The position numbers and the translations under genes were made by a program. 64,000 nucleotides of DNA. It comes from Halorubrum laminariae. Lineage in GTDB: Archaea > Halobacteriota > Halobacteria > Halobacteriales > Haloferacaceae. The notes beneath the pieces were generated by a model. That model had not been told where the DNA came from. It ran no database searches and saw nothing but the letters and a program-made list of their open reading frames with translations. The stretch's first letter is position 1. The number at the start of each line of letters is the position of its first letter. This document shows positions 1 through 64,000 of the stretch, in pieces. The stretch covers positions 1 through 64,000 of the forward strand of contig NZ_JANHDL010000012.1 in the NCBI RefSeq assembly GCF_024494655.1. The letters are read 5' to 3'.

Positions 1-42
1 CGAATCCCAATAGCAATGGCCTCCGGCAGGATCAACCGGAAT
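1..42 (-). rRNA. 16S ribosomal RNA, 5' end (partial)
   Basis: Read on the minus strand this is the conserved archaeal 16S start, ATTCCGGTTGATCCTGCCGG, followed by haloarchaeal bases. Only the first 42 nt lie in the window and the gene continues to the left. Two rRNA-type promoters lie upstream on the same strand. Confidence 0.97.
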
Positions 43-48
43 GTATAC

Positions 49-75
49 CTCAGTGCCTGGTTCCCGGCACTGAGG
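49..75 (-). other. 16S leader hairpin
   Basis: A 10-bp perfect stem (49-58 with 66-75, CCTCAGTGCC/GGCACTGAGG) sits immediately upstream of the 16S 5' end. In haloarchaea this leader position forms part of the pre-16S processing stem. A second short inverted repeat (GTTGAC/GTCAAC) follows near 89-106. The processing role is inferred from position. Confidence 0.6.
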
Positions 76-252
76 GGGTGTTGGCGGGTGTTGACGCGAT
101 GTCAACACACCATTGCATGGTCTAGTATGGTGTCCAGTCCCATCCAGCGACCTGGATGACACCGAACGACCATGGCTCACATCAGATTTCCGCTTACGCC
201 GGAGCGCAGGGGGCGAAATCCTCATCTTCGCGGACCTGGTTGTACCCTTCGA

Positions 253-272
253 GGGGATATAAACCCGTCGAA
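253..272 (-). promoter_or_regulatory. rRNA operon promoter, 16S-proximal
   Basis: On the minus strand the block reads TTCGACGGGTTTATATCCCC, with the haloarchaeal rRNA promoter pattern: TTCGACGG upstream and TTTATA as box A. It lies about 210 bp before the 16S 5' end and resembles the second block at 351-375. Confidence 0.75.
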
Positions 273-350
273 GCGTTTCAGGTCCAGCGAAACCGGGCCG
301 AGTTGAACGGCCCGAGTTCGCGGATGCGTTCTTCGCATTAGTCACGATGG

Positions 351-375
351 CCGGGGTATATTTAACCCCGTCGAA
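351..375 (-). promoter_or_regulatory. rRNA operon promoter, 16S-distal
   Basis: The minus strand carries TTCGACGGGG, then TTAAATATA and CCCCGG, the same architecture as 253-272 and about 100 bp further upstream. Tandem promoters of this type are usual for haloarchaeal rrn operons. Positions 276-350 and 376-523 show no gene. Confidence 0.75.
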
Positions 376-523
376 CTATCGACGCCACGTCATGCGGTTT
401 CATGCCGAGGGAATCCACGGAGAACGGCACGCGGATGAGTCAGAAAGCGGCGTCTGAACTGCCGGTGTTGCCACTAAATCTCGGATACTTTCGTGTGGTT
501 CGGTGAAAAATCGTGCGAGAGAA

Positions 524-853
524 CTACGCTTCGTCGATGTACTCGATCCCCTGTTTCGAGACGTTGGCCTTGGTGATGTCGTTGAGGTCATTGAGCCAGA
601 AGTCGTCGTCTGCGTCGTCGACTTCTGGAGCACTGTCCTTCCACGCCCACCCCTCATACTCGTGGACCTTTTTCGTCCCCTTTTCGCGGAGTCGAAGCGT
701 GATCCGTTCGGCCTCGTCTTCTGACGGGGCAGGGTCGAGGGTTCGCGCCGCTTTGAGCGCGGCCTGCCGAGGCATGTTTCCGGAGAATTCGCTCGATTCT
801 GATCCGTCTTCGTCTCGAAGGGCAAAGTTTCGCTTACCGTCTTCACGTACCAT
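524..853 (-). CDS. MC1-family nonhistone chromosomal protein
   Basis: This 109-residue protein carries the MC1 signature. The N-terminus reads KRNFALRDEDG, then PRQAALKAA, then a basic run RLREKGTKKVHEYEGW. In methanogens MC1 is a monomeric DNA-bending protein that compacts the chromosome. Here the basic fold is followed by an acidic C-terminus, as expected for a halophile. A good Shine-Dalgarno (GGAGG, about 860) stands before the ATG and a TATA-like TATTTATTA lies near 888-899. The gene diverges from the AbrB-like gene at 1102. The family assignment is firm; its share in chromatin relative to histone is unknown. Confidence 0.88.
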   Translation of the reverse strand: MVREDGKRNFALRDEDGSESSEFSGNMPRQAALKAARTLDPAPSEDEAERITLRLREKGTKKVHEYEGWAWKDSAPEVDDADDDFWLNDLNDITKANVSKQGIEYIDEA

Positions 854-1101
854 GGTTTATCCTCCATGGGAACCCAGCACACAATCCATAATAAATATAT
901 CGGGGAAGTGAAAGCTGATGTGCAAAAGATTTAAATAATAACTCGGCTTGGGCTAGCGATTATCTCGATGTGTAGCCGAAGATTGAGCAGAACGACAGTA
1001 TTTGACACCCTCCTCGCGCTGCAACGCGAGGCTTTCTCCTTGTACTTCCGTAAACAACACTTATGTAGCTGGTATGGCGAAGTGCGACCAGTACAACCGC
1101 G

Positions 1102-1305
1102 ATGGTCCGCAAAAAGAAGCTCAGCCCGAGTGGCGCGAAGGACGACGACGGGAAGTACCACAACGTCCACGTGAACCTCCACGAAGACGAGCTCGCTGTC
1201 GCCGGAATGGAGATCGGTGACGAAGTGTTCGTCCGAGTCCGGGACGGGAAAATAATCATTCAGCAAGCGGATTCGAGCCCCGAAGATCTCGAACACGACT
1301 TCTGA
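1102..1305 (+). CDS. Small AbrB/SpoVT-like protein
   Basis: The 67-residue protein begins with a basic stretch (MVRKKKLSPSGAK) and then has a swapped-hairpin-like pattern: VHVNLHEDELAVAGMEIGDEVFVRVRDGKIII. The run from G-(M/I)-x-x-GD to V-R-x-G-KI resembles AbrB/SpoVT DNA-binding or antitoxin folds. No toxin gene is adjacent: pyrD follows on the same strand. It looks like a conserved haloarchaeal family rather than a mobile antitoxin. DNA binding is inferred from fold resemblance only. Confidence 0.7.
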   Translation: MVRKKKLSPSGAKDDDGKYHNVHVNLHEDELAVAGMEIGDEVFVRVRDGKIIIQQADSSPEDLEHDF

Positions 1306-1450
1306 GTAGCGACCGGATCTCGCGGTACAGGGACTTCTCACCGAGGACGAAGTGTTATGTCGGTGTGCGCGCTGGACGCAAGGACCGGGGTCGACGCTGC
1401 AGTGCGCGTCGGTCGGCGGATTGATACCCGCTCGTACTGAGTGGGAGACG

Positions 1451-2506
1451 ATGGACGCGTACGATCTGTTGAAGCCGGCGCTGTTCAGGCTTCCGCCGGA
1501 GACCGCACACGGGTTGACACACAGGCTCTTGGAATTCACACAGGGGACACCGGTCACGACGGCGCTCCGGTCCCGATATACGGTCGAAAGCTCTCGCTTA
1601 GGCGTGAGCGCGTTCGGACTCGAATTTTCGAATCCGGTGGGGGTCGCCGCTGGATTCGACAAGAACGCGGAGATACCCCGGGCGCTCGCGTCGCTCGGCT
1701 TCGGGCACGTCGAAATCGGCGGGATTACAGCCGACCAGCAGCCAGGAAACCCGCGACCACGGCTGTTCCGGCTTGCCGAGGATGAGGCGCTGATAAACCG
1801 CATGGGGTTCAACAACGAGGGAGCAGACATCGTCGGGAAGCGACTCGACCGGGACCCACTGCCGGACGTACCGGTCGGGGTGAACATCGGGAAGTCGAAG
1901 TCGACTCCACTCTCTGACGCCGCCGACGATTACCGGTACACCTACGAGCGCGTGGCTGACGCGGGCGACTACTTCGTCGTCAACGTCTCCAGTCCGAACA
2001 CGCCCGGTCTCCGCGACCTCCAGAACCGCGAGGCGTTGGAGGAGATACTTGGATCCCTCGCCGACTCCGGGGCCGACCCGCTTCTCGTGAAGCTCTCTCC
2101 GGATCTCCCGGACCCGGCCGTCGAGGAGGCACTCACCGTCGTCGACGAGTGTGATCTGGACGGCGTCATCGCGACGAACACGACCACGTCGCGCCCCGAT
2201 TCGCTGCGGAGTCCACACGGAGCAGAGCGAGGCGGCTTGTCGGGGAAGCCTATCAGGGACCGTGCCACCGAACGCGTACGGTTCGTCGCCGAACGGACTG
2301 ATGTACCGGTGATCGGCGTGGGGGGAGTCACGGACGCCGAGAGCGCCTACGAGAAGATACGCGCGGGCGCGTCGATCGTACAGTTGTACACCGGGCTCGT
2401 GTACGAAGGGCCGACGATTGCGCGTGACATCAACGAAGGCGTACTCGAACGGCTCAAACGAGACGGATTCGAGACGGTCGAGCAGGCGATCGGGGCGGAC
2501 CTGTAG
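1451..2506 (+). CDS. pyrD: Dihydroorotate dehydrogenase (quinone), class 2
   Basis: PyrD oxidises dihydroorotate to orotate in de novo pyrimidine synthesis and passes electrons to the membrane quinone pool. The 351-residue product has the class 2 pattern: an N-terminal helical extension (MDAYDLLKPALFRLPPE), the FMN-barrel start NPVGVAAGFDKNAE, and the catalytic-serine motif NVSSPNTPGLRDLQ. The C-terminal phosphate-binding strands are IGVGGVT and GASIVQLYTG. The ATG at 1451 is preferred over an upstream start at 1352, because the extra 33 residues are unlike the family. The gene converges with valS. Confidence 0.95.
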   Translation: MDAYDLLKPALFRLPPETAHGLTHRLLEFTQGTPVTTALRSRYTVESSRLGVSAFGLEFSNPVGVAAGFDKNAEIPRALASLGFGHVEIGGITADQQPGNPRPRLFRLAEDEALINRMGFNNEGADIVGKRLDRDPLPDVPVGVNIGKSKSTPLSDAADDYRYTYERVADAGDYFVVNVSSPNTPGLRDLQNREALEEILGSLADSGADPLLVKLSPDLPDPAVEEALTVVDECDLDGVIATNTTTSRPDSLRSPHGAERGGLSGKPIRDRATERVRFVAERTDVPVIGVGGVTDAESAYEKIRAGASIVQLYTGLVYEGPTIARDINEGVLERLKRDGFETVEQAIGADL

Positions 2507-2545
2507 TACAGAAGAGAGCGCGAACTCGGAACGAACGCGAGCCTG

Positions 2546-5218
2546 TTACGCCTCGTCGTTGACGATGACGACGACATCATCGGCTTCGAGCAGCTCTCCG
2601 TCGCCTCGGTACTGCCGGGATTTCTCGACAGAGAACTCGTCTGCGAGGAGAGTGAGGCCCGCGACGTGGAGTTCGTCGCCGTCGATCTCATAGTCATCCC
2701 GCGCCAGCGCAGCCTCGATGTCGCCGACTTGATCGCCGTACTTCGGGCCGACAGTGGCGTAATCGAGGTCGATTCCCGTGATCACCGTTTCGACGGGTGC
2801 GTCGGCTTCGGGGTGGACCGTGAGGTCGGCGACGTGCATGACGCCCGTGATATCGGCCTCGAAGCCGCGGACGTCCGCGTACACCTCGACCGAGTCGAGT
2901 TCGGCGTTCAGCGCGAGTTGGTTTTCGCTTTTGTACTTCCGGATGGCACCGACGACGGCGGTCGCTGCCGTGCCGGCGGTCCGGTCGGCGTCGATCCCGA
3001 GCGGCTCGGGCCAGTCGGTGAGGTGGATCGAGTCGCTGGCGGCGGCGTCGACGGCGTCGGACGCGTCGACCGCCCCGACGTACATGTCGTGCCACAGTTC
3101 CTCGGTGACGTGCGCCAGCAGGGGCGCGAACAGCTTCAAGAAGCGGCGGTGAGCGGTTCGGAGCGTGTACGCTGCGGCGGCGTCGTCACGTTGCTTGGCG
3201 ATCTCGAGGTAATCGTCACAGAACGTGTTCCAGAAGAAGCTCCGGAGGCCGTCCCGCGCCTTCGAGAACTCGCGGTTTTCGAGCAGGTCGGTAAGCCGAT
3301 CGATCTCCGCGTCGAGTTCAGCGAGGAGCCACCGATCGAGTTCGTGGAGGTTCACGTCGGCCGGTTCGTCCGGGAACGGCTCCGGAGCCAGCGACTCGAC
3401 GAGCTTGGACGCGTTCCACAGCTTTCGGATCAGCTTCTCGCCCGCGCGGAGGTCCTTCTCTTTGAACGGGAAGTCGTCGCCGACGGCGGTGCCGGCGGCC
3501 CAGTAGCGCGTGGCGTCGACGGGGAACTCTTCGAGCACCGTCTCGGGCTCGACGACGTTGCCGACGGACTTGGACATCTTCTCGCGGTTCTCGTCGAGGA
3601 CGTGCCCGTTGATCATCGTCTCGCGGAACGGAACCTCGCCCGTGTGTTCGTAGCACTTGACGAGGGTGTGGAACAGCCAGAAGCTGATGATGTCGTGGCC
3701 CTGCGGTCGGAGGTCGAACCGGTACAGCTCCGGGTGTTCCATCGTGAACTCCCCAGCCTCGTCGTCCCAGTCCCAGCCGGCGTTGATGAGCGGGGTGAGA
3801 CTGGATGTGGCCCATGTGTCGAGCACGTCGTCTTCCGGTTCGAACGCCTCGTGGCCACAGGTCGGGCAGGCGTCCACGGGCGGATCGTCAGAGAGGGGAT
3901 CGACGGGCAGGTCGGCCTTCTCGGCGATGATCTCTTCGCCACAGCCCTCGCAGTACCACACCGGGAACGGAATGCCCGACGAGCGCTGTCGCGAGATGAG
4001 CCAGTCCCACTGGAGCCCGTCGACCCAGTGTTCGTATCGGGTGAACATCTTCTCGGGAGACCACTCCATCTCCCGGCCGATGTCGAGGTACTCGTCCGTC
4101 TTGTCGAGCATCTCGACGTACCACTGCTCCGTGACGAGGAACTCGACTCCCGTCCCGCAGCGCTCGTGGACGTTGACGGTATGAGTGATGGGGCGGCGCT
4201 CCTCGAGCGCGCCCGCGTCGTCGAGGTCGTCGACGATGGCCTCGCGAGCCTCGTCGGAGTGGAGGCCCTCGTACTCCTCGGCGACATCGGTCATGTGTCC
4301 GGACTCGTCGATGGCGACCCGGAGGTCGAGGTCGTGGACTTGGTACCACTCGATGTCGTTCTGGTCGCCAAACGTACAGCACATCACGATGCCGGAGCCG
4401 GTCTCCATGTCGACGCGCTCGTCGGCGATGATGGGAACTTCGTGGCCGAACAGCGGGATTTCGGCGAACTCTCCGACGAGGTACTGGTTCTCGTCGTCGT
4501 CCGGGTGGACGAACACGGCGACACACGCGGGGAGGAGTTCCGGACGGGTCGTCGAGATTGTGAAGGTTTCAGCCTCGGTGGCGGTGTCACCGGCCTCGTC
4601 GTCCCGCGCGACGGGGAACGTGATATCGTGGAAGTGGCTGTCCTGCTCGTCGTCTTCGGTCTCGACCTGCGAGATTGCTGTCTCGCACTCGGGACACCAG
4701 ATCGCGGGGGCTTTCTCGCGGTACTCGCGTCCCTGCTCGTACAGGTCGACGAACGACAGCTGGGAGACGCGCTGGACGCGTGGCTCGATCGTCTGGTACG
4801 TGTGGTCCCAGTCGACGGAGACGCCAAGCGACTGGACATTATTCGTGAACTGCTCCTCGTAGTCGGCACAGACCTCCCGGCACTTCGCTTGGAACTCGCG
4901 TCGCTCGAAGTCCTGGTGTCTGATGTCGAGTTCGTCCTCAGTCAGGCGTTCGGACGCGATCCCGTTGTCGTCGTAGCCGAACGGGAAGAACGTGGCACCC
5001 CCGTTCATGCGCTCGAAGCGCGCGACGAAGTCCTGGAGCGTGAATCCGTAGAGGTGACCCATGTGGAGGCTCCCCGACACCGTCGGCGGCGGGGTGTCGA
5101 TGGAGAAGACGGTGTTCGGATCGACCGGGTCGTCGGGGTACGCGTACGTCTCCTCGTCGACCCATCGCCGCTGCCAACGCGGCTCGACGGCGTCGGGGTC
5201 GTACTCACCACTGGGCAT
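2546..5218 (-). CDS. valS: Valine--tRNA ligase
   Basis: ValS is a class I aminoacyl-tRNA synthetase that charges tRNA-Val and edits mischarged threonine. The 890-residue protein has the HIGH-type motif HMGH at residues 52-55 and the KMSKS motif in REKMSKSVGN. It also has paired CxxC zinc-type motifs (CPEC, CEGC, CPTC) and an archaeal C-terminal anticodon-binding region. The start is at MPSGEYDPDAVEP; a longer open frame to 5512 reads into the upstream methyltransferase region and is not credible. It is a single gene, convergent with pyrD and downstream of the methyltransferase on the same strand. Confidence 0.97.
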   Translation of the reverse strand: MPSGEYDPDAVEPRWQRRWVDEETYAYPDDPVDPNTVFSIDTPPPTVSGSLHMGHLYGFTLQDFVARFERMNGGATFFPFGYDDNGIASERLTEDELDIRHQDFERREFQAKCREVCADYEEQFTNNVQSLGVSVDWDHTYQTIEPRVQRVSQLSFVDLYEQGREYREKAPAIWCPECETAISQVETEDDEQDSHFHDITFPVARDDEAGDTATEAETFTISTTRPELLPACVAVFVHPDDDENQYLVGEFAEIPLFGHEVPIIADERVDMETGSGIVMCCTFGDQNDIEWYQVHDLDLRVAIDESGHMTDVAEEYEGLHSDEAREAIVDDLDDAGALEERRPITHTVNVHERCGTGVEFLVTEQWYVEMLDKTDEYLDIGREMEWSPEKMFTRYEHWVDGLQWDWLISRQRSSGIPFPVWYCEGCGEEIIAEKADLPVDPLSDDPPVDACPTCGHEAFEPEDDVLDTWATSSLTPLINAGWDWDDEAGEFTMEHPELYRFDLRPQGHDIISFWLFHTLVKCYEHTGEVPFRETMINGHVLDENREKMSKSVGNVVEPETVLEEFPVDATRYWAAGTAVGDDFPFKEKDLRAGEKLIRKLWNASKLVESLAPEPFPDEPADVNLHELDRWLLAELDAEIDRLTDLLENREFSKARDGLRSFFWNTFCDDYLEIAKQRDDAAAAYTLRTAHRRFLKLFAPLLAHVTEELWHDMYVGAVDASDAVDAAASDSIHLTDWPEPLGIDADRTAGTAATAVVGAIRKYKSENQLALNAELDSVEVYADVRGFEADITGVMHVADLTVHPEADAPVETVITGIDLDYATVGPKYGDQVGDIEAALARDDYEIDGDELHVAGLTLLADEFSVEKSRQYRGDGELLEADDVVVIVNDEA

Positions 5219-5283
5219 TTCACACGCACGTTCCGGTGGTTCCCTCTTAACGGCCTCGGTTGTGTAGAAGACGATCCGAGATC

Positions 5284-5961
5284 TCAGGGTGCGACGCCGA
5301 CGGTCAAAAGCGTCCCCCACGTTCGATATCGATCGATCATCTCCTCGCGGGAGTCCCAGTCGTCGGTCGGAAACGCTGACTCGGGCGGGATATCGATTTC
5401 GCGATCCGGGACGGCGTCCTGTTCGGCGACGTACAGCCCGGCCTCTCTGAATGCCTCGCGGTACGCCGCGCGCGACCAGAGCGTCATCTCGACGGAGATG
5501 TTCTCCTGCCACGCGTGCGTGGTCTCGCTCTCCTCGAAGAAGTTCACCGCGCAGTAGAACGTTCCGCCGGGTTTGAGCACGCGCCGGATCTCTTCGAGCG
5601 TATGGACCGGATCGCTGGCGTAGTAAAACGCCTCCATCGAGAAGACGTGATCCAGCGAGTCGTCGGCGAAGGGGAGGTCGTCGAAATCGCCGACGAGGAA
5701 CCCAATCGCGTCGTCGTCGGTGTACCCGCGGGCGTTTCGCGTCATCTCGGGCGCGCCGTCGAGGCCGTATCCGCGACCTACCCCGCGCTCGCGAAGCGCG
5801 CGGAGCGCGTAGCCGGAGCCGGTGCCGAGATCCAACACGGCGTCACCGGACTCGACCGGCATCCGCGCGAGGACGTGTTTCGCGGTGTGCCAGTGTCTAT
5901 CTTCCATGCCGCGGTCGCGTCCCGACGCCGCCCAGTCGTCGAACTCCTCTCGGACACTCAT
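5284..5961 (-). CDS. Class I SAM-dependent methyltransferase
   Basis: The 225-residue protein has motif I VLDLGTGSGYALRAL, then an acidic motif II region and the post-motif LDHVFSMEAFYYASDP...EIRRVLKPGG. This is the Methyltransf_11/UbiE-like arrangement. The motifs point to a small-molecule substrate, but none can be named. The start MSVREEFDDW at 5961 fits homologous proteins; open frame upstream reads through low-complexity sequence. It lies 65 bp upstream of valS on the same strand and diverges from the membrane protein gene at 6122. Confidence 0.85.
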   Translation of the reverse strand: MSVREEFDDWAASGRDRGMEDRHWHTAKHVLARMPVESGDAVLDLGTGSGYALRALRERGVGRGYGLDGAPEMTRNARGYTDDDAIGFLVGDFDDLPFADDSLDHVFSMEAFYYASDPVHTLEEIRRVLKPGGTFYCAVNFFEESETTHAWQENISVEMTLWSRAAYREAFREAGLYVAEQDAVPDREIDIPPESAFPTDDWDSREEMIDRYRTWGTLLTVGVAP

Positions 5962-6121
5962 GCGTGCACGCACGCGCGGACAACTGAAAACCGGTTCGGA
6001 GGCGGACGAGGGTGGAAACGGGTGATCGGATCGGGAAGCCGCAACGGCGAGAACGGGGGCCGTCTCGCGGACTGCCCGTTGGAGCGTCGGCATTTTAACC
6101 ATGGCCGTTCCTTCGTAGGGT

Positions 6122-6565
6122 ATGAAGCGACCGCGAGCGCTCCGGCGACCGCAGTTCCGGGTGGCCGACATGGCCCAGCAGGCGGTCGGCGGCTTTCTCC
6201 TTGCGGGCCCGTTCGTGGTCACCGAGGAAGTATGGGTGCTCGCGGCCGGGATGAACTGGATCCAAGGGGCCGCGACGGCCGGCCTCGTCGGGTTGATCGG
6301 ATACGCCGCGCTGTACCGTGCCGACACCGGCCGCGACGTCGACGACGAGCCGGACCTCATCGGGATCCCGACTCGGTTCGTCTCGTTGATGTCCGTCGCG
6401 TTCGGCTCCGTGCTCCTGCTCGCGATGCTTTTCGACGCGCCGGAGACCTTCCTCGTCGAAGCGGGGATCGGCGACGGCGCGGTGTGGGCGACGATGGCGA
6501 AGGCCGTCTCGGTCGGAGCCATCTTCAGCGTCGTCGGGGCCGCAACCGCCGACAGCGTGTTCTGA
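6122..6565 (+). CDS. Conserved integral membrane protein (DUF2391-like)
   Basis: The 147-residue protein has about four membrane segments, starting with QQAVGGFLLAGPFVVTEEVWVLAAGMN. It also has LVGLIGYAAL, FVSLMSVAFGSVLLLAMLF and AVSVGAIFSVVGAATADSVF. The pattern is that of the DUF2391 family of putative inner-membrane proteins, whose function is unknown. It is a single gene that converges with the MgtE-like pair. The family name comes from memory of similar haloarchaeal proteins and needs a profile search. Confidence 0.7.
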   Translation: MKRPRALRRPQFRVADMAQQAVGGFLLAGPFVVTEEVWVLAAGMNWIQGAATAGLVGLIGYAALYRADTGRDVDDEPDLIGIPTRFVSLMSVAFGSVLLLAMLFDAPETFLVEAGIGDGAVWATMAKAVSVGAIFSVVGAATADSVF

Positions 6566-6606
6566 CGGGACACGCCGTCGGCCGGGTCACGGACGATCCG
6601 AACGGG

Positions 6607-7266
6607 TCAGACTACCAGCGTGACGATACCGAAGAGGATCAACACGCCAGCGATGTCACAGACGTTGGTGACGACGGGAATGGTCGTATCGTCGGGATTG
6701 AGCCCGACGCGATAGGACACCTCCACTGCCGCGACGCTCGTGATCACGACGAGCCCCGCGAGGAGCATTCCCGACGACAGCGAGACGAGGAGAACCTGCC
6801 CGAGACCGAGTGCACCGCCGAGCGCGAGGCCGATCGCCCACGCAGCGACGCCGACGACCCCGAAGACGGTCGCCGCGAGCGCGAAGACCGCGCCGGCGTT
6901 CGCACGCAGCTCCGGGTTGGTGACGCTCAGCTCGTAGGTTCCGAGGTGTAGCTGGGTAGTGAGGCGCGAGCAGGTGATCGACGCGAGGTTCCCCGCCGTG
7001 CCGATCTGCACCGGAACAAGCACGAGGAGAGCGGGGTAGCGTACCAGCGTAGCCTCGTACGTCTGGAGGACGGTCCCGGAGACGAGCTGAAGCACGGAGA
7101 GGATCGCCAAGAGCGGGATCATCGTGCGGACGATCCGTCGGATCGACCACTCGTCGGGGATCGAGCGGTCCGCGCTCGGCGAGACGTCACTGGGCGAGGC
7201 GTCGCCGCCGGGAGCGCGTGAGACGTCATCGACGGCGTTCGGCGAGGCGTCTTCGCTCGCACTCAT
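6607..7266 (-). CDS. MgtE/SLC41-type membrane domain protein, second of pair
   Basis: The 219-residue protein has a disordered acidic head (about residues 1-40) and five hydrophobic segments. It includes VPVQIGTAGNLASITCSRLTT and LNPDDTTIPVVTNVCDIAGV, the MgtE integral-membrane signatures that line a divalent-cation path. The cytosolic N and CBS domains of bacterial MgtE are absent. Its ATG overlaps the TGA of the upstream gene (ATGA, 7263-7266), so the two are translationally coupled. They probably form one heteromeric Mg2+ or other cation transporter. Confidence 0.85.
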   Translation of the reverse strand: MSASEDASPNAVDDVSRAPGGDASPSDVSPSADRSIPDEWSIRRIVRTMIPLLAILSVLQLVSGTVLQTYEATLVRYPALLVLVPVQIGTAGNLASITCSRLTTQLHLGTYELSVTNPELRANAGAVFALAATVFGVVGVAAWAIGLALGGALGLGQVLLVSLSSGMLLAGLVVITSVAAVEVSYRVGLNPDDTTIPVVTNVCDIAGVLILFGIVTLVV

Positions 7267-7835
7267 ATCACGGCCCCCACGAGGGCGACGCCGACGAGCA
7301 GGAACAAGACGCCGAAGACGTCACCGAGGGTTGTCACGACGGGGCCGATCACGTTGTCGGGGTCAAGTCCGCGGCGGTATCCGACGAAGATGACGGTGAT
7401 GAGGACCGATATCATGAGCACCGCCGAGAGGAGCCCAGCGACGACCATGATCCCGACGAGTTCGAGGAGGCTCCCGTCGGAACCGAGGAGGCCGAGCCAG
7501 AGGTACGTGACGACCGCGATGAACACGGAGACGGTCATCCCGTTGATAAAGGAGGCGACGATCGCGTTCGTGAGTCGCCTGTCGAGCTGAAACCGAGGCT
7601 CGATGAGTCCCTGGTGGAGGCCGGTCGAGAGGCGCGCCCCGAGCGAGCCGTACACGCCGCCGCGGGTCGCGAGAAAGGCGGGCAACAGCAAGAGGAGTCC
7701 GGGCACGTCCGCGATGAACGACCGCATCGTCTCGGTTCCGAGTATCGTCCCCGCGAACAGCCCGGCGACGAGGCTGACGAGGACCACGGGAAGCGCCTGC
7801 CGGTAGACGTCGCGAGCGGTCGCGTGGCCGGGCAT
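7263..7835 (-). CDS. MgtE/SLC41-type membrane domain protein, first of pair
   Basis: The 190-residue membrane protein contains LLLLPAFLATRGGVYGSLGARLSTGLHQG and the GLDPDNVIGPVVTTLGDVFGV repeat. These are the two MgtE domain halves around the ion-conducting helices. The start MPGHATARDVYRQAL is chosen because upstream sequence is not hydrophobic or conserved-looking. It is the first gene of a two-gene operon with 6607-7266. Substrate preference (Mg2+, Co2+ or other) cannot be read from sequence. Confidence 0.85.
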   Translation of the reverse strand: MPGHATARDVYRQALPVVLVSLVAGLFAGTILGTETMRSFIADVPGLLLLLPAFLATRGGVYGSLGARLSTGLHQGLIEPRFQLDRRLTNAIVASFINGMTVSVFIAVVTYLWLGLLGSDGSLLELVGIMVVAGLLSAVLMISVLITVIFVGYRRGLDPDNVIGPVVTTLGDVFGVLFLLVGVALVGAVI

Positions 7836-7974
7836 CGAGTGTACCCTCGTGGGGAACGCTGAAAAAACCGACCGAGTGTGTGCGGGCAGTCGGCGGGACG
7901 GACCGCACCCGACGGCTCGCACCGCCGTCCGTCGCGTCCCGCACGGTTAAGTCGATCCGTCGACTTCAGTGGGT

Positions 7975-8553
7975 ATGGACTACTCGCTCGCCATCGAGAA
8001 CGGGCCGGAAACGATTCCCGGTGGCACGGGACTCCTGCTCATCCACCCGAGTATCGGCGAGACGGACCGGATCGACACGGACTTCCTGAAGACGGACACG
8101 GACGCGTTCCTCGTCGTCTCCACGCGGACGACCGCCCGCGAAGTCGAACAGAAACTGGAGTACTACGACGTCGACGAGACGAAAGCGACCATTCTCGACA
8201 CGCTCTCCGTCGAGCGAGGATACTCCCGTCGGTCCTCAGAAGACGTGTACTACGTCTCAGCGCCCGACGACCTCGACGGAGTCGTCGATCGGGTCGAGCG
8301 ATTCCTGACCGAAAACGAGGGGAAGCGGCGCGTCTCCGTCGACTCGGTCACGGAGATGGCGTACTACGCCGACGACGAGGCGGTGTACGAGGCCGCGAGC
8401 GACATCCTCGACCTCCTCGACGAACACGACGCGGTCGGGATATTCCATCTCTCAGAGGAGGTCCACGAGGTCGCGACGCTCGATCGGTTCCGAGATCTGT
8501 TTGAGGGGATCATCGAACTGGACGGAGACGGGGGCGTTTCCGTCGATATCTGA
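7975..8553 (+). CDS. Haloarchaeal HTR-like/KaiC-like protein
   Basis: The 192-residue acidic protein starts MDYSLAIENGPETIPGGTG. Its middle has a strand-turn pattern (FLVVSTRTTAREVEQKLEYYDVDETKATILDT) reminiscent of a degenerate RecA/KaiC-like fold. No intact Walker A lysine is present, so ATPase activity is unlikely. An alternative in-frame ATG lies two codons upstream at 7969. The family looks conserved in haloarchaea with unknown function. It diverges from the MgtE pair. Confidence 0.7.
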   Translation: MDYSLAIENGPETIPGGTGLLLIHPSIGETDRIDTDFLKTDTDAFLVVSTRTTAREVEQKLEYYDVDETKATILDTLSVERGYSRRSSEDVYYVSAPDDLDGVVDRVERFLTENEGKRRVSVDSVTEMAYYADDEAVYEAASDILDLLDEHDAVGIFHLSEEVHEVATLDRFRDLFEGIIELDGDGGVSVDI

Positions 8554-8628
8554 GCGCGCGTTCGAGAGCGCTGCCGGGATCGATCGGGAGGACAGACCGA
8601 GAGACCGGATCAGAAAATCAGTCAACGG

Positions 8629-9561
8629 TCAGTCGTCGGTCTCGCCGATCATCGAATTGAACGTCTTCTCCGCCCACATTACCGCATACGACGCGCCGCG
8701 ATCCCTGTAGGCTGCGGTATCGAGCGCGGCGAACGGCGCGGGCAGATCCAGCCCGTGTCGGACCGCCGAGCACGCGTACTCGGTCGCGCTCGCGAAGTCC
8801 GTTTCGCCGCGAGCGACCTCGGCGGGGAGGTTCCCGAGACGCCCCTCGAGGCGGTCGCCGGCGTCGACCCACGCGTCGAACAGTCGAGGGCGGGGAACCG
8901 GGTGAGAGTTCGTTGGATCCGGCGCGTCGGTCGCCGTGTCCGCCCACGAGGCGAACACCTCTCGCGTGTGCAGTCCGACCCACGCGTCGAACAGCGCGGT
9001 CGCGATCTGAAAGACGTCAGCCGGGCTCTGTCCGGTCGTCGATTCTCCCGTCTCCGGGTCGGGGCGGCGAATCGCGGCGTCGAGATCGCGGTACCGCTCG
9101 CCGAAGAACGGGAGGAAACTCTCCGAGAGGTGTGTGGACCCCTCCGTGTGAGTGGGCGGTGTCGCGTCCGGGAGCGCCCCCGGCGCGGGCTCGACCCCGA
9201 TCTGGACCAGCCGGTCGGCGATCAGGAACGCGAGGAAATCGTCCGGCGTCTCCGCTGCTCGGGCTTTGACCAGCACCGCCTGCGGATCCGTCTGAGTAGT
9301 TCGGACGACAGTTCCACCGCCGGGAAGCCCGACGGTGAAGGTGGGTCCCGCATACGTCCGGAGCAGCTCCGGGACCTCGGCCGGAAGCCACTCCGACGGA
9401 AACGAGGCGGGATCAAGGCCGTCGACGAACAGACCAATATCCTCTGCCGCGGCTGGCGGGAGCGTCTCGAAATCGGCGTCGACGTCAAGGACCGGCGAGC
9501 CGGGTGCGTGCTGGTCCCGGACCGCGTCGAGATCGTCGTCGAGCGGGCGGGAGGAGAACAT
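8629..9561 (-). CDS. Conserved haloarchaeal protein of unknown function
   Basis: The 310-residue protein, starting MFSSRPLDDDLDAV, is acidic and mostly helical. No catalytic motif is recognised. Tryptophan- and histidine-bearing conserved-looking stretches include LFDAWVGLHTREVFASWADTA and TEYACSAVRHGLDLPAPF. Its ATG overlaps the TGA of a 29-codon membrane ORF by one base (TGATG at 9559-9563). The two therefore look co-translated, and this protein may work at the membrane with that small partner. Function is not assigned. Confidence 0.75.
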   Translation of the reverse strand: MFSSRPLDDDLDAVRDQHAPGSPVLDVDADFETLPPAAAEDIGLFVDGLDPASFPSEWLPAEVPELLRTYAGPTFTVGLPGGGTVVRTTQTDPQAVLVKARAAETPDDFLAFLIADRLVQIGVEPAPGALPDATPPTHTEGSTHLSESFLPFFGERYRDLDAAIRRPDPETGESTTGQSPADVFQIATALFDAWVGLHTREVFASWADTATDAPDPTNSHPVPRPRLFDAWVDAGDRLEGRLGNLPAEVARGETDFASATEYACSAVRHGLDLPAPFAALDTAAYRDRGASYAVMWAEKTFNSMIGETDD

Positions 9562-9650
9562 CAGCCGAAGACGTACGAGAGGATGATGAGAACCGACACG
9601 ACGGCCGAGACGCCGATCGTACCGAGCACGATCTGAGTTGCTTTGTTCAT
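9561..9650 (-). CDS. 29-residue single-pass membrane microprotein
   Basis: On the minus strand an ATG at 9648-9650 opens a 29-codon frame. It encodes MNKATQIVLG, then a hydrophobic span of about 20 residues (TIGVSAVVSVLIILSYVFG) ending at TGA. The stop overlaps the next gene's ATG as TGATG. A TATA-like TTTAAGCG at about 9673-9680 lies at the right distance for a short-leader transcript. Promoter, codon use and coupling support a real gene. Its role is unknown. Confidence 0.65.
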   Translation of the reverse strand: MNKATQIVLGTIGVSAVVSVLIILSYVFG

Positions 9651-9831
9651 GCCTCTCGTCGGATATCCCATCGCTTAAATCCACTCACTCGGCGCGAGTC
9701 GGGAGTGTGGGATGGGACATCCGGGCGATGAGAGTGACGTACAGTTTGACGTACGGTTGTGCGGTCAGGCGACCATGCAGCAATCCACCATGCGGCCAGA
9801 CAGCAACTCGACCGCTCGGACGCAGGATCGG

Positions 9832-9838
9832 TTTTATA
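9832..9838 (+). promoter_or_regulatory. TATA box for the gene at 9862
   Basis: TTTTATA is centred about 27 bp before the ATG at 9862, the spacing expected for a leaderless haloarchaeal transcript. It supports 9862 rather than the upstream in-frame ATGs. Confidence 0.6.
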
Positions 9839-9861
9839 CTGACGCTCGGAGTGATCACGGT

Positions 9862-10338
9862 ATGCGGATTCGCGACGCACTGGAGTCCGACAGCGACGCC
9901 ATCGCCGCGGCGACCGATCGACCGCGGAGCGTCGTGATCGACACCATCCACGACCGATCGGTTCGGGTAGCGGTTACGGACGGGGAAGAGGGGCAGTCGA
10001 ACGAGGATTCCGAATCGAACGAGGATTCCGAGTCGAACGAGTTCGACCGAAATTCCGACGAAGAGGAAGTGATCGGATTCATCGCGTTCGACGCGCGCGC
10101 GGACACGGTCCACGTGAGTGACTTCGCCGGGGACGATGCCGTAGTCTCCCGGTTGCTCGATGCGCCTCGCCGATTCGCGAACCGGGAGGGAATGGATCTC
10201 GAGGTCGTCGTCCGGGTCGACGACGACCGTTCGATGGTATCCGAGATGGGCTTCGAAGCCGTGGGGTCAGGGCCGCGGTTCGGCGGTCGAGAGACCGTCC
10301 GATACCGGATCGAGGCGGACGAACTCGACGTGAAGTAA
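9862..10338 (+). CDS. GNAT-like acetyltransferase domain protein
   Basis: The 158-residue protein opens with MRIRDALESDSDAIAAATDRP, a typical GNAT first strand and helix. Its core continues EEVIGFIAFDARADTVHVSDFAGDDAVVSRLLDAPRRFA and ends in a strand pair (MGFEAVGSGPRFGG). The acetyl-CoA loop is weak, so activity is uncertain. A hydrophilic insert with a tandem SNEDSE repeat (DNA about 9998-10040) interrupts the fold. The gene converges with lysC. Confidence 0.65.
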   Translation: MRIRDALESDSDAIAAATDRPRSVVIDTIHDRSVRVAVTDGEEGQSNEDSESNEDSESNEFDRNSDEEEVIGFIAFDARADTVHVSDFAGDDAVVSRLLDAPRRFANREGMDLEVVVRVDDDRSMVSEMGFEAVGSGPRFGGRETVRYRIEADELDVK

Positions 10339-10343
10339 TCGTG

Positions 10344-11525
10344 TCAGTCGAATCGCTGCTGGACGATTTCGAGCGCGTCTTCCCGGTCGTCCCAGTCAAC
10401 GAACACGGCGACGGACGTGGCGCTCGTGATGAGGTCGATGATGTTGATGTTGGCCTCCGCGATCGGTGCGATGATGTCCTGAATGACGCCGGGGCGGTTA
10501 GGTAGTTCTCCGCCGGTCACGCGGATGACCGCTATCGGATCGGCGACGGTTACGGACGAGAGGGTCTCGTCGGTGACGACCGCCTCGTGGAGCAGCGCCT
10601 CGGCGGTCTCGGCCATGTCGACGTCGACGTAGAATGTGACCGAGTCCATGCCGGAGGCGACCGCGTCGATGTTGATATCCTCTTCGCGGAGCGCGCTCGC
10701 GAGCTGTGAGAGGATTCCGGATCGGTTTCGGATCGCTCGCCCGGCGATCGTGAGACACGCGAGCGGCTCCTCGCGCATGTCGATCAGGCTCTCGAACTGG
10801 CCCTCGATGCGTGTGCCGCCACGGAGCAGGTCACCGTGTTGGTAGTGGACGACCCGAACGTCCAGGTCCTCGTCCTTGTACGAGAGCGCCGACGGTGCGA
10901 CCACCTCCGCGCCACGGAACGAGAGATTCCGAAGTTCGTCGACCGTGATCTGGCCGACGTTTCGCGCCCCCTCAACGACGCGCGGGTCGCCGGTCATCAC
11001 GCCCTCGACATCGGTGACGATCACGACTTCGTCCGCGTCCATGTAGTTGCCGAGCATGACGGCGGTCGTGTCGGAGCCGCCGCGACCGAGCGTGGTGACG
11101 TTGCCGTCGTGGTCCTCGGCGAGGAACCCGGTGATGATCGGGACGACACCGTCCATCCGCGAAGCGATCTCCTTCGCGCGCTTTTTGGTCTCCTCGATGT
11201 CGACCTCGCCGACCTCGTTCGTGATGACGGGCCAGTCCGGATGGCCGGGCTCCAAGAACACCGCGTCGATGCCGCGGACTGAGAGCGCCGCCTTCAGCAT
11301 CCGGACGCTCGTCCGCTCGCCCATCGAAACGATCTCCGCTCGGTCGGCGTCGTCCGTCTCGAAGGTGATGTCGTCGAGGAGGTCGTCGGTCGTTGACCCC
11401 ATGGCGCTCGCGACGACAGCGATCTCGTGACCGGTCTCAACCGCGTTCGCGACCGAATCAGCGGCGCGCTCGATCCGGTCACCGCTCCCGAGGCTTGTCC
11501 CTCCGAACTTGGCGACTACGCGCAT
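10344..11525 (-). CDS. lysC: Aspartate kinase
   Basis: Aspartate kinase phosphorylates aspartate, the first step to threonine, methionine and lysine. The 393-residue protein has KFGGTS at residues 6-11, the kinase motif TLGRGGSDTTAV and VTDVEGVMTGDPR. Two C-terminal ACT domains follow (starting near ACLTIAGRAIRNRSGILSQ and IRVTGGELPNRPGVIQD), which usually bind lysine or threonine for feedback inhibition. The start is MRVVAKFGG; the preceding open frame is a low-complexity leader. The upstream region holds a 17-bp direct repeat. Confidence 0.96.
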   Translation of the reverse strand: MRVVAKFGGTSLGSGDRIERAADSVANAVETGHEIAVVASAMGSTTDDLLDDITFETDDADRAEIVSMGERTSVRMLKAALSVRGIDAVFLEPGHPDWPVITNEVGEVDIEETKKRAKEIASRMDGVVPIITGFLAEDHDGNVTTLGRGGSDTTAVMLGNYMDADEVVIVTDVEGVMTGDPRVVEGARNVGQITVDELRNLSFRGAEVVAPSALSYKDEDLDVRVVHYQHGDLLRGGTRIEGQFESLIDMREEPLACLTIAGRAIRNRSGILSQLASALREEDINIDAVASGMDSVTFYVDVDMAETAEALLHEAVVTDETLSSVTVADPIAVIRVTGGELPNRPGVIQDIIAPIAEANINIIDLITSATSVAVFVDWDDREDALEIVQQRFD

Positions 11526-11871
11526 GCGGACACCCCGCGGAACTCGTTCTGCTCGTGATGGGACTCGTTCTGCTCGTGAACGTCGTGAACTGTCCTTGAT
11601 TCCACGAGAAACGCACGGGGGGTGAAGCATCGTCGAACCGACGGGGAACTCGACCGGAAGCCGCCGTCCGCAACGTGATCGGTAAACATGCGCACCAATA
11701 TCAGGGGGAGCCGCATAACTGTGTCTTCTTCGACATTGGAAGGAAAAATGACAAATACGCAAAATATAGACGAGATGATTGGAGAGAAATAATACATACG
11801 ATCTTTTTTGAGAGATCAAGTCGAACGAATATCAGTTACAGCGATAAGAGGTACCGGAACAGCAAGATGAA
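11526..11871. other. lysC 5' region and AT-rich gap before oapC end
   Basis: This 346-bp gap holds a 17-bp direct repeat (11542-11558 and 11563-11579, period 21) just upstream of lysC. An overlapping minus-strand frame of 57 codons (11516-11689) ends inside lysC. The part from 11720 to 11871 is AT-rich, with a GATC...GATC hairpin around a T6 run near 11800-11820, a possible terminator. No convincing gene is present. Confidence 0.45.
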
Positions 11872-12540
11872 CTACTCGTTGTCGATACCCCACGCGTCGG
11901 GCATCTCGATGACGTACCGCCCGTCCTCTTGGAGCGAGATGATGTACTCCTGTCGGTCGTACAGCTCCATCAGATTGAGCTCGTACTGTCCCGGACTCAC
12001 GATCCGAATGCTCTCGAACTGCTCGTTGAGTTCCGCCCGGAGGTTGTCGATATCCGGCCTCGATTCCTCGGGTAGGCCGGAGTCGTTCGAATTCGCGGCC
12101 TCGGAATCCGGAGAGTCAGAGGTATCGCGGCTCGCTCGGTCGAGTTCATCGGGGGAGACGACATCAGAGCGAGCGCTCGCCTGAGCGGTGTCCTCTTCGG
12201 TGCGTTCGCGGATCTGCTCAGAGTCGTCCGTAGACGCATCGTCAGGTGGTGAAGGCGTGGAGTTCGAGGCTGACGCAGACGGAGGCGCTGTAGACGACGT
12301 ATCGGAAGCGGACGACGTGTCAGAGGCGGACGACGTGTCGGAAGCGGTCGGCTGAGTCGTCCCAGCGGTCGACTGATTGGGTCCAGTCGGTTGGTTTCGA
12401 TCAGAGGTGGTGTCCTCCGGATTCGACGTGCTCTCCGGTTTGAACTGGAACTTGTTTCCACCGCAGTCCGGGCAGCCGGAAAGCATCTCTTTGGAGCCAT
12501 CGGGGAACGTCCGGCCGCAGGTGGTGCATTGGTGTGGCAT
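11872..12540 (-). CDS. oapC: Origin-associated zinc-ribbon protein OapC
   Basis: The 222-residue protein starts MPHQCTTCGRTFPDGSKEMLSGCPDCGGNKF, a four-cysteine zinc ribbon. A long Ser/Thr/Asp-rich linker (about residues 40-150) and a compact C-terminal domain (IRIVSPGQYELNLMELYDRQEYIISLQ) follow. This is the OapC/ArvC arrangement of a family found beside haloarchaeal orc1/cdc6 origins. It is the last of three same-strand genes leading away from the origin, 79 bp after oapB. Its molecular role is not established; the link to origin function is by conserved position. Confidence 0.85.
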   Translation of the reverse strand: MPHQCTTCGRTFPDGSKEMLSGCPDCGGNKFQFKPESTSNPEDTTSDRNQPTGPNQSTAGTTQPTASDTSSASDTSSASDTSSTAPPSASASNSTPSPPDDASTDDSEQIRERTEEDTAQASARSDVVSPDELDRASRDTSDSPDSEAANSNDSGLPEESRPDIDNLRAELNEQFESIRIVSPGQYELNLMELYDRQEYIISLQEDGRYVIEMPDAWGIDNE

Positions 12541-12619
12541 TTATTTGGTGGATTGTGGGGTCGCTGGGATCTGTGTTGGCGGCGGCGTCTAGCCGAGTGA
12601 ATTTCGTCGTGTGCGTTCG

Positions 12620-13054
12620 TTATTTGCGAGAGACGAGGGTACTGATGAGGTTCTCGTCTTTATGTAGTGTCTCGATGCGGTTGGCCGGACCGATGACGGT
12701 GAGTTTCTGTGCCGACTCGCGTCCCATCAGCTTATCGAGGAAGCTCTGGTCGTTTGCCTCAGCTTTGGGGTAGGTTTCGATCTCGATCCCGGTGAAGTCG
12801 TCGGGACTGATCTCGGTCATCGTCACCTCGATCAGCTTCGATTCCTCGTCCGGAGAGAGGCCCTCCTCTAAGATGACTATGTTGCCGTCGCGGACGCCGT
12901 CGAGGATGAGCCGGATCTTCTCCATGCCGGTCAGCCCCTGCATTCGAGCCCCGCTTATCATGTCGATACGGACGCCGCTATCGGACTCCCCGTCGGACGG
13001 GGGGCCGTCAGCGGGAGCATCACCGCCGTCGACGTTGGGGGTAGGTCCAGGCAT
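12620..13054 (-). CDS. oapB: Origin-associated protein OapB (DUF2073)
   Basis: The 144-residue protein has a glycine- and proline-rich head of about 28 residues. The DUF2073-type core follows: RIDMISGARMQGLTGMEKIRLILDGVRDGNIVILEEGLSPDEESKLIEVTM. It ends in LTVIGPANRIETLHKDENLISTL. Its ATG overlaps the stop of oapA by one base (TGATG near 13052-13056), so the two are co-translated. The family is known as OapB/ArvB and accompanies the Era-like GTPase in archaea. Biochemical function is unknown. Confidence 0.88.
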   Translation of the reverse strand: MPGPTPNVDGGDAPADGPPSDGESDSGVRIDMISGARMQGLTGMEKIRLILDGVRDGNIVILEEGLSPDEESKLIEVTMTEISPDDFTGIEIETYPKAEANDQSFLDKLMGRESAQKLTVIGPANRIETLHKDENLISTLVSRK

Positions 13055-13695
13055 CAGCCGAAGTACTCCGCGATCTTCGTGTACACTTCGTCCATGTTCT
13101 CGCCTTCGAGCGCCGACAGCGGAATCGTCTCGTGTTGCGGGAAGGCATTCGCGATCTGTTTGACATCCGAGTCGGGGAGATCCGTCTTGTTGGCGAGGAT
13201 GAGCGCGGGCAAGTCCTGTGACTCGATGATCCCAATGAGCATCGTGTTCACTTGGGTGAACGGATCGGTCGTGGAGTCGAGCACGTAGATGACGCCGTCG
13301 ACATCTTCACGCAGCCAGTGCATCGCCTCCGCGACACCCTCCGTAGCCTCGCGAGAGCGACGGACGGCGTCGTCTTTGTCCATGTCGTGGTCGAGGAACT
13401 CCTTGTAATCGACTTTCGTCGTCACGCCGGGCGTGTCGACAATGTCGATCGTGACTTTCCTCCCGTTCCGTTCGATCTCGACGTTTTCTTTGCGACGAGC
13501 GCGTCGAGTTTCGTGTGGAATGTGGCTCTCCGGCCCGACGGCGTCTCCGGTCCAATCACGCGCGATCCGGTTTGCTAAGGTCGTTTTTCCGGCGTTCGGC
13601 GGTCCGTAGATCCCGATTCGTTTGGGTTCCTCGGCCGCGAACAGCCCGTCCGTGACCCGTGATATACTGTCTTTGAGATTCGTTAGCAGTCCCAT
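13054..13695 (-). CDS. oapA: Era-like GTP-binding protein OapA
   Basis: This small Ras-like GTPase has 213 residues from MGLLTNLKDS. G1 is GPPNAGKTT, the switch region holds TRRARRKENVEI, G3 is DTPG and G4 is NKTD, so nucleotide binding should be intact. An ATG four codons earlier (13707) is possible. It is the first gene of the oapA-oapB-oapC operon and faces the origin region directly. In haloarchaea this GTPase sits next to orc1/cdc6; whether it acts in replication, membrane or ribosome work is not settled. Confidence 0.88.
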   Translation of the reverse strand: MGLLTNLKDSISRVTDGLFAAEEPKRIGIYGPPNAGKTTLANRIARDWTGDAVGPESHIPHETRRARRKENVEIERNGRKVTIDIVDTPGVTTKVDYKEFLDHDMDKDDAVRRSREATEGVAEAMHWLREDVDGVIYVLDSTTDPFTQVNTMLIGIIESQDLPALILANKTDLPDSDVKQIANAFPQHETIPLSALEGENMDEVYTKIAEYFG

Positions 13696-13977
13696 CCTGA
13701 CCTCCAAATTCTGTGTTCTCTCCCGAACACTCCGTGCCGCGTGGTATCACTCGACACAATGTATCTGCCGACGGTTCGGGGAATTGTCGTAGAATCCACG
13801 CCCCTCTCACTTAACAACTGCGTCAGACACACCGAACCGAGTCGAGGGACGACAGGACGGACATCGTCTTGGCAGTGAGACGGTAGGCCGTTCTGCGATT
13901 TGTGGGACGTTCCACGATTCGCGGATTGTGTTCGCAGTCAACAGATTCTGTCGTCTGCAGATCGTATTATCTCTCCA

Positions 13978-14008
13978 CCCCCACCCCCTTCATTTCGACT
14001 GGAAACAC
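13978..14008 (-). other. Origin recognition box, left (ORB-L)
   Basis: On the minus strand it contains TTCCAGTCGAAATGAAGGGG followed by GTGGGGG. It shares the 13-bp core CGAAATGAAGGGG with ORB-R. The G-rich tail points away from the AT-rich centre. Confidence 0.85.
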
Positions 14009-14040
14009 GGACAGGTGGGTGGGGTATGAGGCGGTTGGTT

Positions 14041-14165
14041 AATCTTGGTAACACATCGTCCTTGAATTATTAAGAATTCTCTTACAATATAATTATATAG
14101 AGCACTGAGGGTACTGTTGTACAATATATCATATAAATATTTCTGTTATAATATTCGAGTTTTGG
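14041..14165. other. Duplex unwinding element (AT-rich)
   Basis: The block between the two ORBs is markedly AT-rich in a GC-rich genome, with runs such as AATTATTAAGAATTCT and ATATATCATATAAATATT. Its position between inverted ORBs marks it as the likely melting site. Confidence 0.75.
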
Positions 14166-14186
14166 ACCCCCTCCCCTCTAATTCCT

Positions 14187-14218
14187 GTTCCACACGAAAT
14201 GAAGGGGTGTGGGGGGTG
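14187..14218 (+). other. Origin recognition box, right (ORB-R)
   Basis: GTTCCACACGAAATGAAGGGG followed by a TGTGGGGGG tail matches ORB-L in the core and in the G-string but is inverted relative to it. Orc1/Cdc6 bound here and at ORB-L would face each other across the AT-rich block. Confidence 0.85.
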
Positions 14219-14228
14219 CGAATAATAC

Positions 14229-14271
14229 TGTTATTCTGTCTGTTATTCTGTCACAATACTGTTATTCTGTC
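14229..14271 (+). repeat. Triple 12-bp repeat beside the origin
   Basis: TGTTATTCTGTC occurs at 14229-14240, 14241-14252 and 14260-14271. The second and third copies are part of a 19-bp unit that includes ACAATAC. The cluster lies just outside ORB-R, on the orc1 side. Confidence 0.9.
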
Positions 14272-14821
14272 ACAATATACTATACTGCTAGCGGTTACGT
14301 CTTCCATCAGCAGATACGGAACCACGCCATCCGCGACTACTACTCACACGACTACGGAAATCGGCCTACTCCCTACGACCAACATCGCAGACTCACCGAC
14401 TGGAAAAACCGGATCTGGTGTTCTCAGAAGTCTCGGCACACCCTTCTCAACGGACTGTCTCGAAAATACACAGGAACACCGGGAACACAGAACGACCGGC
14501 GACAGAACGGCCACAAGACAGGGCAGTTGAACTGGTAGGGGAACGGCGAACGTCGCTTCAGGAAGCCTCGAAGCTTGACCCCGGGATAGGTTCACGCTGT
14601 GAGTACTGCATTCCGGATCGAACTACCCGTCGATCGTGACGACTTGATCCCAGCGTTTCGGGTCTGGAGAGCAACACTTTTGTGCCATCTATTCGTCTGG
14701 TTCGACTGCATCAACTCGACGCATTGAACGATTGCAACCGTTGAATGTCACGGATTCAGGGCAGTACACGGTGTACTGTATCCGCGCGTGCGGATCTTCC
14801 ACCTGAAACAGAGGGGTTCAC

Positions 14822-16615
14822 ATGGACGAAGGCGAACACACATCGCAGGCGGGTGAATCGGGAGAGGACAACCAGGCTAGCGAGGGTTCGTCTGGAGTTA
14901 ACACAGACACCGATGTCGATGCCGATCCCGACACCGGTTCCGACCCTGACGGCGATACCGAACTTGACCCTGACGAATCGTCATCTCCGTCGTTATCGTC
15001 GAGTTCGTCATCCTCCTCGTCGACAGTCTCGTCGTCATCGTCGAATCCGGATTTTGAACCGGATCGCGATTCCACTCCGAGCGATTCCACACCCACCCCG
15101 GCTACTTCAAGCGATTCAACTGGCACCTCTCCCGATGCCACCGAAGCAAATGTCGATCTCGGTAGCAGCGGTAGGGACCGATCGTCTCCAGATGTTGACT
15201 TCGACGGCGTCGTCCTCGACGACGAATCGGATAATCAAGGGCTGTTCGACGATCTTCTTTCGGGTGAACCCATCTTCGAGAACAAAGAGGTCTTGCGTCC
15301 GTCGTACACCCCACACGAACTCCCCCACCGAAACGACCAGATAAACCGAATGGCGACGATTCTCGTCTCCGCCCTTCGCGGCGAGACCCCGTCCAACATC
15401 CTCATCTACGGCAAGACGGGAACCGGAAAGACCGCCTCCGCGAAGTTCGTCTCGCAGGAACTCGAATCGACATCACAGAAGTACGACGTACCATGTGAAG
15501 TCGAGTACATCAACTGCGAGGTAACCGACACCCAGTATCGCGTGCTCGCACAGCTCGCGAACACCTTCATCGAAAAGAACCAGCAGGTTATCGCCGACCG
15601 ACTCGACCGCCTGCGAGACCTTCGTTCCGCGGCGGACGATGATCCCACAACGCTCTCGGACACGAAGTTTTCGACCGTTGACGACCTCGAAGCCCAAATC
15701 GCGGAGTTCGAGGCCGACGCCGAGGAGATGGAAGAGGTCCCGATGACCGGCTGGCCCACCGACCGCGTCTACTCCACGTTCTTCGAGGCTGTCGACTACC
15801 ACGAGCGCGTCGTCGTGATCATGCTCGATGAGATCGACAAGCTCGTCGAGAAGAGCGGCGACGATACCCTGTATAACCTCTCGCGAATGAACTCCGAGCT
15901 CGATCGATCGCGGATCTCTATCATGGGCATTTCGAACGACCTGAAGTTCACCGATTTCCTCGATCCCAGAGTCAAATCGAGCCTCGGCGAAGAAGAGATA
16001 GTCTTCCCGCCGTACGACGCGAATCAGCTTCGGGACATCCTCCAGCACCGCGCTGACATCTCATTCAAACAGGACGCGCTCACTGACGACGTGATCCCCC
16101 TGTGTGCGGCCTTCGCCGCCCAAGAACACGGCGACGCCCGCCGCGCGCTCGATCTCCTTCGTACGGCCGGCGAACTCGCCGAGCGCTCACAGGCGGAGAT
16201 CGTCGCCGAAACCCACGTCCGGAAGGCGCAGGACAAGATCGAACTTGACCGCGTCGTCGAGGTCGTCCGGACTCTCCCCACGCAGAGTAAGATCGTCTTG
16301 TTCGCGGTTATCCTTCTCGAAAAGAATGGGGTCCACAACATCAACACCGGCGAGGTGTTCAACATCTACAAGCGGCTGTGCGAAGAGATCGACGCCGACG
16401 TACTCACTCAACGCCGCGTCACCGACCTCATCAGCGAACTCGACATGTTGGGAATCGTCAACGCCGTCGTCGTCTCGAAGGGACGTTACGGCCGGACCAA
16501 GGAGATGGGTCTCTCAGTTCCAGTAGAAGAAACGGAGGCTGTCCTCCTTTCTGACTCCCGGCTTGGCGACATCGAGAACGCCCAACCGTTCGTTCAGGCC
16601 CGTTTCGACAACTGA
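14822..16615 (+). CDS. orc1: Orc1/Cdc6 replication initiator
   Basis: Orc1/Cdc6 binds ORBs and starts replication. The 597-residue protein has an acidic Ser/Thr/Asp-rich head (about residues 1-145, with a serine run at 58-74), then an AAA+ ATPase and a C-terminal winged-helix domain. Walker A is GKTGTGKT (197-204), Walker B VVIMLDEIDK (331-340) and sensor 1 GISND (369-373). A coiled insertion (about 256-310) lies between the Walker motifs. The head makes it much longer than the roughly 400 residues of many archaeal Orc1 proteins. It diverges from oapABC across oriC1 and is most likely the initiator for this origin. Confidence 0.95.
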   Translation: MDEGEHTSQAGESGEDNQASEGSSGVNTDTDVDADPDTGSDPDGDTELDPDESSSPSLSSSSSSSSSTVSSSSSNPDFEPDRDSTPSDSTPTPATSSDSTGTSPDATEANVDLGSSGRDRSSPDVDFDGVVLDDESDNQGLFDDLLSGEPIFENKEVLRPSYTPHELPHRNDQINRMATILVSALRGETPSNILIYGKTGTGKTASAKFVSQELESTSQKYDVPCEVEYINCEVTDTQYRVLAQLANTFIEKNQQVIADRLDRLRDLRSAADDDPTTLSDTKFSTVDDLEAQIAEFEADAEEMEEVPMTGWPTDRVYSTFFEAVDYHERVVVIMLDEIDKLVEKSGDDTLYNLSRMNSELDRSRISIMGISNDLKFTDFLDPRVKSSLGEEEIVFPPYDANQLRDILQHRADISFKQDALTDDVIPLCAAFAAQEHGDARRALDLLRTAGELAERSQAEIVAETHVRKAQDKIELDRVVEVVRTLPTQSKIVLFAVILLEKNGVHNINTGEVFNIYKRLCEEIDADVLTQRRVTDLISELDMLGIVNAVVVSKGRYGRTKEMGLSVPVEETEAVLLSDSRLGDIENAQPFVQARFDN

Positions 16616-16733
16616 CTGCCACGGTCACGACACACTTATCCGATCGCTTTCAGACACGCCGTTTCTCCCACTCACAGTACACGCTTCTCGGGCACACTCC
16701 CGGAACACACGCCTCACGCACTCAATACACGCT

Positions 16734-17741
16734 TCACGCGCTTGCCCCGGCGACCGCGTCGATCGCGTCTGTCGGTTCCGCCTTGCCCGTTGCGACCAAC
16801 CGAACGTACCCGAGGTACGGAATACGGACCCGAGCAACGCCGGTCACCCACTCCTGTTTGACCGGCTCCGAGAGTCCTCTCGCTTGGTCGTAGACGCCGT
16901 TGTTGTCCCCGAGCGTGATGTATCCGTCGTGAGGGGCGGGACAGTGTCGGAGGTCGGCACAGCTCTCGGCGCTGTGGTACTCGCTGTCAGCCCGATCGTA
17001 CCAGTTTTCATCCGCCTCCACGTGAAACATCGCCCGGTGAATGATCGGCGACGCCGTCCGTCCCGGCGGCTGGTAGATCACGACGGAGCCGTACGATCCG
17101 AACGTCCGGTAGTCGATGCGCTCTCCGACATCGTAGGTCACGACCCCGATACCGTTATCTGCCCCGTCGGGTGCGAGTCGCCCCGGTTCCGTGACGAACA
17201 CGAGATCACCGACTTCCATGTTCGGTTCCATGCTCCCGGACTCGACGGCGACCATCGGCGGCCACACGCCGCTGATCCCAAACAAGAGTAATCCGATCAC
17301 GAGCACAATGGCGACGCTCGAAAGTATCTCTCGAATCCACATCAGCGCACCATCTCTGTCGTGTCGAAACCGGTACCACAGCCCGCGGTCCGCGTCGGAT
17401 CCGGCTCTCTCCTCCCCGGGGGTTCGACCGGACATCTCGGTCGGATCGCTATCCTCCGGACGGCCTTCGTCGTCTCCGAGAGAGCGTTGTCCGACTGCGC
17501 TGGACTCACCGTCGCTACCGCTCGCACCGTCCCCGGACATGTCACTCATATCACCCCTCCCCGTGTCGCTTCCACCATCACTGCCGGTGTCGCTTCCACC
17601 ATCACTGCCGGTGTCGCTTCCGGTATCGCTTTCCACGTCTCTCGCGTTACTCGCATTATCGCCCGCGTCGTTGTCGTCGCCCGCCAGATCGGTTCCGTCG
17701 GAGCGCCCCTCGTCCGATCGCGTCCGATCCCCTTCGTCCAT
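16734..17741 (-). CDS. Signal peptidase I, archaeal (S26B) type
   Basis: This enzyme removes signal peptides from secreted proteins at the membrane. A hydrophilic N-terminal region of about 120 residues has repeated SDTGSDGG units. One membrane helix follows (SSVAIVLVIGLLLFG, about 141-155). The catalytic Ser is in SGSMEP (S170), the His in IIHRAM (H235) and the Asp in TLGDNN (D279), the Ser-His pattern of the ER/archaeal branch. The 335-residue length is inflated by the low-complexity head. It is transcribed divergently from the PolD small subunit gene. Confidence 0.9.
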   Translation of the reverse strand: MDEGDRTRSDEGRSDGTDLAGDDNDAGDNASNARDVESDTGSDTGSDGGSDTGSDGGSDTGRGDMSDMSGDGASGSDGESSAVGQRSLGDDEGRPEDSDPTEMSGRTPGEERAGSDADRGLWYRFRHDRDGALMWIREILSSVAIVLVIGLLLFGISGVWPPMVAVESGSMEPNMEVGDLVFVTEPGRLAPDGADNGIGVVTYDVGERIDYRTFGSYGSVVIYQPPGRTASPIIHRAMFHVEADENWYDRADSEYHSAESCADLRHCPAPHDGYITLGDNNGVYDQARGLSEPVKQEWVTGVARVRIPYLGYVRLVATGKAEPTDAIDAVAGASA

Positions 17742-17834
17742 TACTGTTTGGTTACGGGGTTTCGGTCATAAGCTTCCGGGTCCGACTCGATCGTTCCCGG
17801 AACCGTTTTGAGCCGTACTCCCCTTTCGATTCTC

Positions 17835-19529
17835 GTGCCGCTGGAGTCGAACGCCCGTATCGTCAAGGAGTTGGCTGCTCGGGGATACAACGCCGAACGC
17901 GAGGCAGTCACCCTGCTAGCAAACGAATCGGATCCAGCCGCTGCCATCGACGCTGCCGTCGACGTGGCTCCTGATAACGCCCTCCGAATCACCGCGGATC
18001 ACGTCCGAACAATCGCCCGTGATCGCTCCCCCGATCCGACCGACGTGGGCAATCAGTCGTCTGCGCAGAACGACTCCGAATCCGCGAGAAACGACGTGTC
18101 GGCCGATCAATCTCCAGTCGAAATGGAGGGGTCGACCACTCACACGGATCGGGACGGAGAGCCTGCTCGGTCCTCACATTCGGGATCGGAGCAGCCGCCT
18201 GAGGCGGTATCATCCGACTCTTCACTGTCCGCGTCGACATCCGAGTCTTCAGTATCTCCCAACGAACCTCCAGCACCCCCTGACAAGCCCCCGTCATCCT
18301 CCGAGTCCGCTCGCGAGCTCGCCCAGCGCGAGATCTCGGTTGGAAACGACATGACTGGACGCAGCACCGGGACCGGCGAGTATGCAGACTTCGTTCGAAC
18401 CTTCAGAGACCGCTACGAGCGGCTCTCGAAGCTGCTCCGCGGGCGCGTCAACCACCGACCGGCCGACGCCATCGCCGACATGCCCGGCGGGAGCGACGCC
18501 GCGATGATCGGCTTAGTCAACGACGTTCGGTCGACGAAATCCGGCCACTGGCTCGTCGAACTGGAGGACACGACGGGTACCTTCCCGGCGCTGATTATGA
18601 AAGACAAGGGCCTCGCCGATGTCGTCGACGAGATTCTGATGGACGAGTGTCTCGCGGTCGAGGGAACGCTCGCCGACGACGCCGGTATCCTGTTTGCCGA
18701 CTCGCTCCACTTCCCCGACGTTCCCCGGACCCACCAGACCGGCGCGGCCGACCGTCACGTACAGGCCGCGCTCATCTCCGACGTTCACGTCGGCAGCGAC
18801 GAGTTCATGGCCGATGCGTGGAGCCGGTTCACCGACTGGCTTCACACCCCCGAGGCGGAGCCCGTCGAGTATCTCCTCCTCGCCGGCGACATGGTCGAGG
18901 GAGTCGGCGTCTACCCGGACCAGGACGAGGAGCTGGAGATCGTCGACATCTACGACCAGTACGAGGCGTTCGCAGAGTACCTCAAGGAAGTCCCGGCCGA
19001 CACGGAGATCGTGATGATTCCGGGCAACCACGACGCGGTCCGCCTCGCGGAGCCCCAGCCCGGATTCAACGACGAGATCCGCTCGATCATGGACGTTCAC
19101 GACGCACAGATCGTCTCGAATCCCGCCACCGTTACCGTCGAGGGTGTCGACGTGTTGATGTACCACGGCGTATCGCTCGACGAGGTGATCGCGGAGTTGC
19201 CGGAAGCGAAGGCGAGCTATGACGAGCCGCACAAGGCGATGTATCAATTACTTAAGAAACGACACGTCGCTCCGCAGTTCGGCGGACACACCCGCGTCGC
19301 ACCCGAAGAGCGAGACTACCTCGTCATCGACAACGTCCCGGACGTGTTCCACACCGGCCACGTCCACAAGCTCGGCTGGGGAAAGTACCACAACGTTCTC
19401 GCGGTCAACTCCGGCTGCTGGCAGGCACAGACCGATTTCCAGAAGTCTGTCAACATCGACCCTGACGCTGGATATGCGCCCATCCTCGATCTCGACACCC
19501 TCGATATGACGGTCCGGAAGTTCACCTAA
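17835..19529 (+). CDS. polD1: DNA polymerase D small subunit (DP1, exonuclease)
   Basis: DP1 is the Mre11-like 3'-5' proofreading subunit of the euryarchaeal replicative polymerase PolD. The product has an N-terminal helical domain, a long Ser/Pro-rich linker (about residues 70-165), an OB-fold region and a calcineurin-like phosphoesterase. Its metal motifs are LISDVHVGS, LLLAGDMVEG, MIPGNHDAV, VLMYHGVS and HTGHVHKLG, all intact. The GTG at 17835 gives VPLESNARIVKELAARGYNAE, which fits the family start; a TTG at 17808 would add nine residues. The large subunit gene is not in the window. Confidence 0.94.
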   Translation: MPLESNARIVKELAARGYNAEREAVTLLANESDPAAAIDAAVDVAPDNALRITADHVRTIARDRSPDPTDVGNQSSAQNDSESARNDVSADQSPVEMEGSTTHTDRDGEPARSSHSGSEQPPEAVSSDSSLSASTSESSVSPNEPPAPPDKPPSSSESARELAQREISVGNDMTGRSTGTGEYADFVRTFRDRYERLSKLLRGRVNHRPADAIADMPGGSDAAMIGLVNDVRSTKSGHWLVELEDTTGTFPALIMKDKGLADVVDEILMDECLAVEGTLADDAGILFADSLHFPDVPRTHQTGAADRHVQAALISDVHVGSDEFMADAWSRFTDWLHTPEAEPVEYLLLAGDMVEGVGVYPDQDEELEIVDIYDQYEAFAEYLKEVPADTEIVMIPGNHDAVRLAEPQPGFNDEIRSIMDVHDAQIVSNPATVTVEGVDVLMYHGVSLDEVIAELPEAKASYDEPHKAMYQLLKKRHVAPQFGGHTRVAPEERDYLVIDNVPDVFHTGHVHKLGWGKYHNVLAVNSGCWQAQTDFQKSVNIDPDAGYAPILDLDTLDMTVRKFT

Positions 19530-19728
19530 CCTTCTGACTGCCAGCTGTTCTATCCTGTCTCCGTCCATCCGATAATTCAAGTCGAATACCGTGGCCACCG
19601 TCTCGCGTGATCTGACGGTCGCCTGCGGTGCACTAGACGGGAGCGCGACGCACCACCGCAGAGAACTCCCCAGCGTCGCCTGTTCGCCCACCCTGACGAC
19701 ATCGTTGACGCTACCGTCGATACCGCCA

Positions 19729-20361
19729 TTATCGGTCGATATCGACGCGACCGCTCGTCGCGTCGTTGAGTCGCTCGACCAGCTCCTCCACGTCATCGAT
19801 CGGCACGCGAAGATCGAACCGAACGCGCTCGTCGTAGTCGGCGTCGAACTCGACGCCCGCCGACTCGATCACGCCGCGGACGGTTCCGGAGTCGTCGTAC
19901 TCGGTGCCGACACGCAGGCGTCGATGCGGCCGATCCTCGACGACGCCCGCCGCGTCGACGCCGTCTTTCACCGCACGTGAGTACGCGCGTGCGAGCCCGC
20001 CGACCCCGAGGTTCGGCCCGCCGTGGTACCGCGTCACCACCGCGACGACGTTCCGGATATCCTGCTGTTGGAGCACGTTGAGCGCCGGCTTTCCGGCCGA
20101 ACCGCTCGGCTCCCCGTCGTCGTCGGCGTACTCCCGAAGCAGCACCTCTCCGCCGAGCCGCCGTTCCGTCACCTCCTCGGCCGGGACCCGGTACGCCGGA
20201 ACGTTGTGTGTCGCATCGTCGTACTCGGCTCTGACCCGTTCGATGAACGACTCGGCGGCCTCTACGGTGTCGACCGGAGCGACGTGCCCGAGGAACTCCG
20301 ATCCCCGGACCTCGTACGTGGCCGTCGCGGTCGTCTCGACGGTGAGGTACGTCTTACTCAC
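19729..20361 (-). CDS. IMPACT/YigZ family (UPF0029) protein
   Basis: The 210-residue protein has the UPF0029 signature YADDDGEPSGSAGKPALNVLQQQDIRNVVAVVTRYHGGPNLGVGGLARAYS, followed by a ferredoxin-like C-terminal domain. Eukaryotic IMPACT modulates Gcn2 signalling; the prokaryotic role is unclear. The start is a GTG at 20359-20361 that overlaps the upstream gene's stop as GTGA. It is the last gene of an operon with the membrane protein and the PspAB-like gene. Confidence 0.9.
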   Translation of the reverse strand: MSKTYLTVETTATATYEVRGSEFLGHVAPVDTVEAAESFIERVRAEYDDATHNVPAYRVPAEEVTERRLGGEVLLREYADDDGEPSGSAGKPALNVLQQQDIRNVVAVVTRYHGGPNLGVGGLARAYSRAVKDGVDAAGVVEDRPHRRLRVGTEYDDSGTVRGVIESAGVEFDADYDERVRFDLRVPIDDVEELVERLNDATSGRVDIDR

Positions 20362-20804
20362 TCGCCTTCGCCCCCTGTCCGCCGCTCGCTGACCACGACG
20401 CTGGTCGGCGGCGCGAGTCGGTACAGCGCGACGAACGCGACGAGGCCGATCACCTCGGCGCTCACCGCGACGATCGCCAGCGGATCGGTCGCGATCGACG
20501 ACGCCGTCGCGGCCCCGTGCCAGCCGACGTAGCCGACGACGAACGCCGAGAGCGTTCCGGCTCCGAGGGCATACAACCGACGGTACTCGTCCGCCCGGAG
20601 CGTCGCGACCGCAACGATGACGGTGAACGCACCACCGAGCAGGAACGCGTACGGCCGAACGTCTCCTGCATCGGGGAGGCGCGGCCACGCCCAGAGGACG
20701 TGAATCGCCGCGGTGATGACCGCGGCCTGCACCGCGACGGCTCGAACAAGCCGCTTGGTCGGCACATTACGGCCGGCGTTTCCGGCTCCGCTGACACCGC
20801 TCAT
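20358..20804 (-). CDS. Four-helix membrane protein of unknown function
   Basis: The 148-residue protein starts MSGVSGAGNAGRNVPTKRL. It has four predicted membrane spans, including AVAVQAAVITAAIHVLWAW, YAFLLGGAFTVIVAVATL, LYALGAGTLSAFVVGYVGW and SAEVIGLVAFVALYRL. No family is recognised. It overlaps the IMPACT gene by four bases and begins 4 bp after the PspAB-like gene ends, so all three form one tight operon. Confidence 0.75.
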   Translation of the reverse strand: MSGVSGAGNAGRNVPTKRLVRAVAVQAAVITAAIHVLWAWPRLPDAGDVRPYAFLLGGAFTVIVAVATLRADEYRRLYALGAGTLSAFVVGYVGWHGAATASSIATDPLAIVAVSAEVIGLVAFVALYRLAPPTSVVVSERRTGGEGE

Positions 20805-20808
20805 CTGC

Positions 20809-21414
20809 TTACTCCCACGGATGTGATCTCGGCTCGTCGGGCCACAGCGGATACCAGTACGACTCGTCGTCTTCGAGCCCGAGTTCGCCGTCGAGCACGG
20901 ATTGGAGCTTGAACTCGACGCGTTGGTTCCGGTCGTTCGCTCCGGCGGGAGCAAACGGGTAGTACGCCCCGCGCCGGAAAGAGTAGACCCAGTAGGCCCG
21001 CCCGTCGTCCCTCTCGAAACCGAAGACTGCGGCGAGCAGCCGCGACCCGAACCCCTCTTCGATGAACTGGTCGGCGGCGAAGTGAACGCTCGTCACGAGA
21101 TCCTCCGGATCATCGTCTTCGAGCACGAACCACTCGTAGCCGTGACTGTCCTCGTAGCGGTGGAACCCGGTCCCGGTGTCGATCTCGCCGGCTTCGAGGA
21201 TCGCCTCGACCGTCTCGACGGCGTCGTCGAAGCGGGTACTGTCGACGCCGGAGAAACACAGCGCCGCCTCGCCGCAGTGGTCGTAGCCGAGGTCGGCCTC
21301 CATCGTCATGTACGCGGTCGACATCCCGAAGAGATCATCGGGATCGGCCTCTCGCGTCGCGTCCGCCTCCGCGCTCGTCCCGAGCACGGCCCGGATCGTA
21401 TCGAAGATACCCAT
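20809..21414 (-). CDS. PspA-associated protein PspAB
   Basis: The 201-residue protein matches the haloarchaeal PspAB pattern. The start is MGIFDTIRAVLGTSAEADATREADPDDLFGMSTAYMTMEADLGY, with a middle VTSVHFAADQFIEEGFGSRLLAAVFGFERDDGR and a final YWYPLWPDE. The name reflects association with PspA-type envelope-stress proteins; molecular function is unknown. No pspA lies in the window. It is the first gene of an operon with a membrane protein and the IMPACT gene. Confidence 0.82.
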   Translation of the reverse strand: MGIFDTIRAVLGTSAEADATREADPDDLFGMSTAYMTMEADLGYDHCGEAALCFSGVDSTRFDDAVETVEAILEAGEIDTGTGFHRYEDSHGYEWFVLEDDDPEDLVTSVHFAADQFIEEGFGSRLLAAVFGFERDDGRAYWVYSFRRGAYYPFAPAGANDRNQRVEFKLQSVLDGELGLEDDESYWYPLWPDEPRSHPWE

Positions 21415-21539
21415 CTATCTCGGCGTGTAGGTGACCGAGGGTTTAGGACGTTTCCGTCGCCGTCGGCCTGCAGCGTCGGTCGCCGTCGTCTCTATCGGCG
21501 TCGATCCCCTCCCGGTATCACCGTCTCGCTCCGTTTCGA

Positions 21540-22454
21540 TCACTCCTCTCCCTCAACATAATCGAGGTACGCGAGGACACCGCGTGTGTTCAGGCTCGCG
21601 TTTGCCCGCGCGCGTTCCGGGTTCCAGTAGTCAATATCCCGACTCGCAGCCTCGAAGTGGTCGACGACGGTATCGTCGTCGCCTAACTCCTCGCGTTTCG
21701 CCCGGACGGCCTCGACCCACTCCACGAACGCGCGCTTGGCTTCGCCGGCCAGCACCGGTTCGTACTCACGGGGGCCGAAGTGACCGAAACAGATGTACTC
21801 GGGATCGAGGTCGTCGATCGTCTGGATATCGTCGAGACACTGATTAAGATCGAACTGCGGCGGCGGGCTCGTCGCGACGATTTCATCGACTTCCGGGACG
21901 TAGATCCCGCCGGCGTCGGCCGCGAAGACGACTCCCGCGTCCGGGTTGTGGTACACCGCGTGGTGGGGTGCGTGGCCGGGTGCCTCGTGAACGACCAGCT
22001 CCCGATCACCGAGGTCGATTCGGTCTCCGTCGGCGAGCCCCGAGATCCGATCTTCCGGGACCGGGGCGGGATCGTCGTAATACTTCCACTGGTCTTCGAC
22101 CGCGGCTTTCGTCCCCTCGACGAGCGCCTCCGGATCGACGAGGTGCCTGACGCCCTTCTCGGGAATGACGACCTCGGCGTTTGGATAGCGCTCGGCGAGA
22201 TGGCCCGCTCCCCCTGCATGATCGAGGTGCGCGTGGGTCGCGAGTATCCACTCGAGGTCCTCCCGCCCGATCCCTATCTCCTCGATGGTCTTGAACAGCG
22301 TCTCTCGATTCCCGCCGGTTCCGGTATCGACGACGATCGGTCTCTCCGTGTCGTACACGTACACCGCGCCGTACTCTTCCGTGTCGAACATCCCGGTGTC
22401 GTGGACGTACAGATCCTCGACCCCACGGACCGGTTCGAACGCTCCAGCGTGCAT
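21540..22454 (-). CDS. MBL-fold metallo-hydrolase
   Basis: The 304-residue protein has the metallo-beta-lactamase fold. The zinc motif is THAHLDHAGG, a further His sits in HEAPGHAPHH, the Asp ligand is in VFAADAGG and the last His in ICFGHFGP. The set resembles glyoxalase-II-like and related hydrolases. The substrate is unknown. It is a single gene. Confidence 0.88.
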   Translation of the reverse strand: MHAGAFEPVRGVEDLYVHDTGMFDTEEYGAVYVYDTERPIVVDTGTGGNRETLFKTIEEIGIGREDLEWILATHAHLDHAGGAGHLAERYPNAEVVIPEKGVRHLVDPEALVEGTKAAVEDQWKYYDDPAPVPEDRISGLADGDRIDLGDRELVVHEAPGHAPHHAVYHNPDAGVVFAADAGGIYVPEVDEIVATSPPPQFDLNQCLDDIQTIDDLDPEYICFGHFGPREYEPVLAGEAKRAFVEWVEAVRAKREELGDDDTVVDHFEAASRDIDYWNPERARANASLNTRGVLAYLDYVEGEE

Positions 22455-22635
22455 GCTGCAAGCACCGCTCTGGGACCTCTTTTAGCAATCGGTCTCCGTC
22501 GCCGAGCGTTCGATCGGGGCGATCATCCTGTCGTGATTCCCATCGACGACCCCGCTAGTGTGCCTCTATCGTCGTGAGAGGTCGAACGCCGCGTGGCCGC
22601 GACGGTGACCAAACTGAAAAATGCCGCTCACTCGG

Positions 22636-22809
22636 TCACGCGCCGTTCAACTCTTGGAACTTGTCGAGGAGTGCCTCCGCAGAGTCGCCGGAGTCGTACG
22701 TGAGCGATCCGGAATACTCCGGGCGCTCGGCGTCGAAATCGGCGTCGACTTCACTGGTCTTCTTCTCACGACGCTCGTGTTCGGCCTCGTCATAGGCACC
22801 CATTGACAT
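22636..22809 (-). CDS. DUF5786 family small acidic protein
   Basis: The minus strand encodes 57 residues: MSMGAYDEAEHERREKK, then an acidic stretch, then LTYDSGDSAEALLDKFQELNGA. I recognise this as the haloarchaeal DUF5786 family (MSMGAYDExEHERRE start, EYDSGDSAE motif); function is unknown. A GAGGT ribosome site precedes the ATG and a TATATAAT box lies at about 22836-22845. An alternative ATG is two codons in. Promoter, ribosome site and family pattern together make it a confident gene. Confidence 0.85.
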   Translation of the reverse strand: MSMGAYDEAEHERREKKTSEVDADFDAERPEYSGSLTYDSGDSAEALLDKFQELNGA

Positions 22810-22835
22810 GGTACAACCTCACTTGGAAGCTACTC

Positions 22836-22845
22836 ATTATATATG
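22836..22845 (-). promoter_or_regulatory. TATA box for the DUF5786 gene
   Basis: The minus strand reads ACATATATAATG about 28 bp before the ATG at 22809, in an AT-rich pocket of otherwise GC-rich DNA. Confidence 0.65.
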
Positions 22846-22975
22846 TATCGGTGAAGTATGTAATTCCTGAAACGAACGATGACACGGATCCCCCGACAGA
22901 ATCGATCGCTGAACGCGGCGCACGAGCGCCACATCTCACCGGAACGAATTAAGCGCAGGATGCGGTACATCTGTC

Positions 22976-24025
22976 GTGGCACAACCGATCCGATTCAGAC
23001 GCGCTCCGGGCCGCTGGGACGCGGACCGCGTTCGCTCGACGATCGAACGGCCGCTCGACGAGAACCTCGGAGCGACCGCCGGGAGCCCGTGGTTCGGTTC
23101 GCCTCCGGGATACGACGCCCGCCGGTTCGACATGGACGACGGTTCATTCGCGCTGTTCTGTTGGACCGACGACGACGGCGACCCCCCGCCCGGCGTCGGC
23201 GGCGGACCGGTCGGCTACTGGATCGGTAACACCGAGACGCCGAGCGAACTCTGGCGCACAGACAAGTACGGCTTCGATGCGGTTCCGTATCCCGTCTCTC
23301 GGTGGACCCAGCGCGAACTCCTCGCGGCGCTTCACGACGATGAGCCGTGGCTCGCGGCGTATCCCCACGTCTCGTGGTATTTCCTGCCGGTGTTCTGTTC
23401 GAAGGACGGTGCCGAGACGACGCGCGCGTTCTTTCGCGACCACGCCGCCGGGTTCCCGGACGCGACCCGCGAGGAGGCCACCGGATTCGTCGAGCGCGCC
23501 CTCCGCCCGGGAACGCTCGATCCGTATCGCGAGACAATGGCCGGAAAGCTCGGAACCTCGGTCTCGTCCGACATCGTGCGGATGAGCGCCGCGATCGCCG
23601 AGTTCACCGCCGCGTGGATCCTCGCCGATTCCGGCTACAGGGTCACGCCCGAAATCGAGGTGACGACGGGCCACTCCCTCGATTTCCGGGCGACGGATCC
23701 GGACACCGGAAGCGCCTCGCTCGTCGAGGTGACGCGTCCGCAGCCCGTGTCGGCCCGATCGGCGAGCGATCCGGTCACGGCGATCCGCGACACCGCGGAG
23801 ACGAAGACGAGCGGCCAGCTGGAGGCTCACGGCGGCGGCGTCACGCTCCTCGTCGACTGCTCGTCGTTTCCTACCTCCGAGTGGGCGCGGATCCGCGAGT
23901 CGCGGCCGGCCGTCCGCCACAAGCCCGTGATCGTGCTTCGTGCCCGTCCCGACGGCCACGTCGAGGGATACCGCAAGGGATCGGTGCCGATCGACCTCTC
24001 TCCGGCGATCGAGTGGCTGTCGTAG
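22976..24025 (+). CDS. DUF5784 family haloarchaeal protein
   Basis: The 349-residue protein starts at GTG (MAQPIRFRRAPGRWDADRVRSTIERPLDENLG). Its C-terminal half has a nuclease-like fold pattern: YRVTPEIEVTTGHSLDFRATDPD...SLVEVTRPQ, with the E-x-D...E-V-T order seen in some PD-(D/E)XK enzymes. That resemblance is tentative. I place it in the haloarchaeal DUF5784 family from memory. It is a single gene, divergent from the DUF5786 gene. Confidence 0.72.
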   Translation: MAQPIRFRRAPGRWDADRVRSTIERPLDENLGATAGSPWFGSPPGYDARRFDMDDGSFALFCWTDDDGDPPPGVGGGPVGYWIGNTETPSELWRTDKYGFDAVPYPVSRWTQRELLAALHDDEPWLAAYPHVSWYFLPVFCSKDGAETTRAFFRDHAAGFPDATREEATGFVERALRPGTLDPYRETMAGKLGTSVSSDIVRMSAAIAEFTAAWILADSGYRVTPEIEVTTGHSLDFRATDPDTGSASLVEVTRPQPVSARSASDPVTAIRDTAETKTSGQLEAHGGGVTLLVDCSSFPTSEWARIRESRPAVRHKPVIVLRARPDGHVEGYRKGSVPIDLSPAIEWLS

Positions 24026-24079
24026 CGGTCGCTGGCGGCGTACGGCTACCATCAACAAACGAAACAGCGGCTCGCCGGG

Positions 24080-24364
24080 TCAGAACGAGACCGGCGAGGG
24101 GCCGTCCTCGGCGTCGGTCGTCGGGTCGCGGTCCGAGTAGAACCGCCGACCGATCCCGCGGTGGCAGACGCCGGCGCGGAGCGTCGTAAACACGTCCTCC
24201 GCGTCGTCGAACGTCTGCTCACCGAATCGCTCCAGCACGTCTCCGAGACGCTCGGAGCCGTCGGCGAGCTCTACGGTCGCGTTGCCGTGGGCCGCGATCA
24301 GTTCTTCCGAGGTCGTCGGATATTGGTGCCGTTCGAGTCGGTCGTCGACGCCGTTCAAGCGCAT
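24080..24364 (-). CDS. DUF5789 family small protein
   Basis: The 94-residue protein reads MRLNGVDDRLERHQYPTTSEELIAAHG, then VELADGSERLGDVLERFGEQTFDDAEDVFTTLRAGVCHRGIGRRFYSDRDP. This is the pattern of the haloarchaeal DUF5789 family, related to DUF2795 proteins with a small helical bundle. Function is unknown. It converges with the DUF5784 gene and diverges from the PHP gene. Confidence 0.8.
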   Translation of the reverse strand: MRLNGVDDRLERHQYPTTSEELIAAHGNATVELADGSERLGDVLERFGEQTFDDAEDVFTTLRAGVCHRGIGRRFYSDRDPTTDAEDGPSPVSF

Positions 24365-24529
24365 CAACTACTGCGAGCCGCCGATGGTCCTTAATGATTG
24401 TCCATGTATGACCTTAGTTCGGTGAGTGCAATTATAGTTCCTTATATTGGTGTCTGTTACCGCAGTTCGGTTGCTGTGCTAGCGTGGTACAATCGCCGTC
24501 GATTAGTGTACTGCATTCGGATCCAGACC

Positions 24530-25327
24530 ATGGACACGGACCGGCTGGTCGCGGATCTCCACGCGCACACGACCCTCTCCGACGGGACGATGACCGTGGC
24601 TGAACTCGCCGCGACGGCTCGCGAGGCCGGGATTGACTGGGTGGCGGTCACCGACCACGACCGGATCCACCCAGAACTCGCCGCTCCCGTCGTCGAACGC
24701 GACGGGGTCAAAATCGTCCGCGGTATCGAACTGCGCGTCGACGCGGGCGTCGAGCGCATCGATCTGCTCGGCTACGGGGTCGAGCACACTCCGGCGCTCG
24801 ACGCGGAGATCGAACGGCTCCAAGCCGACCGACAGCGACGTGGAGCCGCGATCTGTGATGCGGTCGAAGACCGACTTGGAATCGATCTCGACCTCGAACC
24901 GCATCCCGGGCTCGGCCGCCCGCACATCGCGCGCGCCATCGACGAGTCGGCCGCGCCGTACGACTACGCCGCGGCCTTCGACGAACTGATCGGCGAGGAC
25001 GGCCCCTGCTACGTCGCCCGCGAGGTGACGGACCTCGAACGCGGCGTCGACCTCCTGTCCGCGGCCTCGGCCCTCGTCGGACTCGCACACCCCTTCCGCT
25101 ACGACGCTGTCGACGCGGCGCTCGATATCGCCCGCAAGTTGGACGCAGTCGAGCGGTTCTATCCGTACGGCCGCGCTGTCAACGATGGTCGCATCGAGCG
25201 GGTCGCCGCCGAGTCCGACCTCCTCTTGACTGGCGGGAGCGACGCGCACGAGCGGACGCTCGGCGAGGCGGGATTGACCGCCGAGGCGTTCTCTCCGGTC
25301 AGAGACCGCCTCCCAGATCCGGTGTGA
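24530..25327 (+). CDS. PHP-domain metal-dependent phosphoesterase
   Basis: The 265-residue protein has PHP motifs: DLHAHTTLSDG (metal His pair), VTDHD, a conserved Glu in RGIELR, the late LAHPFRYD and GGSDAHE. Members (YciV/TrpH-like) hydrolyse nucleotide 3',5'-bisphosphates or short oligonucleotides; the exact substrate here is not shown. The ATG at 24530 begins exactly at the domain; the 44 extra upstream residues would be unlike the family. Confidence 0.9.
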   Translation: MDTDRLVADLHAHTTLSDGTMTVAELAATAREAGIDWVAVTDHDRIHPELAAPVVERDGVKIVRGIELRVDAGVERIDLLGYGVEHTPALDAEIERLQADRQRRGAAICDAVEDRLGIDLDLEPHPGLGRPHIARAIDESAAPYDYAAAFDELIGEDGPCYVAREVTDLERGVDLLSAASALVGLAHPFRYDAVDAALDIARKLDAVERFYPYGRAVNDGRIERVAAESDLLLTGGSDAHERTLGEAGLTAEAFSPVRDRLPDPV

Positions 25328-25438
25328 CCGATGTGCGGCGTGACCGACGCCCGGTCTCCGGACGCGGACCGCCGCGCGGTCGCCGAACCCTCCCGATCCA
25401 CGAACAGGGTTAAGCCCCACGCCGATAGAGTGGACGGT

Positions 25439-25603
25439 ATGCGGTGTCACTACTGTGAACGAGAGGCCACCTACGAGGCCGAACAGAGCGGCGTGGTCGT
25501 CGGCCTCTGTGAGGAGCACTTCAAAGAGCGCGTCGAAGAGCTCGCGGAGTCCGACGAGCTCGCCTCGCTCCGCGACCGGATCGACATCGAATCACAGGAG
25601 TAG
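25439..25603 (+). CDS. Small zinc-binding-like protein (DUF6757-like)
   Basis: The 54-residue protein has MRCHYCEREATYEAEQSG...VGLCEEHFKERVEEL. The CxxC...CxxH set can hold one zinc ion. It resembles a conserved haloarchaeal small family (DUF6757, name tentative). The gene lies 111 bp after the PHP gene on the same strand and upstream of hemB. Confidence 0.75.
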   Translation: MRCHYCEREATYEAEQSGVVVGLCEEHFKERVEELAESDELASLRDRIDIESQE

Positions 25604-25721
25604 TCCCGTCTCACGTCCCTTCGCTGATTCGTTTTTCACGCCCCGACTTGTCGCTCTTTCTCTCTCTCGCGCGCTCGCCGCGGACGGAGCATAAAAGACC
25701 GACCGGAGCCAACCTCCAGCC

Positions 25722-26702
25722 ATGCACCCGACTAACCGGCCGCGGCGACTCCGGACCGACGGCGTCCGTCCGCTCGTCAGCGAGACCTCGCTGTCGGCCG
25801 CGGACCTCGTCGCTCCCGTGTTCGTCGACGCGACGACCGACGAGCGCGTGCCGATCGAGACGATGCCCGGCCACGAGCGCGTCCCGGTAGACGAGGCCGT
25901 CGACCGCGTCGAGGAGATCTGCGAGACCGGCGTCGAGGCCGTGATCCTCTTCGGGATCCCGGAGTCGAAGGACGCGTCGGGGAGCCGCGCGTACGCCGAC
26001 GACGGGGCCGTCCAGCGCGCGATTCGGCGTATCGACGCCGAGACGGACGCGTACGTGATCGGCGATGTCTGCCTCTGTGAGTACACGGACCACGGCCACT
26101 GTGGCGTGATCGAGGAGACTGCGGAGACGGACCCGACGCTCACGGTGAAAAACGATGAGACGCTCGATCTGCTCGCGAAGACCGCGGTGTCGCAGGCGGA
26201 CGCGGGCGCGGACATGGTCGCGCCCTCGGCGATGACCGACGGGCAGGTCCGCGCGATCCGCGAGGCGCTCGACGCGGCGGGCCACGAGTCGGTGGCGCTC
26301 ATGAGCTACGCGGTCAAGTACGAGTCCGCCTTCTACGGCCCGTTCCGCGACGCCGCCGACGGCGCGCCCGCGTTCGGCGACCGCCGCCACTACCAGATGG
26401 ACCCCGCGAACCGCCGCGAGGCGATCCGCGAGGCCCGGATCGACGCCGAGGAAGGGGCGGACGTGCTCATGGTGAAGCCGGGTCTGCCGTACCTCGACAT
26501 CGTCGGCGACCTCCGGCGCGAGTTCGACCACCCGATCGCCGCGTACAACGTTTCCGGCGAGTACGCGATGATCCACGCGGCCGCAGAGAAGGGCTGGCTC
26601 GACCTAGAAGAAACTGCCCACGAGTCGCTGCTCTCGATCAAGCGCGCCGGCGCGGACCTCATCGTGACGTACTTCGCCGAGGATCTGGCCGAGCGCTTAT
26701 AA
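25722..26702 (+). CDS. hemB: Delta-aminolevulinic acid dehydratase (porphobilinogen synthase)
   Basis: HemB condenses two 5-aminolevulinate molecules to porphobilinogen for heme, siroheme and cobalamin. The 326-residue product has the zinc-binding cysteines in DVCLCEYTDHGHCG (C117, C119, C127). The Schiff-base lysines lie in SYAVKYES (K199) and MVKPGLPYLD (K252). Full length matches the family. hemL, which makes the substrate, lies 31 kb away, so the pathway is dispersed. The region downstream is the structured repeat element A. Confidence 0.97.
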   Translation: MHPTNRPRRLRTDGVRPLVSETSLSAADLVAPVFVDATTDERVPIETMPGHERVPVDEAVDRVEEICETGVEAVILFGIPESKDASGSRAYADDGAVQRAIRRIDAETDAYVIGDVCLCEYTDHGHCGVIEETAETDPTLTVKNDETLDLLAKTAVSQADAGADMVAPSAMTDGQVRAIREALDAAGHESVALMSYAVKYESAFYGPFRDAADGAPAFGDRRHYQMDPANRREAIREARIDAEEGADVLMVKPGLPYLDIVGDLRREFDHPIAAYNVSGEYAMIHAAAEKGWLDLEETAHESLLSIKRAGADLIVTYFAEDLAERL

Positions 26703-26744
26703 ACGGCAGCGGGTGGAGACTGACGCTCTTGTGACCCAATCACC

Positions 26745-26995
26745 TCGGCGCGCCGGTGAGCGGTCGCCCGTGGCGACCGCGAACCGCCCGCGAGGGAGCC
26801 GGACCGGTGCTCGTGAGCACCGGTCCGCGAGGCTGGGGAGGCGTGAGGCTGTGGTTGCGGTCGGGTGGGACTCAAAGGGGCAGCCGCGAGGGCGAAGCAC
26901 GGCGACGGAAGCACCGCAGCGAAGGAGCGCCAGCGACTGAGCGAGGAGCGCACCGAGCCGCGCGAGCCGTCGCGGCTGGGGCTTTGGAGCTGTTC
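26745..26995 (+). repeat. Structured intergenic repeat, copy A
   Basis: This gene-free element has a conserved order. Stem 1 (GCGGTCGCC/GGCGACCGC, 26760-26780) is followed by CGCGAGGG, then stem 2 (12-bp perfect arms 26801-26812 and 26815-26826). Next come the 22-bp core at 26827-26848 (GCGAGGCTGGGGAGGC) and GTGGGACTCAAAGGGGC. A closing pair CAGCCGCGA (26881-26889)/TCGCGGCTG (26970-26978) ends it. Copies B-D share the order with different stem sequences. Nothing else is seen in the 26703-27063 gap. Confidence 0.75.
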
Positions 26996-27063
26996 GTCGT
27001 GGTGGTGTCGGTCACGTATCGCCGAGCGGCTGGGGGTTGAGGGGGAGTCACCCCTTAGTCCTA

Positions 27064-27306
27064 TCACACCACCTGCTCGCCGTCGTCGTCGTACACCTCG
27101 ATGGCGTCGACCGGGCAGACGCGCGCCGCGAACTTCGCGTCGAACTCCTCGTCGTCGGGCACGTCGACGACGAACACGTCCTCGTCCTCCTCGGTGCTCC
27201 CCCGCAGATCGGCTTTCCCGTCGTTCAGGTTCTTCTCGAAGGCGTCCCACTCGGCGACGCACTGATACATCCCGACGCAGGTGTCGCGGTCGAACTCGAC
27301 ATGCAT
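27064..27306 (-). CDS. Ferredoxin
   Basis: The 80-residue protein begins MHVEFDRDTCVGMYQCVAEWDAFEKNL and ends FAARVCPVDAIEVYDDDGEQ. The cysteines (CxxxxxC and later CP) fit a single-cluster archaeal ferredoxin of 3Fe-4S or 4Fe-4S type; one cysteine of a classic CxxCxxC set is missing. The start at 27306 is chosen because a TATA-like CTTTGTA lies about 25 bp upstream; an ATG at 27366 would add an atypical tail. Inverted copies of the intergenic repeat flank the gene (A left, B right). Confidence 0.85.
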   Translation of the reverse strand: MHVEFDRDTCVGMYQCVAEWDAFEKNLNDGKADLRGSTEEDEDVFVVDVPDDEEFDAKFAARVCPVDAIEVYDDDGEQVV

Positions 27307-27414
27307 GCCACCCGCTTCGGCGAGGCGGTACAAAGCGATGGCGACGACGACCGCGCGGTCAGTCATAACCTCTCGAACGGTGCGATCACTCGACGCGATC
27401 ACCGCCGAAGCCGC

Positions 27415-27560
27415 CCCTTCGTGTCCCGCCCTGCACTGCCCCCCAGCCTCAGGCCTCCCCAGCCTCGCGGTTCGCGCTCTTCCGAGCGCTCACCACGCCC
27501 CTCGCGCGGCGCTGCTTCGCGGTCGCCGGGAGCGACCGCTCGCAGGCGCGCGCCGACCGA
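27415..27560 (-). repeat. Structured intergenic repeat, copy B
   Basis: On the minus strand the element has stem 1 GCGGTCGC/GCGACCGC (arms 27532-27539 and 27519-27526) and stem 2 GCGCTC-GGAA-GAGCGC (27474-27489). The core lies at 27447-27468 (GCGAGGCTGGGGAGGC) and is followed by GCGGGACACGAAGGGGC. The order is the same as in copy A. The 27307-27635 gap holds nothing else except a TATA-like TTTTTAAG near 27603 for the next gene. Confidence 0.75.
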
Positions 27561-27635
27561 GTTCGGCTGTGGTGACTTGTCGTCGCGCTCGCGCCGACCG
27601 TCCTTTTTAAGCGTCGGAGGGACCGACACTCGCGC

Positions 27636-27890
27636 ATGACCACGGTCTGGCTCGTCGACCGCCAGTTCGACTCGAAGGGACTCGTCCGGCTCACCTACGC
27701 CACGGAGGACGGCGAGCGGATGCACACGAAGGAACTGGCCGAACAGCGACTCGTCACGGGCAACGGGATCACGGCCGGTCGCGAGGTCGACGAGAGCGCG
27801 CTCGGCGAGAGTCCGCCCGACGATCGAGAGCGGTTCGCCGCGGAGGCGTCGCGGATGGCCGACGAACGCGACCCCGACGACGTTGTGTGA
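27636..27890 (+). CDS. Small conserved haloarchaeal protein
   Basis: The 84-residue protein starts MTTVWLVDRQFDSKGLVRLTYATEDGERMHTKELAEQRL and ends in an acidic helix. No family is recognised. A TTTTTAAG box about 30 bp upstream supports the ATG. It converges with rnpB on the minus strand. Confidence 0.65.
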   Translation: MTTVWLVDRQFDSKGLVRLTYATEDGERMHTKELAEQRLVTGNGITAGREVDESALGESPPDDRERFAAEASRMADERDPDDVV

Positions 27891-27940
27891 TACCTCTCGT
27901 CGGTGTCGACGCTCTCCGGCCGCACCGCTCGGCGCGTGAG

Positions 27941-28277
27941 CGGACTGAGGGGAGTAAGCCCCCTTCGGTTCGTCCCGACATTCGGCTGAGCGTCCGCGCC
28001 GTGGCCGGACTACCTTGAGGCGCGGACTTGCACCGGCGAGGATTCGCCGTTCCATCCGTTCCCGCCCGTCGCGCGTGGCGAAGCCACGCCGCCCTCTCCG
28101 GGTTAACTCCCTTCCCTTGCGGGTCGGTTCGCACAGATCATCGGTCGGGGCGGGGGGTATCGTTGCTGTTCCAGAGCCAGCCGTCTCCGACTCCGGGCGT
28201 GTGCCCGGTCGCCTGTCCGGCCGGTGGGGGGACTTTCCTCATGCCGGAGGCACGGGAGTCGGGCTCCCTCTGTCCGG
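27941..28277 (-). ncRNA. rnpB: RNase P RNA
   Basis: RNase P RNA is the catalytic subunit that matures tRNA 5' ends. The minus strand shows GAGGAAAGTCC (28230-28245 region), the conserved CR-I block. It also has the 3' block ACGAACCGAAGGGGGCTTAC before the terminal helix. Helix P1 pairs CGGAC-A-GAGGG (28266-28276) with CCCTC-A-GTCCG (27941-27951). A TATA-like TTATTCG near 28301-28307 sits about 25 bp before the predicted 5' end. The length is about 336 nt; the ends are estimated from P1. Flanking gap sequence shows no gene. Confidence 0.92.
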
Positions 28278-28410
28278 GTTCTGATTCTTGCCGACCGCGA
28301 ATAAGCGGTTCGGTCGCCGTCGTTCGCCGGGCGCGCATCCCGTGCGAGCGGAAGTGAGACATCGGCTGATAAGGGAAGCGTTCAAGTCGTCAGGAACGTA
28401 ATAGACTCTC

Positions 28411-29013
28411 ATGTCCGAGGCTCAGACCGTTCAGCTGTCGTACGACGACGGTGCACGAGCGGTCGAACTCGCGCGGGAGGCGGTCGAGTCGTTCGTCCGA
28501 CACGGACAACGAGAACAACCGGGCAGTATGCGCGAAGCGTTCTACGCCCGAACTGGCGCGTTCGTCAGGCTCGAATCCACGCGCGGTCGCGGCCGGCTCC
28601 GGGGGTGTGCCGGCGCGTGGGAGACCTCCGACCAGCTCGGTCACGCGATCGTCGAGGCCGCGATCAAGGCCGCCTCCGACGACTCCTGCGGCTCCGAGGT
28701 CGAACCCAAAGAGCTCGATAACCTCACTGTCTCCGTGTTCGTCGTCTCGAACACGGTACTCACGAACGACCCGCTCGCCGACCTCGAGATCGGTACCCAC
28801 GGCGTCGCCGTCGACGGCGGCAACGTCCACGGTTGGCTGTATCCGACAGTACCTGTCGAGAACGACTGGTCGGGTGCCGAGTTCCTCTCACGGGCCTGCC
28901 GGAAGGCGAAGCTCTCGCCGACCGCGTGGGAGGACGACGAAACGATGGTGACGCTCATCGAGGGACAGGTGTTCCGAGAGCGTCCCGACGGCGGAGCCGT
29001 CGAGGAGTTGTAA
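28411..29013 (+). CDS. AMMECR1 domain protein
   Basis: The 200-residue protein matches the AMMECR1/TIGR00296 family: GAFVRLE...GRLRGCAGAWETSDQLGHAIVEAAIKAASDD, then LDNLTVSVFVVS and LIEGQVFRE. The family signature LRGC(I/A)G is present. Archaeal members are structurally characterised but have no assigned reaction. It is a single gene, divergent from rnpB. Confidence 0.92.
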   Translation: MSEAQTVQLSYDDGARAVELAREAVESFVRHGQREQPGSMREAFYARTGAFVRLESTRGRGRLRGCAGAWETSDQLGHAIVEAAIKAASDDSCGSEVEPKELDNLTVSVFVVSNTVLTNDPLADLEIGTHGVAVDGGNVHGWLYPTVPVENDWSGAEFLSRACRKAKLSPTAWEDDETMVTLIEGQVFRERPDGGAVEEL

Positions 29014-29042
29014 CCGACCGATCGACACTCGGGTTTTCTACT

Positions 29043-30206
29043 TCACTCTCGTCCGTAGCCGACCGTTTCCGCGTCTGCGAGCGCACGCTCTGTCGCAGCG
29101 TCGAGGTCAAATGCTTCGTCGTCGACGCGCTCGCCGTCGCGGATCACCGGTTCCATGAGCGACTCGGCGTCCGCTGGCCCCGAACGCTCCGCGAGCCCAA
29201 CCGCGTGTGCGCCGTCGGCAGTGCGGTACACGTCTTTTGCGCCGGAGAGCTTCCCGCGTTTCGCGGCAGGTTCGCCGTCGACGGCGACGATGTCGAGCGC
29301 GAAATCCACCGGATCCGCGTTCGAGACGTAGCCGCCGACGCCGAACCCGTCGACCACGTCGCGGAGGTCGCGAAGGTCGGCGGGACCGAGCCCGCCGGAG
29401 ACGTATACGTCGACTTCCTCGTGGCCGCGCGCGTCCAGCTCCCACTGCACCTCTCGGACGATGTGTCTAAAGTCGCCGCGCCGCGACCCGGTTGTGTCGA
29501 GCCGAACGCCGTCGAGTCGGTCGCCGAGCGTCTCGACCGCGCGAAGGACCTCGTCGACCTCGTCGGAATAGGTGTCACAGAGCGCGATCCGCGAGACCGA
29601 CTCGTCGACGCCCTCGTCGAAGGCCCGCCACGCCGCCTCCTGTTCGCCGCGGCCGAAACAGATGGCGAGCGCGTGCGGCATCGTCCCGGACGCCTCCCGG
29701 CCGATCAGGTCGCCGGCGGCGACGTGTGAAAACCCGTCGAGCCCGCCGACGAGCGCGGAGCGTTCGACGACTGCGGCCATCGACGGGTGGACGTGTCGCG
29801 CCCCGAACGAGAGCACCTGCGCGTCCGGTGCGGCGACTCGGCAGTCGAGCGCGGCGGTCGCGATGCCGGACGCGTGCGAGAGGAAACCGAGTAGCGACGT
29901 TTCGAGGCGGCCGAACTCGAGATACGGTCCCTCGATCCGCATCACCGGACCGCCGTCGAACAAGTGTCCTTCGGGGATCGCGTCGACGTCAATGCCACGG
30001 CCGGCGAGCAGCGCGACGGCGTCTTTCAGTCCCGCGACCACCTCGAAGTCGCCGTCGGGGAACTGGTCTGCGGTCACCTCGGCGACGACCCGCGGGTTCC
30101 GTCCCGCCCGACGCAGGGCCGTCTCAGTTCGATCGAAGTACGCGTCCGTCGCGCGGCCGTCGCGGATCGCGGTCGCGTCGACGATATCGAACTCGGAGTC
30201 GGTCAT
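29043..30206 (-). CDS. pncB: Nicotinate phosphoribosyltransferase
   Basis: This enzyme joins nicotinate to PRPP to give nicotinate mononucleotide in NAD salvage. The 387-residue protein has the type II barrel pattern: FDGGPVMRIEGPYLEFGRLETSLLGFLSHASGIAT, the catalytic-histidine region FGARHVHPSMA, then VRLDTTGSRRGDF and VYVSGGLGPADLR. The start MTDSEFDIVDATAIRDG at 30206 is preferred over a longer frame. A nicotinamidase-like gene lies 2 kb away on the other strand, consistent with a salvage route from nicotinamide. Confidence 0.9.
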   Translation of the reverse strand: MTDSEFDIVDATAIRDGRATDAYFDRTETALRRAGRNPRVVAEVTADQFPDGDFEVVAGLKDAVALLAGRGIDVDAIPEGHLFDGGPVMRIEGPYLEFGRLETSLLGFLSHASGIATAALDCRVAAPDAQVLSFGARHVHPSMAAVVERSALVGGLDGFSHVAAGDLIGREASGTMPHALAICFGRGEQEAAWRAFDEGVDESVSRIALCDTYSDEVDEVLRAVETLGDRLDGVRLDTTGSRRGDFRHIVREVQWELDARGHEEVDVYVSGGLGPADLRDLRDVVDGFGVGGYVSNADPVDFALDIVAVDGEPAAKRGKLSGAKDVYRTADGAHAVGLAERSGPADAESLMEPVIRDGERVDDEAFDLDAATERALADAETVGYGRE

Positions 30207-30268
30207 ACCGGGGATAGAACCGCCGGGGAGGAAAAGCCATCCGAGTCGCGCGGGCCCGCCCCGGTCGC

Positions 30269-32047
30269 TCACCGCCGTCGACGCGCGAGGACGGCGACCG
30301 CCGCGATCACCGCGGTGAGAGCGGCGATGACGCCGAACCCGGGCGTCTCCTCGGCCGTGTCTGACCCGCCGGACTCGTCCGGGTCGCTCTCGCCCGCGCC
30401 GTCACCGCTCTCCGAGTCGGGAGCGCTTCCGTCGGTGGCGTCGCCCCCGTCGAAGTCGCTCTCGCTTCCGGAGCCGTCGGTGGCGTCGCCGTCGGCGTCA
30501 CCCGTGGGGAGGTCGAGGCTGATTCCCGGTCGGAGTTCAAGTACGCTGGCAGGCTCCGGGGCGTGCGTGATCGTCACCGTTGTCCCGTCTCGCTGGACTC
30601 CGTACGCGCCGGGGAAATTGCCGTCGTCGATCTCATACACCGTTCCGGCCTCGTACGGTTCGTCGCTTCGGGCGGTCAACATCCGACGATACGCTCGCTG
30701 GAACTGTGCTGCGTCTCCTTCCGTCTGCCACTCGGTCACCCACACGTAGCCGTCGTGCGTCTCGGTGCCATCGTCGTTCCGGTAGGGGTACAGCTCGTCG
30801 CCGGCCCATCCAGCAGTCACCTCGTGCGCGTAGTTGTAGTTGGCGCGGGTCCGGAGCTGCTCTTCTGTTTCGAGGTGAATCTGGAAGTTCTCTCGGGGCG
30901 TTTTCGTCGGATCTAGTACCGCGTATCGGTACTCTCCCGGAGAGTTAACGGGATAGCTCTGGTACCAGAACATGATGAACATCGACCCCTCGCCGGCGGT
31001 CTCCGCGCCGTCGACGCCCTGATGGGGATACGTCTCCCACCCGTTGATCGCCGTGTCCTCGAAGTCGACCTCGCGGGTCTCGTATCCCGGTTCCTCATGA
31101 ATGACCTCGGCGGTCGAGTTCGGTGGATTCGTCATCGTCTCGTTGACGGCCGGCCACCCCTCCGACTCCACGAGCGACTCGACGTAGAACGCTCCCTCGG
31201 CGTACGGCTGGAGGATGGTCTGTAGAATGCCGAAGTTGTACTCGCTTGCGGACCCGCCGCCACCGCCGCCCGACGGGGCGTCGATACAGGTCCAGTTGTC
31301 GGCACAGCGCGCGGCGTACCGCTCTTCGATGTGGACCGCTTCGCCCTCGACGATGCCGTCGACCGCGAGGTCGGCGTCCTGCGTGGTCCCGACGTAGCGG
31401 GGGCGCGTGAGGTCGTGATACTGGTCTTGCATCCCGTGGACGAGCTCGTGTGCGAGTGTCGACGGGTCGATCTGTACGTCTTCGCCCTCGGGCACGACGA
31501 GGACGATCCGGTCCGCCGAGGGAGAGTAGAAGCCGGAGACCGCACCGCCGAACACGGTGTCTATCTCCTCAGCGGCGGTCGCGTCCTCGCCGACGACGAA
31601 CAGCGCCTCCCACACTTGGTCGTTCCAGCGCTGGTACGCCTCGGCCGATCCGTTCTCGCCGTCGGCCCCGCCGCCTCCCGCTGACCCGTTCGTGAACTCC
31701 GAGCGCGTGACGGTCTGTACGGGTACGTCCGCGCGGAAGGGCCGCTCGCGGATGTGTTCGACTCGGGCCATCGTCAGATCGGTCAGCGCTTCGAGTTCCC
31801 CCTCTGAGAGCCCGTCGTCTTGATCGAAGGACAGTTCGTCTTCGTAGTGGGTCCCGTTCCAGCAGCCGACCAGTTCGGTGCTGTCCCCCGTGTCACACGC
31901 CGCAGATGTCGCACTCGACGCGACCGCAGCGCCCTCCGGCGTCTCGGGCGCGACTCTCGGTGAATCAGCCGCACCGACGCCGCCGATACCGACCGTGAGG
32001 AGGGCGAGCGCGGCGAGGACGAACGAGAGGGTGTGAACCCATCGCAT
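30269..32047 (-). CDS. Hvo_1808-family surface protein with HExxH motif and PGF-CTERM anchor
   Basis: The 592-residue exported protein has a signal peptide (MRWVHTLSFVLAALALLTVGIGGVGAAD). A large extracellular domain carries HELVH (200-204) and a downstream acidic GIVEGEAVHIEE (about 231-242). A Ser/Asp/Gly-rich stalk and the C-terminal sorting signal ETPGFG + hydrophobic helix + RRRR complete it. PGF-CTERM proteins are processed by archaeosortase and lipid-anchored. The HExxH plus downstream Glu suggests a gluzincin-like zinc protease, which is inference. A TATA-like CTTATC about 25 bp upstream of 32047 supports the start. Confidence 0.82.
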   Translation of the reverse strand: MRWVHTLSFVLAALALLTVGIGGVGAADSPRVAPETPEGAAVASSATSAACDTGDSTELVGCWNGTHYEDELSFDQDDGLSEGELEALTDLTMARVEHIRERPFRADVPVQTVTRSEFTNGSAGGGGADGENGSAEAYQRWNDQVWEALFVVGEDATAAEEIDTVFGGAVSGFYSPSADRIVLVVPEGEDVQIDPSTLAHELVHGMQDQYHDLTRPRYVGTTQDADLAVDGIVEGEAVHIEERYAARCADNWTCIDAPSGGGGGGSASEYNFGILQTILQPYAEGAFYVESLVESEGWPAVNETMTNPPNSTAEVIHEEPGYETREVDFEDTAINGWETYPHQGVDGAETAGEGSMFIMFWYQSYPVNSPGEYRYAVLDPTKTPRENFQIHLETEEQLRTRANYNYAHEVTAGWAGDELYPYRNDDGTETHDGYVWVTEWQTEGDAAQFQRAYRRMLTARSDEPYEAGTVYEIDDGNFPGAYGVQRDGTTVTITHAPEPASVLELRPGISLDLPTGDADGDATDGSGSESDFDGGDATDGSAPDSESGDGAGESDPDESGGSDTAEETPGFGVIAALTAVIAAVAVLARRRR

Positions 32048-32122
32048 ATGGCCGATTACAGCCCACCGGATAAGTAGTTTGTCGGTCCGGTTTTTTTGTC
32101 CCGCGGAGCATAAGCCTCGCTC

Positions 32123-32698
32123 ATGCCGTACGACCCGGCCACGACTGCGGTGATCGTCGTCGACATGCAGAACGGCTTCTGTCACCCTGACGGGAGCCTC
32201 CACGCGGAGCCGAGTGAGGCGGCGATCGAGCCCGTCTCGTCGCTCGTCGAGCGCGCGAGAGACGCCGGCGCGAGCATCGTGTACACCCGCGACGTGCACC
32301 CGCCAGAACAGTTCGTCGACGCGCACTACTACGACGAGTTCGACCGGTGGGGCGAACACGTCGTCGAGGGTTCGTGGGACGCCGAACTCGTCACCGATCT
32401 CGACGTGTGCGACGACGATCACGTCGTCGAGAAACACACGTACGACGCCTTCTACCAGACTGATCTTGAGGGATATCTCGACGCGCACGGCATCGACGAC
32501 CTCCTGATCTGCGGGACGCTCGCGAACGTCTGTGTGCTCCACACCGCCGGCAGCGCCGGCCTCCGCGACTACCGCCCCGTCGTTGTCACGGACGCACTCG
32601 GGTACATCACCGAGGACCACCGCGACTACGCCGTCGACCACGCCGACTGGCTGTTCGGCGAGACGACGACGCGAGACAACGTGGCGCTCGACGAGTAA
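32123..32698 (+). CDS. Cysteine hydrolase, nicotinamidase-like
   Basis: The 191-residue protein of the isochorismatase-like superfamily has the catalytic triad: Asp in VIVVDMQNGF, Lys in VVEKHTYDAFY and Cys in GTLANVCVLHT. Metal-site residues of PncA (DxHxxxH-like) are partly present as DVHPPEQF. Nicotinamide to nicotinate is the likely reaction, given pncB nearby. Other amide substrates cannot be excluded. It diverges from the surface protein gene. Confidence 0.85.
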   Translation: MPYDPATTAVIVVDMQNGFCHPDGSLHAEPSEAAIEPVSSLVERARDAGASIVYTRDVHPPEQFVDAHYYDEFDRWGEHVVEGSWDAELVTDLDVCDDDHVVEKHTYDAFYQTDLEGYLDAHGIDDLLICGTLANVCVLHTAGSAGLRDYRPVVVTDALGYITEDHRDYAVDHADWLFGETTTRDNVALDE

Positions 32699-32793
32699 GG
32701 CATCCCAACGGCGGTGAGTCACGCCCCTCGATCGATTATCACCTGCGCGAATCGGCGTGAAACCCTTTTGACCGCCGACGGGGACCCTCGGGC

Positions 32794-33366
32794 ATGGAAC
32801 TCAGTCGACGCGGCGTGCTCGGCGGGGTCGGGTCGGCGTTCGCGATCGGCGCGATCGGTTTCGCCGGAGCCGCCACCGTCACCGACGACGGAAACGGCGC
32901 GACCGACGGCGGGAGCGGACCGGATCTCGGACCCGGCAGCGACGGGGTGGAAACCGGCGGAACCGACAGAAACGATGAGGCCGGCTCCGTCCCCGCTGAC
33001 GCGTCCGCGCCGTTCGAAGCCGCGCTGCTCGCCGACGGCGACGAAGCCGGAACCCTATTCGACGCGGCCGATCTCGCGCGTGTGCAGGGCGTGATCTCGG
33101 AGGAGCGCGAGCACCTCGTGTACGTCGCTCTCTCCGACGCCGGTATCGGATCGGTGCAGGAGCGACTCGCCGACGCGGGTGCGACCGACGACCCGAACCG
33201 GTTCGTCGTCTCGATGACGCTCGACGGGGCCGAGGTGCGACGGGTTGAACTGGACGAGGCCCGCGTCGCGGCGCTCACGGACGACGAGTGGGGAGGTATC
33301 CTGACGCTCCCGTTCGGCCAAGAATCGGTGGCGACCGAGGTGTACGAATCGCTGGCAGGTGAGTGA
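32794..33366 (+). CDS. Tat-exported protein of unknown function
   Basis: The 190-residue protein has a twin-arginine signal (MELSRRGVLGGVGSAFAIGAIGFAGAA) and an acidic Gly/Asp linker. A compact domain of about 110 residues follows (LVYVALSDAGIGSVQERLADAGATDDPNRFVVSMTLDGAEVRR). No family is recognised. It is a single gene, 96 bp after the nicotinamidase-like gene on the same strand. Confidence 0.7.
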   Translation: MELSRRGVLGGVGSAFAIGAIGFAGAATVTDDGNGATDGGSGPDLGPGSDGVETGGTDRNDEAGSVPADASAPFEAALLADGDEAGTLFDAADLARVQGVISEEREHLVYVALSDAGIGSVQERLADAGATDDPNRFVVSMTLDGAEVRRVELDEARVAALTDDEWGGILTLPFGQESVATEVYESLAGE

Positions 33367-33463
33367 TCTGAGGGAGACTGATGAGCGCGGCCGCGTTCAC
33401 ACGGCCGATCGCCCGGGCCCGAAAACACGTGCGGTTATATCGCCGGCGACCACACCGAACTGC

Positions 33464-33592
33464 ATGGGTGACTCGGAGGCCACCGGTGGGCGGCCGTGTC
33501 CGATGTGCGAGACGCCGATGTATCACCGGCACTGTAAGTACGTCTGTCCGACACACGGCGTCATCTACGACTGCAGCGACACGTTCTACTAG
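33464..33592 (+). CDS. Zinc-finger microprotein (HVO_2523-like)
   Basis: The 42-residue protein has CPMCETPMYHRHCKYVCPTHGVIYDCSDTFY. The CxxC and CxxH/C pairs can form one or two zinc knuckles. It belongs to the class of small CPxCG-type zinc-finger proteins common in haloarchaea; the HVO_2523-like label is tentative. A GTTATATC box 25-30 bp before the ATG supports the short start over the frame from 33359. Confidence 0.75.
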   Translation: MGDSEATGGRPCPMCETPMYHRHCKYVCPTHGVIYDCSDTFY

Positions 33593-33779
33593 ATACAGTC
33601 TCGAAAGGCTGCCTTGTGATCGATAGCGGGAGTGGGTGTTGCATGCGGTTGGCGTTGGAATTTATAAGCGGTCAAGCGGTGTTGCCGGCGACCGTTTATA
33701 TATGGTTGCTGGCGCGGTGATCGGCTCTCGTGTCTTGGCTGCTTGTTTATGAGTGATGGATGGCGTGGTGGACGCGTTC

Positions 33780-33845
33780 AACGCCCCGACCGCCCGCACC
33801 GTGGTCTCACACCTCCCCAGCCTCGCTGTCGCCAGCGGCCGTCTG
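33780..33845 (-). repeat. Structured intergenic repeat, copy C (truncated)
   Basis: On the minus strand the core GCGAGGCTGGGGAGG lies at 33805-33826 and is followed by GTGAGACC and GCGGGCGGTCGGG, matching the 3' side of copy A. The two upstream stems are largely missing. Confidence 0.6.
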
Positions 33846-33910
33846 CAATGCCTACTCCCACAATCGCTCGTTGCTATACTGATCGAAACCGAGTCTGAAC
33901 CAATCACTCC

Positions 33911-34032
33911 TTGAGGACTTCAACTGAGGCGGCAGCGTGGAGTCTCCTTCCTCAAGGAACGAGCAAAGCGAGTGAGTAGGGAGGGGAGGAGCGCGTTCGT
34001 GTCAGGTGAGCGAAGTAGGGTAGGGTAGTTGA
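33911..34032 (+). mobile_element. Probable IS200/IS605 (TnpB-type) 3'-end remnant
   Basis: The stretch reads GTGGAGTCTCCTTCCTCAAGGAACGAGC..., then GCGAGTGAGTAGGGAGGGGAG and a second degenerate GAGCGAAGTAGGGTAGGGTAGTT. Haloarchaeal TnpB elements often end in V-E-(A/S)-x-S-P-x-L-K-E-R followed by a GAGTAGGG...GGGGTAGTT right end. Here one base appears lost between SPS and LKER, so the frame is broken. No transposase body remains. The call rests on memory of such ends. Confidence 0.4.
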
Positions 34033-34176
34033 CTTTGCATCCGCGTCGACGCTCGCCAACGGCGACGCATCCTGCGAAATCGACACCGGGCGAACTGTTA
34101 TGTTCGTGGAGTCCCAGCCATTTTGCATGATTGGCGACCCGCTATCGATCCGCCTTGCCGGCCCCCAGAGGGCAGC

Positions 34177-35142
34177 ATGGTAGAGAAGACACAGGTCGCC
34201 CGGAGCAAACGGATCCAACGTCGCACCGGCAAGACCTTCCACGTCGCGACGCGGGTGCTCCCGGAGCGGATCCGCCGCCCAACGTACGTGCTCTACGGCT
34301 TCTTCCGGATCGCAGACGAGATCGTCGACTCCCCCGACACCGATCTGCCGGACGAGCAGCGATCGGAACTCGAACGGCTCCGTCGGACTGCACTCGGCTC
34401 GGAACCGGCTGATGACTCCGTGTTGGACGCGTTCGCGATGGTTTGTGACGAACGCGGCATCGACGACGCCGACATCCACGCGTTCGTCGACGCGATGGCG
34501 AGCGACATCGACACCGACCGCTACGAGACGTACGACGAGTTGGAGACGTACATGAACGGGTCGGCCGCGGCGGTCGGCCGGATGATGACGGCGATCATGG
34601 ATCTGGACGCCGACACCGAGGCTCGGGCGCTTCCGCACGCGACGAAACTCGGCGAGGCGTTCCAGATGACGAACTTCATCCGCGACGTCCGCGAGGATGT
34701 CGTCGAGCGCGACCGGATCTACCTGCCGCTCGAGACGCTCGAAGCCCACGGCGTGAGCGAACAGCAGATCCTCGATTTGGAGTTTGACGACCGCGTCGCG
34801 GCCGCGATCCGATCGGAGCTCGCTCGTACCGAGCGGCTCTACGAGGAGGGCGTCGCGGGGATCAAGTACCTTCCCGAGGACTGCCAGTTCGCGGTGCTGC
34901 TCGCGTCTGTGCTGTACGCGGACCACCACCGGCTCATCAGAAATCTCGGGTACGATACGGTGTCGACGACGCCGGAGCTCTCGCTTGCCCGCAAGCTCTC
35001 ACTCCTCGTTCGGACCCGCTGGAAGTGGCAGTGGACGCGCGACCCGGAGGCCGTCTTCTACGAGATGTGTCGCGGCTTCGACAGACACCACGATCACCGC
35101 GAGCACGGACCGCACGGCCCGAGCGTCGCACACACCGACTGA
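34177..35142 (+). CDS. crtB: Phytoene synthase
   Basis: CrtB joins two geranylgeranyl-PP to phytoene, the first committed carotenoid step towards bacterioruberin and retinal. The 321-residue protein has the squalene/phytoene synthase motifs: FHVATRVLPERIRRPTYVLYGFFRIADEIVDSP (first Asp-rich motif) and FQMTNFIRDVREDVVERDRIYLP (second). The start MVEKTQVARSKRI at 34177 is chosen; the preceding 18 in-frame codons are unlike the family. A two-helix membrane ORF follows 10 bp later. Confidence 0.92.
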   Translation: MVEKTQVARSKRIQRRTGKTFHVATRVLPERIRRPTYVLYGFFRIADEIVDSPDTDLPDEQRSELERLRRTALGSEPADDSVLDAFAMVCDERGIDDADIHAFVDAMASDIDTDRYETYDELETYMNGSAAAVGRMMTAIMDLDADTEARALPHATKLGEAFQMTNFIRDVREDVVERDRIYLPLETLEAHGVSEQQILDLEFDDRVAAAIRSELARTERLYEEGVAGIKYLPEDCQFAVLLASVLYADHHRLIRNLGYDTVSTTPELSLARKLSLLVRTRWKWQWTRDPEAVFYEMCRGFDRHHDHREHGPHGPSVAHTD

Positions 35143-35152
35143 GCGAGCCGCG

Positions 35153-35674
35153 ATGGACCGATCTCGATTCGTCTCGCTCGCGTTGCTCGCGTTCGGTCTC
35201 GGTTTCGCGGCGTTCATCCTCCGCGGCGTGACCCGAAGTATCGGGTCGTACGGCCTCGCCGTCGCGGTGTCCGCGCCGGTGTTGTTCGTCGCCGTCGCGC
35301 TGCTCGCGTGGCTCTCCGTCCGAGCGGCACTCGATGTGACCGGGGATCCGGCCGCTGGAGTGAGGCGTTCGCAGACGCCGTCACGACCACCGGAGAGAAA
35401 TCCTTATCTGGCACTCCAAACGACTAAAATTCATGACTGGCCGTTACGGCGATCTCGACTACTCGAAGACCACCAAACGGAGCGTCCTGTTGGGGATCGG
35501 TTTGTTCCTGATCGGCACGCTCGGCGAGTTGACCATCCACGCGACGGGAGCACAGGTTCCCGGGTGGGAGCAGACTCTTCTGCTCGATCTCGAGTACCTC
35601 GGAACCGCGATCACGCTCTTTTCACCGTTCGTTTTCGGTATCCTCCTCCCGCTCACCGAGTAGGTCCGGCGTGA
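35153..35674 (+). CDS. Short membrane protein ORF with anomalous 3' end
   Basis: The ATG lies 10 bp after crtB. The first 65 residues have two membrane helices (FVSLALLAFGLGFAAFIL and GLAVAVSAPVLFVAVALLAWLSV). The frame then stays open for about 100 hydrophilic residues that run through, and out of frame with, the next gene (35433-35663) and its promoter. The tail looks like a reading of that gene rather than real protein. A frameshift near 35300-35400 or a strain-specific extension is likely, and the true gene probably ends near residue 75. Confidence 0.45.
   Translation: MDRSRFVSLALLAFGLGFAAFILRGVTRSIGSYGLAVAVSAPVLFVAVALLAWLSVRAALDVTGDPAAGVRRSQTPSRPPERNPYLALQTTKIHDWPLRRSRLLEDHQTERPVGDRFVPDRHARRVDHPRDGSTGSRVGADSSARSRVPRNRDHALFTVRFRYPPPAHRVGPA
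35433..35663 (+). CDS. Two-helix haloarchaeal membrane protein (DUF7860-like)
   Basis: The 76-residue protein reads MTGRYGDLDYSKTTKRSVLLGIGLFLIGTLGELTIHATG, then a hydrophilic loop and LGTAITLFSPFVFGILLPLTE. It is a conserved haloarchaeal small membrane protein; the DUF7860 label is tentative. A CCTTATCT box about 27 bp upstream supports its own short-leader transcript. Function is unknown. Confidence 0.75.
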   Translation: MTGRYGDLDYSKTTKRSVLLGIGLFLIGTLGELTIHATGAQVPGWEQTLLLDLEYLGTAITLFSPFVFGILLPLTE

Positions 35675-35802
35675 CACGGAGGGACCGCCGGATCGATTTG
35701 TGCCAACGGGCCCCGGTCGGTGACTGCTGTGAGCGCGAACGATCCCCGTCGGTGCCGGTCCGAGTCGGAATCTCCTTTTGGCCGCGGCGCGGAGATGAAT
35801 GT

Positions 35803-37080
35803 ATGAACGTACGAACTGTCGCCGACCTCTCACCGGCCGAGCGCCGCGCCTTCTTCGAGCGCGACGCCGGTGTCGAGGCGGTGCGCGACGACGTGAGCGA
35901 CATCGTCGCTCGGGTGCGCGAGGAGGGCGACGTAGCGCTGCGCGAGTTCTCCGAGGAGTTCGACGGCGTGGCCGTCGGCAACATCGACGTCACCGACGAC
36001 GCCGAGCGCGCCCACGCAGAGCTCGACGACGCGAACGACCCCGTGCTCGACGCGGTCCGCGACGCCGCGGCCAACGTCCGCGCGTTCCACGAGCGACAGC
36101 GTCCCGAGGACTGGCGCGACGAGTTCGACGGCCGCGAGCTCGGCCGCCGGTTCCGCCCGATCGACCGCGCCGGGGTGTACGTCCCCGGCGGCGCGGCGGC
36201 GTATCCCTCCAGCGCGCTGATGGGCGTGATCCCCGCGACCGTGGCGGGCGTCGACCACGTCGCCGTCGCGACCCCGCCTGCGGACGAACTCAACCCCGTC
36301 ACCCTCGCCGCGATCGCCGAGGCCGGCGCGGACGCGGTGTACCAAGTCGGCGGCGCACAGGCGATCGCGGCGCTTGCGTACGGGACGGAGACGGTGACGA
36401 ACACGCAGAAAGTCGTGGGTCCCGGTAACAAGTGGGTCACAGCCGCGAAGGCGGTCGTACAGGGCGACGTGGAGATCGATTTCCTCGCCGGCCCGAGCGA
36501 GGTGCTCGTGCTCGCCGACGTCACCGCGGACCCGGACCTCGTCGCGGCCGATCTCGTCGCGCAGGCCGAACACGACCCGAACGCCTCCGTGGTCGCGGTC
36601 ACCGACGACGCCGACCTCGCTGACGCGGTTGCCGACGCGGTCGACGAGCAGGCCGCGGGCCGCGAGCGAGAGGAGACGATCCGCGCCGCACTCGACAACG
36701 ACGCCTCCGGCGTCCTCCGCGCGCGGTCGATGCCCGAGACCGTGCTGTTCGCCGAGGAGTACGCCGCAGAGCACCTCTCGATCGTGGCCGACGACGACGA
36801 GGCACTGCTCTCGCGGATCTCGAACGCCGGCTCGGTATTCCTCGGGCCGTACTCGCCGGTCGCCGCGGGCGACTACGCGGCGGGGACGAACCACGTGCTC
36901 CCGACGAACGGCGGCGCGAAGCGCTACGGCGGGCTCTCGGTCGACACGTTCCTGCGCTCGTCGACGGTCCAGCGGCTCGACCGCGACGCGCTCACCGAGC
37001 TCTCGGACACGATCACGACGCTCGCGGAGGCGGAGGGGCTGGAGGCGCACGCCGAGAGCGTCCGGAAGCGGTTCGAGTAG
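35803..37080 (+). CDS. hisD: Histidinol dehydrogenase
   Basis: HisD oxidises L-histidinol to histidine with two NAD+. The 425-residue protein has the family core: RAGVYVPGGAAAYPSSALMGVIPATVAGV, the QVGGAQAIAALAYGT block, VVGPGNKWVTAAK, DFLAGPSEVLVLAD, the zinc/catalytic region VAQAEHDPNA and EYAAEHLSI. The ATG at 35803 fits the family start; upstream in-frame sequence does not. hisG lies 10 kb away, so histidine genes are dispersed as usual in haloarchaea. Confidence 0.97.
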   Translation: MNVRTVADLSPAERRAFFERDAGVEAVRDDVSDIVARVREEGDVALREFSEEFDGVAVGNIDVTDDAERAHAELDDANDPVLDAVRDAAANVRAFHERQRPEDWRDEFDGRELGRRFRPIDRAGVYVPGGAAAYPSSALMGVIPATVAGVDHVAVATPPADELNPVTLAAIAEAGADAVYQVGGAQAIAALAYGTETVTNTQKVVGPGNKWVTAAKAVVQGDVEIDFLAGPSEVLVLADVTADPDLVAADLVAQAEHDPNASVVAVTDDADLADAVADAVDEQAAGREREETIRAALDNDASGVLRARSMPETVLFAEEYAAEHLSIVADDDEALLSRISNAGSVFLGPYSPVAAGDYAAGTNHVLPTNGGAKRYGGLSVDTFLRSSTVQRLDRDALTELSDTITTLAEAEGLEAHAESVRKRFE

Positions 37081-37325
37081 CACATCTCGGTCTGGGTAGG
37101 TCTCCCTCGGCTCCGTCCGGCGTCGCTTCGGCTCCGGAGCGATATATAGCCGTTCGGCCCGCACTGGACCCGTCAGTACGTATCTGGGCTCGTCCGTACC
37201 GATCTAGACCCGTCCGGATGCAACGTGTCGGTCGGTAGCACTCCTCTACACTGACGAGCGGAACGAACGACGCTATACGGTTCATAGCAGACTTCTTACC
37301 CGCGAAATGGCGTGTTTCGGCCGTA

Positions 37326-38549
37326 ATGTCGGACGACCCTCGCGAACGGACGGGATCGAGTTCGAGACGACGATTCATCAGCCTCGGCGGCGCGGCCGCG
37401 GTCGCTGGACTGGCCGGCTGTTCCGGCGGGTCAGGCGACACCGGATCATCCGGCGAGACCGTTGGGACCAGCAGCTCCGACGGAAACGACGGAGCGAGTG
37501 GAAGCTCGGGTGAGTCGGGCGATCCGATGCTGGCAGAGTCGAGCGCGTTCGAGGCAGAGGAGCCGAACTGGGAGGAGAACAACTACCTCGCGTCGCCGCT
37601 CATCGAGGCGGGATACGAGCGTGGTAGTCGGACCGATCTGGAGCAGATGGGGAGTCGCGAGGTCGACGAGGTTCCCCACGGCGAGCCCGTTCGAGAGACA
37701 CCCGACGACGAGACCGAGTGGCTCGAACCGGACACGCTCGTGTTCACGGAAAGCCCAAGCGAGGACGTACAGGGTCGCTACGAGGAGGACTTCCAAGCCG
37801 TCTTCGACCGCATCGAGGAGGAGACGGGCCTGCCGGTCGAGTACAACCGCGTCGACAGCTACGCCGCCTCCGTCGAGGCGATGCGATCGGAGCGAGCGCA
37901 CATCGCGAACTTCGCGACGGGGGCGACGTGTTACGCGGTCAACCTCTGCGGGGCGGTCCCGTTCACGGCCGGCATCGCGCCCGGAGGCTCCTTCGGGTAC
38001 CGCCTGTTCGCGACGACCCGGACCGATGCCGACGACATCCAGAGCGTCGATGACTTCGCGGACGACGATGTCCGTATCGGACACGCTGAGCCCTCCTCGA
38101 ACTCCGGACACCAAGCACCGTCGGCGCTCTTCGATCAGTACTTCGACGTGACGGCCGGCGAAGACTACGAAGTCAACTTCTCGGGCGGTCACTCGCAGAC
38201 CACCCGCGGGATCGCCGCCGGCGACTACGACGCCGGGCCGATCTGTTCGACCTGCTTCAAGGATACCGTCGAAGGGACGAGCGACCTGAGCTTCGACGAT
38301 TTCAAAGTTGTCTGGGCGTCGAACCCGTTCCCGAACGGTCCCATCGCGTACCGGTACAACCTCCACCCAGATATCATCGAGGGGATCGAGGCGGCGTGGC
38401 TCGACAGTAATTTCGCTGGCACTGCCTACGCCGAGCGCACCGGCTACGAGGAGTACGTCCCTATCGAGTACCGTCGCCACTGGTACGACATCATGGTCAT
38501 CCAGCGGTACAACGGCGTCGAGTACACCGAGGGCTCGCTGAGCGAGTGA
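37326..38549 (+). CDS. phnD: Phosphonate-type ABC transporter substrate-binding lipoprotein
   Basis: The 407-residue protein has a twin-arginine signal with lipobox (RRRFISLGG...LAGC, Cys about 32), so it is exported folded and lipid-anchored. A Gly/Ser linker and a PhnD-like fold follow: [36 protein letters not shown] and [27 protein letters not shown]. Such proteins bind phosphonates, phosphite or phosphate esters. It is the first gene of the operon phnD-phnC-phnE-phnE-HAD. The ligand cannot be told from sequence. Confidence 0.9.
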
Positions 38550-38556
38550 TCGATCG

Positions 38557-39450
38557 ATGACACTCGACGTGACCGACCTGCGGAAGACGTACCCGACCGG
38601 CGACGAGGCGCTGACAGGGATCGATCTCTCGATCGACGGCAGCGAGACGACCGCGATGATCGGGCCGAGCGGTGCTGGAAAAAGTACCTTCATCAGGTGT
38701 GTCAACCGTCTCACCGAGCCGACAGCGGGATCGATCGAACTCGACGGCACCGACCTGACAGCGCTCGGCGACGACGGGCTCCGCGAGGCGCGCCGCGACA
38801 TCGGGATGATCTTTCAGGAGTACAACCTCGTCGAGCGGCTCACGGTGATGGAGAACGTGCTCACGGGGCGGCTGGGATACGTCTCGGGCTGGCAGGCGTT
38901 CCGCCGGTCGTTCCCGCCCGCGGACATCGAGCGCGCCTACGAGATCTTAGAGCGCGTCGGCCTCGGGGATATGGAGAACAAGCGCGTCGACGAGCTGTCT
39001 GGAGGGCAGCGCCAGCGCGTCGGCATCGCCCGCGCGGTCATCCAGCAGCCGACGATCCTTCTCGTCGACGAGCCGACCTCCAGTCTCGATCCGGAGACAT
39101 CGAACACGGTGATGCGGCTCCTCACAGAGATCGCGGCCGAGCAGGACATTCCCGTGTTGATCAACATCCACGAGGTCGACCTCGCGACTGACTACGCAGA
39201 CCGGATCGTCGGACTCCACGACGGCGAGATAGTCTTCGACGGACCGCCAGCCGATCTTCAAGACGGGGCGCTCGATCGCGTCTACCGCGGCGGCGATCCG
39301 CCGGAATCGGACGCGCCGCGTCCGGCGGACGCGACAGCTGACGGCGCGTCTCAGGGTGACGCCGCGTCGGACGGCGTGCGCGTTCCCGCCGACGGCGTCG
39401 TCTCGGCCAACGGCGGAACGCCCGATCGATCGGCGTCGGGTGGGCCTTGA
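38557..39450 (+). CDS. phnC: Phosphonate-type ABC transporter ATPase
   Basis: The 297-residue ATPase has Walker [10 protein letters not shown], a Q-loop ([18 protein letters not shown]), the signature [14 protein letters not shown], Walker [13 protein letters not shown] and the switch histidine [10 protein letters not shown] disordered tail of about 55 residues ([15 protein letters not shown]...) extends beyond the usual length of about 245. The ATG is 7 bp after phnD, and phnE begins 1 bp after its stop. Confidence 0.94.
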
Positions 39451-39451
39451 G

Positions 39452-40252
39452 ATGGCGGCCGAACAGCGCAGTTGGCGGCGGCCCACGGCCTTTCGCCGGC
39501 GAGAGATCAAGTGGGCGACCTACCTCGGCCTCGCCGCGTTCTTCCTCTGGTCCGCGTTGAGCGTCGGAGCCGATCCGTCGCGCATCGTGGAGGGAGCCGG
39601 TCGGAGTCTGACGCTGCTCGGCGACTTCTTCCCGCCGGAGGCGACCCCCCGCCAGACCCAGCGGATCGTCGACAAGATGGTCGAAAGCGTCGCGATGGCG
39701 ATGGTGTCGACGGTCACGGGGATCGCGATCAGCGTCCCCGTCGCGTTCATGGCCGCGGAGAACCTCTCGCCGAAGCCGCTGTACTACCTCAATCGCGGGT
39801 TTATCTCGCTTTCGCGCGCGCTCAACGCCATCATCGTCGCCATCCTCGTCGTGAAGGCGGTCGGGCTCGGTCCGCTGGCCGGGGTCATCACGATCACGTT
39901 CAAGACGGTCGGCTTCTTCGCGAAGCTGCTCGCCGAGGACTTGGAAGACATCGACATGGGGAGCGTGGACGCGGTTCGTGCGACCGGTGCGTCGCCGCTG
40001 CAGACGCTGGCGTACGGCGTCGTTCCCCAGATAATTCCCCGGTTCGCGGGACTCAGTGTCTACCGCTGGGACATCAACATCCGGACCTCGACGATCGTCG
40101 GAATCGTCGGGGCTGGCGGGATCGGATCGGTGCTTCTCACCGCGTTCAACCGCTACTCCTACCAGTACGTCAGCGCCATCCTCATCGCGATACTCGCGGT
40201 CGTGCTCGTCGCGGAGGGGGTAAGCGCGATAGTCAGACGGAGGTACCAGTGA
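39452..40252 (+). CDS. phnE: Phosphonate-type ABC transporter permease (first)
   Basis: The 266-residue permease has about six membrane helices and the EAA-like coupling loop (AVRATGASPLQTLAYGVVPQIIPRFAGLSVYRWDINIRTSTIVGIVGAGGIG), typical of PhnE. A GTG at 39440 could add four residues. The stop overlaps the next permease start as TGATG (40250-40254). It pairs with the second PhnE to form a heterodimeric channel. Confidence 0.93.
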   Translation: MAAEQRSWRRPTAFRRREIKWATYLGLAAFFLWSALSVGADPSRIVEGAGRSLTLLGDFFPPEATPRQTQRIVDKMVESVAMAMVSTVTGIAISVPVAFMAAENLSPKPLYYLNRGFISLSRALNAIIVAILVVKAVGLGPLAGVITITFKTVGFFAKLLAEDLEDIDMGSVDAVRATGASPLQTLAYGVVPQIIPRFAGLSVYRWDINIRTSTIVGIVGAGGIGSVLLTAFNRYSYQYVSAILIAILAVVLVAEGVSAIVRRRYQ

Positions 40253-41052
40253 TGGCCGGCGTCGACGCCGGACGGACGTGGCAGCGGTTCGACCGACGCC
40301 GACGGTTCGGACGCTTCGTCGGGCTTCTCGGCGCGCTCGTCGTGTTCGCCGCCTCGTGGCGGTACCTCGACACCGGGATCACGAACGTCGAGACGGTCCC
40401 CCGCGAGATCCGCGATCTCCTCACGCGGATGTATCCGCCCGACCTCGCGTACACTCCGGAGATCGTGGAGCCGCTGATCGAGACGATCCACATCGCCGCA
40501 CTCGGCACCGCCGGCGCGCTCGTGCTCGCGGTTCCGGTCGCGTTGCTCGCGGCCGAGAACACCACACCGAACGTCGCGACCTACTGGCTCGGGAAGCTGA
40601 TCGTGACCGTGAGCCGGTCGGTGAACACGATCATCTGGGCGCTGATCTTCGTCGTCGTGTTCGGCAGCGGTCCACTCGCTGGCGCGGTCGCCATCGCGTT
40701 CCGGTCGGTCGGGTTCCTCGGAAAGCTGCTCGGCGAGGAGATAGAGGAGATAGACTTCGGGCAGGTGGAGGCTGTCCGCGCCGCGGGTGCTTCCTCGGTG
40801 CAGGTGCTGCTCTACGGCATCGTCCCGCAGGTGAAGCCGGCGCTCGTCGGCCTCAGCGTCTACCGCTGGGACATCAACGTTCGCGACTCGACGATCCTCG
40901 GGTTCGTCGGTGCCGGCGGTATCGGCGTCCAGCTGTTCCGGGCGGTCAACGCCTTCGCGTGGCAGTCCGTGGCGACGATCCTGATCGTCATCCTCGGCGT
41001 GGTGATAGCGAGCGAAGCGATCTCAGCGTCCGCTCGGAGGATGGTCCGATGA
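40252..41052 (+). CDS. phnE: Phosphonate-type ABC transporter permease (second)
   Basis: The 266-residue permease is paralogous to the first. The coupling loop is AVRAAGASSVQVLLYGIVPQVKPALVGLSVYRWDINVRDSTILGFVGAGGIG. The N-terminus is RRRRFGRFVGLLGALVVFAASWRYLD. Its stop overlaps the HAD gene's ATG by four bases (ATGA). Two tandem phnE genes of equal length suggest duplication and a fixed heterodimer. Confidence 0.93.
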   Translation: MAGVDAGRTWQRFDRRRRFGRFVGLLGALVVFAASWRYLDTGITNVETVPREIRDLLTRMYPPDLAYTPEIVEPLIETIHIAALGTAGALVLAVPVALLAAENTTPNVATYWLGKLIVTVSRSVNTIIWALIFVVVFGSGPLAGAVAIAFRSVGFLGKLLGEEIEEIDFGQVEAVRAAGASSVQVLLYGIVPQVKPALVGLSVYRWDINVRDSTILGFVGAGGIGVQLFRAVNAFAWQSVATILIVILGVVIASEAISASARRMVR

Positions 41053-41735
41053 CAGCGGTCGGTGCGTCCGATCCCGAAGTAGTCCTCTTCGACATGGACG
41101 GCGTGATCCTCGACGGCTGGGGAACCGACAGCGTGGTCCACGCCCGCGCGGTCGACGACGTGCTTGCGGACCGCGGTCTCAGCGCGGACGTGGACATGCG
41201 CTCGACGCTGGCGCGAGACGCCTACGACGACGACTTTCGAGCGGCCTGCGAGACGCTCGGCGTCGATCCGCCCGCCTTCTTCAGAGCACGAGAGGATCGC
41301 AGCGCGACGCGCTCAATCGAGCGACTGGCAGCCGGGGCGCGACGGCTCTGCCCTGACGTGGACGCCCTCGACGACTTGGCCGACCGCGCACAGATCGGGC
41401 TCGTGAGCAACAACTACGATCCAACCGTCGAGTTCGTCGTCGACCACTTCGGGCTCGACGCGTTCGCCTTCGCCCGCGGCCGAGATCTCGGTCCGGACGG
41501 GTTCCGGCGTCGTAAGCCGGATCCGCACTACCTCGACGAGGCGCTCGACGCGCTCGACGCCTCCGGGGGCCTCTACGTCGGCGACCGCGCCACTGACGTT
41601 ATCGCCGCCGAACGTGCCGGTCTCGACGCCGTGTTCGTCCGGCGCGAGCACAATTCGGCCCTCGACCTCGATGTCGAACCCGCAGCCGAGATCGACAGTC
41701 TCCACGATCTCTCCCCGCTGATCGGAGAGCCCTGA
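41049..41735 (+). CDS. HAD-superfamily phosphatase in the phosphonate operon
   Basis: The 228-residue HAD hydrolase has motif I VVLFDMDGVILDG (nucleophile Asp), motif II VSNN, the motif III lysine region RRRKPDPHYL and motif IV VGDRATDVIAAERAG. A small helical cap sits after motif I. Its start overlaps the second permease, so it belongs to the transport operon. It likely releases phosphate from the imported ester or phosphonate product. The Lys typical of phosphonoacetaldehyde hydrolase caps is not evident, so a simple phosphomonoesterase is favoured. Confidence 0.88.
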   Translation: MTAVGASDPEVVLFDMDGVILDGWGTDSVVHARAVDDVLADRGLSADVDMRSTLARDAYDDDFRAACETLGVDPPAFFRAREDRSATRSIERLAAGARRLCPDVDALDDLADRAQIGLVSNNYDPTVEFVVDHFGLDAFAFARGRDLGPDGFRRRKPDPHYLDEALDALDASGGLYVGDRATDVIAAERAGLDAVFVRREHNSALDLDVEPAAEIDSLHDLSPLIGEP

Positions 41736-41805
41736 ACGCGTCGAACCCTTCGGACTCTGCTCGATTTCGGCCTGTGCGACCTCGGTCGTGGCCGTCGGGA
41801 GTGTG

Positions 41806-42396
41806 TCACCGCAGCGTCGCGTCGACGTACTCGCTTGCGGTCTGTCGGGCGAGTTCGAGCTCGCTCATGTCGTCGAACACCACGGCTCGGGTCCGCCCCC
41901 CGTCGGCGATAGACAGCAGCGCGTGGGCCGCGCGCTCGGCGTCGACATCGGCGAACGCGCCCTCGTCGATGCCGTGGTTTATCACGGCCTTGAGCGCGTA
42001 CCGGACGTACTCGTCGTTCTGCGCGAAGCGCTCGCGGAACGCGTCGTTGTACGGGGCCTGACTCCGCATTTCTAAGAGCGCGACGGAGAGCCCCTGCGTC
42101 TCGGCCGGCTTCGCGAGCAGTTCGTCGAGAAGCAGAGACAGGCGGGCGTCGGGATCGGTCGTCTCGATGTCGCGAATCGCGTCGACAAACCGGGCGAGGA
42201 GGTAATCCAAGAACGCCGCGAGCAGATCCTCTTTCGTGTCGTAGTGATAGTGGATCGCGGCGGTCGACTTGCCGTACTCGTCGGCGATCCGCTGTACCGT
42301 CAGGTCCGCGTAGCCGTGATCGCGGAGGGCGCGGTAGGTCGCCTGCATAATGTCGCTGTTCCCGTCCGCGGCGGTTCCGTCCGGTAGCTCGCTCAT
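41806..42396 (-). CDS. TetR/AcrR-family transcriptional regulator
   Basis: The 196-residue protein has the TetR N-terminal helix-turn-helix (HGYADLTVQRIADEYGKSTAAIHYHYDTKEDLLAAFL) and a helical ligand-binding C-terminal domain (TetR_C_6-like). It diverges from the MATE transporter. A perfect 8+8-bp palindrome lies in the intergenic region, so it probably represses the transporter and relieves repression on binding the exported compound. Confidence 0.93.
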   Translation of the reverse strand: MSELPDGTAADGNSDIMQATYRALRDHGYADLTVQRIADEYGKSTAAIHYHYDTKEDLLAAFLDYLLARFVDAIRDIETTDPDARLSLLLDELLAKPAETQGLSVALLEMRSQAPYNDAFRERFAQNDEYVRYALKAVINHGIDEGAFADVDAERAAHALLSIADGGRTRAVVFDDMSELELARQTASEYVDATLR

Positions 42397-42545
42397 GTGG
42401 CGTCAGTTACGTCCACGGGCGAATAACCGTTGCGCCGATCCGGCGATAACGCTCGAAAAACGATCAGATAGTCAGTCCGTAATACCCGATATATAGGGCT
42501 ACCGATGAGATATATGGCACATATTCGATGTTCCGAAGCCTTTTG

Positions 42546-42563
42546 ACTTACTAGTTAGTAAGT
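42546..42563. promoter_or_regulatory. Candidate TetR operator
   Basis: ACTTACTA-GT-TAGTAAGT is a perfect inverted repeat (8-bp arms, 2-bp centre) between the divergent tetR and MATE genes. It lies 5 bp before a leader ORF and close to the likely transcription start. Length and symmetry fit TetR dimers. AT-rich TATA candidates lie upstream (ATATATAGG near 42490, GATATATGG near 42509). Confidence 0.75.
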
Positions 42564-42568
42564 ACTAC

Positions 42569-42622
42569 ATGCACACGACAGACGACCACCCAGCAGCCGG
42601 ACTCCTTGGAGGCTCCCGCTGA
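42569..42622 (+). CDS. 17-codon leader ORF upstream of the MATE gene
   Basis: ATG at 42569 opens MHTTDDHPAAGLLGGSR and stops at TGA 42620-42622, overlapping the MATE ATG as TGATG. A GGAGG inside its end (about 42608-42612) can serve the MATE start. It may couple translation; coding status is unproven. Confidence 0.4.
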   Translation: MHTTDDHPAAGLLGGSR

Positions 42623-44073
42623 TGGGGATCGGTGACGGCATCGGCGCGCTGTTCAAGGGGCCGTCGGAGTTCGATCTCACGTCCGGCGGGATCGGGAAGC
42701 CCCTCTTTTTCCTCTCGATGCCCATCGTCGTCACAAACCTGTTCCAGACCGCCTACAACCTCGCGGACACGTTCTGGCTCGGGCAGTACAGCACGGACGC
42801 GCTGGCGGCGATCAGCTTCGCGTTCCCGATCGTGTTCCTGCTCATCTCGCTCGGCATGGGTATCTCCGTCGCCGGCAGCGTGCTCGTCGCGCAACACACC
42901 GGCGCGGGAGACGAGGATCGGGCCGAGTACGCCGCCTCGCAGACGGTGACGTTCGCCGTGATCGCCTCGGTGCTTCTCGGTGTCGTCGGCTATCGCTTCG
43001 TCGGTGATTTTCTCGGGCTGCTCGGCGCGTCCGCGGACGTGTTACCGCTTGCGTCGAGCTACATGGAGGTCGTTTCGCTCGGGCTCGTCGCGATGTTCGG
43101 CTTTGCCGTGTTCGTCGCGCTCATGCGCGGATACGGCGACACGATCACTCCGATGCTGGTGATGTTCGGCTCCGTCGTGCTCAACATCGTCCTCGACCCA
43201 TTCGTCATCTTCGGGTGGGGTCCCTTCCCCGCGCTCGGGATCGAGGGAGCGGCGATCGCGACGGTGTTCTCTAGGGCACTCGCGCTCGTCGTCGGCCTCG
43301 CGGTCATGTTCCGAGGGGAGCGGGGCGTGCAGATCAACCTCCGAGACATGGTCCCCGACTTTACGTACCTGCGTCGGCTCGTCCGCATCGGATTGCCGGC
43401 GTCCGTCGAGGGAACCGGCCGCGCCGTCTCGATGAACCTGCTCCTGTTCATCGTCGCGCTGTTTCCGGATCCGGTGGTCGCCGCCTACGGGATCGGGACG
43501 CGGGTCTTCTCCGTGATCTTCCTCCCGGCCATCGCGGTCGCCCGCGGCGTCGAGACGATGACCGGTCAGAACATCGGCTCCGAGAAGCCGGACCGAGCAG
43601 AACGGGCGGCGGCGCTGGCCGCGAAGACGCTGTTCGCCGTCCTGACTCTCGCCGGCGTCGTCGTGTTCCTCGTCCCCGAGCAGATCGTGTCGGTGTTCGT
43701 CGGTGCCGATCAGGCCGACGCGGCCCGCGTGACCGCGGTCGGCGCACAGTTTCTCCGGATCGTCGCGCTGACGTTCGGATTCATCGGGATCATGCGGGCG
43801 TACACGGGAAGCTTCCGCGGCGCGGGCAAGACGCTCACCGCGGCGGCGATCTCCGTGCTGATGCTCGGAATCGTCCGATTCCCGATCGCGTGGGTCGCCG
43901 CCGGTGCGATCGGCGAGACGGGGATCTGGCTGTCGTTCGCGGTGTCGAACGTCGTCGGCGCGGTCGTCGCCTACGCGTGGTATCGACGGGGAACTTGGCG
44001 CGACGGCGACCTCACCGCACAGCGCGTCGATGTGGACGACTCCGTGGCAGTCGGCGAGTCGGCCGACGACTGA
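42622..44073 (+). CDS. MATE-family efflux transporter
   Basis: The 483-residue protein has 12 predicted membrane helices in two MatE repeats, starting FDLTSGGIGKPLFFLSMPIVVTNLFQTAYNLADTFWLGQYSTDALAA, a pattern typical of NorM/DinF-like proteins. It exports cationic or hydrophobic compounds using Na+ or H+; the substrate is unknown. Its ATG overlaps the stop of a 17-codon leader ORF, with a GGAGG ribosome site 10 bp upstream. The divergent TetR is the likely regulator. Confidence 0.93.
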   Translation: MGIGDGIGALFKGPSEFDLTSGGIGKPLFFLSMPIVVTNLFQTAYNLADTFWLGQYSTDALAAISFAFPIVFLLISLGMGISVAGSVLVAQHTGAGDEDRAEYAASQTVTFAVIASVLLGVVGYRFVGDFLGLLGASADVLPLASSYMEVVSLGLVAMFGFAVFVALMRGYGDTITPMLVMFGSVVLNIVLDPFVIFGWGPFPALGIEGAAIATVFSRALALVVGLAVMFRGERGVQINLRDMVPDFTYLRRLVRIGLPASVEGTGRAVSMNLLLFIVALFPDPVVAAYGIGTRVFSVIFLPAIAVARGVETMTGQNIGSEKPDRAERAAALAAKTLFAVLTLAGVVVFLVPEQIVSVFVGADQADAARVTAVGAQFLRIVALTFGFIGIMRAYTGSFRGAGKTLTAAAISVLMLGIVRFPIAWVAAGAIGETGIWLSFAVSNVVGAVVAYAWYRRGTWRDGDLTAQRVDVDDSVAVGESADD

Positions 44074-44179
44074 CGGCACCTGACCCCGTTCTTCGGGCCC
44101 GGCCGGTGTAACCACTCGGGGTCACACCGGTCGGTTTGTCGCCGGCAGGGTTTTGGCCGCTCGGATGGAACGAGAGAGT

Positions 44180-44554
44180 ATGAGTACCGAGACGGCCGAC
44201 ACGGAGGGCGGTGGAAGCGATCCAGCGATCGAGGTGACCCCCGACGCCGCGGCCGAGGCGATCTCTCTGCTGGAGGGCGAGGGGCTCGACACCGACGAGG
44301 CCGGCCTGCGACTGTTCGTGCAGCAGGGCGGCTGTGCGGGCCTTTCATACGGTATGCGGTTCGACACGGAACCGGAAGACGACGACCTCGTCGTCGAACA
44401 CCACGGGCTCCGCGTGTTCGTCGATCCCGCGAGTCAAAACTACATCGGCGGGAGTACGCTCGATTACGAACACGGTCTGCAGGCTGCCGGTTTCGAAGTC
44501 GAGAACCCGAACGTCGTCTCCGAGTGCGGCTGCGGTGAGTCGTTCCGGACGTGA
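44180..44554 (+). CDS. A-type iron-sulfur carrier (IscA/ErpA/HesB)
   Basis: The 124-residue protein delivers Fe-S clusters to target enzymes. It has an acidic head, IEVTPDAAAEAISLL, then LRLFVQQGGCAGLSYGM (first conserved Cys) and the C-terminal pair VVSECGCGESF. All three ligand cysteines are present. The start MSTETADT is chosen; an ATG nine codons earlier is possible. It is a single gene. Downstream is repeat copy D. Confidence 0.93.
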   Translation: MSTETADTEGGGSDPAIEVTPDAAAEAISLLEGEGLDTDEAGLRLFVQQGGCAGLSYGMRFDTEPEDDDLVVEHHGLRVFVDPASQNYIGGSTLDYEHGLQAAGFEVENPNVVSECGCGESFRT

Positions 44555-44584
44555 CCGATCTCCCGACGTGAGCGAGAACGCGAC

Positions 44585-44820
44585 GAGCAGGTGGCGCGAT
44601 GAGCGGGTGGGCGCAGCGGGGGTGTCGATTTCTCGCGGCTGGGGCGTGTTCCTCTCCCACAGTACTGCGACCGCACCTCATGCCTCCCCACCCTCGCCGC
44701 GCGGCTCCAAGGCGAGAGCGGCGCTCTCGCTTGCAACCGGCGCAAAGCGCCGGTGACCTCGCGGACGGTTCGCGGCCTGTCGGCCGCTCACCGGCGCACC
44801 ACCGCTTGATCCCGTGACGC
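44585..44820 (-). repeat. Structured intergenic repeat, copy D
   Basis: On the minus strand stem 1 is GCGGCC-GACA-GGCCGC (44772-44787). Stem 2 is replaced by two hairpins: ACCGGCGC/GCGCCGGT (44736-44754) and GCGAGAGC/GCTCTCGC (44712-44730). The core GCGAGGGTGGGGAGGC lies at 44676-44697, and GTGGGA and CAGCCGCGAG follow. The order is that of copy A with different stem sequences. The 44555-44877 gap has nothing else but a TTTTTAAG box near 44846. Confidence 0.75.
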
Positions 44821-44877
44821 GTCGCGTTCGGTCCGACGAGTCGCGTTTTTAAGCCTGTCCGGACGATACCGTGTCGT

Positions 44878-45123
44878 ATGAATCTCGACGCTTCGATGAC
44901 CGCCGACGGTGAGCGCGTGTACACCGACCGGACGCTGGCCGAACGCGGCGCGGACGGCCCCTTCTACGTCGTGTTCGCGGACGCCGACGGATCGTCGCGC
45001 TGGGGGTTCCGGTGCGGAAACTGCGACTCGCTTCACACCGCGATGGACACGATGGGGCGGATCCAGTGTACCGACTGCGGGAACGTCAAGAAGCCGGACG
45101 AGTGGGATGCGGCTCACGAGTGA
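44878..45123 (+). CDS. DUF5816 family zinc-binding-like protein
   Basis: The 81-residue protein reads ERGADGPFYVVFADADGSSRWGFRCGNCDSLHTAMDTMGRIQCTDCGNVKKPDEWDAAHE. The two CxxC pairs form a likely zinc ribbon. I recognise it as the haloarchaeal DUF5816 family; function is unknown. A TTTTTAAG box about 28 bp before the ATG supports the start. Confidence 0.82.
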   Translation: MNLDASMTADGERVYTDRTLAERGADGPFYVVFADADGSSRWGFRCGNCDSLHTAMDTMGRIQCTDCGNVKKPDEWDAAHE

Positions 45124-45192
45124 GCCCACCGCATGCTTGCGCGCCAGAATCGTGAGAACCTTTATCACAGATGGTGGCCAACGTCGAGACAG

Positions 45193-45528
45193 ATGGCCCC
45201 TGCGAGCATCCCACCGACGACGGAGGCCAGAGACGTCTTTCGTGAACTCGGATACACCGTCAGCGAGGGCGGGCGCGAGTTCGTCGCAGAGCGGAAGTGG
45301 CGGCGCGTCCTCGTGACAACCCTGTGTCCCGACGACGACCTCGATACGTATCTCGCGGACGGCGGCGACGCCCATCGGCTGCGCTGTTTCGTCACGTGGC
45401 GAAAGAACGCGGGCGACCTGCGGGACCGCCTCGTCTCGAAGAAGCCGCCGTACGACTGGGCGGTCATCGGCATCGAAGACGACGGCGCGGACTTCGCGGT
45501 GATGGAAGGCGCACCGGGCAGCCCCTAG
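45193..45528 (+). CDS. Small haloarchaeal protein (DUF7116-like)
   Basis: The 111-residue protein starts [44 protein letters not shown] and continues [18 protein letters not shown]...[12 protein letters not shown]. The ATG at 45193 is preferred because CTTTATC lies about 30 bp upstream; an ATG at 45133 would place that box inside the gene. The DUF7116 label is tentative. Function is unknown. Confidence 0.72.
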
Positions 45529-45605
45529 CCGACGCGACCGCTGGCTCTTCATCGATCGCAGTCGGGGATACATTCAAATCCCCGTGTACCGAATCAACAT
45601 GTGAC

Positions 45606-45806
45606 ATGGTATTTAAGAAGATCACGATGATCGGCACGAGCGAGGAGAGCTTCGAGGCCGCGGCCGACGACGCGATCGATCGGGCCGAGGACACGCTCGA
45701 AAACGTCTACTGGGCGGAAGTCCAAGAGTTCGGCGTCGAGTTACAGGACGCGGTCGACAGGGAGTATCAGGCCGAAGTGGAGATCGCTTTCGAGTTGGCC
45801 GACTGA
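45606..45806 (+). CDS. Dodecin
   Basis: Dodecin forms hollow 12-mers that store riboflavin and related flavins; the structure is known from Halobacterium. The 66-residue protein reads [45 protein letters not shown]. The conserved Trp that stacks on the flavin is present in VYWAEV. A TATTTAAG-like stretch overlaps the start codons. It is a single gene. Confidence 0.93.
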
Positions 45807-45924
45807 GTTCAGCGCGCGTTCGCCGCCCCGCTCGACTCGCGCGTCGCGCAGCCCTGCCGGAAGCGAACCCCCGAACCCCGCCCGAGTGCCGGTCGCTTAT
45901 ATAGGCGGCCACGAAGGACATCAC

Positions 45925-46590
45925 ATGACCGAGGATTCACGCGCGGACCGTCGCTCGCCCGTCGGGGAGCCGGTGGTCCGATCGGACCCGACAGTTACGG
46001 GGGAGCGCGCCGCCGAGGCGGTCGGATTCGACCCCGACGATCCGGAGAGCGTCGCAGAGGCGGCCGAGACGGTGGCTCGCTTCTCGGCGGGTGACGTCGG
46101 CGACGACGATCACGTGTTGATGCTGCGCGGTGCGGCCGCGTGTGCGGCGCTCGTCCGCGGCGTCGGCTCGTACAAGGCGGCGGCCGAACGCGCCGGCGAC
46201 GACGTGAGCGTGGCGTTCATCCGCAAGTGGGCGCGCGTCCACGACCTCCCACAGGCGATCCGCCGACAGGTCGCGAGCGGGAAGATCGCGCCGAGCGCCG
46301 CCAAGCACATAGCGCGGCTCGGTGGCACGGATCGCTACCTGCTCGCGTGGGCGACCATCGACGGCGACCTGACGGTTCGGGAGGTCCGATCCATCGCCTC
46401 GGCGGTCAACGATGGGGGCGACGTCGAGAGCGCGGTTCGCGAGGCGGGCGTGCAGCTCGGTCACGTCGGCGTCGACCTCCCGCTCAACACGTACGTCGAA
46501 CTCCGGCGGCGCGCCTCGAACGAGAGCCGCGCTCCCGGCGACATCGCCGCGGCCGCGCTGGACGACTACTTCGCAGACGGCTCCCAGTAG
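45925..46590 (+). CDS. Helix-turn-helix-like haloarchaeal protein (DUF7119-like)
   Basis: The 221-residue protein has a ParB-like helical motif: YKAAAERAGDDVSVAFIRKWARVHDLPQAIRRQVASGKIAPSAAKHIARLGG. The stretch QVASGKIAPSAAKHIARL resembles the HTH of KorB/ParB proteins. The DUF7119 label is tentative. DNA binding is plausible but unproven. A CTTATATAGG box about 27 bp upstream supports the ATG at 45925 over 45886. tRNA-Lys follows. Confidence 0.75.
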   Translation: MTEDSRADRRSPVGEPVVRSDPTVTGERAAEAVGFDPDDPESVAEAAETVARFSAGDVGDDDHVLMLRGAAACAALVRGVGSYKAAAERAGDDVSVAFIRKWARVHDLPQAIRRQVASGKIAPSAAKHIARLGGTDRYLLAWATIDGDLTVREVRSIASAVNDGGDVESAVREAGVQLGHVGVDLPLNTYVELRRRASNESRAPGDIAAAALDDYFADGSQ

Positions 46591-46642
46591 CGCCACGCTT
46601 TCTAAACGTTTATCCGTGGTCTGACCCTACCGGTTCGTGTCT

Positions 46643-46716
46643 GGGCCGGTAGCTCAGTTAGGGAGAGCGTCCGGCTTTTAACCGGACGGTCGGGGGTTCG
46701 AATCCCTCCCGGCCCG
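46643..46716 (+). tRNA. tRNA-Lys (TTT)
   Basis: A complete cloverleaf of 74 nt is present: acceptor GGGCCGG/CCGGCCC, anticodon stem TCCGG/CCGGA with loop CTTTTAA (anticodon TTT), T arm GGGGG-TTCGAAT-CCCTC and discriminator G at 46716. CCA is not encoded. A TTTATCC box near 46609 is the likely promoter. Copies of its 3' end follow. Confidence 0.96.
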
Positions 46717-46759
46717 TGCAACGAGACGGTGAGCAACGCGAATCGTCGAGTGAACCGGT

Positions 46760-46845
46760 CGGGAGGGATTCGAACCCGGGGAGTCGCGCGCAGCGAACGT
46801 AGTGAGCGAGCACGTCTTCATACGGTTCGAATCCCTCCCGGCCCG
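46760..46845. repeat. Duplicated 3' ends of tRNA-Lys (att-like)
   Basis: A 22-bp exact copy of the tRNA 3' end (46695-46716) recurs at 46824-46845 in direct orientation, and a 17-bp copy lies inverted at 46760-46776. tRNA 3' ends are integrase att sites, so these are probably scars of one or more past insertions. No integrase remains. The 46591-46997 gap holds only the tRNA, these repeats and the hisG leader. Confidence 0.7.
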
Positions 46846-46997
46846 TTTTCCTGCGACCAACGGGAGCAGTGAAAACGCCGTGTTCTTCGAATACGACTGA
46901 CCCACGCGAACGGTGTTCGCGTGAGCCCTCTTCGACCACTCGTGCTGCGCTCGCCCCGGACGAAAACGTTTCCCGCGCGCCCCGCGAGTCGTCGAGC

Positions 46998-47888
46998 ATG
47001 CGTATCGCCGTCCCCAACAAGGGCCGCTTACACGATCCGACGCTCTCGCTTTTGGAACGTGCCGGGCTCCACGTCGAGGAGACCGCCGACCGACAGCTGT
47101 ACGCCGACACGGTCGATCCCGAGGTGACGGTGCTGTTCGCGCGTGCAGCTGACATCCCCGAATACGTCCGCGACGGGGCGGCCGACCTCGGCGTCACCGG
47201 CCTCGATCAGGCCGCGGAGTCCGGCGGCGTCGCCGACGATCCCGAGACGGCCGACGATAACGACCTTGTCGACCTCCTCGATCTGGGCTACGGCTCCTGC
47301 CGACTGGTGCTCGCCGCGCCCGAGGACGGCGACATCACGGCCGTCGAGGACCTCGCGGGCGCGACAATCGCCACCGAGTTCCCGACGGTCACCCGCGACT
47401 ACCTCGCGCGCGTCGGCGTCGACGCCGACGTGGTCACCGTCACGGGCGCGACGGAACTGACCCCCCACGTCGACATGGCGGACGCCATCGTCGACATCAC
47501 CTCGACGGGGACGACGCTACAGGTGAACCGCCTCGCCGTGATCGACGAGGTGCTCGCCTCGTCGGTGCGGCTTTTCGCCCGCGCCGATGTCGCCGACGAT
47601 CCGAAGGTCGAACAGGTGCGGACGGCCTTCGAGTCCGTGCTCGCGGCCGACGGCCGCCGCTACCTGATGATGAACGCGCCGACGGACCGTCTCGACGAGG
47701 TAAAAGACGTGATCCCGGGGCTGGGCGGTCCGACGGTGATGAACGTGGAGGCCGACGAGAACGGCAACGGGAAGGTGGCCGTCCACGCCGTCGTCGAGGA
47801 GCGCGACGTGTTCGCGACGATCTCGGACCTCAAGGCCGTCGGCGCGAGCGGCATCCTCGTCACGGAGATCGAACGACTGGTGGAGTGA
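46998..47888 (+). CDS. hisG: ATP phosphoribosyltransferase, long form
   Basis: HisG starts histidine synthesis from ATP and PRPP. The 296-residue protein begins [19 protein letters not shown], with [12 protein letters not shown], the PRPP loop [13 protein letters not shown], and a C-terminal ACT-like regulatory domain ([28 protein letters not shown]...). The long form is self-regulated by histidine and needs no HisZ. The start at 46998 fits the family; upstream in-frame sequence derives from intergenic DNA. Confidence 0.96.
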
Positions 47889-47923
47889 TCGCGGTCAGGC
47901 GTTTTCCGGCGATCCCGACCCGA

Positions 47924-48187
47924 TCAGGCGTCCGACGACGGTCCCGACCCGATCAACCGCTCTTTCTCCGCGCGCGTGAGCGATTTGATCGCGTGCTCTC
48001 TGGACATCGCGGCCGACTTCGAATCGAACGACTCGACGTGGCGTAGCGTCACGGGAGTCCGCCCGCGGGTGTATTTCGCGCCCTCGCCCGCGTCGTGCTC
48101 GGCGACGCGCCGCTCCACATCGGTGGTGTATCCGGTGTAGAGCGTCCCGTCGGCGCACTCGATCACGTACACGTAGTGGTCAGCCAC
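47924..48187 (-). CDS. GIY-YIG domain protein (YhbQ/UPF0213-like)
   Basis: The 87-residue protein has the GIY-YIG fold as [42 protein letters not shown], with the catalytic Arg region and a Glu in VESF. The stand-alone YhbQ/UPF0213 class has weak nuclease activity in some bacteria; the role here is unknown. It converges with hisG and lies downstream of pcn on the same strand. Confidence 0.88.
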
Positions 48188-48256
48188 GGATCCTGTCGCG
48201 TCTGTGTCTATTTTACGGGCGCGGTCGGGGATGCAGAGCGGAGCAACTCGGTCGGC

Positions 48257-49000
48257 TCAGTCGCTCTGGATCCGCGGTGCGAGCATGAACGTCACGTTGC
48301 CGAGCCCCTCGGCGAAGCCGTAGTGGAGCTTGACGGGGAACTCCTCGCCGAGTTCGACGGTGACCTCGGCGTCGGAGGGAATCGCCTTGTTCATGTCCTT
48401 GAGGTAGTCCAGACTGAAGAGCGAGTCCGCGGGGCCGGCGGTGAGCGCGATGAGGTCCTCGCGGGTGAGTTTCAAGTCGACGTCGTCGGTGTCGCCCTCC
48501 GCTTCGATGTAGAAGGCCTCATCGCCCTCGTCGACGCGGAGGCGGATGTGGTCGGAGACCATGTCGGCGGCGGTGATGCCGCGACCGATCTGTGCGCCCT
48601 CGACAACGATTTCGGCGGCCAAATCGAGGTCAGGGATGTCCGGCTCCTGCCGGATCGAGTCGGGGTCTATGAGCGCGAGGGTGTAGCTCAGCCCGTCGAT
48701 CTCGATGTGGAGCTTTCGGGTCTCCTCGTCGAGTTCGAGGTGGATCAGATCGCCGGAGTTGGCCATGCCGGCGATGTCTTCGAGCCGGGCGAGGTTGACG
48801 CCGATGACGCCGCCGTCGGCCTCGTAGGATTCGAACGCGGCTGCTTCGAGAGTGAGATCGACCATCCCGACGTTGGCGGGATCGACCGCCCGGATCGAGA
48901 ACTCCTCCTCGTTCAGGCGGATCTTGCACTCGTCGACCAACACGCTCACCGAGTCGAGCGCGTCCTGAAACGTCGACGCGCCCACGATGGCCTTGAACAT
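48257..49000 (-). CDS. pcn: DNA polymerase sliding clamp PCNA
   Basis: PCNA is the homotrimeric clamp for PolD, ligase, Fen1 and other DNA enzymes. The 247-residue protein starts [49 protein letters not shown]. It has the two-domain clamp fold and the C-terminal [12 protein letters not shown]. The interdomain loop [11 protein letters not shown] is present, and the surface is strongly acidic as in other haloarchaea. A TTTTTAGG box sits about 25 bp upstream. Confidence 0.97.
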
Positions 49001-49129
49001 ATACGTTCAGCTAGGGCGGTATCACCTAAAAAGGCACCCGATCGGAGCGGGACGGGAGCGTTCGAACCGACCGAATCAGCCGGCCGACAGCGGTATCTGG
49101 ATCGGGCTGCTGACGGCGGCGATTCGACC

Positions 49130-50533
49130 CTAGATCAGCGGCTCGACGATGTCACGCCCCTCGTCGAGGAGGACTGCCACCGCCTCGTCGCTGTCGGCTT
49201 CGGCGTACACGCGGAGTTTCGGCTCGGTGCCCGAAGGGCGGACGAGGAGCCACGACCCGTTCTCCAAGAGGAGTTTGAATCCGTCGAGGGTGACCACCTC
49301 TGCGACCCCGTGGCCGCACACCGACGGCGGGATGTGGTCTTCCAGATCGGCGAGGACGTCCTCCTTGCGGTCGTCCGGACAGTCGAGCGATACCTTTCCG
49401 GCCGCGATGTGGCCGTGTTCGTCGAGCAGTCGGTCGACTCGGTCGTCGAACGGCTCCGCGGCGTGAGCGCTCCCGGCGAGCAGCGCCATCAACACGCCGT
49501 CCTTCTCCCGGACGTGTCCGCGGAGGGTGAACCCTCCCGACTCCTCGCCGCCGAACAGCGCGTCGTGGTTGCCCATCGCCTCGGCGACCCACTTGAAGCC
49601 GACCGGCGTCTCGTACACCTCCTCGCCGTGCGCCTCCGCGATCCGGTCAACGAGGAACGTCGTCGAGACGGTCCGGACCGCGGGGCCGGCGTCGGTTTCG
49701 AGCAGCCGGTCGTAGCAGGCGGCGTAAAACAGGTTGGCGTCGAGCACGCCGCGATCCGCCGTGACGACCGCGATCCGGTCGGCGTCGCCGTCATTGGCGA
49801 TTCCCAGATCGATGTCGCTCTCGGGGTCGGTGACGCGGTCGACCAGCTCGCCGAGGTGTTTGGCCGACGGCTCCGGCGAATCGCCGCCGAACGTCACGTC
49901 GCGCTCACAACGCAGCCGGACCACCTCGGCCCCGGCGGATTCGATCAAGGCGTCCGTGACGCCGCGTCCGCTCCCATGCATGGCGTCGTACGCGACCGTG
50001 AGCCCGGAGAGGTCGGCTCCCTCTCCCTCACCGGCGACGCCGCCAACCACCGCTCGGGCCGACTCGGCGTGGCTGCGCACGAGGTCGACACGCGAGATCT
50101 CGCCGCGCTCGCTTTCGGGGAGCAGATCCGGCTCCGCGAGACGGGCGACCACGTCCTCGGTCACGTCTGGAAGTGCGGGCGCGCCGTCGTGCGGGATGAA
50201 CTTCACGCCGTTGTACTCGGGTGGGTTGTGCGAGGCGGTGACCATGCACGCTCCGGCGAGCCCGCGGTCGACAATGGCGTGCGCGATGACGGGCGTCGGC
50301 ACGTCGCGTTCGGGGAGAAGCACGTCGAAGCCGTTGCCCGCGAGCACCTCTGCGAGGCTCTCGGCGAATCCCTCGGAGGTCTCCCGAGCGTCGTAGCCGA
50401 CCGCGACCGGTTCGTCGTGGCCTGCCGCCGCCAGATGGTCGGCGACCGCCTGTCCGACGATCCGCACCCGTTCGTCGGTGAAGACGTCGAGGGTGGCCCG
50501 CCACCCGTCCGTTCCGAAGGCAATCTGATCCAT
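49130..50533 (-). CDS. Phosphohexomutase (phosphoglucomutase/phosphomannomutase)
   Basis: The 467-residue alpha-D-phosphohexomutase has FGTDGWRA at the N-terminus, the phosphoserine loop ACMVTASHNPPEYNG, the metal loop GIANDGDADRIAVV, the sugar-binding GGEESGGF and the phosphate-binding RPSGTEPKLRVY. Sugar specificity (glucose, mannose or glucosamine) is not clear from these motifs. The start MDQIAFGTDGWRATL at 50533 fits the family. It diverges from the NADPH-dependent reductase gene. Confidence 0.94.
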   Translation of the reverse strand: MDQIAFGTDGWRATLDVFTDERVRIVGQAVADHLAAAGHDEPVAVGYDARETSEGFAESLAEVLAGNGFDVLLPERDVPTPVIAHAIVDRGLAGACMVTASHNPPEYNGVKFIPHDGAPALPDVTEDVVARLAEPDLLPESERGEISRVDLVRSHAESARAVVGGVAGEGEGADLSGLTVAYDAMHGSGRGVTDALIESAGAEVVRLRCERDVTFGGDSPEPSAKHLGELVDRVTDPESDIDLGIANDGDADRIAVVTADRGVLDANLFYAACYDRLLETDAGPAVRTVSTTFLVDRIAEAHGEEVYETPVGFKWVAEAMGNHDALFGGEESGGFTLRGHVREKDGVLMALLAGSAHAAEPFDDRVDRLLDEHGHIAAGKVSLDCPDDRKEDVLADLEDHIPPSVCGHGVAEVVTLDGFKLLLENGSWLLVRPSGTEPKLRVYAEADSDEAVAVLLDEGRDIVEPLI

Positions 50534-50622
50534 GTGCGTCACGTCGTGGGCGGAGACAATAAGGCTCGGTGTCACCGCCGGCGACCGCCCTCGTTTTTGT
50601 CTTCCCGGCTCGAAGCCGACGT

Positions 50623-51165
50623 ATGACTCGAATCGTCGCGGTGTCCGGCAGCCGACGAGCGGCGAGCACGACGCGAGCGGCACTTCGTATTGCCCTCGAC
50701 GCCGCGGACGACGCCGGCGCGGAGACAGATATGATCGACCTCGGCACGGTCGATCTCCCGCTGTATCACCCCGACGAGGACGGCCAAGGTGACAGCGAGG
50801 CACTGAAACGGCGCGTGCGCGAGGCCGACGGCGTACTCGCGGGCACTCCAGTCTACCGCGGCTCCTTCTCGTCGACGTTCAAGAACTTCCACGACTTCTG
50901 CGGCTCGGCGGAGTACGAGAACACGGCCGTGGGACTGCTCGCGACCGCTGGCGGCGGTTCCTATGGCGGGACGCTCGAACACCTCCGGTCGACGTTTCGG
51001 AACGTCCACGCGTGGACGGTTCCCGACGAAGTAGGTATTCAGAACGCCTCGTCGGTCGTCGAGACGGGAGAAAACACCAGATACCGGATCACAGACGACG
51101 ACATCCGGCGGCGCACGGAGACGCTGGGTCGCGTCGTCACCCAACACGCGGAACGGCTGCGGTGA
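50623..51165 (+). CDS. NADPH-dependent FMN reductase family protein
   Basis: The 180-residue flavodoxin-like protein has the FMN phosphate loop SGSRRAASTTRAAL, then ADGVLAGTPVYRGSFSSTFKNFHDF and GLLATAGGGSYGGTLEHL. The family reduces FMN, azo compounds or quinones; the substrate here is not known. The start at 50623 matches the domain start. Confidence 0.88.
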   Translation: MTRIVAVSGSRRAASTTRAALRIALDAADDAGAETDMIDLGTVDLPLYHPDEDGQGDSEALKRRVREADGVLAGTPVYRGSFSSTFKNFHDFCGSAEYENTAVGLLATAGGGSYGGTLEHLRSTFRNVHAWTVPDEVGIQNASSVVETGENTRYRITDDDIRRRTETLGRVVTQHAERLR

Positions 51166-51261
51166 ATCGAGACGGAAATTGGCCGGTGAAATCGGATCGA
51201 GAGCGGTCTCGACGACACGTCGACCCGCCGCGCTTTTGAACGCCTCTCGCTTACAGCGTCT

Positions 51262-51297
51262 ATGACCGAACCGGGGGACGACGACCGTGTCCGCTAA
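51262..51297 (+). other. 11-codon upstream ORF overlapping hjc
   Basis: ATG at 51262 encodes [11 protein letters not shown] and stops at TAA 51295-51297, out of frame with and overlapping the GTG start of hjc. It may lower or couple hjc translation. It is too short to prove coding. Confidence 0.3.
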
Positions 51298-51841
51298 CCG
51301 GAAGGGCGACCGGCGCGAGCGAGAACTGGTGAACGCACTGGACGAGTCGGGATTCGCCGTGATGCGTGCTCCGGCGAGCGGCTCGTCGACGGAGCGGGAG
51401 CTTCCGGACGTGCTCGCCGGCGACGGCGAGACGTTCTACGCAATCGAAGCGAAATCAAGCGCAGGCGACCCGATATATCTCACGGGTGAAGAGGTCGAGG
51501 CGCTGCTGTTTTTCGCTCGGAACTTCGGCGCGAAAGCGCGTATCGCGGTCCGGTTCGACCGCGAGGACTGGTACTTCTTCCATCCCGGCGACCTGTACAC
51601 GACCGACGCCGGCTCGTATCGCGTCAAAAAGGAGACGGCGCTCGCGGACGGCACCGACTTCGCTGAATTCGCCGGCGAGACTCAGAAGGTGACGCTCGAC
51701 GAAGTCGGGTCCGGCGCGGGCGGAAGCGGCGCGGATGGGAGCGGCGGAAACGACGACGCAGAAACCGAGCAGCGACGCGAGATCTTAGAGGCCGTTCGCG
51801 ACGGGCACATGCCCGTCGAGGACGCACTCGACGTGTTGTGA
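51287..51841 (+). CDS. hjc: Holliday junction resolvase Hjc
   Basis: Hjc cuts four-way junctions symmetrically in recombination. The 184-residue protein starts at [36 protein letters not shown]. The nuclease motifs are [10 protein letters not shown]...YAIEAKSS (PD-(D/E)XK with the Asp and ExK) and the conserved [28 protein letters not shown] Gly/Ser/Asp-rich tail (about residues 135-160) and a final helix are added beyond the usual length of about 125-140. An 11-codon frame overlaps the start. Confidence 0.93.
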
Positions 51842-51922
51842 CCCCGCGCACGGGGCGACACCCGGCGAGACGCGACGCCGGACCCCCTCGCTTATCCCTC
51901 GCGGCGGCGAACTCCCACGCGA

Positions 51923-52843
51923 ATGAGCGAGGACTTCGGTCTGCTGGAGCCCGCTGACGATCCCGGCGACGAGTGGGAACAGCTCGATGTCTCCGACACC
52001 GAGGCCGACCGGATCGCGCGCCGGCAGGACCGCGAGTTCGACGAGTTCCGTAAGCGGATCAAGGACACGGAGCAGTTCAAGCTCCAAGAGTCGGTGTTCG
52101 ACGACGCGACGCTCGCAGCCGTCTACAAGCTCGTCCAAGACGGCTACGTCGACGCCTTCGGTGGTCCGGTGTCGACCGGCAAGGAGGCGAGCGTCTTCGA
52201 GGCGCTCGGGGGGCAGGCGGGCGAGCGCCCGGAGCCGGGGTCGGCTGCGGCCGGCGGCGGCCCCGAAGGTGTTCACCCGGAGCGCGAAGTCGCCGTGAAG
52301 GTGTATCGGATCAACTCCTCGAACTTCCGGCAGATGCGCGAGTACCTGGAGGGCGACCCGCGGTTCGAGGGAATCGCGAACGACAAGAAGGCGGTCGTGC
52401 TGGCGTGGACCCGCAAGGAGTTCGCCAATCTCAAACGCGCGCGCACCGCGGGAGTGCGGGTCCCCGAGCCGATCGCCGTCCAGCGGAACGTCCTCGTGAT
52501 GGAACTGGTCGGCCACGCCGACGACCGCGCTCGCCGGCTCTCGGAGGTCGAAGTCGAGAACCCCGAGACCGCCTACGAGGTCGTCCGCGAGTACATGCGA
52601 CGGCTCTACCGCGCCGGACTGATCCACGGCGACCTCTCCGAGTACAACATGATCATCCACGAGGGCGAACTGGTGGTCATCGACATGGGACAGGCGGTGA
52701 CGGTCCACCACCCGAACGCCGGCGAGTTTCTCGACCGCGACTGCGAGAACGTGGCGGCCTTTTTCACCAGACAGGGGATCGATGTCGACCCCGCTGACCT
52801 CCGCGCGTACGTGACCGAACCGGAGCCCGATCCGAGCGAGTAA
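51923..52843 (+). CDS. rio1: RIO1-type serine protein kinase
   Basis: Rio1 acts in late small-subunit ribosome maturation. The 306-residue protein has the RIO fold: VSTGKEASVFEALG (P-loop), the lysine strand VAVKVYRI, the hinge VLVMELVG, catalytic LIHGDLSEYNMIIH and metal VVIDMGQAV. A Gly/Ala/Pro insert (about residues 92-115) lies between the P-loop and the lysine strand. A KH protein follows after one intervening gene, a pairing usual in archaea. Confidence 0.95.
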   Translation: MSEDFGLLEPADDPGDEWEQLDVSDTEADRIARRQDREFDEFRKRIKDTEQFKLQESVFDDATLAAVYKLVQDGYVDAFGGPVSTGKEASVFEALGGQAGERPEPGSAAAGGGPEGVHPEREVAVKVYRINSSNFRQMREYLEGDPRFEGIANDKKAVVLAWTRKEFANLKRARTAGVRVPEPIAVQRNVLVMELVGHADDRARRLSEVEVENPETAYEVVREYMRRLYRAGLIHGDLSEYNMIIHEGELVVIDMGQAVTVHHPNAGEFLDRDCENVAAFFTRQGIDVDPADLRAYVTEPEPDPSE

Positions 52844-52937
52844 CCGAAAGCCGAACGACGTGCCACACGAGAAACCGGGCAGACCAAGTGAACTGGCGAA
52901 CGGACACACTGATTTGGGTCCCGGTTGACGTGTCCCC

Positions 52938-53678
52938 ATGCCCTCCTTGAACAATTCTGCGGCGGTATCCACTGAGATAGCATCCGTCGCCCGGCGATAC
53001 CGCCGGGTTGAACGCACGGCCAGTTGGCTCGTTGCCCTCCTCGTCGTCGCGGTCGTTCTGACAGCGATCCGCACGCTTGACCTCTTTCCGGCCGCGCTAG
53101 TCGCGGTCGGCATAGTCGTTCTCGCTCGTATACCGCTCGTGACCCGAAACGGGCATACGCGACTGATAACCGACTCCGAGCCGGCGGCAGTCGTGGACGC
53201 GTTTCGGTGCGGCACCCCACCGATCCTCGCTTTCCAGTGGGCGGTCGCGGATACGATCGAACTCGGTGGTGAGGATGTCGATGCCGAGGAATCCGGCTCT
53301 CCCGCGACGACCCGCGCGACCTACGCGTTCTCTTATCTGTTCGGACTGCAATCGGTGTCGATGACCCTTGAGGTTCGATCGCTGAGACGCGAAGGCGACG
53401 ACAGAGCGGCCACGGGCGGCGCGGGACCGGCCACAGACGCCGACGTAGTCGAAACCCTCGAGGTGAGCGCCACGGCCGGCGGGCGACCGTGGGGCACGTA
53501 TCGGGTGACGATACGGGAGTCCGACTTCGGGACGGTCGTTGACGTGGATCTGACGACCGACCGGCGGTTCGACCTGCGGTCGGTCCCACAGGCGCTGGTC
53601 GCGGAGCGGTACTTCGATGCGATCCTCTCGGCACAGGGATATCGCGTTGCCGATCGATCGGTGTCATGGTCGACGTGA
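52938..53678 (+). CDS. Haloarchaeal membrane protein of unknown function
   Basis: The 246-residue protein has an N-terminal helical pair (WLVALLVVAVVLTAIRTL and FPAALVAVGIVVLARIPLV) and a soluble domain rich in beta strands (VSMTLEVRSL, ETLEVSATAGGRPWGTYRVTIRESDFGTVVDVDLTTD). No family is recognised. It separates rio1 from the KH-protein gene, which in many archaea are neighbours, so it may be a later insertion. Confidence 0.68.
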   Translation: MPSLNNSAAVSTEIASVARRYRRVERTASWLVALLVVAVVLTAIRTLDLFPAALVAVGIVVLARIPLVTRNGHTRLITDSEPAAVVDAFRCGTPPILAFQWAVADTIELGGEDVDAEESGSPATTRATYAFSYLFGLQSVSMTLEVRSLRREGDDRAATGGAGPATDADVVETLEVSATAGGRPWGTYRVTIRESDFGTVVDVDLTTDRRFDLRSVPQALVAERYFDAILSAQGYRVADRSVSWST

Positions 53679-53794
53679 TCGGCCCTCTCCGGCCACCCGA
53701 GAATCCACGCTAGCCGGCCGCACACGCCCGGTATCTGGACACACACCGCGGCTCGCGGAACACGTTTAAAAGGCTTGGCCGGATATCCATCTGC

Positions 53795-54337
53795 ATGCAA
53801 CACGTGACGGTTCCGCAGGACCGGATCGGCGTCGTCATCGGTGCCGGTGGCGAGACGATGCGGGAGATAGAAGAGCGGGCGAACGTGCGCCTCGACGTCG
53901 ACTCCGAGTCGGGAAGCGTCGCCATCGAGGAGCGAAACGACCCGGTCGCCGCGATGATCGCGCCCGACGTGATCAAGGCGATCGGCCGCGGCTTCAAGCC
54001 GGAGACGGCGCTGTCGATCCTCGACCACGACCTTCGCACGCTCGATCTGATCGACCTGTCCGAGCACACGCGCAACGACAACGACCTCCAGCGCCAGAAG
54101 GGCCGGATAATCGGCGAGAACGGACGGACCAGAGAACTGCTGGAAGAACTGTCCGGCGCGAACGTCGTCGTCTACGGCACCACCGTCGGCGCGGTCGGCC
54201 AGCCCGAAGAGTTAGAGGTCGTCCGCCGCGCGGTCGGGATGCTGCTCGACGGCGCGCCCCACGGTGCGGTGTACTCGTACCTCGAACGGATGTCGAACGA
54301 ACTCGACGACGACGTGAGTTTCAACGCGCCGCAGTAG
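53795..54337 (+). CDS. KH-domain RNA-binding protein (Pno1/Dim2-like)
   Basis: The 180-residue protein has two KH domains. The first has DRIGVVIGAGGETMREIEERANVRLDVD (GxxG = GAGG). The second has QKGRIIGENGRTRELLEELSGANVVVYG (GENG). This is the archaeal Pno1/Dim2 ribosome-assembly factor that binds near the 16S 3' end, a partner of Rio1. A CGTTTAAAAGG box about 27 bp upstream supports the ATG at 53795. Confidence 0.93.
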   Translation: MQHVTVPQDRIGVVIGAGGETMREIEERANVRLDVDSESGSVAIEERNDPVAAMIAPDVIKAIGRGFKPETALSILDHDLRTLDLIDLSEHTRNDNDLQRQKGRIIGENGRTRELLEELSGANVVVYGTTVGAVGQPEELEVVRRAVGMLLDGAPHGAVYSYLERMSNELDDDVSFNAPQ

Positions 54338-54374
54338 GACGGAGTCAGTGCGGAACAGTCGGCAGCCGAAACAG

Positions 54375-55031
54375 TCAGTACCCAAATCGATCGCGAACGA
54401 GGACGACCGTCGTACGTCCCTCCTCCGTCTCACGACGATAGACGAGCTGTTTGGCGATCGCCGACTCGACGCCGTACGCCTCCTGTGCACGCTCGTTTTC
54501 GAGCGGGTACGCGACCGACTCCAGCCGGTCGAACGCGTCTGAAAGCGTCGGGACAATCTTGTTCGTGCCGCTGACGATGACGACGTTACCGGCGGCGAAC
54601 GGGTACGCCCCGATCCGGCTGCCGGAGAGGTCGGCGGCAACCAGTTCGCCCGTCTCGGCGATCGCGTTGATCCCGCCGAGGAAGTAGTCGGCCGTCTGCG
54701 ACTCGCGCCGTGCGGTCTGTCGCTCGGCGTCGTCGTCGATGCTCCAGATCTCGTCCGGGAGGCTCTCCCACTCGTGGTCGCCCTCGCTGAGGAACTCGTC
54801 GAAGCCGATCTCCTCGAGGGTCGTCGAGTGGCCGTTCATCACGGACGCGCCCGCGGGGATCTGCGACTGGACCGCGTCGAGCGCCTCGTCGGCGTCGTCG
54901 ACGACGATCACGTCGAAGCCGCGCTCTTCGAGGTTCGCGACGGTCTCCTCGACGGTCGCGTCGTCGGCCGTCTGGTCCAGCGTCTCGTCGATCTCGGCGT
55001 CGTCCGCGTAGTCCGCTTTCTGCTGTGACAT
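54375..55031 (-). CDS. LUD-domain protein
   Basis: The 218-residue protein has the LutC/LUD pattern: VDDADEALDAVQSQIPAGASVMNGHSTTLEEIGF, then SGSRIGAYPFAAGNVVIVSGTNKIVPTLSDAFDRL. LUD proteins act in lactate utilisation with Fe-S LutA/LutB; neither is adjacent, so this stand-alone member may have another role. The N-terminal 25 residues are acidic and low-complexity. Confidence 0.88.
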   Translation of the reverse strand: MSQQKADYADDAEIDETLDQTADDATVEETVANLEERGFDVIVVDDADEALDAVQSQIPAGASVMNGHSTTLEEIGFDEFLSEGDHEWESLPDEIWSIDDDAERQTARRESQTADYFLGGINAIAETGELVAADLSGSRIGAYPFAAGNVVIVSGTNKIVPTLSDAFDRLESVAYPLENERAQEAYGVESAIAKQLVYRRETEEGRTTVVLVRDRFGY

Positions 55032-55348
55032 TGTATGGAAATCAAACGGGTCGCCGCCGCGTCAGGCGCGCCGGCGGCGGTCCCGTCTCGTGATCGATCG
55101 GAGGCGCGGACGACACTTAACGGCTCGCGAACACCCGTGTCAGGGGGTGACGTTGGTGTTATCGTCGTGTCGACGAATCGACCGCTCGTCCGTCGAGCGA
55201 CGGACCGAGGGGTAAGCGATCTGCGTCGGTCGTCGATAAAAATCGCGTGTCGTCGAGGCCCGGAAGGGGCGCGCGACGGTCGGTCGGCGGGTCGGTCCAG
55301 CGAAGCGATTGCGGTCGGCGTGAGTAGGGTGTATCTCCTACGCGGAGT
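55032..55348. other. Gene-free gap between LUD gene and thermosome 3' end
   Basis: This 317-bp region holds the LUD-gene promoter area (a TTAAGTG box near 55113) and the thermosome 3' flank. A GACGAATCGAC/GTCGAGCGAC-like inverted stretch is near 55170-55200. No credible gene is seen. Confidence 0.5.
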
Positions 55349-57031
55349 TTACATCGCACCGCCCATACCGCCCATGCCGCCCATACCGCCCATGCCGCCG
55401 GCACCACCGGGACCGCCAGCGGGCTCGTCGTCGTCGTCGGAGCCGCCGCCCTTGAGGTCGCCGGCCGCGATGACGTCGTCGATGCGGAGGATCATGACGG
55501 CCGCCTCGGTGGCGGACTCGATGGCCTGGGTCTTGACGCGGAGCGGCTCCACGACGCCCTCGGCCTCCATGTTGATCACGTCGCCCGTGTAGGCGTCGAG
55601 ACCTGCGCCGAACTCGCCGCCGTCGTGGCGGGCGCGCAGGTCGACGAGCGAGTCGATGGGGTCGAGGCCCGCGTTCTCGGCGAGCGTGCGCGGGATGACC
55701 TCCAGCGCGTCGGCGAACGCCTCGACGGCGAGCTGCTCGCGGCCGCCGACGGAGTCGGCGAAGTCGCGGAGCTGCAGCGCGAGTTCGGCCTCGCTTGCGC
55801 CGCCGCCGGGCAGCACCTTCCCTTCGAGCAGGGTCGTGCGGACGACGCCGAGCGAGTCGTCGATGGCGCGCTCGACCTCGTCGACGACGTGCTCGGTGCC
55901 GCCGCGGAGGATGAGAGTGACGGACTTGGCCTCCTCGACGTCCTCGACGAAGATGCGCTCGTCGCCGCCGATGTCCTTCTGGGCGACGGAGCCGGCGAAT
56001 CCGAGATCGTCGGACTCGATGTCGTCGAGGTTGGAGACGACGCGGCCGCCGGTCGCGCGAGCGAGGCGTTTGAGGTCGCCGGACTTCGCGCGGCGGACAG
56101 CCAAGATTCCCTCCTGTGCGAGGTAGTGCTGGGCCATGTCGTCGATGCCGTCGCCGACGAAGACGACGTCAGCGCCGATGTCGACGAGGTGGTCGACCAT
56201 CTCGCGGAGCTGCTCTTCCTCTTGATCGAGGAACTGCTGGAGCTGGTCGGGGTCGGTGACGTTGACCTCGGCGTCGATCTCCGTCTCCTTCACTTCGATA
56301 GCGCCGTCGAACAGCGCGACGTCGGCGTCCTCGACCGCGAAGGGCATGTTCTCGTCGACGCGCTCTTTGTCGACGATGACGCCCTCGACGAGCTCCGACT
56401 CGTCGATGGAACTGCCGACGACCTTCTCGACGGAGACGTTCTCCGTGTCGATGTCGTCGTCGTCCTGAACTGCCAGCACGGCGTCAACGACGAGTTCGGC
56501 GAGCAGGTCCTTGGAGTTCTCTGCGCCCTTACCCGTCATCGCTGTCTCGGCGATCTCGACGAGCGTGTCGTAGTCGTCCTCGTCGACATCGATGGCTTCC
56601 TCGTCGAGGATTTCCTTGGCCTTTTCGGCGGCTTGGCGGTACCCCTGTGCGAGCGTGGTCGCGTGGATATCTTGGTCGAGGAGCTCCTCGGCCTGGTCGA
56701 GAAGCTCACCGGCGACGACGACAGCGGAGGTGGTGCCGTCGCCAACCTCCTCTTCCTGCGTCTCGCTGACCTCGACGATCATGTTGGCCGCCGGGTGGTC
56801 GATATCCATCTCTTTGAGGATGGTGACGCCGTCGTTCGTGACGACGACGGACCCGCCGGAATCGACGAGCATCTTGTCCATTCCTTTCGGACCGAGCGTC
56901 GTGCGGACGGACTCCGCAACCGCCTTGCCGGCCGTGATGTTCATGTTCTGGGCGTCCTTTCCGGAGGTGCGCTGCGACTCCTCGGAAAGTACGATCATCG
57001 GCTGGTTACCCATCCGTTGTCGCTGGGACAT
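55349..57031 (-). CDS. Thermosome (group II chaperonin, Cpn60) subunit
   Basis: This subunit forms a double-ring folding chamber. The 560-residue protein has the equatorial ATP site in [30 protein letters not shown]...[23 protein letters not shown], the catalytic Asp region ENAGLDPID and the C-terminal GGM-repeat tail ([13 protein letters not shown]) that points into the cavity. An ATATAAACC (TATA on the minus strand) about 25 bp before the ATG at 57031 gives a near-leaderless transcript. Haloarchaea carry two or three paralogues; which one this is cannot be said. Confidence 0.97.
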
Positions 57032-57056
57032 AATCACCCATTGATTGTTTGTGATT

Positions 57057-57066
57057 CTATATAAAC
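57057..57066 (-). promoter_or_regulatory. Thermosome promoter TATA box
   Basis: The minus strand reads AAAGGTTTATATAG with a purine-rich BRE directly before the TATA box, about 28 bp upstream of the ATG. A second AT stretch further out (TTTATATAG near 57140) may serve another start. Confidence 0.65.
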
Positions 57067-57213
57067 CTTTTGCTGGCAGTGTGCGAAATCGCCACACGGG
57101 GGCGGTTATACTGCTGGTGTGTGGCTCATTATCACAGGTGTTTATATAGAACGACAGACAGTCAGAAGCGCCGCAGTCGGTGCGATATAACGAGACGAAC
57201 GGTACGAGACCGA

Positions 57214-58551
<1,338 letters not shown>

Positions 58552-58624
58552 GCCCCGGGGTTGGATCGGGAGGGTGAAAGTAGTTGCCGACCCGTCGCCG
58601 CGGCTAGTCGGCGTGAGGTCGATT

Positions 58625-58631
58625 AAAAAAA
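58625..58631 (-). terminator. T-rich terminator after the amt gene
   Basis: The minus strand has TTTTTTT here, about 90 nt after the amt stop. U-runs of this kind end transcription in archaea. Confidence 0.5.
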
Positions 58632-58715
58632 GCCACGTTAGTTCGTCGGATCGATCGCCTGCGACGGAATCACGTTGAACGTCGCGCCGGCGTCATACTG
58701 AACGCCGCGCCGTCG

Positions 58716-60434
58716 TCACACCGCCTCCGGACCGGTCGCGCCGGTGCGGACCTGCAACGCGTCCTCGACGGGCATGATGAACACCTTTCCGTCGCCGGGC
58801 TCGCCGGTCTTGGCGGCGTCGGCGATGGCGTTTGCGACCTCGTCGGCCGGAATGTCGGCGACGACGATGTCGATTTTTACCTTCTGGTGGAGGTCGACCG
58901 TGAACTCCTCACCGCGCCACTGTCCCTTCTTGGCGGGCTGGCTACCACGGCCGGAGACGTTCGTGACGGTGAGCGATGGCGCGTTGATCTCTGCGAGTGC
59001 CTGCTTGATCGCACCGAGCTTGTCGGGCCGAACGACTGCCGTGACCATCTTTATCTCCGTGCCGGCTTCCTCGCCGCCGTCAGCGCGCGGAGAGTCGTCG
59101 GTCGTGTCGACCACTGCGGGGCCGCCGTCGGTCGCCACGCGGTCGCCGCCGAATTCGGGGTAGGTCTCGACGCCGTGTTCGGAGATGTCGAGGCCCTCCT
59201 GTTCGTGTTCCGGGGTGACGCGTGCCTCGCCGACCAGCTTGAGGACGTACCAGACGACGGCGGTCGCGGTGAGGGTCCACCCGCCGATGATGACGACGCC
59301 GACTAACTGAGCGATGAAGTGGGCCCCGACGCCGCTACTGAGCTGTCCGGGAGCGGCCACGAACGGGAACAGCAGGGTTCCGAGAACGCCGGCGCTGCCG
59401 TGGACCGGGAACACCGCACAGACATCATCGATCTTGAGCGTGTCCGAGACGAAGTCGAAGACGATCGGGAGCTGTGCGCCGGCGAGCCCGCCGACGACGA
59501 GCGCGCCCCACCACGCCGTGGTGTCCGGAATAGCAGTGATCCCGACCAGCCCCGCGAGGAGGCCGTTCGCGACGTAGAGCGTGTCGACCTTGCCGTTCCG
59601 CAGCCACACGACGAGCGCGGCCCCGATCCCACCGGACGCCATCGCGATGGTCGTCCCCATCGCGACGAGGTTGACGGTCATGGTGTTGAACATGCCGCCG
59701 CTAACCACAGAGGCTGTCCCGACGTTGAAGCCGTACCAGCCGAACGCGAGGATGAGCGTCCCGAGGGCGGCGAACGTCAGCGAGTGGCCGGGAATTACGT
59801 TCGTCGAGCCGTCCTCGCTGTAGCGGTCCATCCGCGGGCCGAGCACGGCCGCGGCAGTGAGCCCGGCGATACCGCCCATACCGTGGACGATCATGCCGCC
59901 AGCGAAGTCGTGGAAGGCGGTTCCGGTCAGCTGGGCGACGAGTCCGTCACCGGAGGCCGACCACGTGAACGCGATGACCATCGGGTAGATGACTGCGGCC
60001 AGCAGGAAGGTGTAGGTGACGTACGCGCGCAGCTTCGCGCGACCGGCGACCGCGCCGGAGACGATGGTTGCCGCCGTCATCGCGAAGACAGCGCCGTAGA
60101 GCCAGTTGACGTACGGGCCGACAACGCCCTCCTCGACGGCAAGTTCACCGCCGGAGAACAGCGTCCCAGCCACGGAGACGGGACCGCCGGAGCCGCTCAT
60201 CACGCTGGTGAACGCCGTCCCGATGAGGAAGAACACCGTCACCCCGACGCTCCACGTCAGGAGGTTCTTCGTCAGCTGGTTGGCGACGTTCTTCGAGCGA
60301 ACCTGCCCCGCTTCGAGCATGGCGAAGCCGGCGTGCATGAAGAAGATGAGGAACGTCACGACGAGGATCCACGTCCCGTTCAGTGCGGATGCGAACGTAC
60401 TCGGATCGACGCTCGCGAGAACGCCGGTCGTCAC
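58716..60434 (-). CDS. amt: Ammonium transporter fused to a PII-like domain
   Basis: The 572-residue protein joins an Amt channel (about 1-405) to a GlnK/PII domain (about 461-572) through an acidic linker. The Amt part has the twin histidines H184 (MIVHGMGG) and H345 (VHGSAGVLG) and 11 helices. The PII part has the [17 protein letters not shown] start, the T-loop [28 protein letters not shown] and the C-loop [19 protein letters not shown]. The T-loop Tyr (position 51 of GlnB) is Phe here (F511). Start is GTG with a strong GAGGTGG ribosome site and a leader of about 70 nt. Confidence 0.93.
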
Positions 60435-60957
60435 GAGGCAACCACCTCTACTGACCGTTCGTTCGTTGAGCGACGCGTTTCATTCGTGTTCATGTGCTGA
60501 ATCACATTACAACCCCGGGAAAGGGAATCATATAAATGCTTGAGTTGAAACACCAAATAAATTAGAAGGATAACACTAGATTTGTCCAATATACTATAGA
60601 CTCAATTGTATATAAGGACGTAAGTTGCGGGATTATCTGGTAATTCTTGCGCGATCGGCTGACAGATGTATTGTAAGAAATCCAACTAAAATGCATGACT
60701 TCGCCGATTTGCCGCCTCACGACGACGCGCGCGGCCGCTGTCGGCGAGTATTGCCACATCGATCTATCGCCGAGCGGCACTGCGTGCGTCGGTCTCGTCT
60801 TGTGACGTGCCGAGACGGGCGATACCGACCGTCTCACGAAACAGACATAGAAGTGTACGTTTGTCTACCCTGTGGTCGTCCGATCGGCAGTACGTCCACC
60901 GTCTCTCAAAATGGCGTTTCGTTCGCCGATCTGTGTCTGACTCTCGATGCGACCCAG
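60435..60957. other. amt promoter region and radA 3' flank
   Basis: In this 523-bp gap, the minus strand has a TTTATATGA box at 60528-60536 for amt and a GAGGTGG ribosome site at 60442-60448. The 60540-60700 stretch is AT-rich with several TATA-like strings and no convincing gene. No PII- or nitrogen-regulator motif is recognised. Confidence 0.6.
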
Positions 60958-61989
60958 CTACTCCGGCTTCAGTCCTTCGCCCTGCACGCGCATCACCGCC
61001 TCGCCGTCGGCGAGGTTCGGCGCGTCGACGAGCCGGACGATCCGCTTGTTCCCCTTCGACTTTCGGAGGTAGATCCGGAATGTAGAGGCGTGCCCGAGGA
61101 TGTTTCCGCCGATGGCTTGGGTCGGGTCACCGAAGTAGGAGTCGGGATTCGACGCGACCTGGTTGGTGACGAGGATGGCGGTGTTGTACAGGTCGCCGAG
61201 CCGCATCAGGTCGTGAAGGTGTTTGTTGAGCTTCTGCTGGCGCTCGGCGAGTTCCCCTCGACCGACGTACTCAGCGCGGAAATGGGCGGTAAGAGAGTCG
61301 ACACAGACGATTCGGATCGGCCACTCGCTTTCTTCGTGTTCGCCCGCGAGTTCCTTGGCCTTCTCTGCGAGGAGGATCTGGTGGTTGGAGTTGAACGCCT
61401 TCGCGACGTGGATCTGATCTAAGAACGCCGCGATGAGTTCCTCCATCGCTTCCTCGTCCGCGGGCGTGCCTTCGATCTCGCGTCGCTCCATCTCCTCGGC
61501 GAGAATCTCGTCGTCGAGGCCGCGGACCATGTCGTCGATCCGCTCCGGCCGGAACGTGTCCTCGGAGTCGACGAAGATACAGCCGCCGTCGAGCCCGCCG
61601 TTCTCCGGCGGAAGCTGCACGTTGACCGCCATCTGGTGGGTGACCTGCGACTTCCCGGAGCCGAACTCGCCGTACACCTCGGTGATCGATTGGGTCTCGA
61701 TGCCGCCGCCGAGCAGGTCGTCGACTTCGTCGATCTGCCACGAGAGCTTGCCGATCTCCTGTCGGCGTTCCAACACGCTCGCGCCCGTCTCGAACCCACC
61801 CACGTCGGCGGCGTCGCGGGCGGCGTTGATGATATCGGACGCCGACGACTCGCCGATGTCGGCGGTGTTGGACATCTCGCCGGGGCTCGCGACGGCAATC
61901 GACTGATAGCTCTCGAATCCGTTCTCGACGAGCTTGTCTGCGGTCGCGGGGCCGACGCCGGGGAGGTCTTCGAGTTCGTCTTCAGGCAT
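60958..61989 (-). CDS. radA: DNA repair and recombination protein RadA
   Basis: RadA is the archaeal RecA/Rad51 recombinase that forms filaments on ssDNA. The 343-residue protein has an N-terminal HhH domain ([17 protein letters not shown]), Walker [10 protein letters not shown] (107-115), Walker B-like IRIVCVDSL and the L2 region [25 protein letters not shown] box on the minus strand near 62011-62018 lies about 25 bp upstream. No intein is present. Confidence 0.97.
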
Positions 61990-62211
61990 GTACCCCTCCC
62001 TTGCTCGCCATCGGGTATAAAGTCTGGTTTACACCCGAGTGAAAGTGAAATCTCGCCGTCAGACGGTCGGTCCCTGGTGTGACAGCCGTCGAACGCCTCC
62101 GCGTCGATCGCGGGAGTTGATCGCCCGGCGAAACTGGTCGGGTTGCGGACTGCGACCGCGCTTTAGCGGCCCGGTACTCCGGTGGTCCGGTGAACCGACG
62201 GTATCGCGATG

Positions 62212-62712
62212 TCAGAACTCGACGCGGCGGACGTAGTCGAGGTCGCGGATCTCGACGAGCAGCTCGCCCGAGAGGTCGGCGTCGGTTATGACGTACAGCT
62301 TCGGGTCGTCGGTGAACTCGGGATCCTCGCTCAACACCTGTCGGATCGAGACGCCGTGATCGGCCATGATCCCGGTCACTTCGGCGACGATTCCGGCCTC
62401 ATCGGCGGCCGCGACCTCGATTGTGAGCACCGTGAGATCGAGGACCGGTGCCAGATCCATCAGACTCGGCACCGACGAGATGTTGGTGAAGATACGCTTC
62501 AGTTCCGGATCGTCCAAGATCGCGTCCGTCGTCGAGTCGACCACGCGCCGGTCGACATCGAGCTCGCGCGCGATTCCGGTGTAGGGGATTTCGATTCCGC
62601 CGGAGACCACGCGCCCCTCCTCGTTGACCGAGAAGCCGCGCTCCAAGAAAAGCCGGATGACGGCCTGTTGGCTGGGTGACCCCTCGAACTTTTCGAGGAT
62701 CTCGTCGAACAT
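62212..62712 (-). CDS. ACT-domain regulatory protein
   Basis: The 166-residue protein has a winged-helix-like N-terminal half (SQQAVIRLFLERGFSVNEEGRVVSGGIEIPYTGIARELDVDRRVVDSTTDAIL) and a C-terminal ACT domain (LTVLTIEVAAADEAGIVAEVTGIMADHGVSIRQVLSEDPE). The order suggests an amino-acid-responsive regulator. Ligand and targets are unknown. It diverges from the helicase gene. Confidence 0.85.
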   Translation of the reverse strand: MFDEILEKFEGSPSQQAVIRLFLERGFSVNEEGRVVSGGIEIPYTGIARELDVDRRVVDSTTDAILDDPELKRIFTNISSVPSLMDLAPVLDLTVLTIEVAAADEAGIVAEVTGIMADHGVSIRQVLSEDPEFTDDPKLYVITDADLSGELLVEIRDLDYVRRVEF

Positions 62713-62893
62713 TCGTTACTGCGGGTGGTCCCCGCTCGGTGTTAAAGAGCCGGGTAGTGAGGGCGAACCACTTCGAGAGGCGCGGGTGCTGAATCGACGA
62801 AGCGGATCGGTCGAGTGCGCCGTGCCGAGTCCTCGCGACCACTTCCGCTCCGGCACCCGACTCCTTTTATTTTGAGCCGTCGAACTCAGTCCC

Positions 62894-64000
62894 GTGTCAG
62901 AACCGTCGCATCTGCGGTTCTTCCCGTACGAGGAACCCTACCCGAACCAGCGCGAGGCGATGGACAGGGTCGCCAACGCGCTGGACAGGGGCCAAGACGT
63001 GCTGTTCGAGGGCGCGCCCGGGACGGGAAAGACCCTCTCCGCGCTCGTGCCCGCGCTCGACCACGCCCGCGAGCACGACCGCACGGTGGTCATCACCACC
63101 AACGTCCACCAGCAGATGCGTCAGTTCGTCGAGGACGCCCGCGCGATAACGCGCGAAGAGCCGATCCGCGCGGTCGTCTTCAAGGGGAAGTCCTCGATGT
63201 GTCACATCGACGTTGACTACCAGGAGTGTCAGACGCTCAGAGACACCACGCGCGATCTGGTCGAGACCGAAAGCGAGGTTCGCGAACTGGAGGCGCGTCA
63301 ACGCGAACTGCTGGCCGAGAGCCGCGAGGGCGACGCGGGCGCGGCGGAGGCTCGCGAGTCGGTCATGGAGGCGCTCGACGACTTGGAAGACGAGATCGAC
63401 GAGTACGAGACCGCAAACGTCTGTGCGCACTACAGAAACAACCTCACGCGAGACACGGACGACTTCTTCGCGTGGCTCTTCGAGGACGTTCGCACGCCCG
63501 AGGGCGTGTACGCGTACGCGGACGAGCGAGACCTGTGTGGCTACGAGCTGCTCAAAGAGGGTATGGAGGGCGTCGACCTCGTCGTCTGTAACTACCACCA
63601 CCTGCTCGACCCCCAGATCAGAGAGCAGTTCTTCCGGTGGATCGACCGCGACCCCTCCGAGATCGTGACCGTGTTCGACGAGGCGCACAACGTCGAAGAC
63701 GCCGCCCGCGACCACGCCACCCGGACGCTGACCGAGAACACCCTCGACGCGGCTCTCGACGAACTCGACGAGAGCGACGACTCACGTGCCGGGGCGGCCG
63801 AGAACGTGCTTCGGGCGTTCCGCGACGCGCTCGCGGAGACCTACGACGACGCGCTCGGCTTCGGCGACCGCGAGTCGATAGGCGAGAACTGGGAGGACGT
63901 GTCGATAGCGAACGACGACCGCCGCGACGACCTCACGCTCGCCTTCCTCCGCCGCTACGAGGGGGCGGGGATCGATACCGAGACGGAACTCGCCGTCCAG
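62894..64000 (+). CDS. XPD/Rad3-like DNA helicase (partial, 3' end outside window)
   Basis: This is a superfamily 2 5'-3' helicase with an iron-sulfur cluster. The visible 369 residues have Walker A APGTGKT (41-47) and four Cys (103, 112, 177, 215) in the expected FeS-domain places. The DEAH box is in VFDEAHNVEDAARD (262-265). The start is GTG at 62894, supported by a TTTTATTTT box about 27 bp upstream. Motifs III-VI lie beyond the edge. Whether it is the XPD or the DinG-like branch is undecided. Confidence 0.9.
   Translation, partial: MSEPSHLRFFPYEEPYPNQREAMDRVANALDRGQDVLFEGAPGTGKTLSALVPALDHAREHDRTVVITTNVHQQMRQFVEDARAITREEPIRAVVFKGKSSMCHIDVDYQECQTLRDTTRDLVETESEVRELEARQRELLAESREGDAGAAEARESVMEALDDLEDEIDEYETANVCAHYRNNLTRDTDDFFAWLFEDVRTPEGVYAYADERDLCGYELLKEGMEGVDLVVCNYHHLLDPQIREQFFRWIDRDPSEIVTVFDEAHNVEDAARDHATRTLTENTLDAALDELDESDDSRAGAAENVLRAFRDALAETYDDALGFGDRESIGENWEDVSIANDDRRDDLTLAFLRRYEGAGIDTETELAVQ

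Follow-up and report, generated by a model that had tools for sequence, protein, structure and literature searches.

How is an ammonium channel controlled when its PII regulator is part of the same polypeptide, and what becomes of the two halves of such a gene in evolution? Both questions are raised by an Amt-PII fusion gene in the window (the whole stretch of DNA analysed, 64,000 nucleotides of Halorubrum laminariae). We consider it likely that the PII half is a ligand-controlled, built-in plug and that the channel half has been replaced repeatedly by recombination at the hemL-radA locus.

The fusion gene and its distribution

The reading frame is unbroken on the minus strand from a GTG at 60434 to a stop at 58716, and its 572-residue product consists, in this order, of an Amt channel, a linker and a PII domain. 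Pfam matches Ammonium_transp (PF00909) to residues 22-425 (E 1.2e-96) and P-II (PF00543) to residues 462-565 (E 1.9e-25). With an uninterrupted frame and both domains, the initial annotation was right to read channel and PII as one protein. The features of the locus are as follows.

57214..58551, minus strand: hemL (glutamate-1-semialdehyde aminotransferase-like), the downstream neighbour, in the same position in all loci of the genus
58716..60434, minus strand: Amt-PII fusion gene, GTG start, 572 codons plus stop
58719..59054, minus strand: PII (GlnK) domain, residues 461-572, carboxy end free (PF00543)
58890..58946, minus strand: T-loop, residues 497-515 (E. coli 37-55), by alignment with E. 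coli GlnK
58902..58904, minus strand: Phe511 (TTC), equivalent of Tyr51 in the same alignment
58914..58916, minus strand: Arg507, equivalent of the channel-plugging Arg47, invariant in the fused and separate haloarchaeal PII proteins examined
59055..59150, minus strand: linker, residues 429-460
59121..59138, minus strand: VATDGG motif, residues 433-438, approximate place of the 3' crossover, where the exchanged channel half meets the constant PII half
59151..60383, minus strand: Amt channel body, residues 18-428, class A (PF00909 and the class A clade of the tree)
60435..60957, no strand: radA-amt intergenic region, containing the 5' crossover; identity falls here in sister pairs of unlike class
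60958..61989, minus strand: radA, the upstream neighbour, in the same position in the loci of the genus except on the L157 contig, which ends before radA

Judged by its sequence, the Amt half has the profile, predicted fold and pore signature of an Amt/Mep/Rh ammonium transporter. The PF00909 profile and the helices of a structure prediction agree with this family and its 11-helix fold, and the pore residues (twin histidines H184/H345, Phe gate F117/F231, and D176) are invariant in 98 of 98 fusions. The prediction, of modest confidence (pLDDT 68, below 50 at the tip of the T-loop), was made for a single chain and carries no information on docking. Between the conserved Amt tail YPEFG, which ends at residue 429, and the start of PII at residue 461, the linker measures about 32-36 residues; the earlier figure of about 55 holds only when counting starts at the end of the last predicted Amt helix, near residue 400. 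The PII half fits the PII (GlnB/GlnK) profile and has the ATP and 2-oxoglutarate residues Q39, K58, K90 and R103 as well as the plug residue Arg47. Its closest solved relative is 4ozj (E 1e-52), which we take to be the PII of Haloferax mediterranei.

The genome (3.62 Mb in 42 contigs) contains exactly one P-II and one Ammonium_transp match, both in this gene; the search for a separate glnK proposed by the initial annotation thus finds none elsewhere in the genome. In our collection, with one genome per species, 51 of the 52 Halorubrum genomes have a PII, and in all 51 it is fused, in open frames of 559-620 amino acids. Amt is likewise present in 51 genomes, as a single copy in 50. That two genes were merely joined by a frameshift or sequencing error, the artefact feared at the outset, is excluded by fusion in 51 of 51 independent assemblies, some of them closed.

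One of the 51 PII-bearing genomes also has a separate PII. The MAG A07HR67 (L122, G392:C8:55383-60697) carries a fused copy and, immediately after a partial Amt match, a PII match with Tyr51 in a frame of its own; this second PII was probably acquired. Neither Amt nor PII was matched in genome G307 (92% complete), by loss or through an assembly gap. The record NZ_RDQE01000007.1 (L217), named Halobellus captivus ZY8, has a class B fusion (see below) and its genome, G336, groups in Halorubrum, so that the name looks misassigned.

Beyond the genus, the search for the fusion extended to other haloarchaea. PII occurs in 373 of 391 genomes of the class sample; a hand count among the matches listed gives about 74 genomes with a fused PII and about 62 with separate PII only, which is a rough half among those matches and not a census. 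None of the non-haloarchaeal PII matches listed for the phylum is fused (frames of 109-186 amino acids, one of 343), rare cases being possible. On the PII tree the labels fused and separate change nine times, but supported branches force only one of these changes. Separate amt-glnK pairs are known from Haloferax, Haloarcula and Haloquadratum (PMC3831643), and in a Natrinema study one gene is described as an ammonium transporter "belonging to the P(II) protein family" (PMC9995536). The earlier statement that the two genes are usually separate therefore agrees with the literature on such pairs, but not with the fusion in about half of the listed haloarchaea. Being genus-wide in Halorubrum, found in about half of the listed haloarchaeal genomes and already present in annotation, the Amt-PII fusion as such is ordinary in Halobacteria. 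A literature search found no paper on the function of any fused Amt-PII, nor any experiment on one.

Control of the fused PII

Alignment with E. coli GlnK places Phe511 at Tyr51, as initially noted, and Trp506 at Tyr46, while Arg47 is kept as Arg507. Phe is found at position 511 in all 50 Halorubrum fusions compared (codon TTC in 39 of 39 checked); Tyr stands there in all 48 fusions from other genera and in all 56 separate PII proteins, including the one separate PII of Halorubrum. The change is clean and specific to the genus, and the T-loop is otherwise haloarchaeal: that of 4ozj differs from it mainly by the Tyr.

The target hydroxyl for uridylylation is thus missing in Halorubrum. The GlnD UR/UTase domain, PF08335, was found in 0 of 97 haloarchaea, the genome under study included, with a positive E. 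coli control; of the two marks of a PII uridylylated by GlnD, Tyr51 is replaced and PF08335 is lacking. The Tyr to Phe change is real, but it matters less than was initially supposed since no GlnD-type enzyme was found in the class anyway. GlnK uridylylation has been reported in Hfx. mediterranei, according to a citation in PMC3831643; given that no GlnD domain was found, another uridylylating enzyme may operate there.

The ligand residues (E. coli T29, G37, Q39, K58, G87, G89, K90 and R103) and Arg47 are invariant in the fused copies. The phosphate contact Arg101 of bacterial PII is Gln here, a class-wide feature found in almost all haloarchaeal PII. With ligand contacts kept and no GlnD among the 97 haloarchaea, control by ligand binding, as initially proposed, is the only plausible one. 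The GlnK of a methanogenic archaeon leaves the membrane when Mg-ATP and 2-oxoglutarate move its T-loops away from Amt, and its binding of 2-oxoglutarate requires, or is helped by, a free C-terminus (PMC8395244). PII is the C-terminal part in all fusions. The retained ligand residues, the behaviour of archaeal GlnK and the C-terminal position of PII favour a built-in, ligand-controlled plug, and the lack of GlnD makes a ligand-driven gate the best mechanism. It would work as follows. An Amt trimer would carry three covalently attached PII domains, which would assemble into the usual PII trimer on the cytoplasmic face. At low 2-oxoglutarate and with ADP bound, the T-loops, Arg507 at their tips, would block the channel by entering the pore exits; Mg-ATP and 2-oxoglutarate would withdraw them and open it. 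Given Phe511 and the lack of GlnD, uridylylation would play no part in Halorubrum.

Alternatively, the fused PII could be mainly a tethered sensor for other partners such as glutamine synthetase, or could be set free by proteolysis or internal initiation, and not act as a plug. It is the only PII of the cell, and in Hfx. mediterranei, again according to a citation in PMC3831643, glutamine synthetase is activated by free GlnK. In the window, an internal ATG (Met463) is preceded by a GGAG stretch that could serve release, but this Shine-Dalgarno-like stretch occurs in just 22 of 39 Halorubrum loci, and a conserved internal start giving free PII was rejected for this reason. The strong conservation of the inner face of Amt also speaks against a mere tether, and we judge this alternative quite unlikely.

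Channel classes at the hemL-radA locus

Whereas PII tails throughout Halorubrum match that of the window at 86-98% identity, the channel halves fall into at least four classes. Their Amt identity to the window is 91-95% in class A (17 rows, the window included), about 61-67% in class B (30 rows), 61-62% in class C (two rows) and 78% in A' (one row). Classes A and B are separated by 104 fixed differences in Amt and 0 in PII. The loci examined all lie between the same hemL (86-96% identical) and radA (92-98%), except that the L157 contig stops before radA. The pattern is repeated in genus g60 of family f4, where Amt is 66% and PII 96% identical. Class A itself splits at residues 53-92, with 78-82% versus 95-98% identity to the window, which suggests that shorter stretches of the channel, near the first extracellular loop, have also been exchanged.

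On the Amt tree Halorubrum is found in separate clades, class A beside the channels of Halonotius and Halohasta, class B beside genus g3, and class C within a group that is mostly family f4 (Natrialbaceae). A single Halorubrum Amt clade, when enforced, is rejected (delta lnL about 601, p 0.0002). On the PII tree Halorubrum and g3 form one clade (support 98, starred). With Amt DNA each class forms one clade. A single class A clade is, by contrast, rejected by the flanks (p 5e-51) and by PII DNA (p 0.007), the latter used in place of the PII protein tree, which has too few columns for this test (p 0.30). On the flank tree, made from the DNA of hemL, radA and the ACT-domain neighbour of 38 species, channel class changes 13 times, against a mean of 14.2 with shuffled labels. 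Recombination affects this tree too, so that 13 is a count on the tree and not of events.

Nucleotide identity between sister species of unlike class is 93-99% in the flanks, about 60-75% for the greater part of the channel and 92-97% in linker and PII, while like-class pairs stay near 90-98% throughout the channel. In the unlike pairs the fall begins in the radA-amt intergenic region. At the other edge, the class-specific letters stop at YPEFG(GDR/KAN/KP), after which come VATDGG and the linker common to the genus; this places the 3' crossover approximately, in the linker near VATDGG. What is exchanged, in situ at the hemL-radA locus, is the part of a single reading frame that encodes the channel. 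We infer homologous recombination as the cause, which agrees with the gene exchange known from Halobacteria (PMC4500145, PMC3990103). Recombination between haloarchaea, with crossovers in the intergenic region and the linker, would swap the channel half and leave the PII half native. The conserved pore and cytoplasmic docking face would make the channel halves interchangeable, and the PII could then work with any of several divergent ones. As a separate observation, the radA-amt intergenic region (60435-60957, about 520 bp) varies greatly, also among species of like class.

Divergent channels with similar tails would also result from an ancient duplication, in which the ancestor of Halorubrum had at least two fused paralogues (A, B, C), every species later kept just one, and gene conversion homogenised the PII tails. 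Against this, the same hemL and radA flank all loci, Amt is a single copy in 50 of the 51 genomes that have it, and the bodies of classes A and C cluster with those of other genera and families; we regard the scenario as very improbable. Another scenario has the channel half evolving very fast in place, under diversifying selection and without recombination. It draws on the finding that A/B differences lie mostly on the outer face (89 of 207 positions in the outer half versus 19 of 210 in the inner half; Fisher p 7e-16), the sides being assigned from predicted helices and the standard N-out/C-in topology. Rate alone, however, cannot put a Halorubrum channel with Halonotius or Natrialbaceae. 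The classes are starred clades that span genera and they interleave on the flank tree as often as shuffled labels do, which renders the scenario scarcely credible.

The outer-face bias is also present in other genera and, on the predicted sides, is therefore best read as constraint on the side that faces PII; diversifying selection is not implied. As to why the preferred exchange of channel halves should recur, we tentatively consider balancing selection on the outer face, for instance on a virus attachment site or on ammonium affinity niches, though on the whole it seems rather unlikely. The linker would then be a recombination joint at which the exposed channel is swapped and the native, cell-specific regulator kept. 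If true, this would be modular evolution of a regulated channel via sub-gene homeoalleles.

Relation to known systems

The sole Amt of genome G065, presumably Halorubrum lacusprofundi, is a class B fusion. The ammonium transporter Hlac_2623 of H. lacusprofundi is up in biofilms in ammonium-free medium (values 3.3 and 8.3), and glutamine synthetase rose alongside it (PMC5118699).

The genus offers a natural series of channel/regulator chimaeras, the same PII sitting on at least four divergent Amt bodies. This makes testable which Amt residues PII docking needs, and whether ligands suffice to work a fully covalent gate that has no uridylylation. The locus further shows that haloarchaeal gene exchange can act on half a gene, with a domain linker as the joint, so that trees built from whole genes of this kind are misleading.

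By sequence, the closest solved relatives of the Amt half are the PDB entries 6eu6, 8qj3 and 8qpf ("Ammonium transporter"; chains of 644-661 residues in 8qj3 and 8qpf), which we take to derive from Amt-sensor fusions. Unlike in Amt-kinase and Amt-cyclase fusions, the partner domain here is PII, a known channel plug. The AmtB-GlnK complex of E. coli and Hfx. mediterranei is built from the same two families, with a conserved pore, the ligand residues and Arg47, and its 3:3 stoichiometry is available to the fusion; AmtB1 and GlnK of Hfx. mediterranei co-immunoprecipitate (PMC3831643). In contrast to that complex, the fusion is a single polypeptide, has Phe for Tyr51, and occurs with neither GlnD nor a soluble PII.

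Haloarchaeal homeoalleles, or homeocassettes, are divergent isofunctional variants swapped at one locus (PMC11078007), as with the forms of leucyl-tRNA synthetase (PMC3436685). The channel halves resemble them: divergent variants occupy one locus between conserved flanks, their phylogeny conflicts with that of the neighbours, and the conserved pore suggests that they share one function. Unlike in known homeoalleles, the unit is half a gene, the seam lies in-frame at a domain linker and the pattern is genus-wide. The homeoallele pattern and this kind of fusion were known; what is new is the sub-gene exchange, a "homeoallele" of half a gene.
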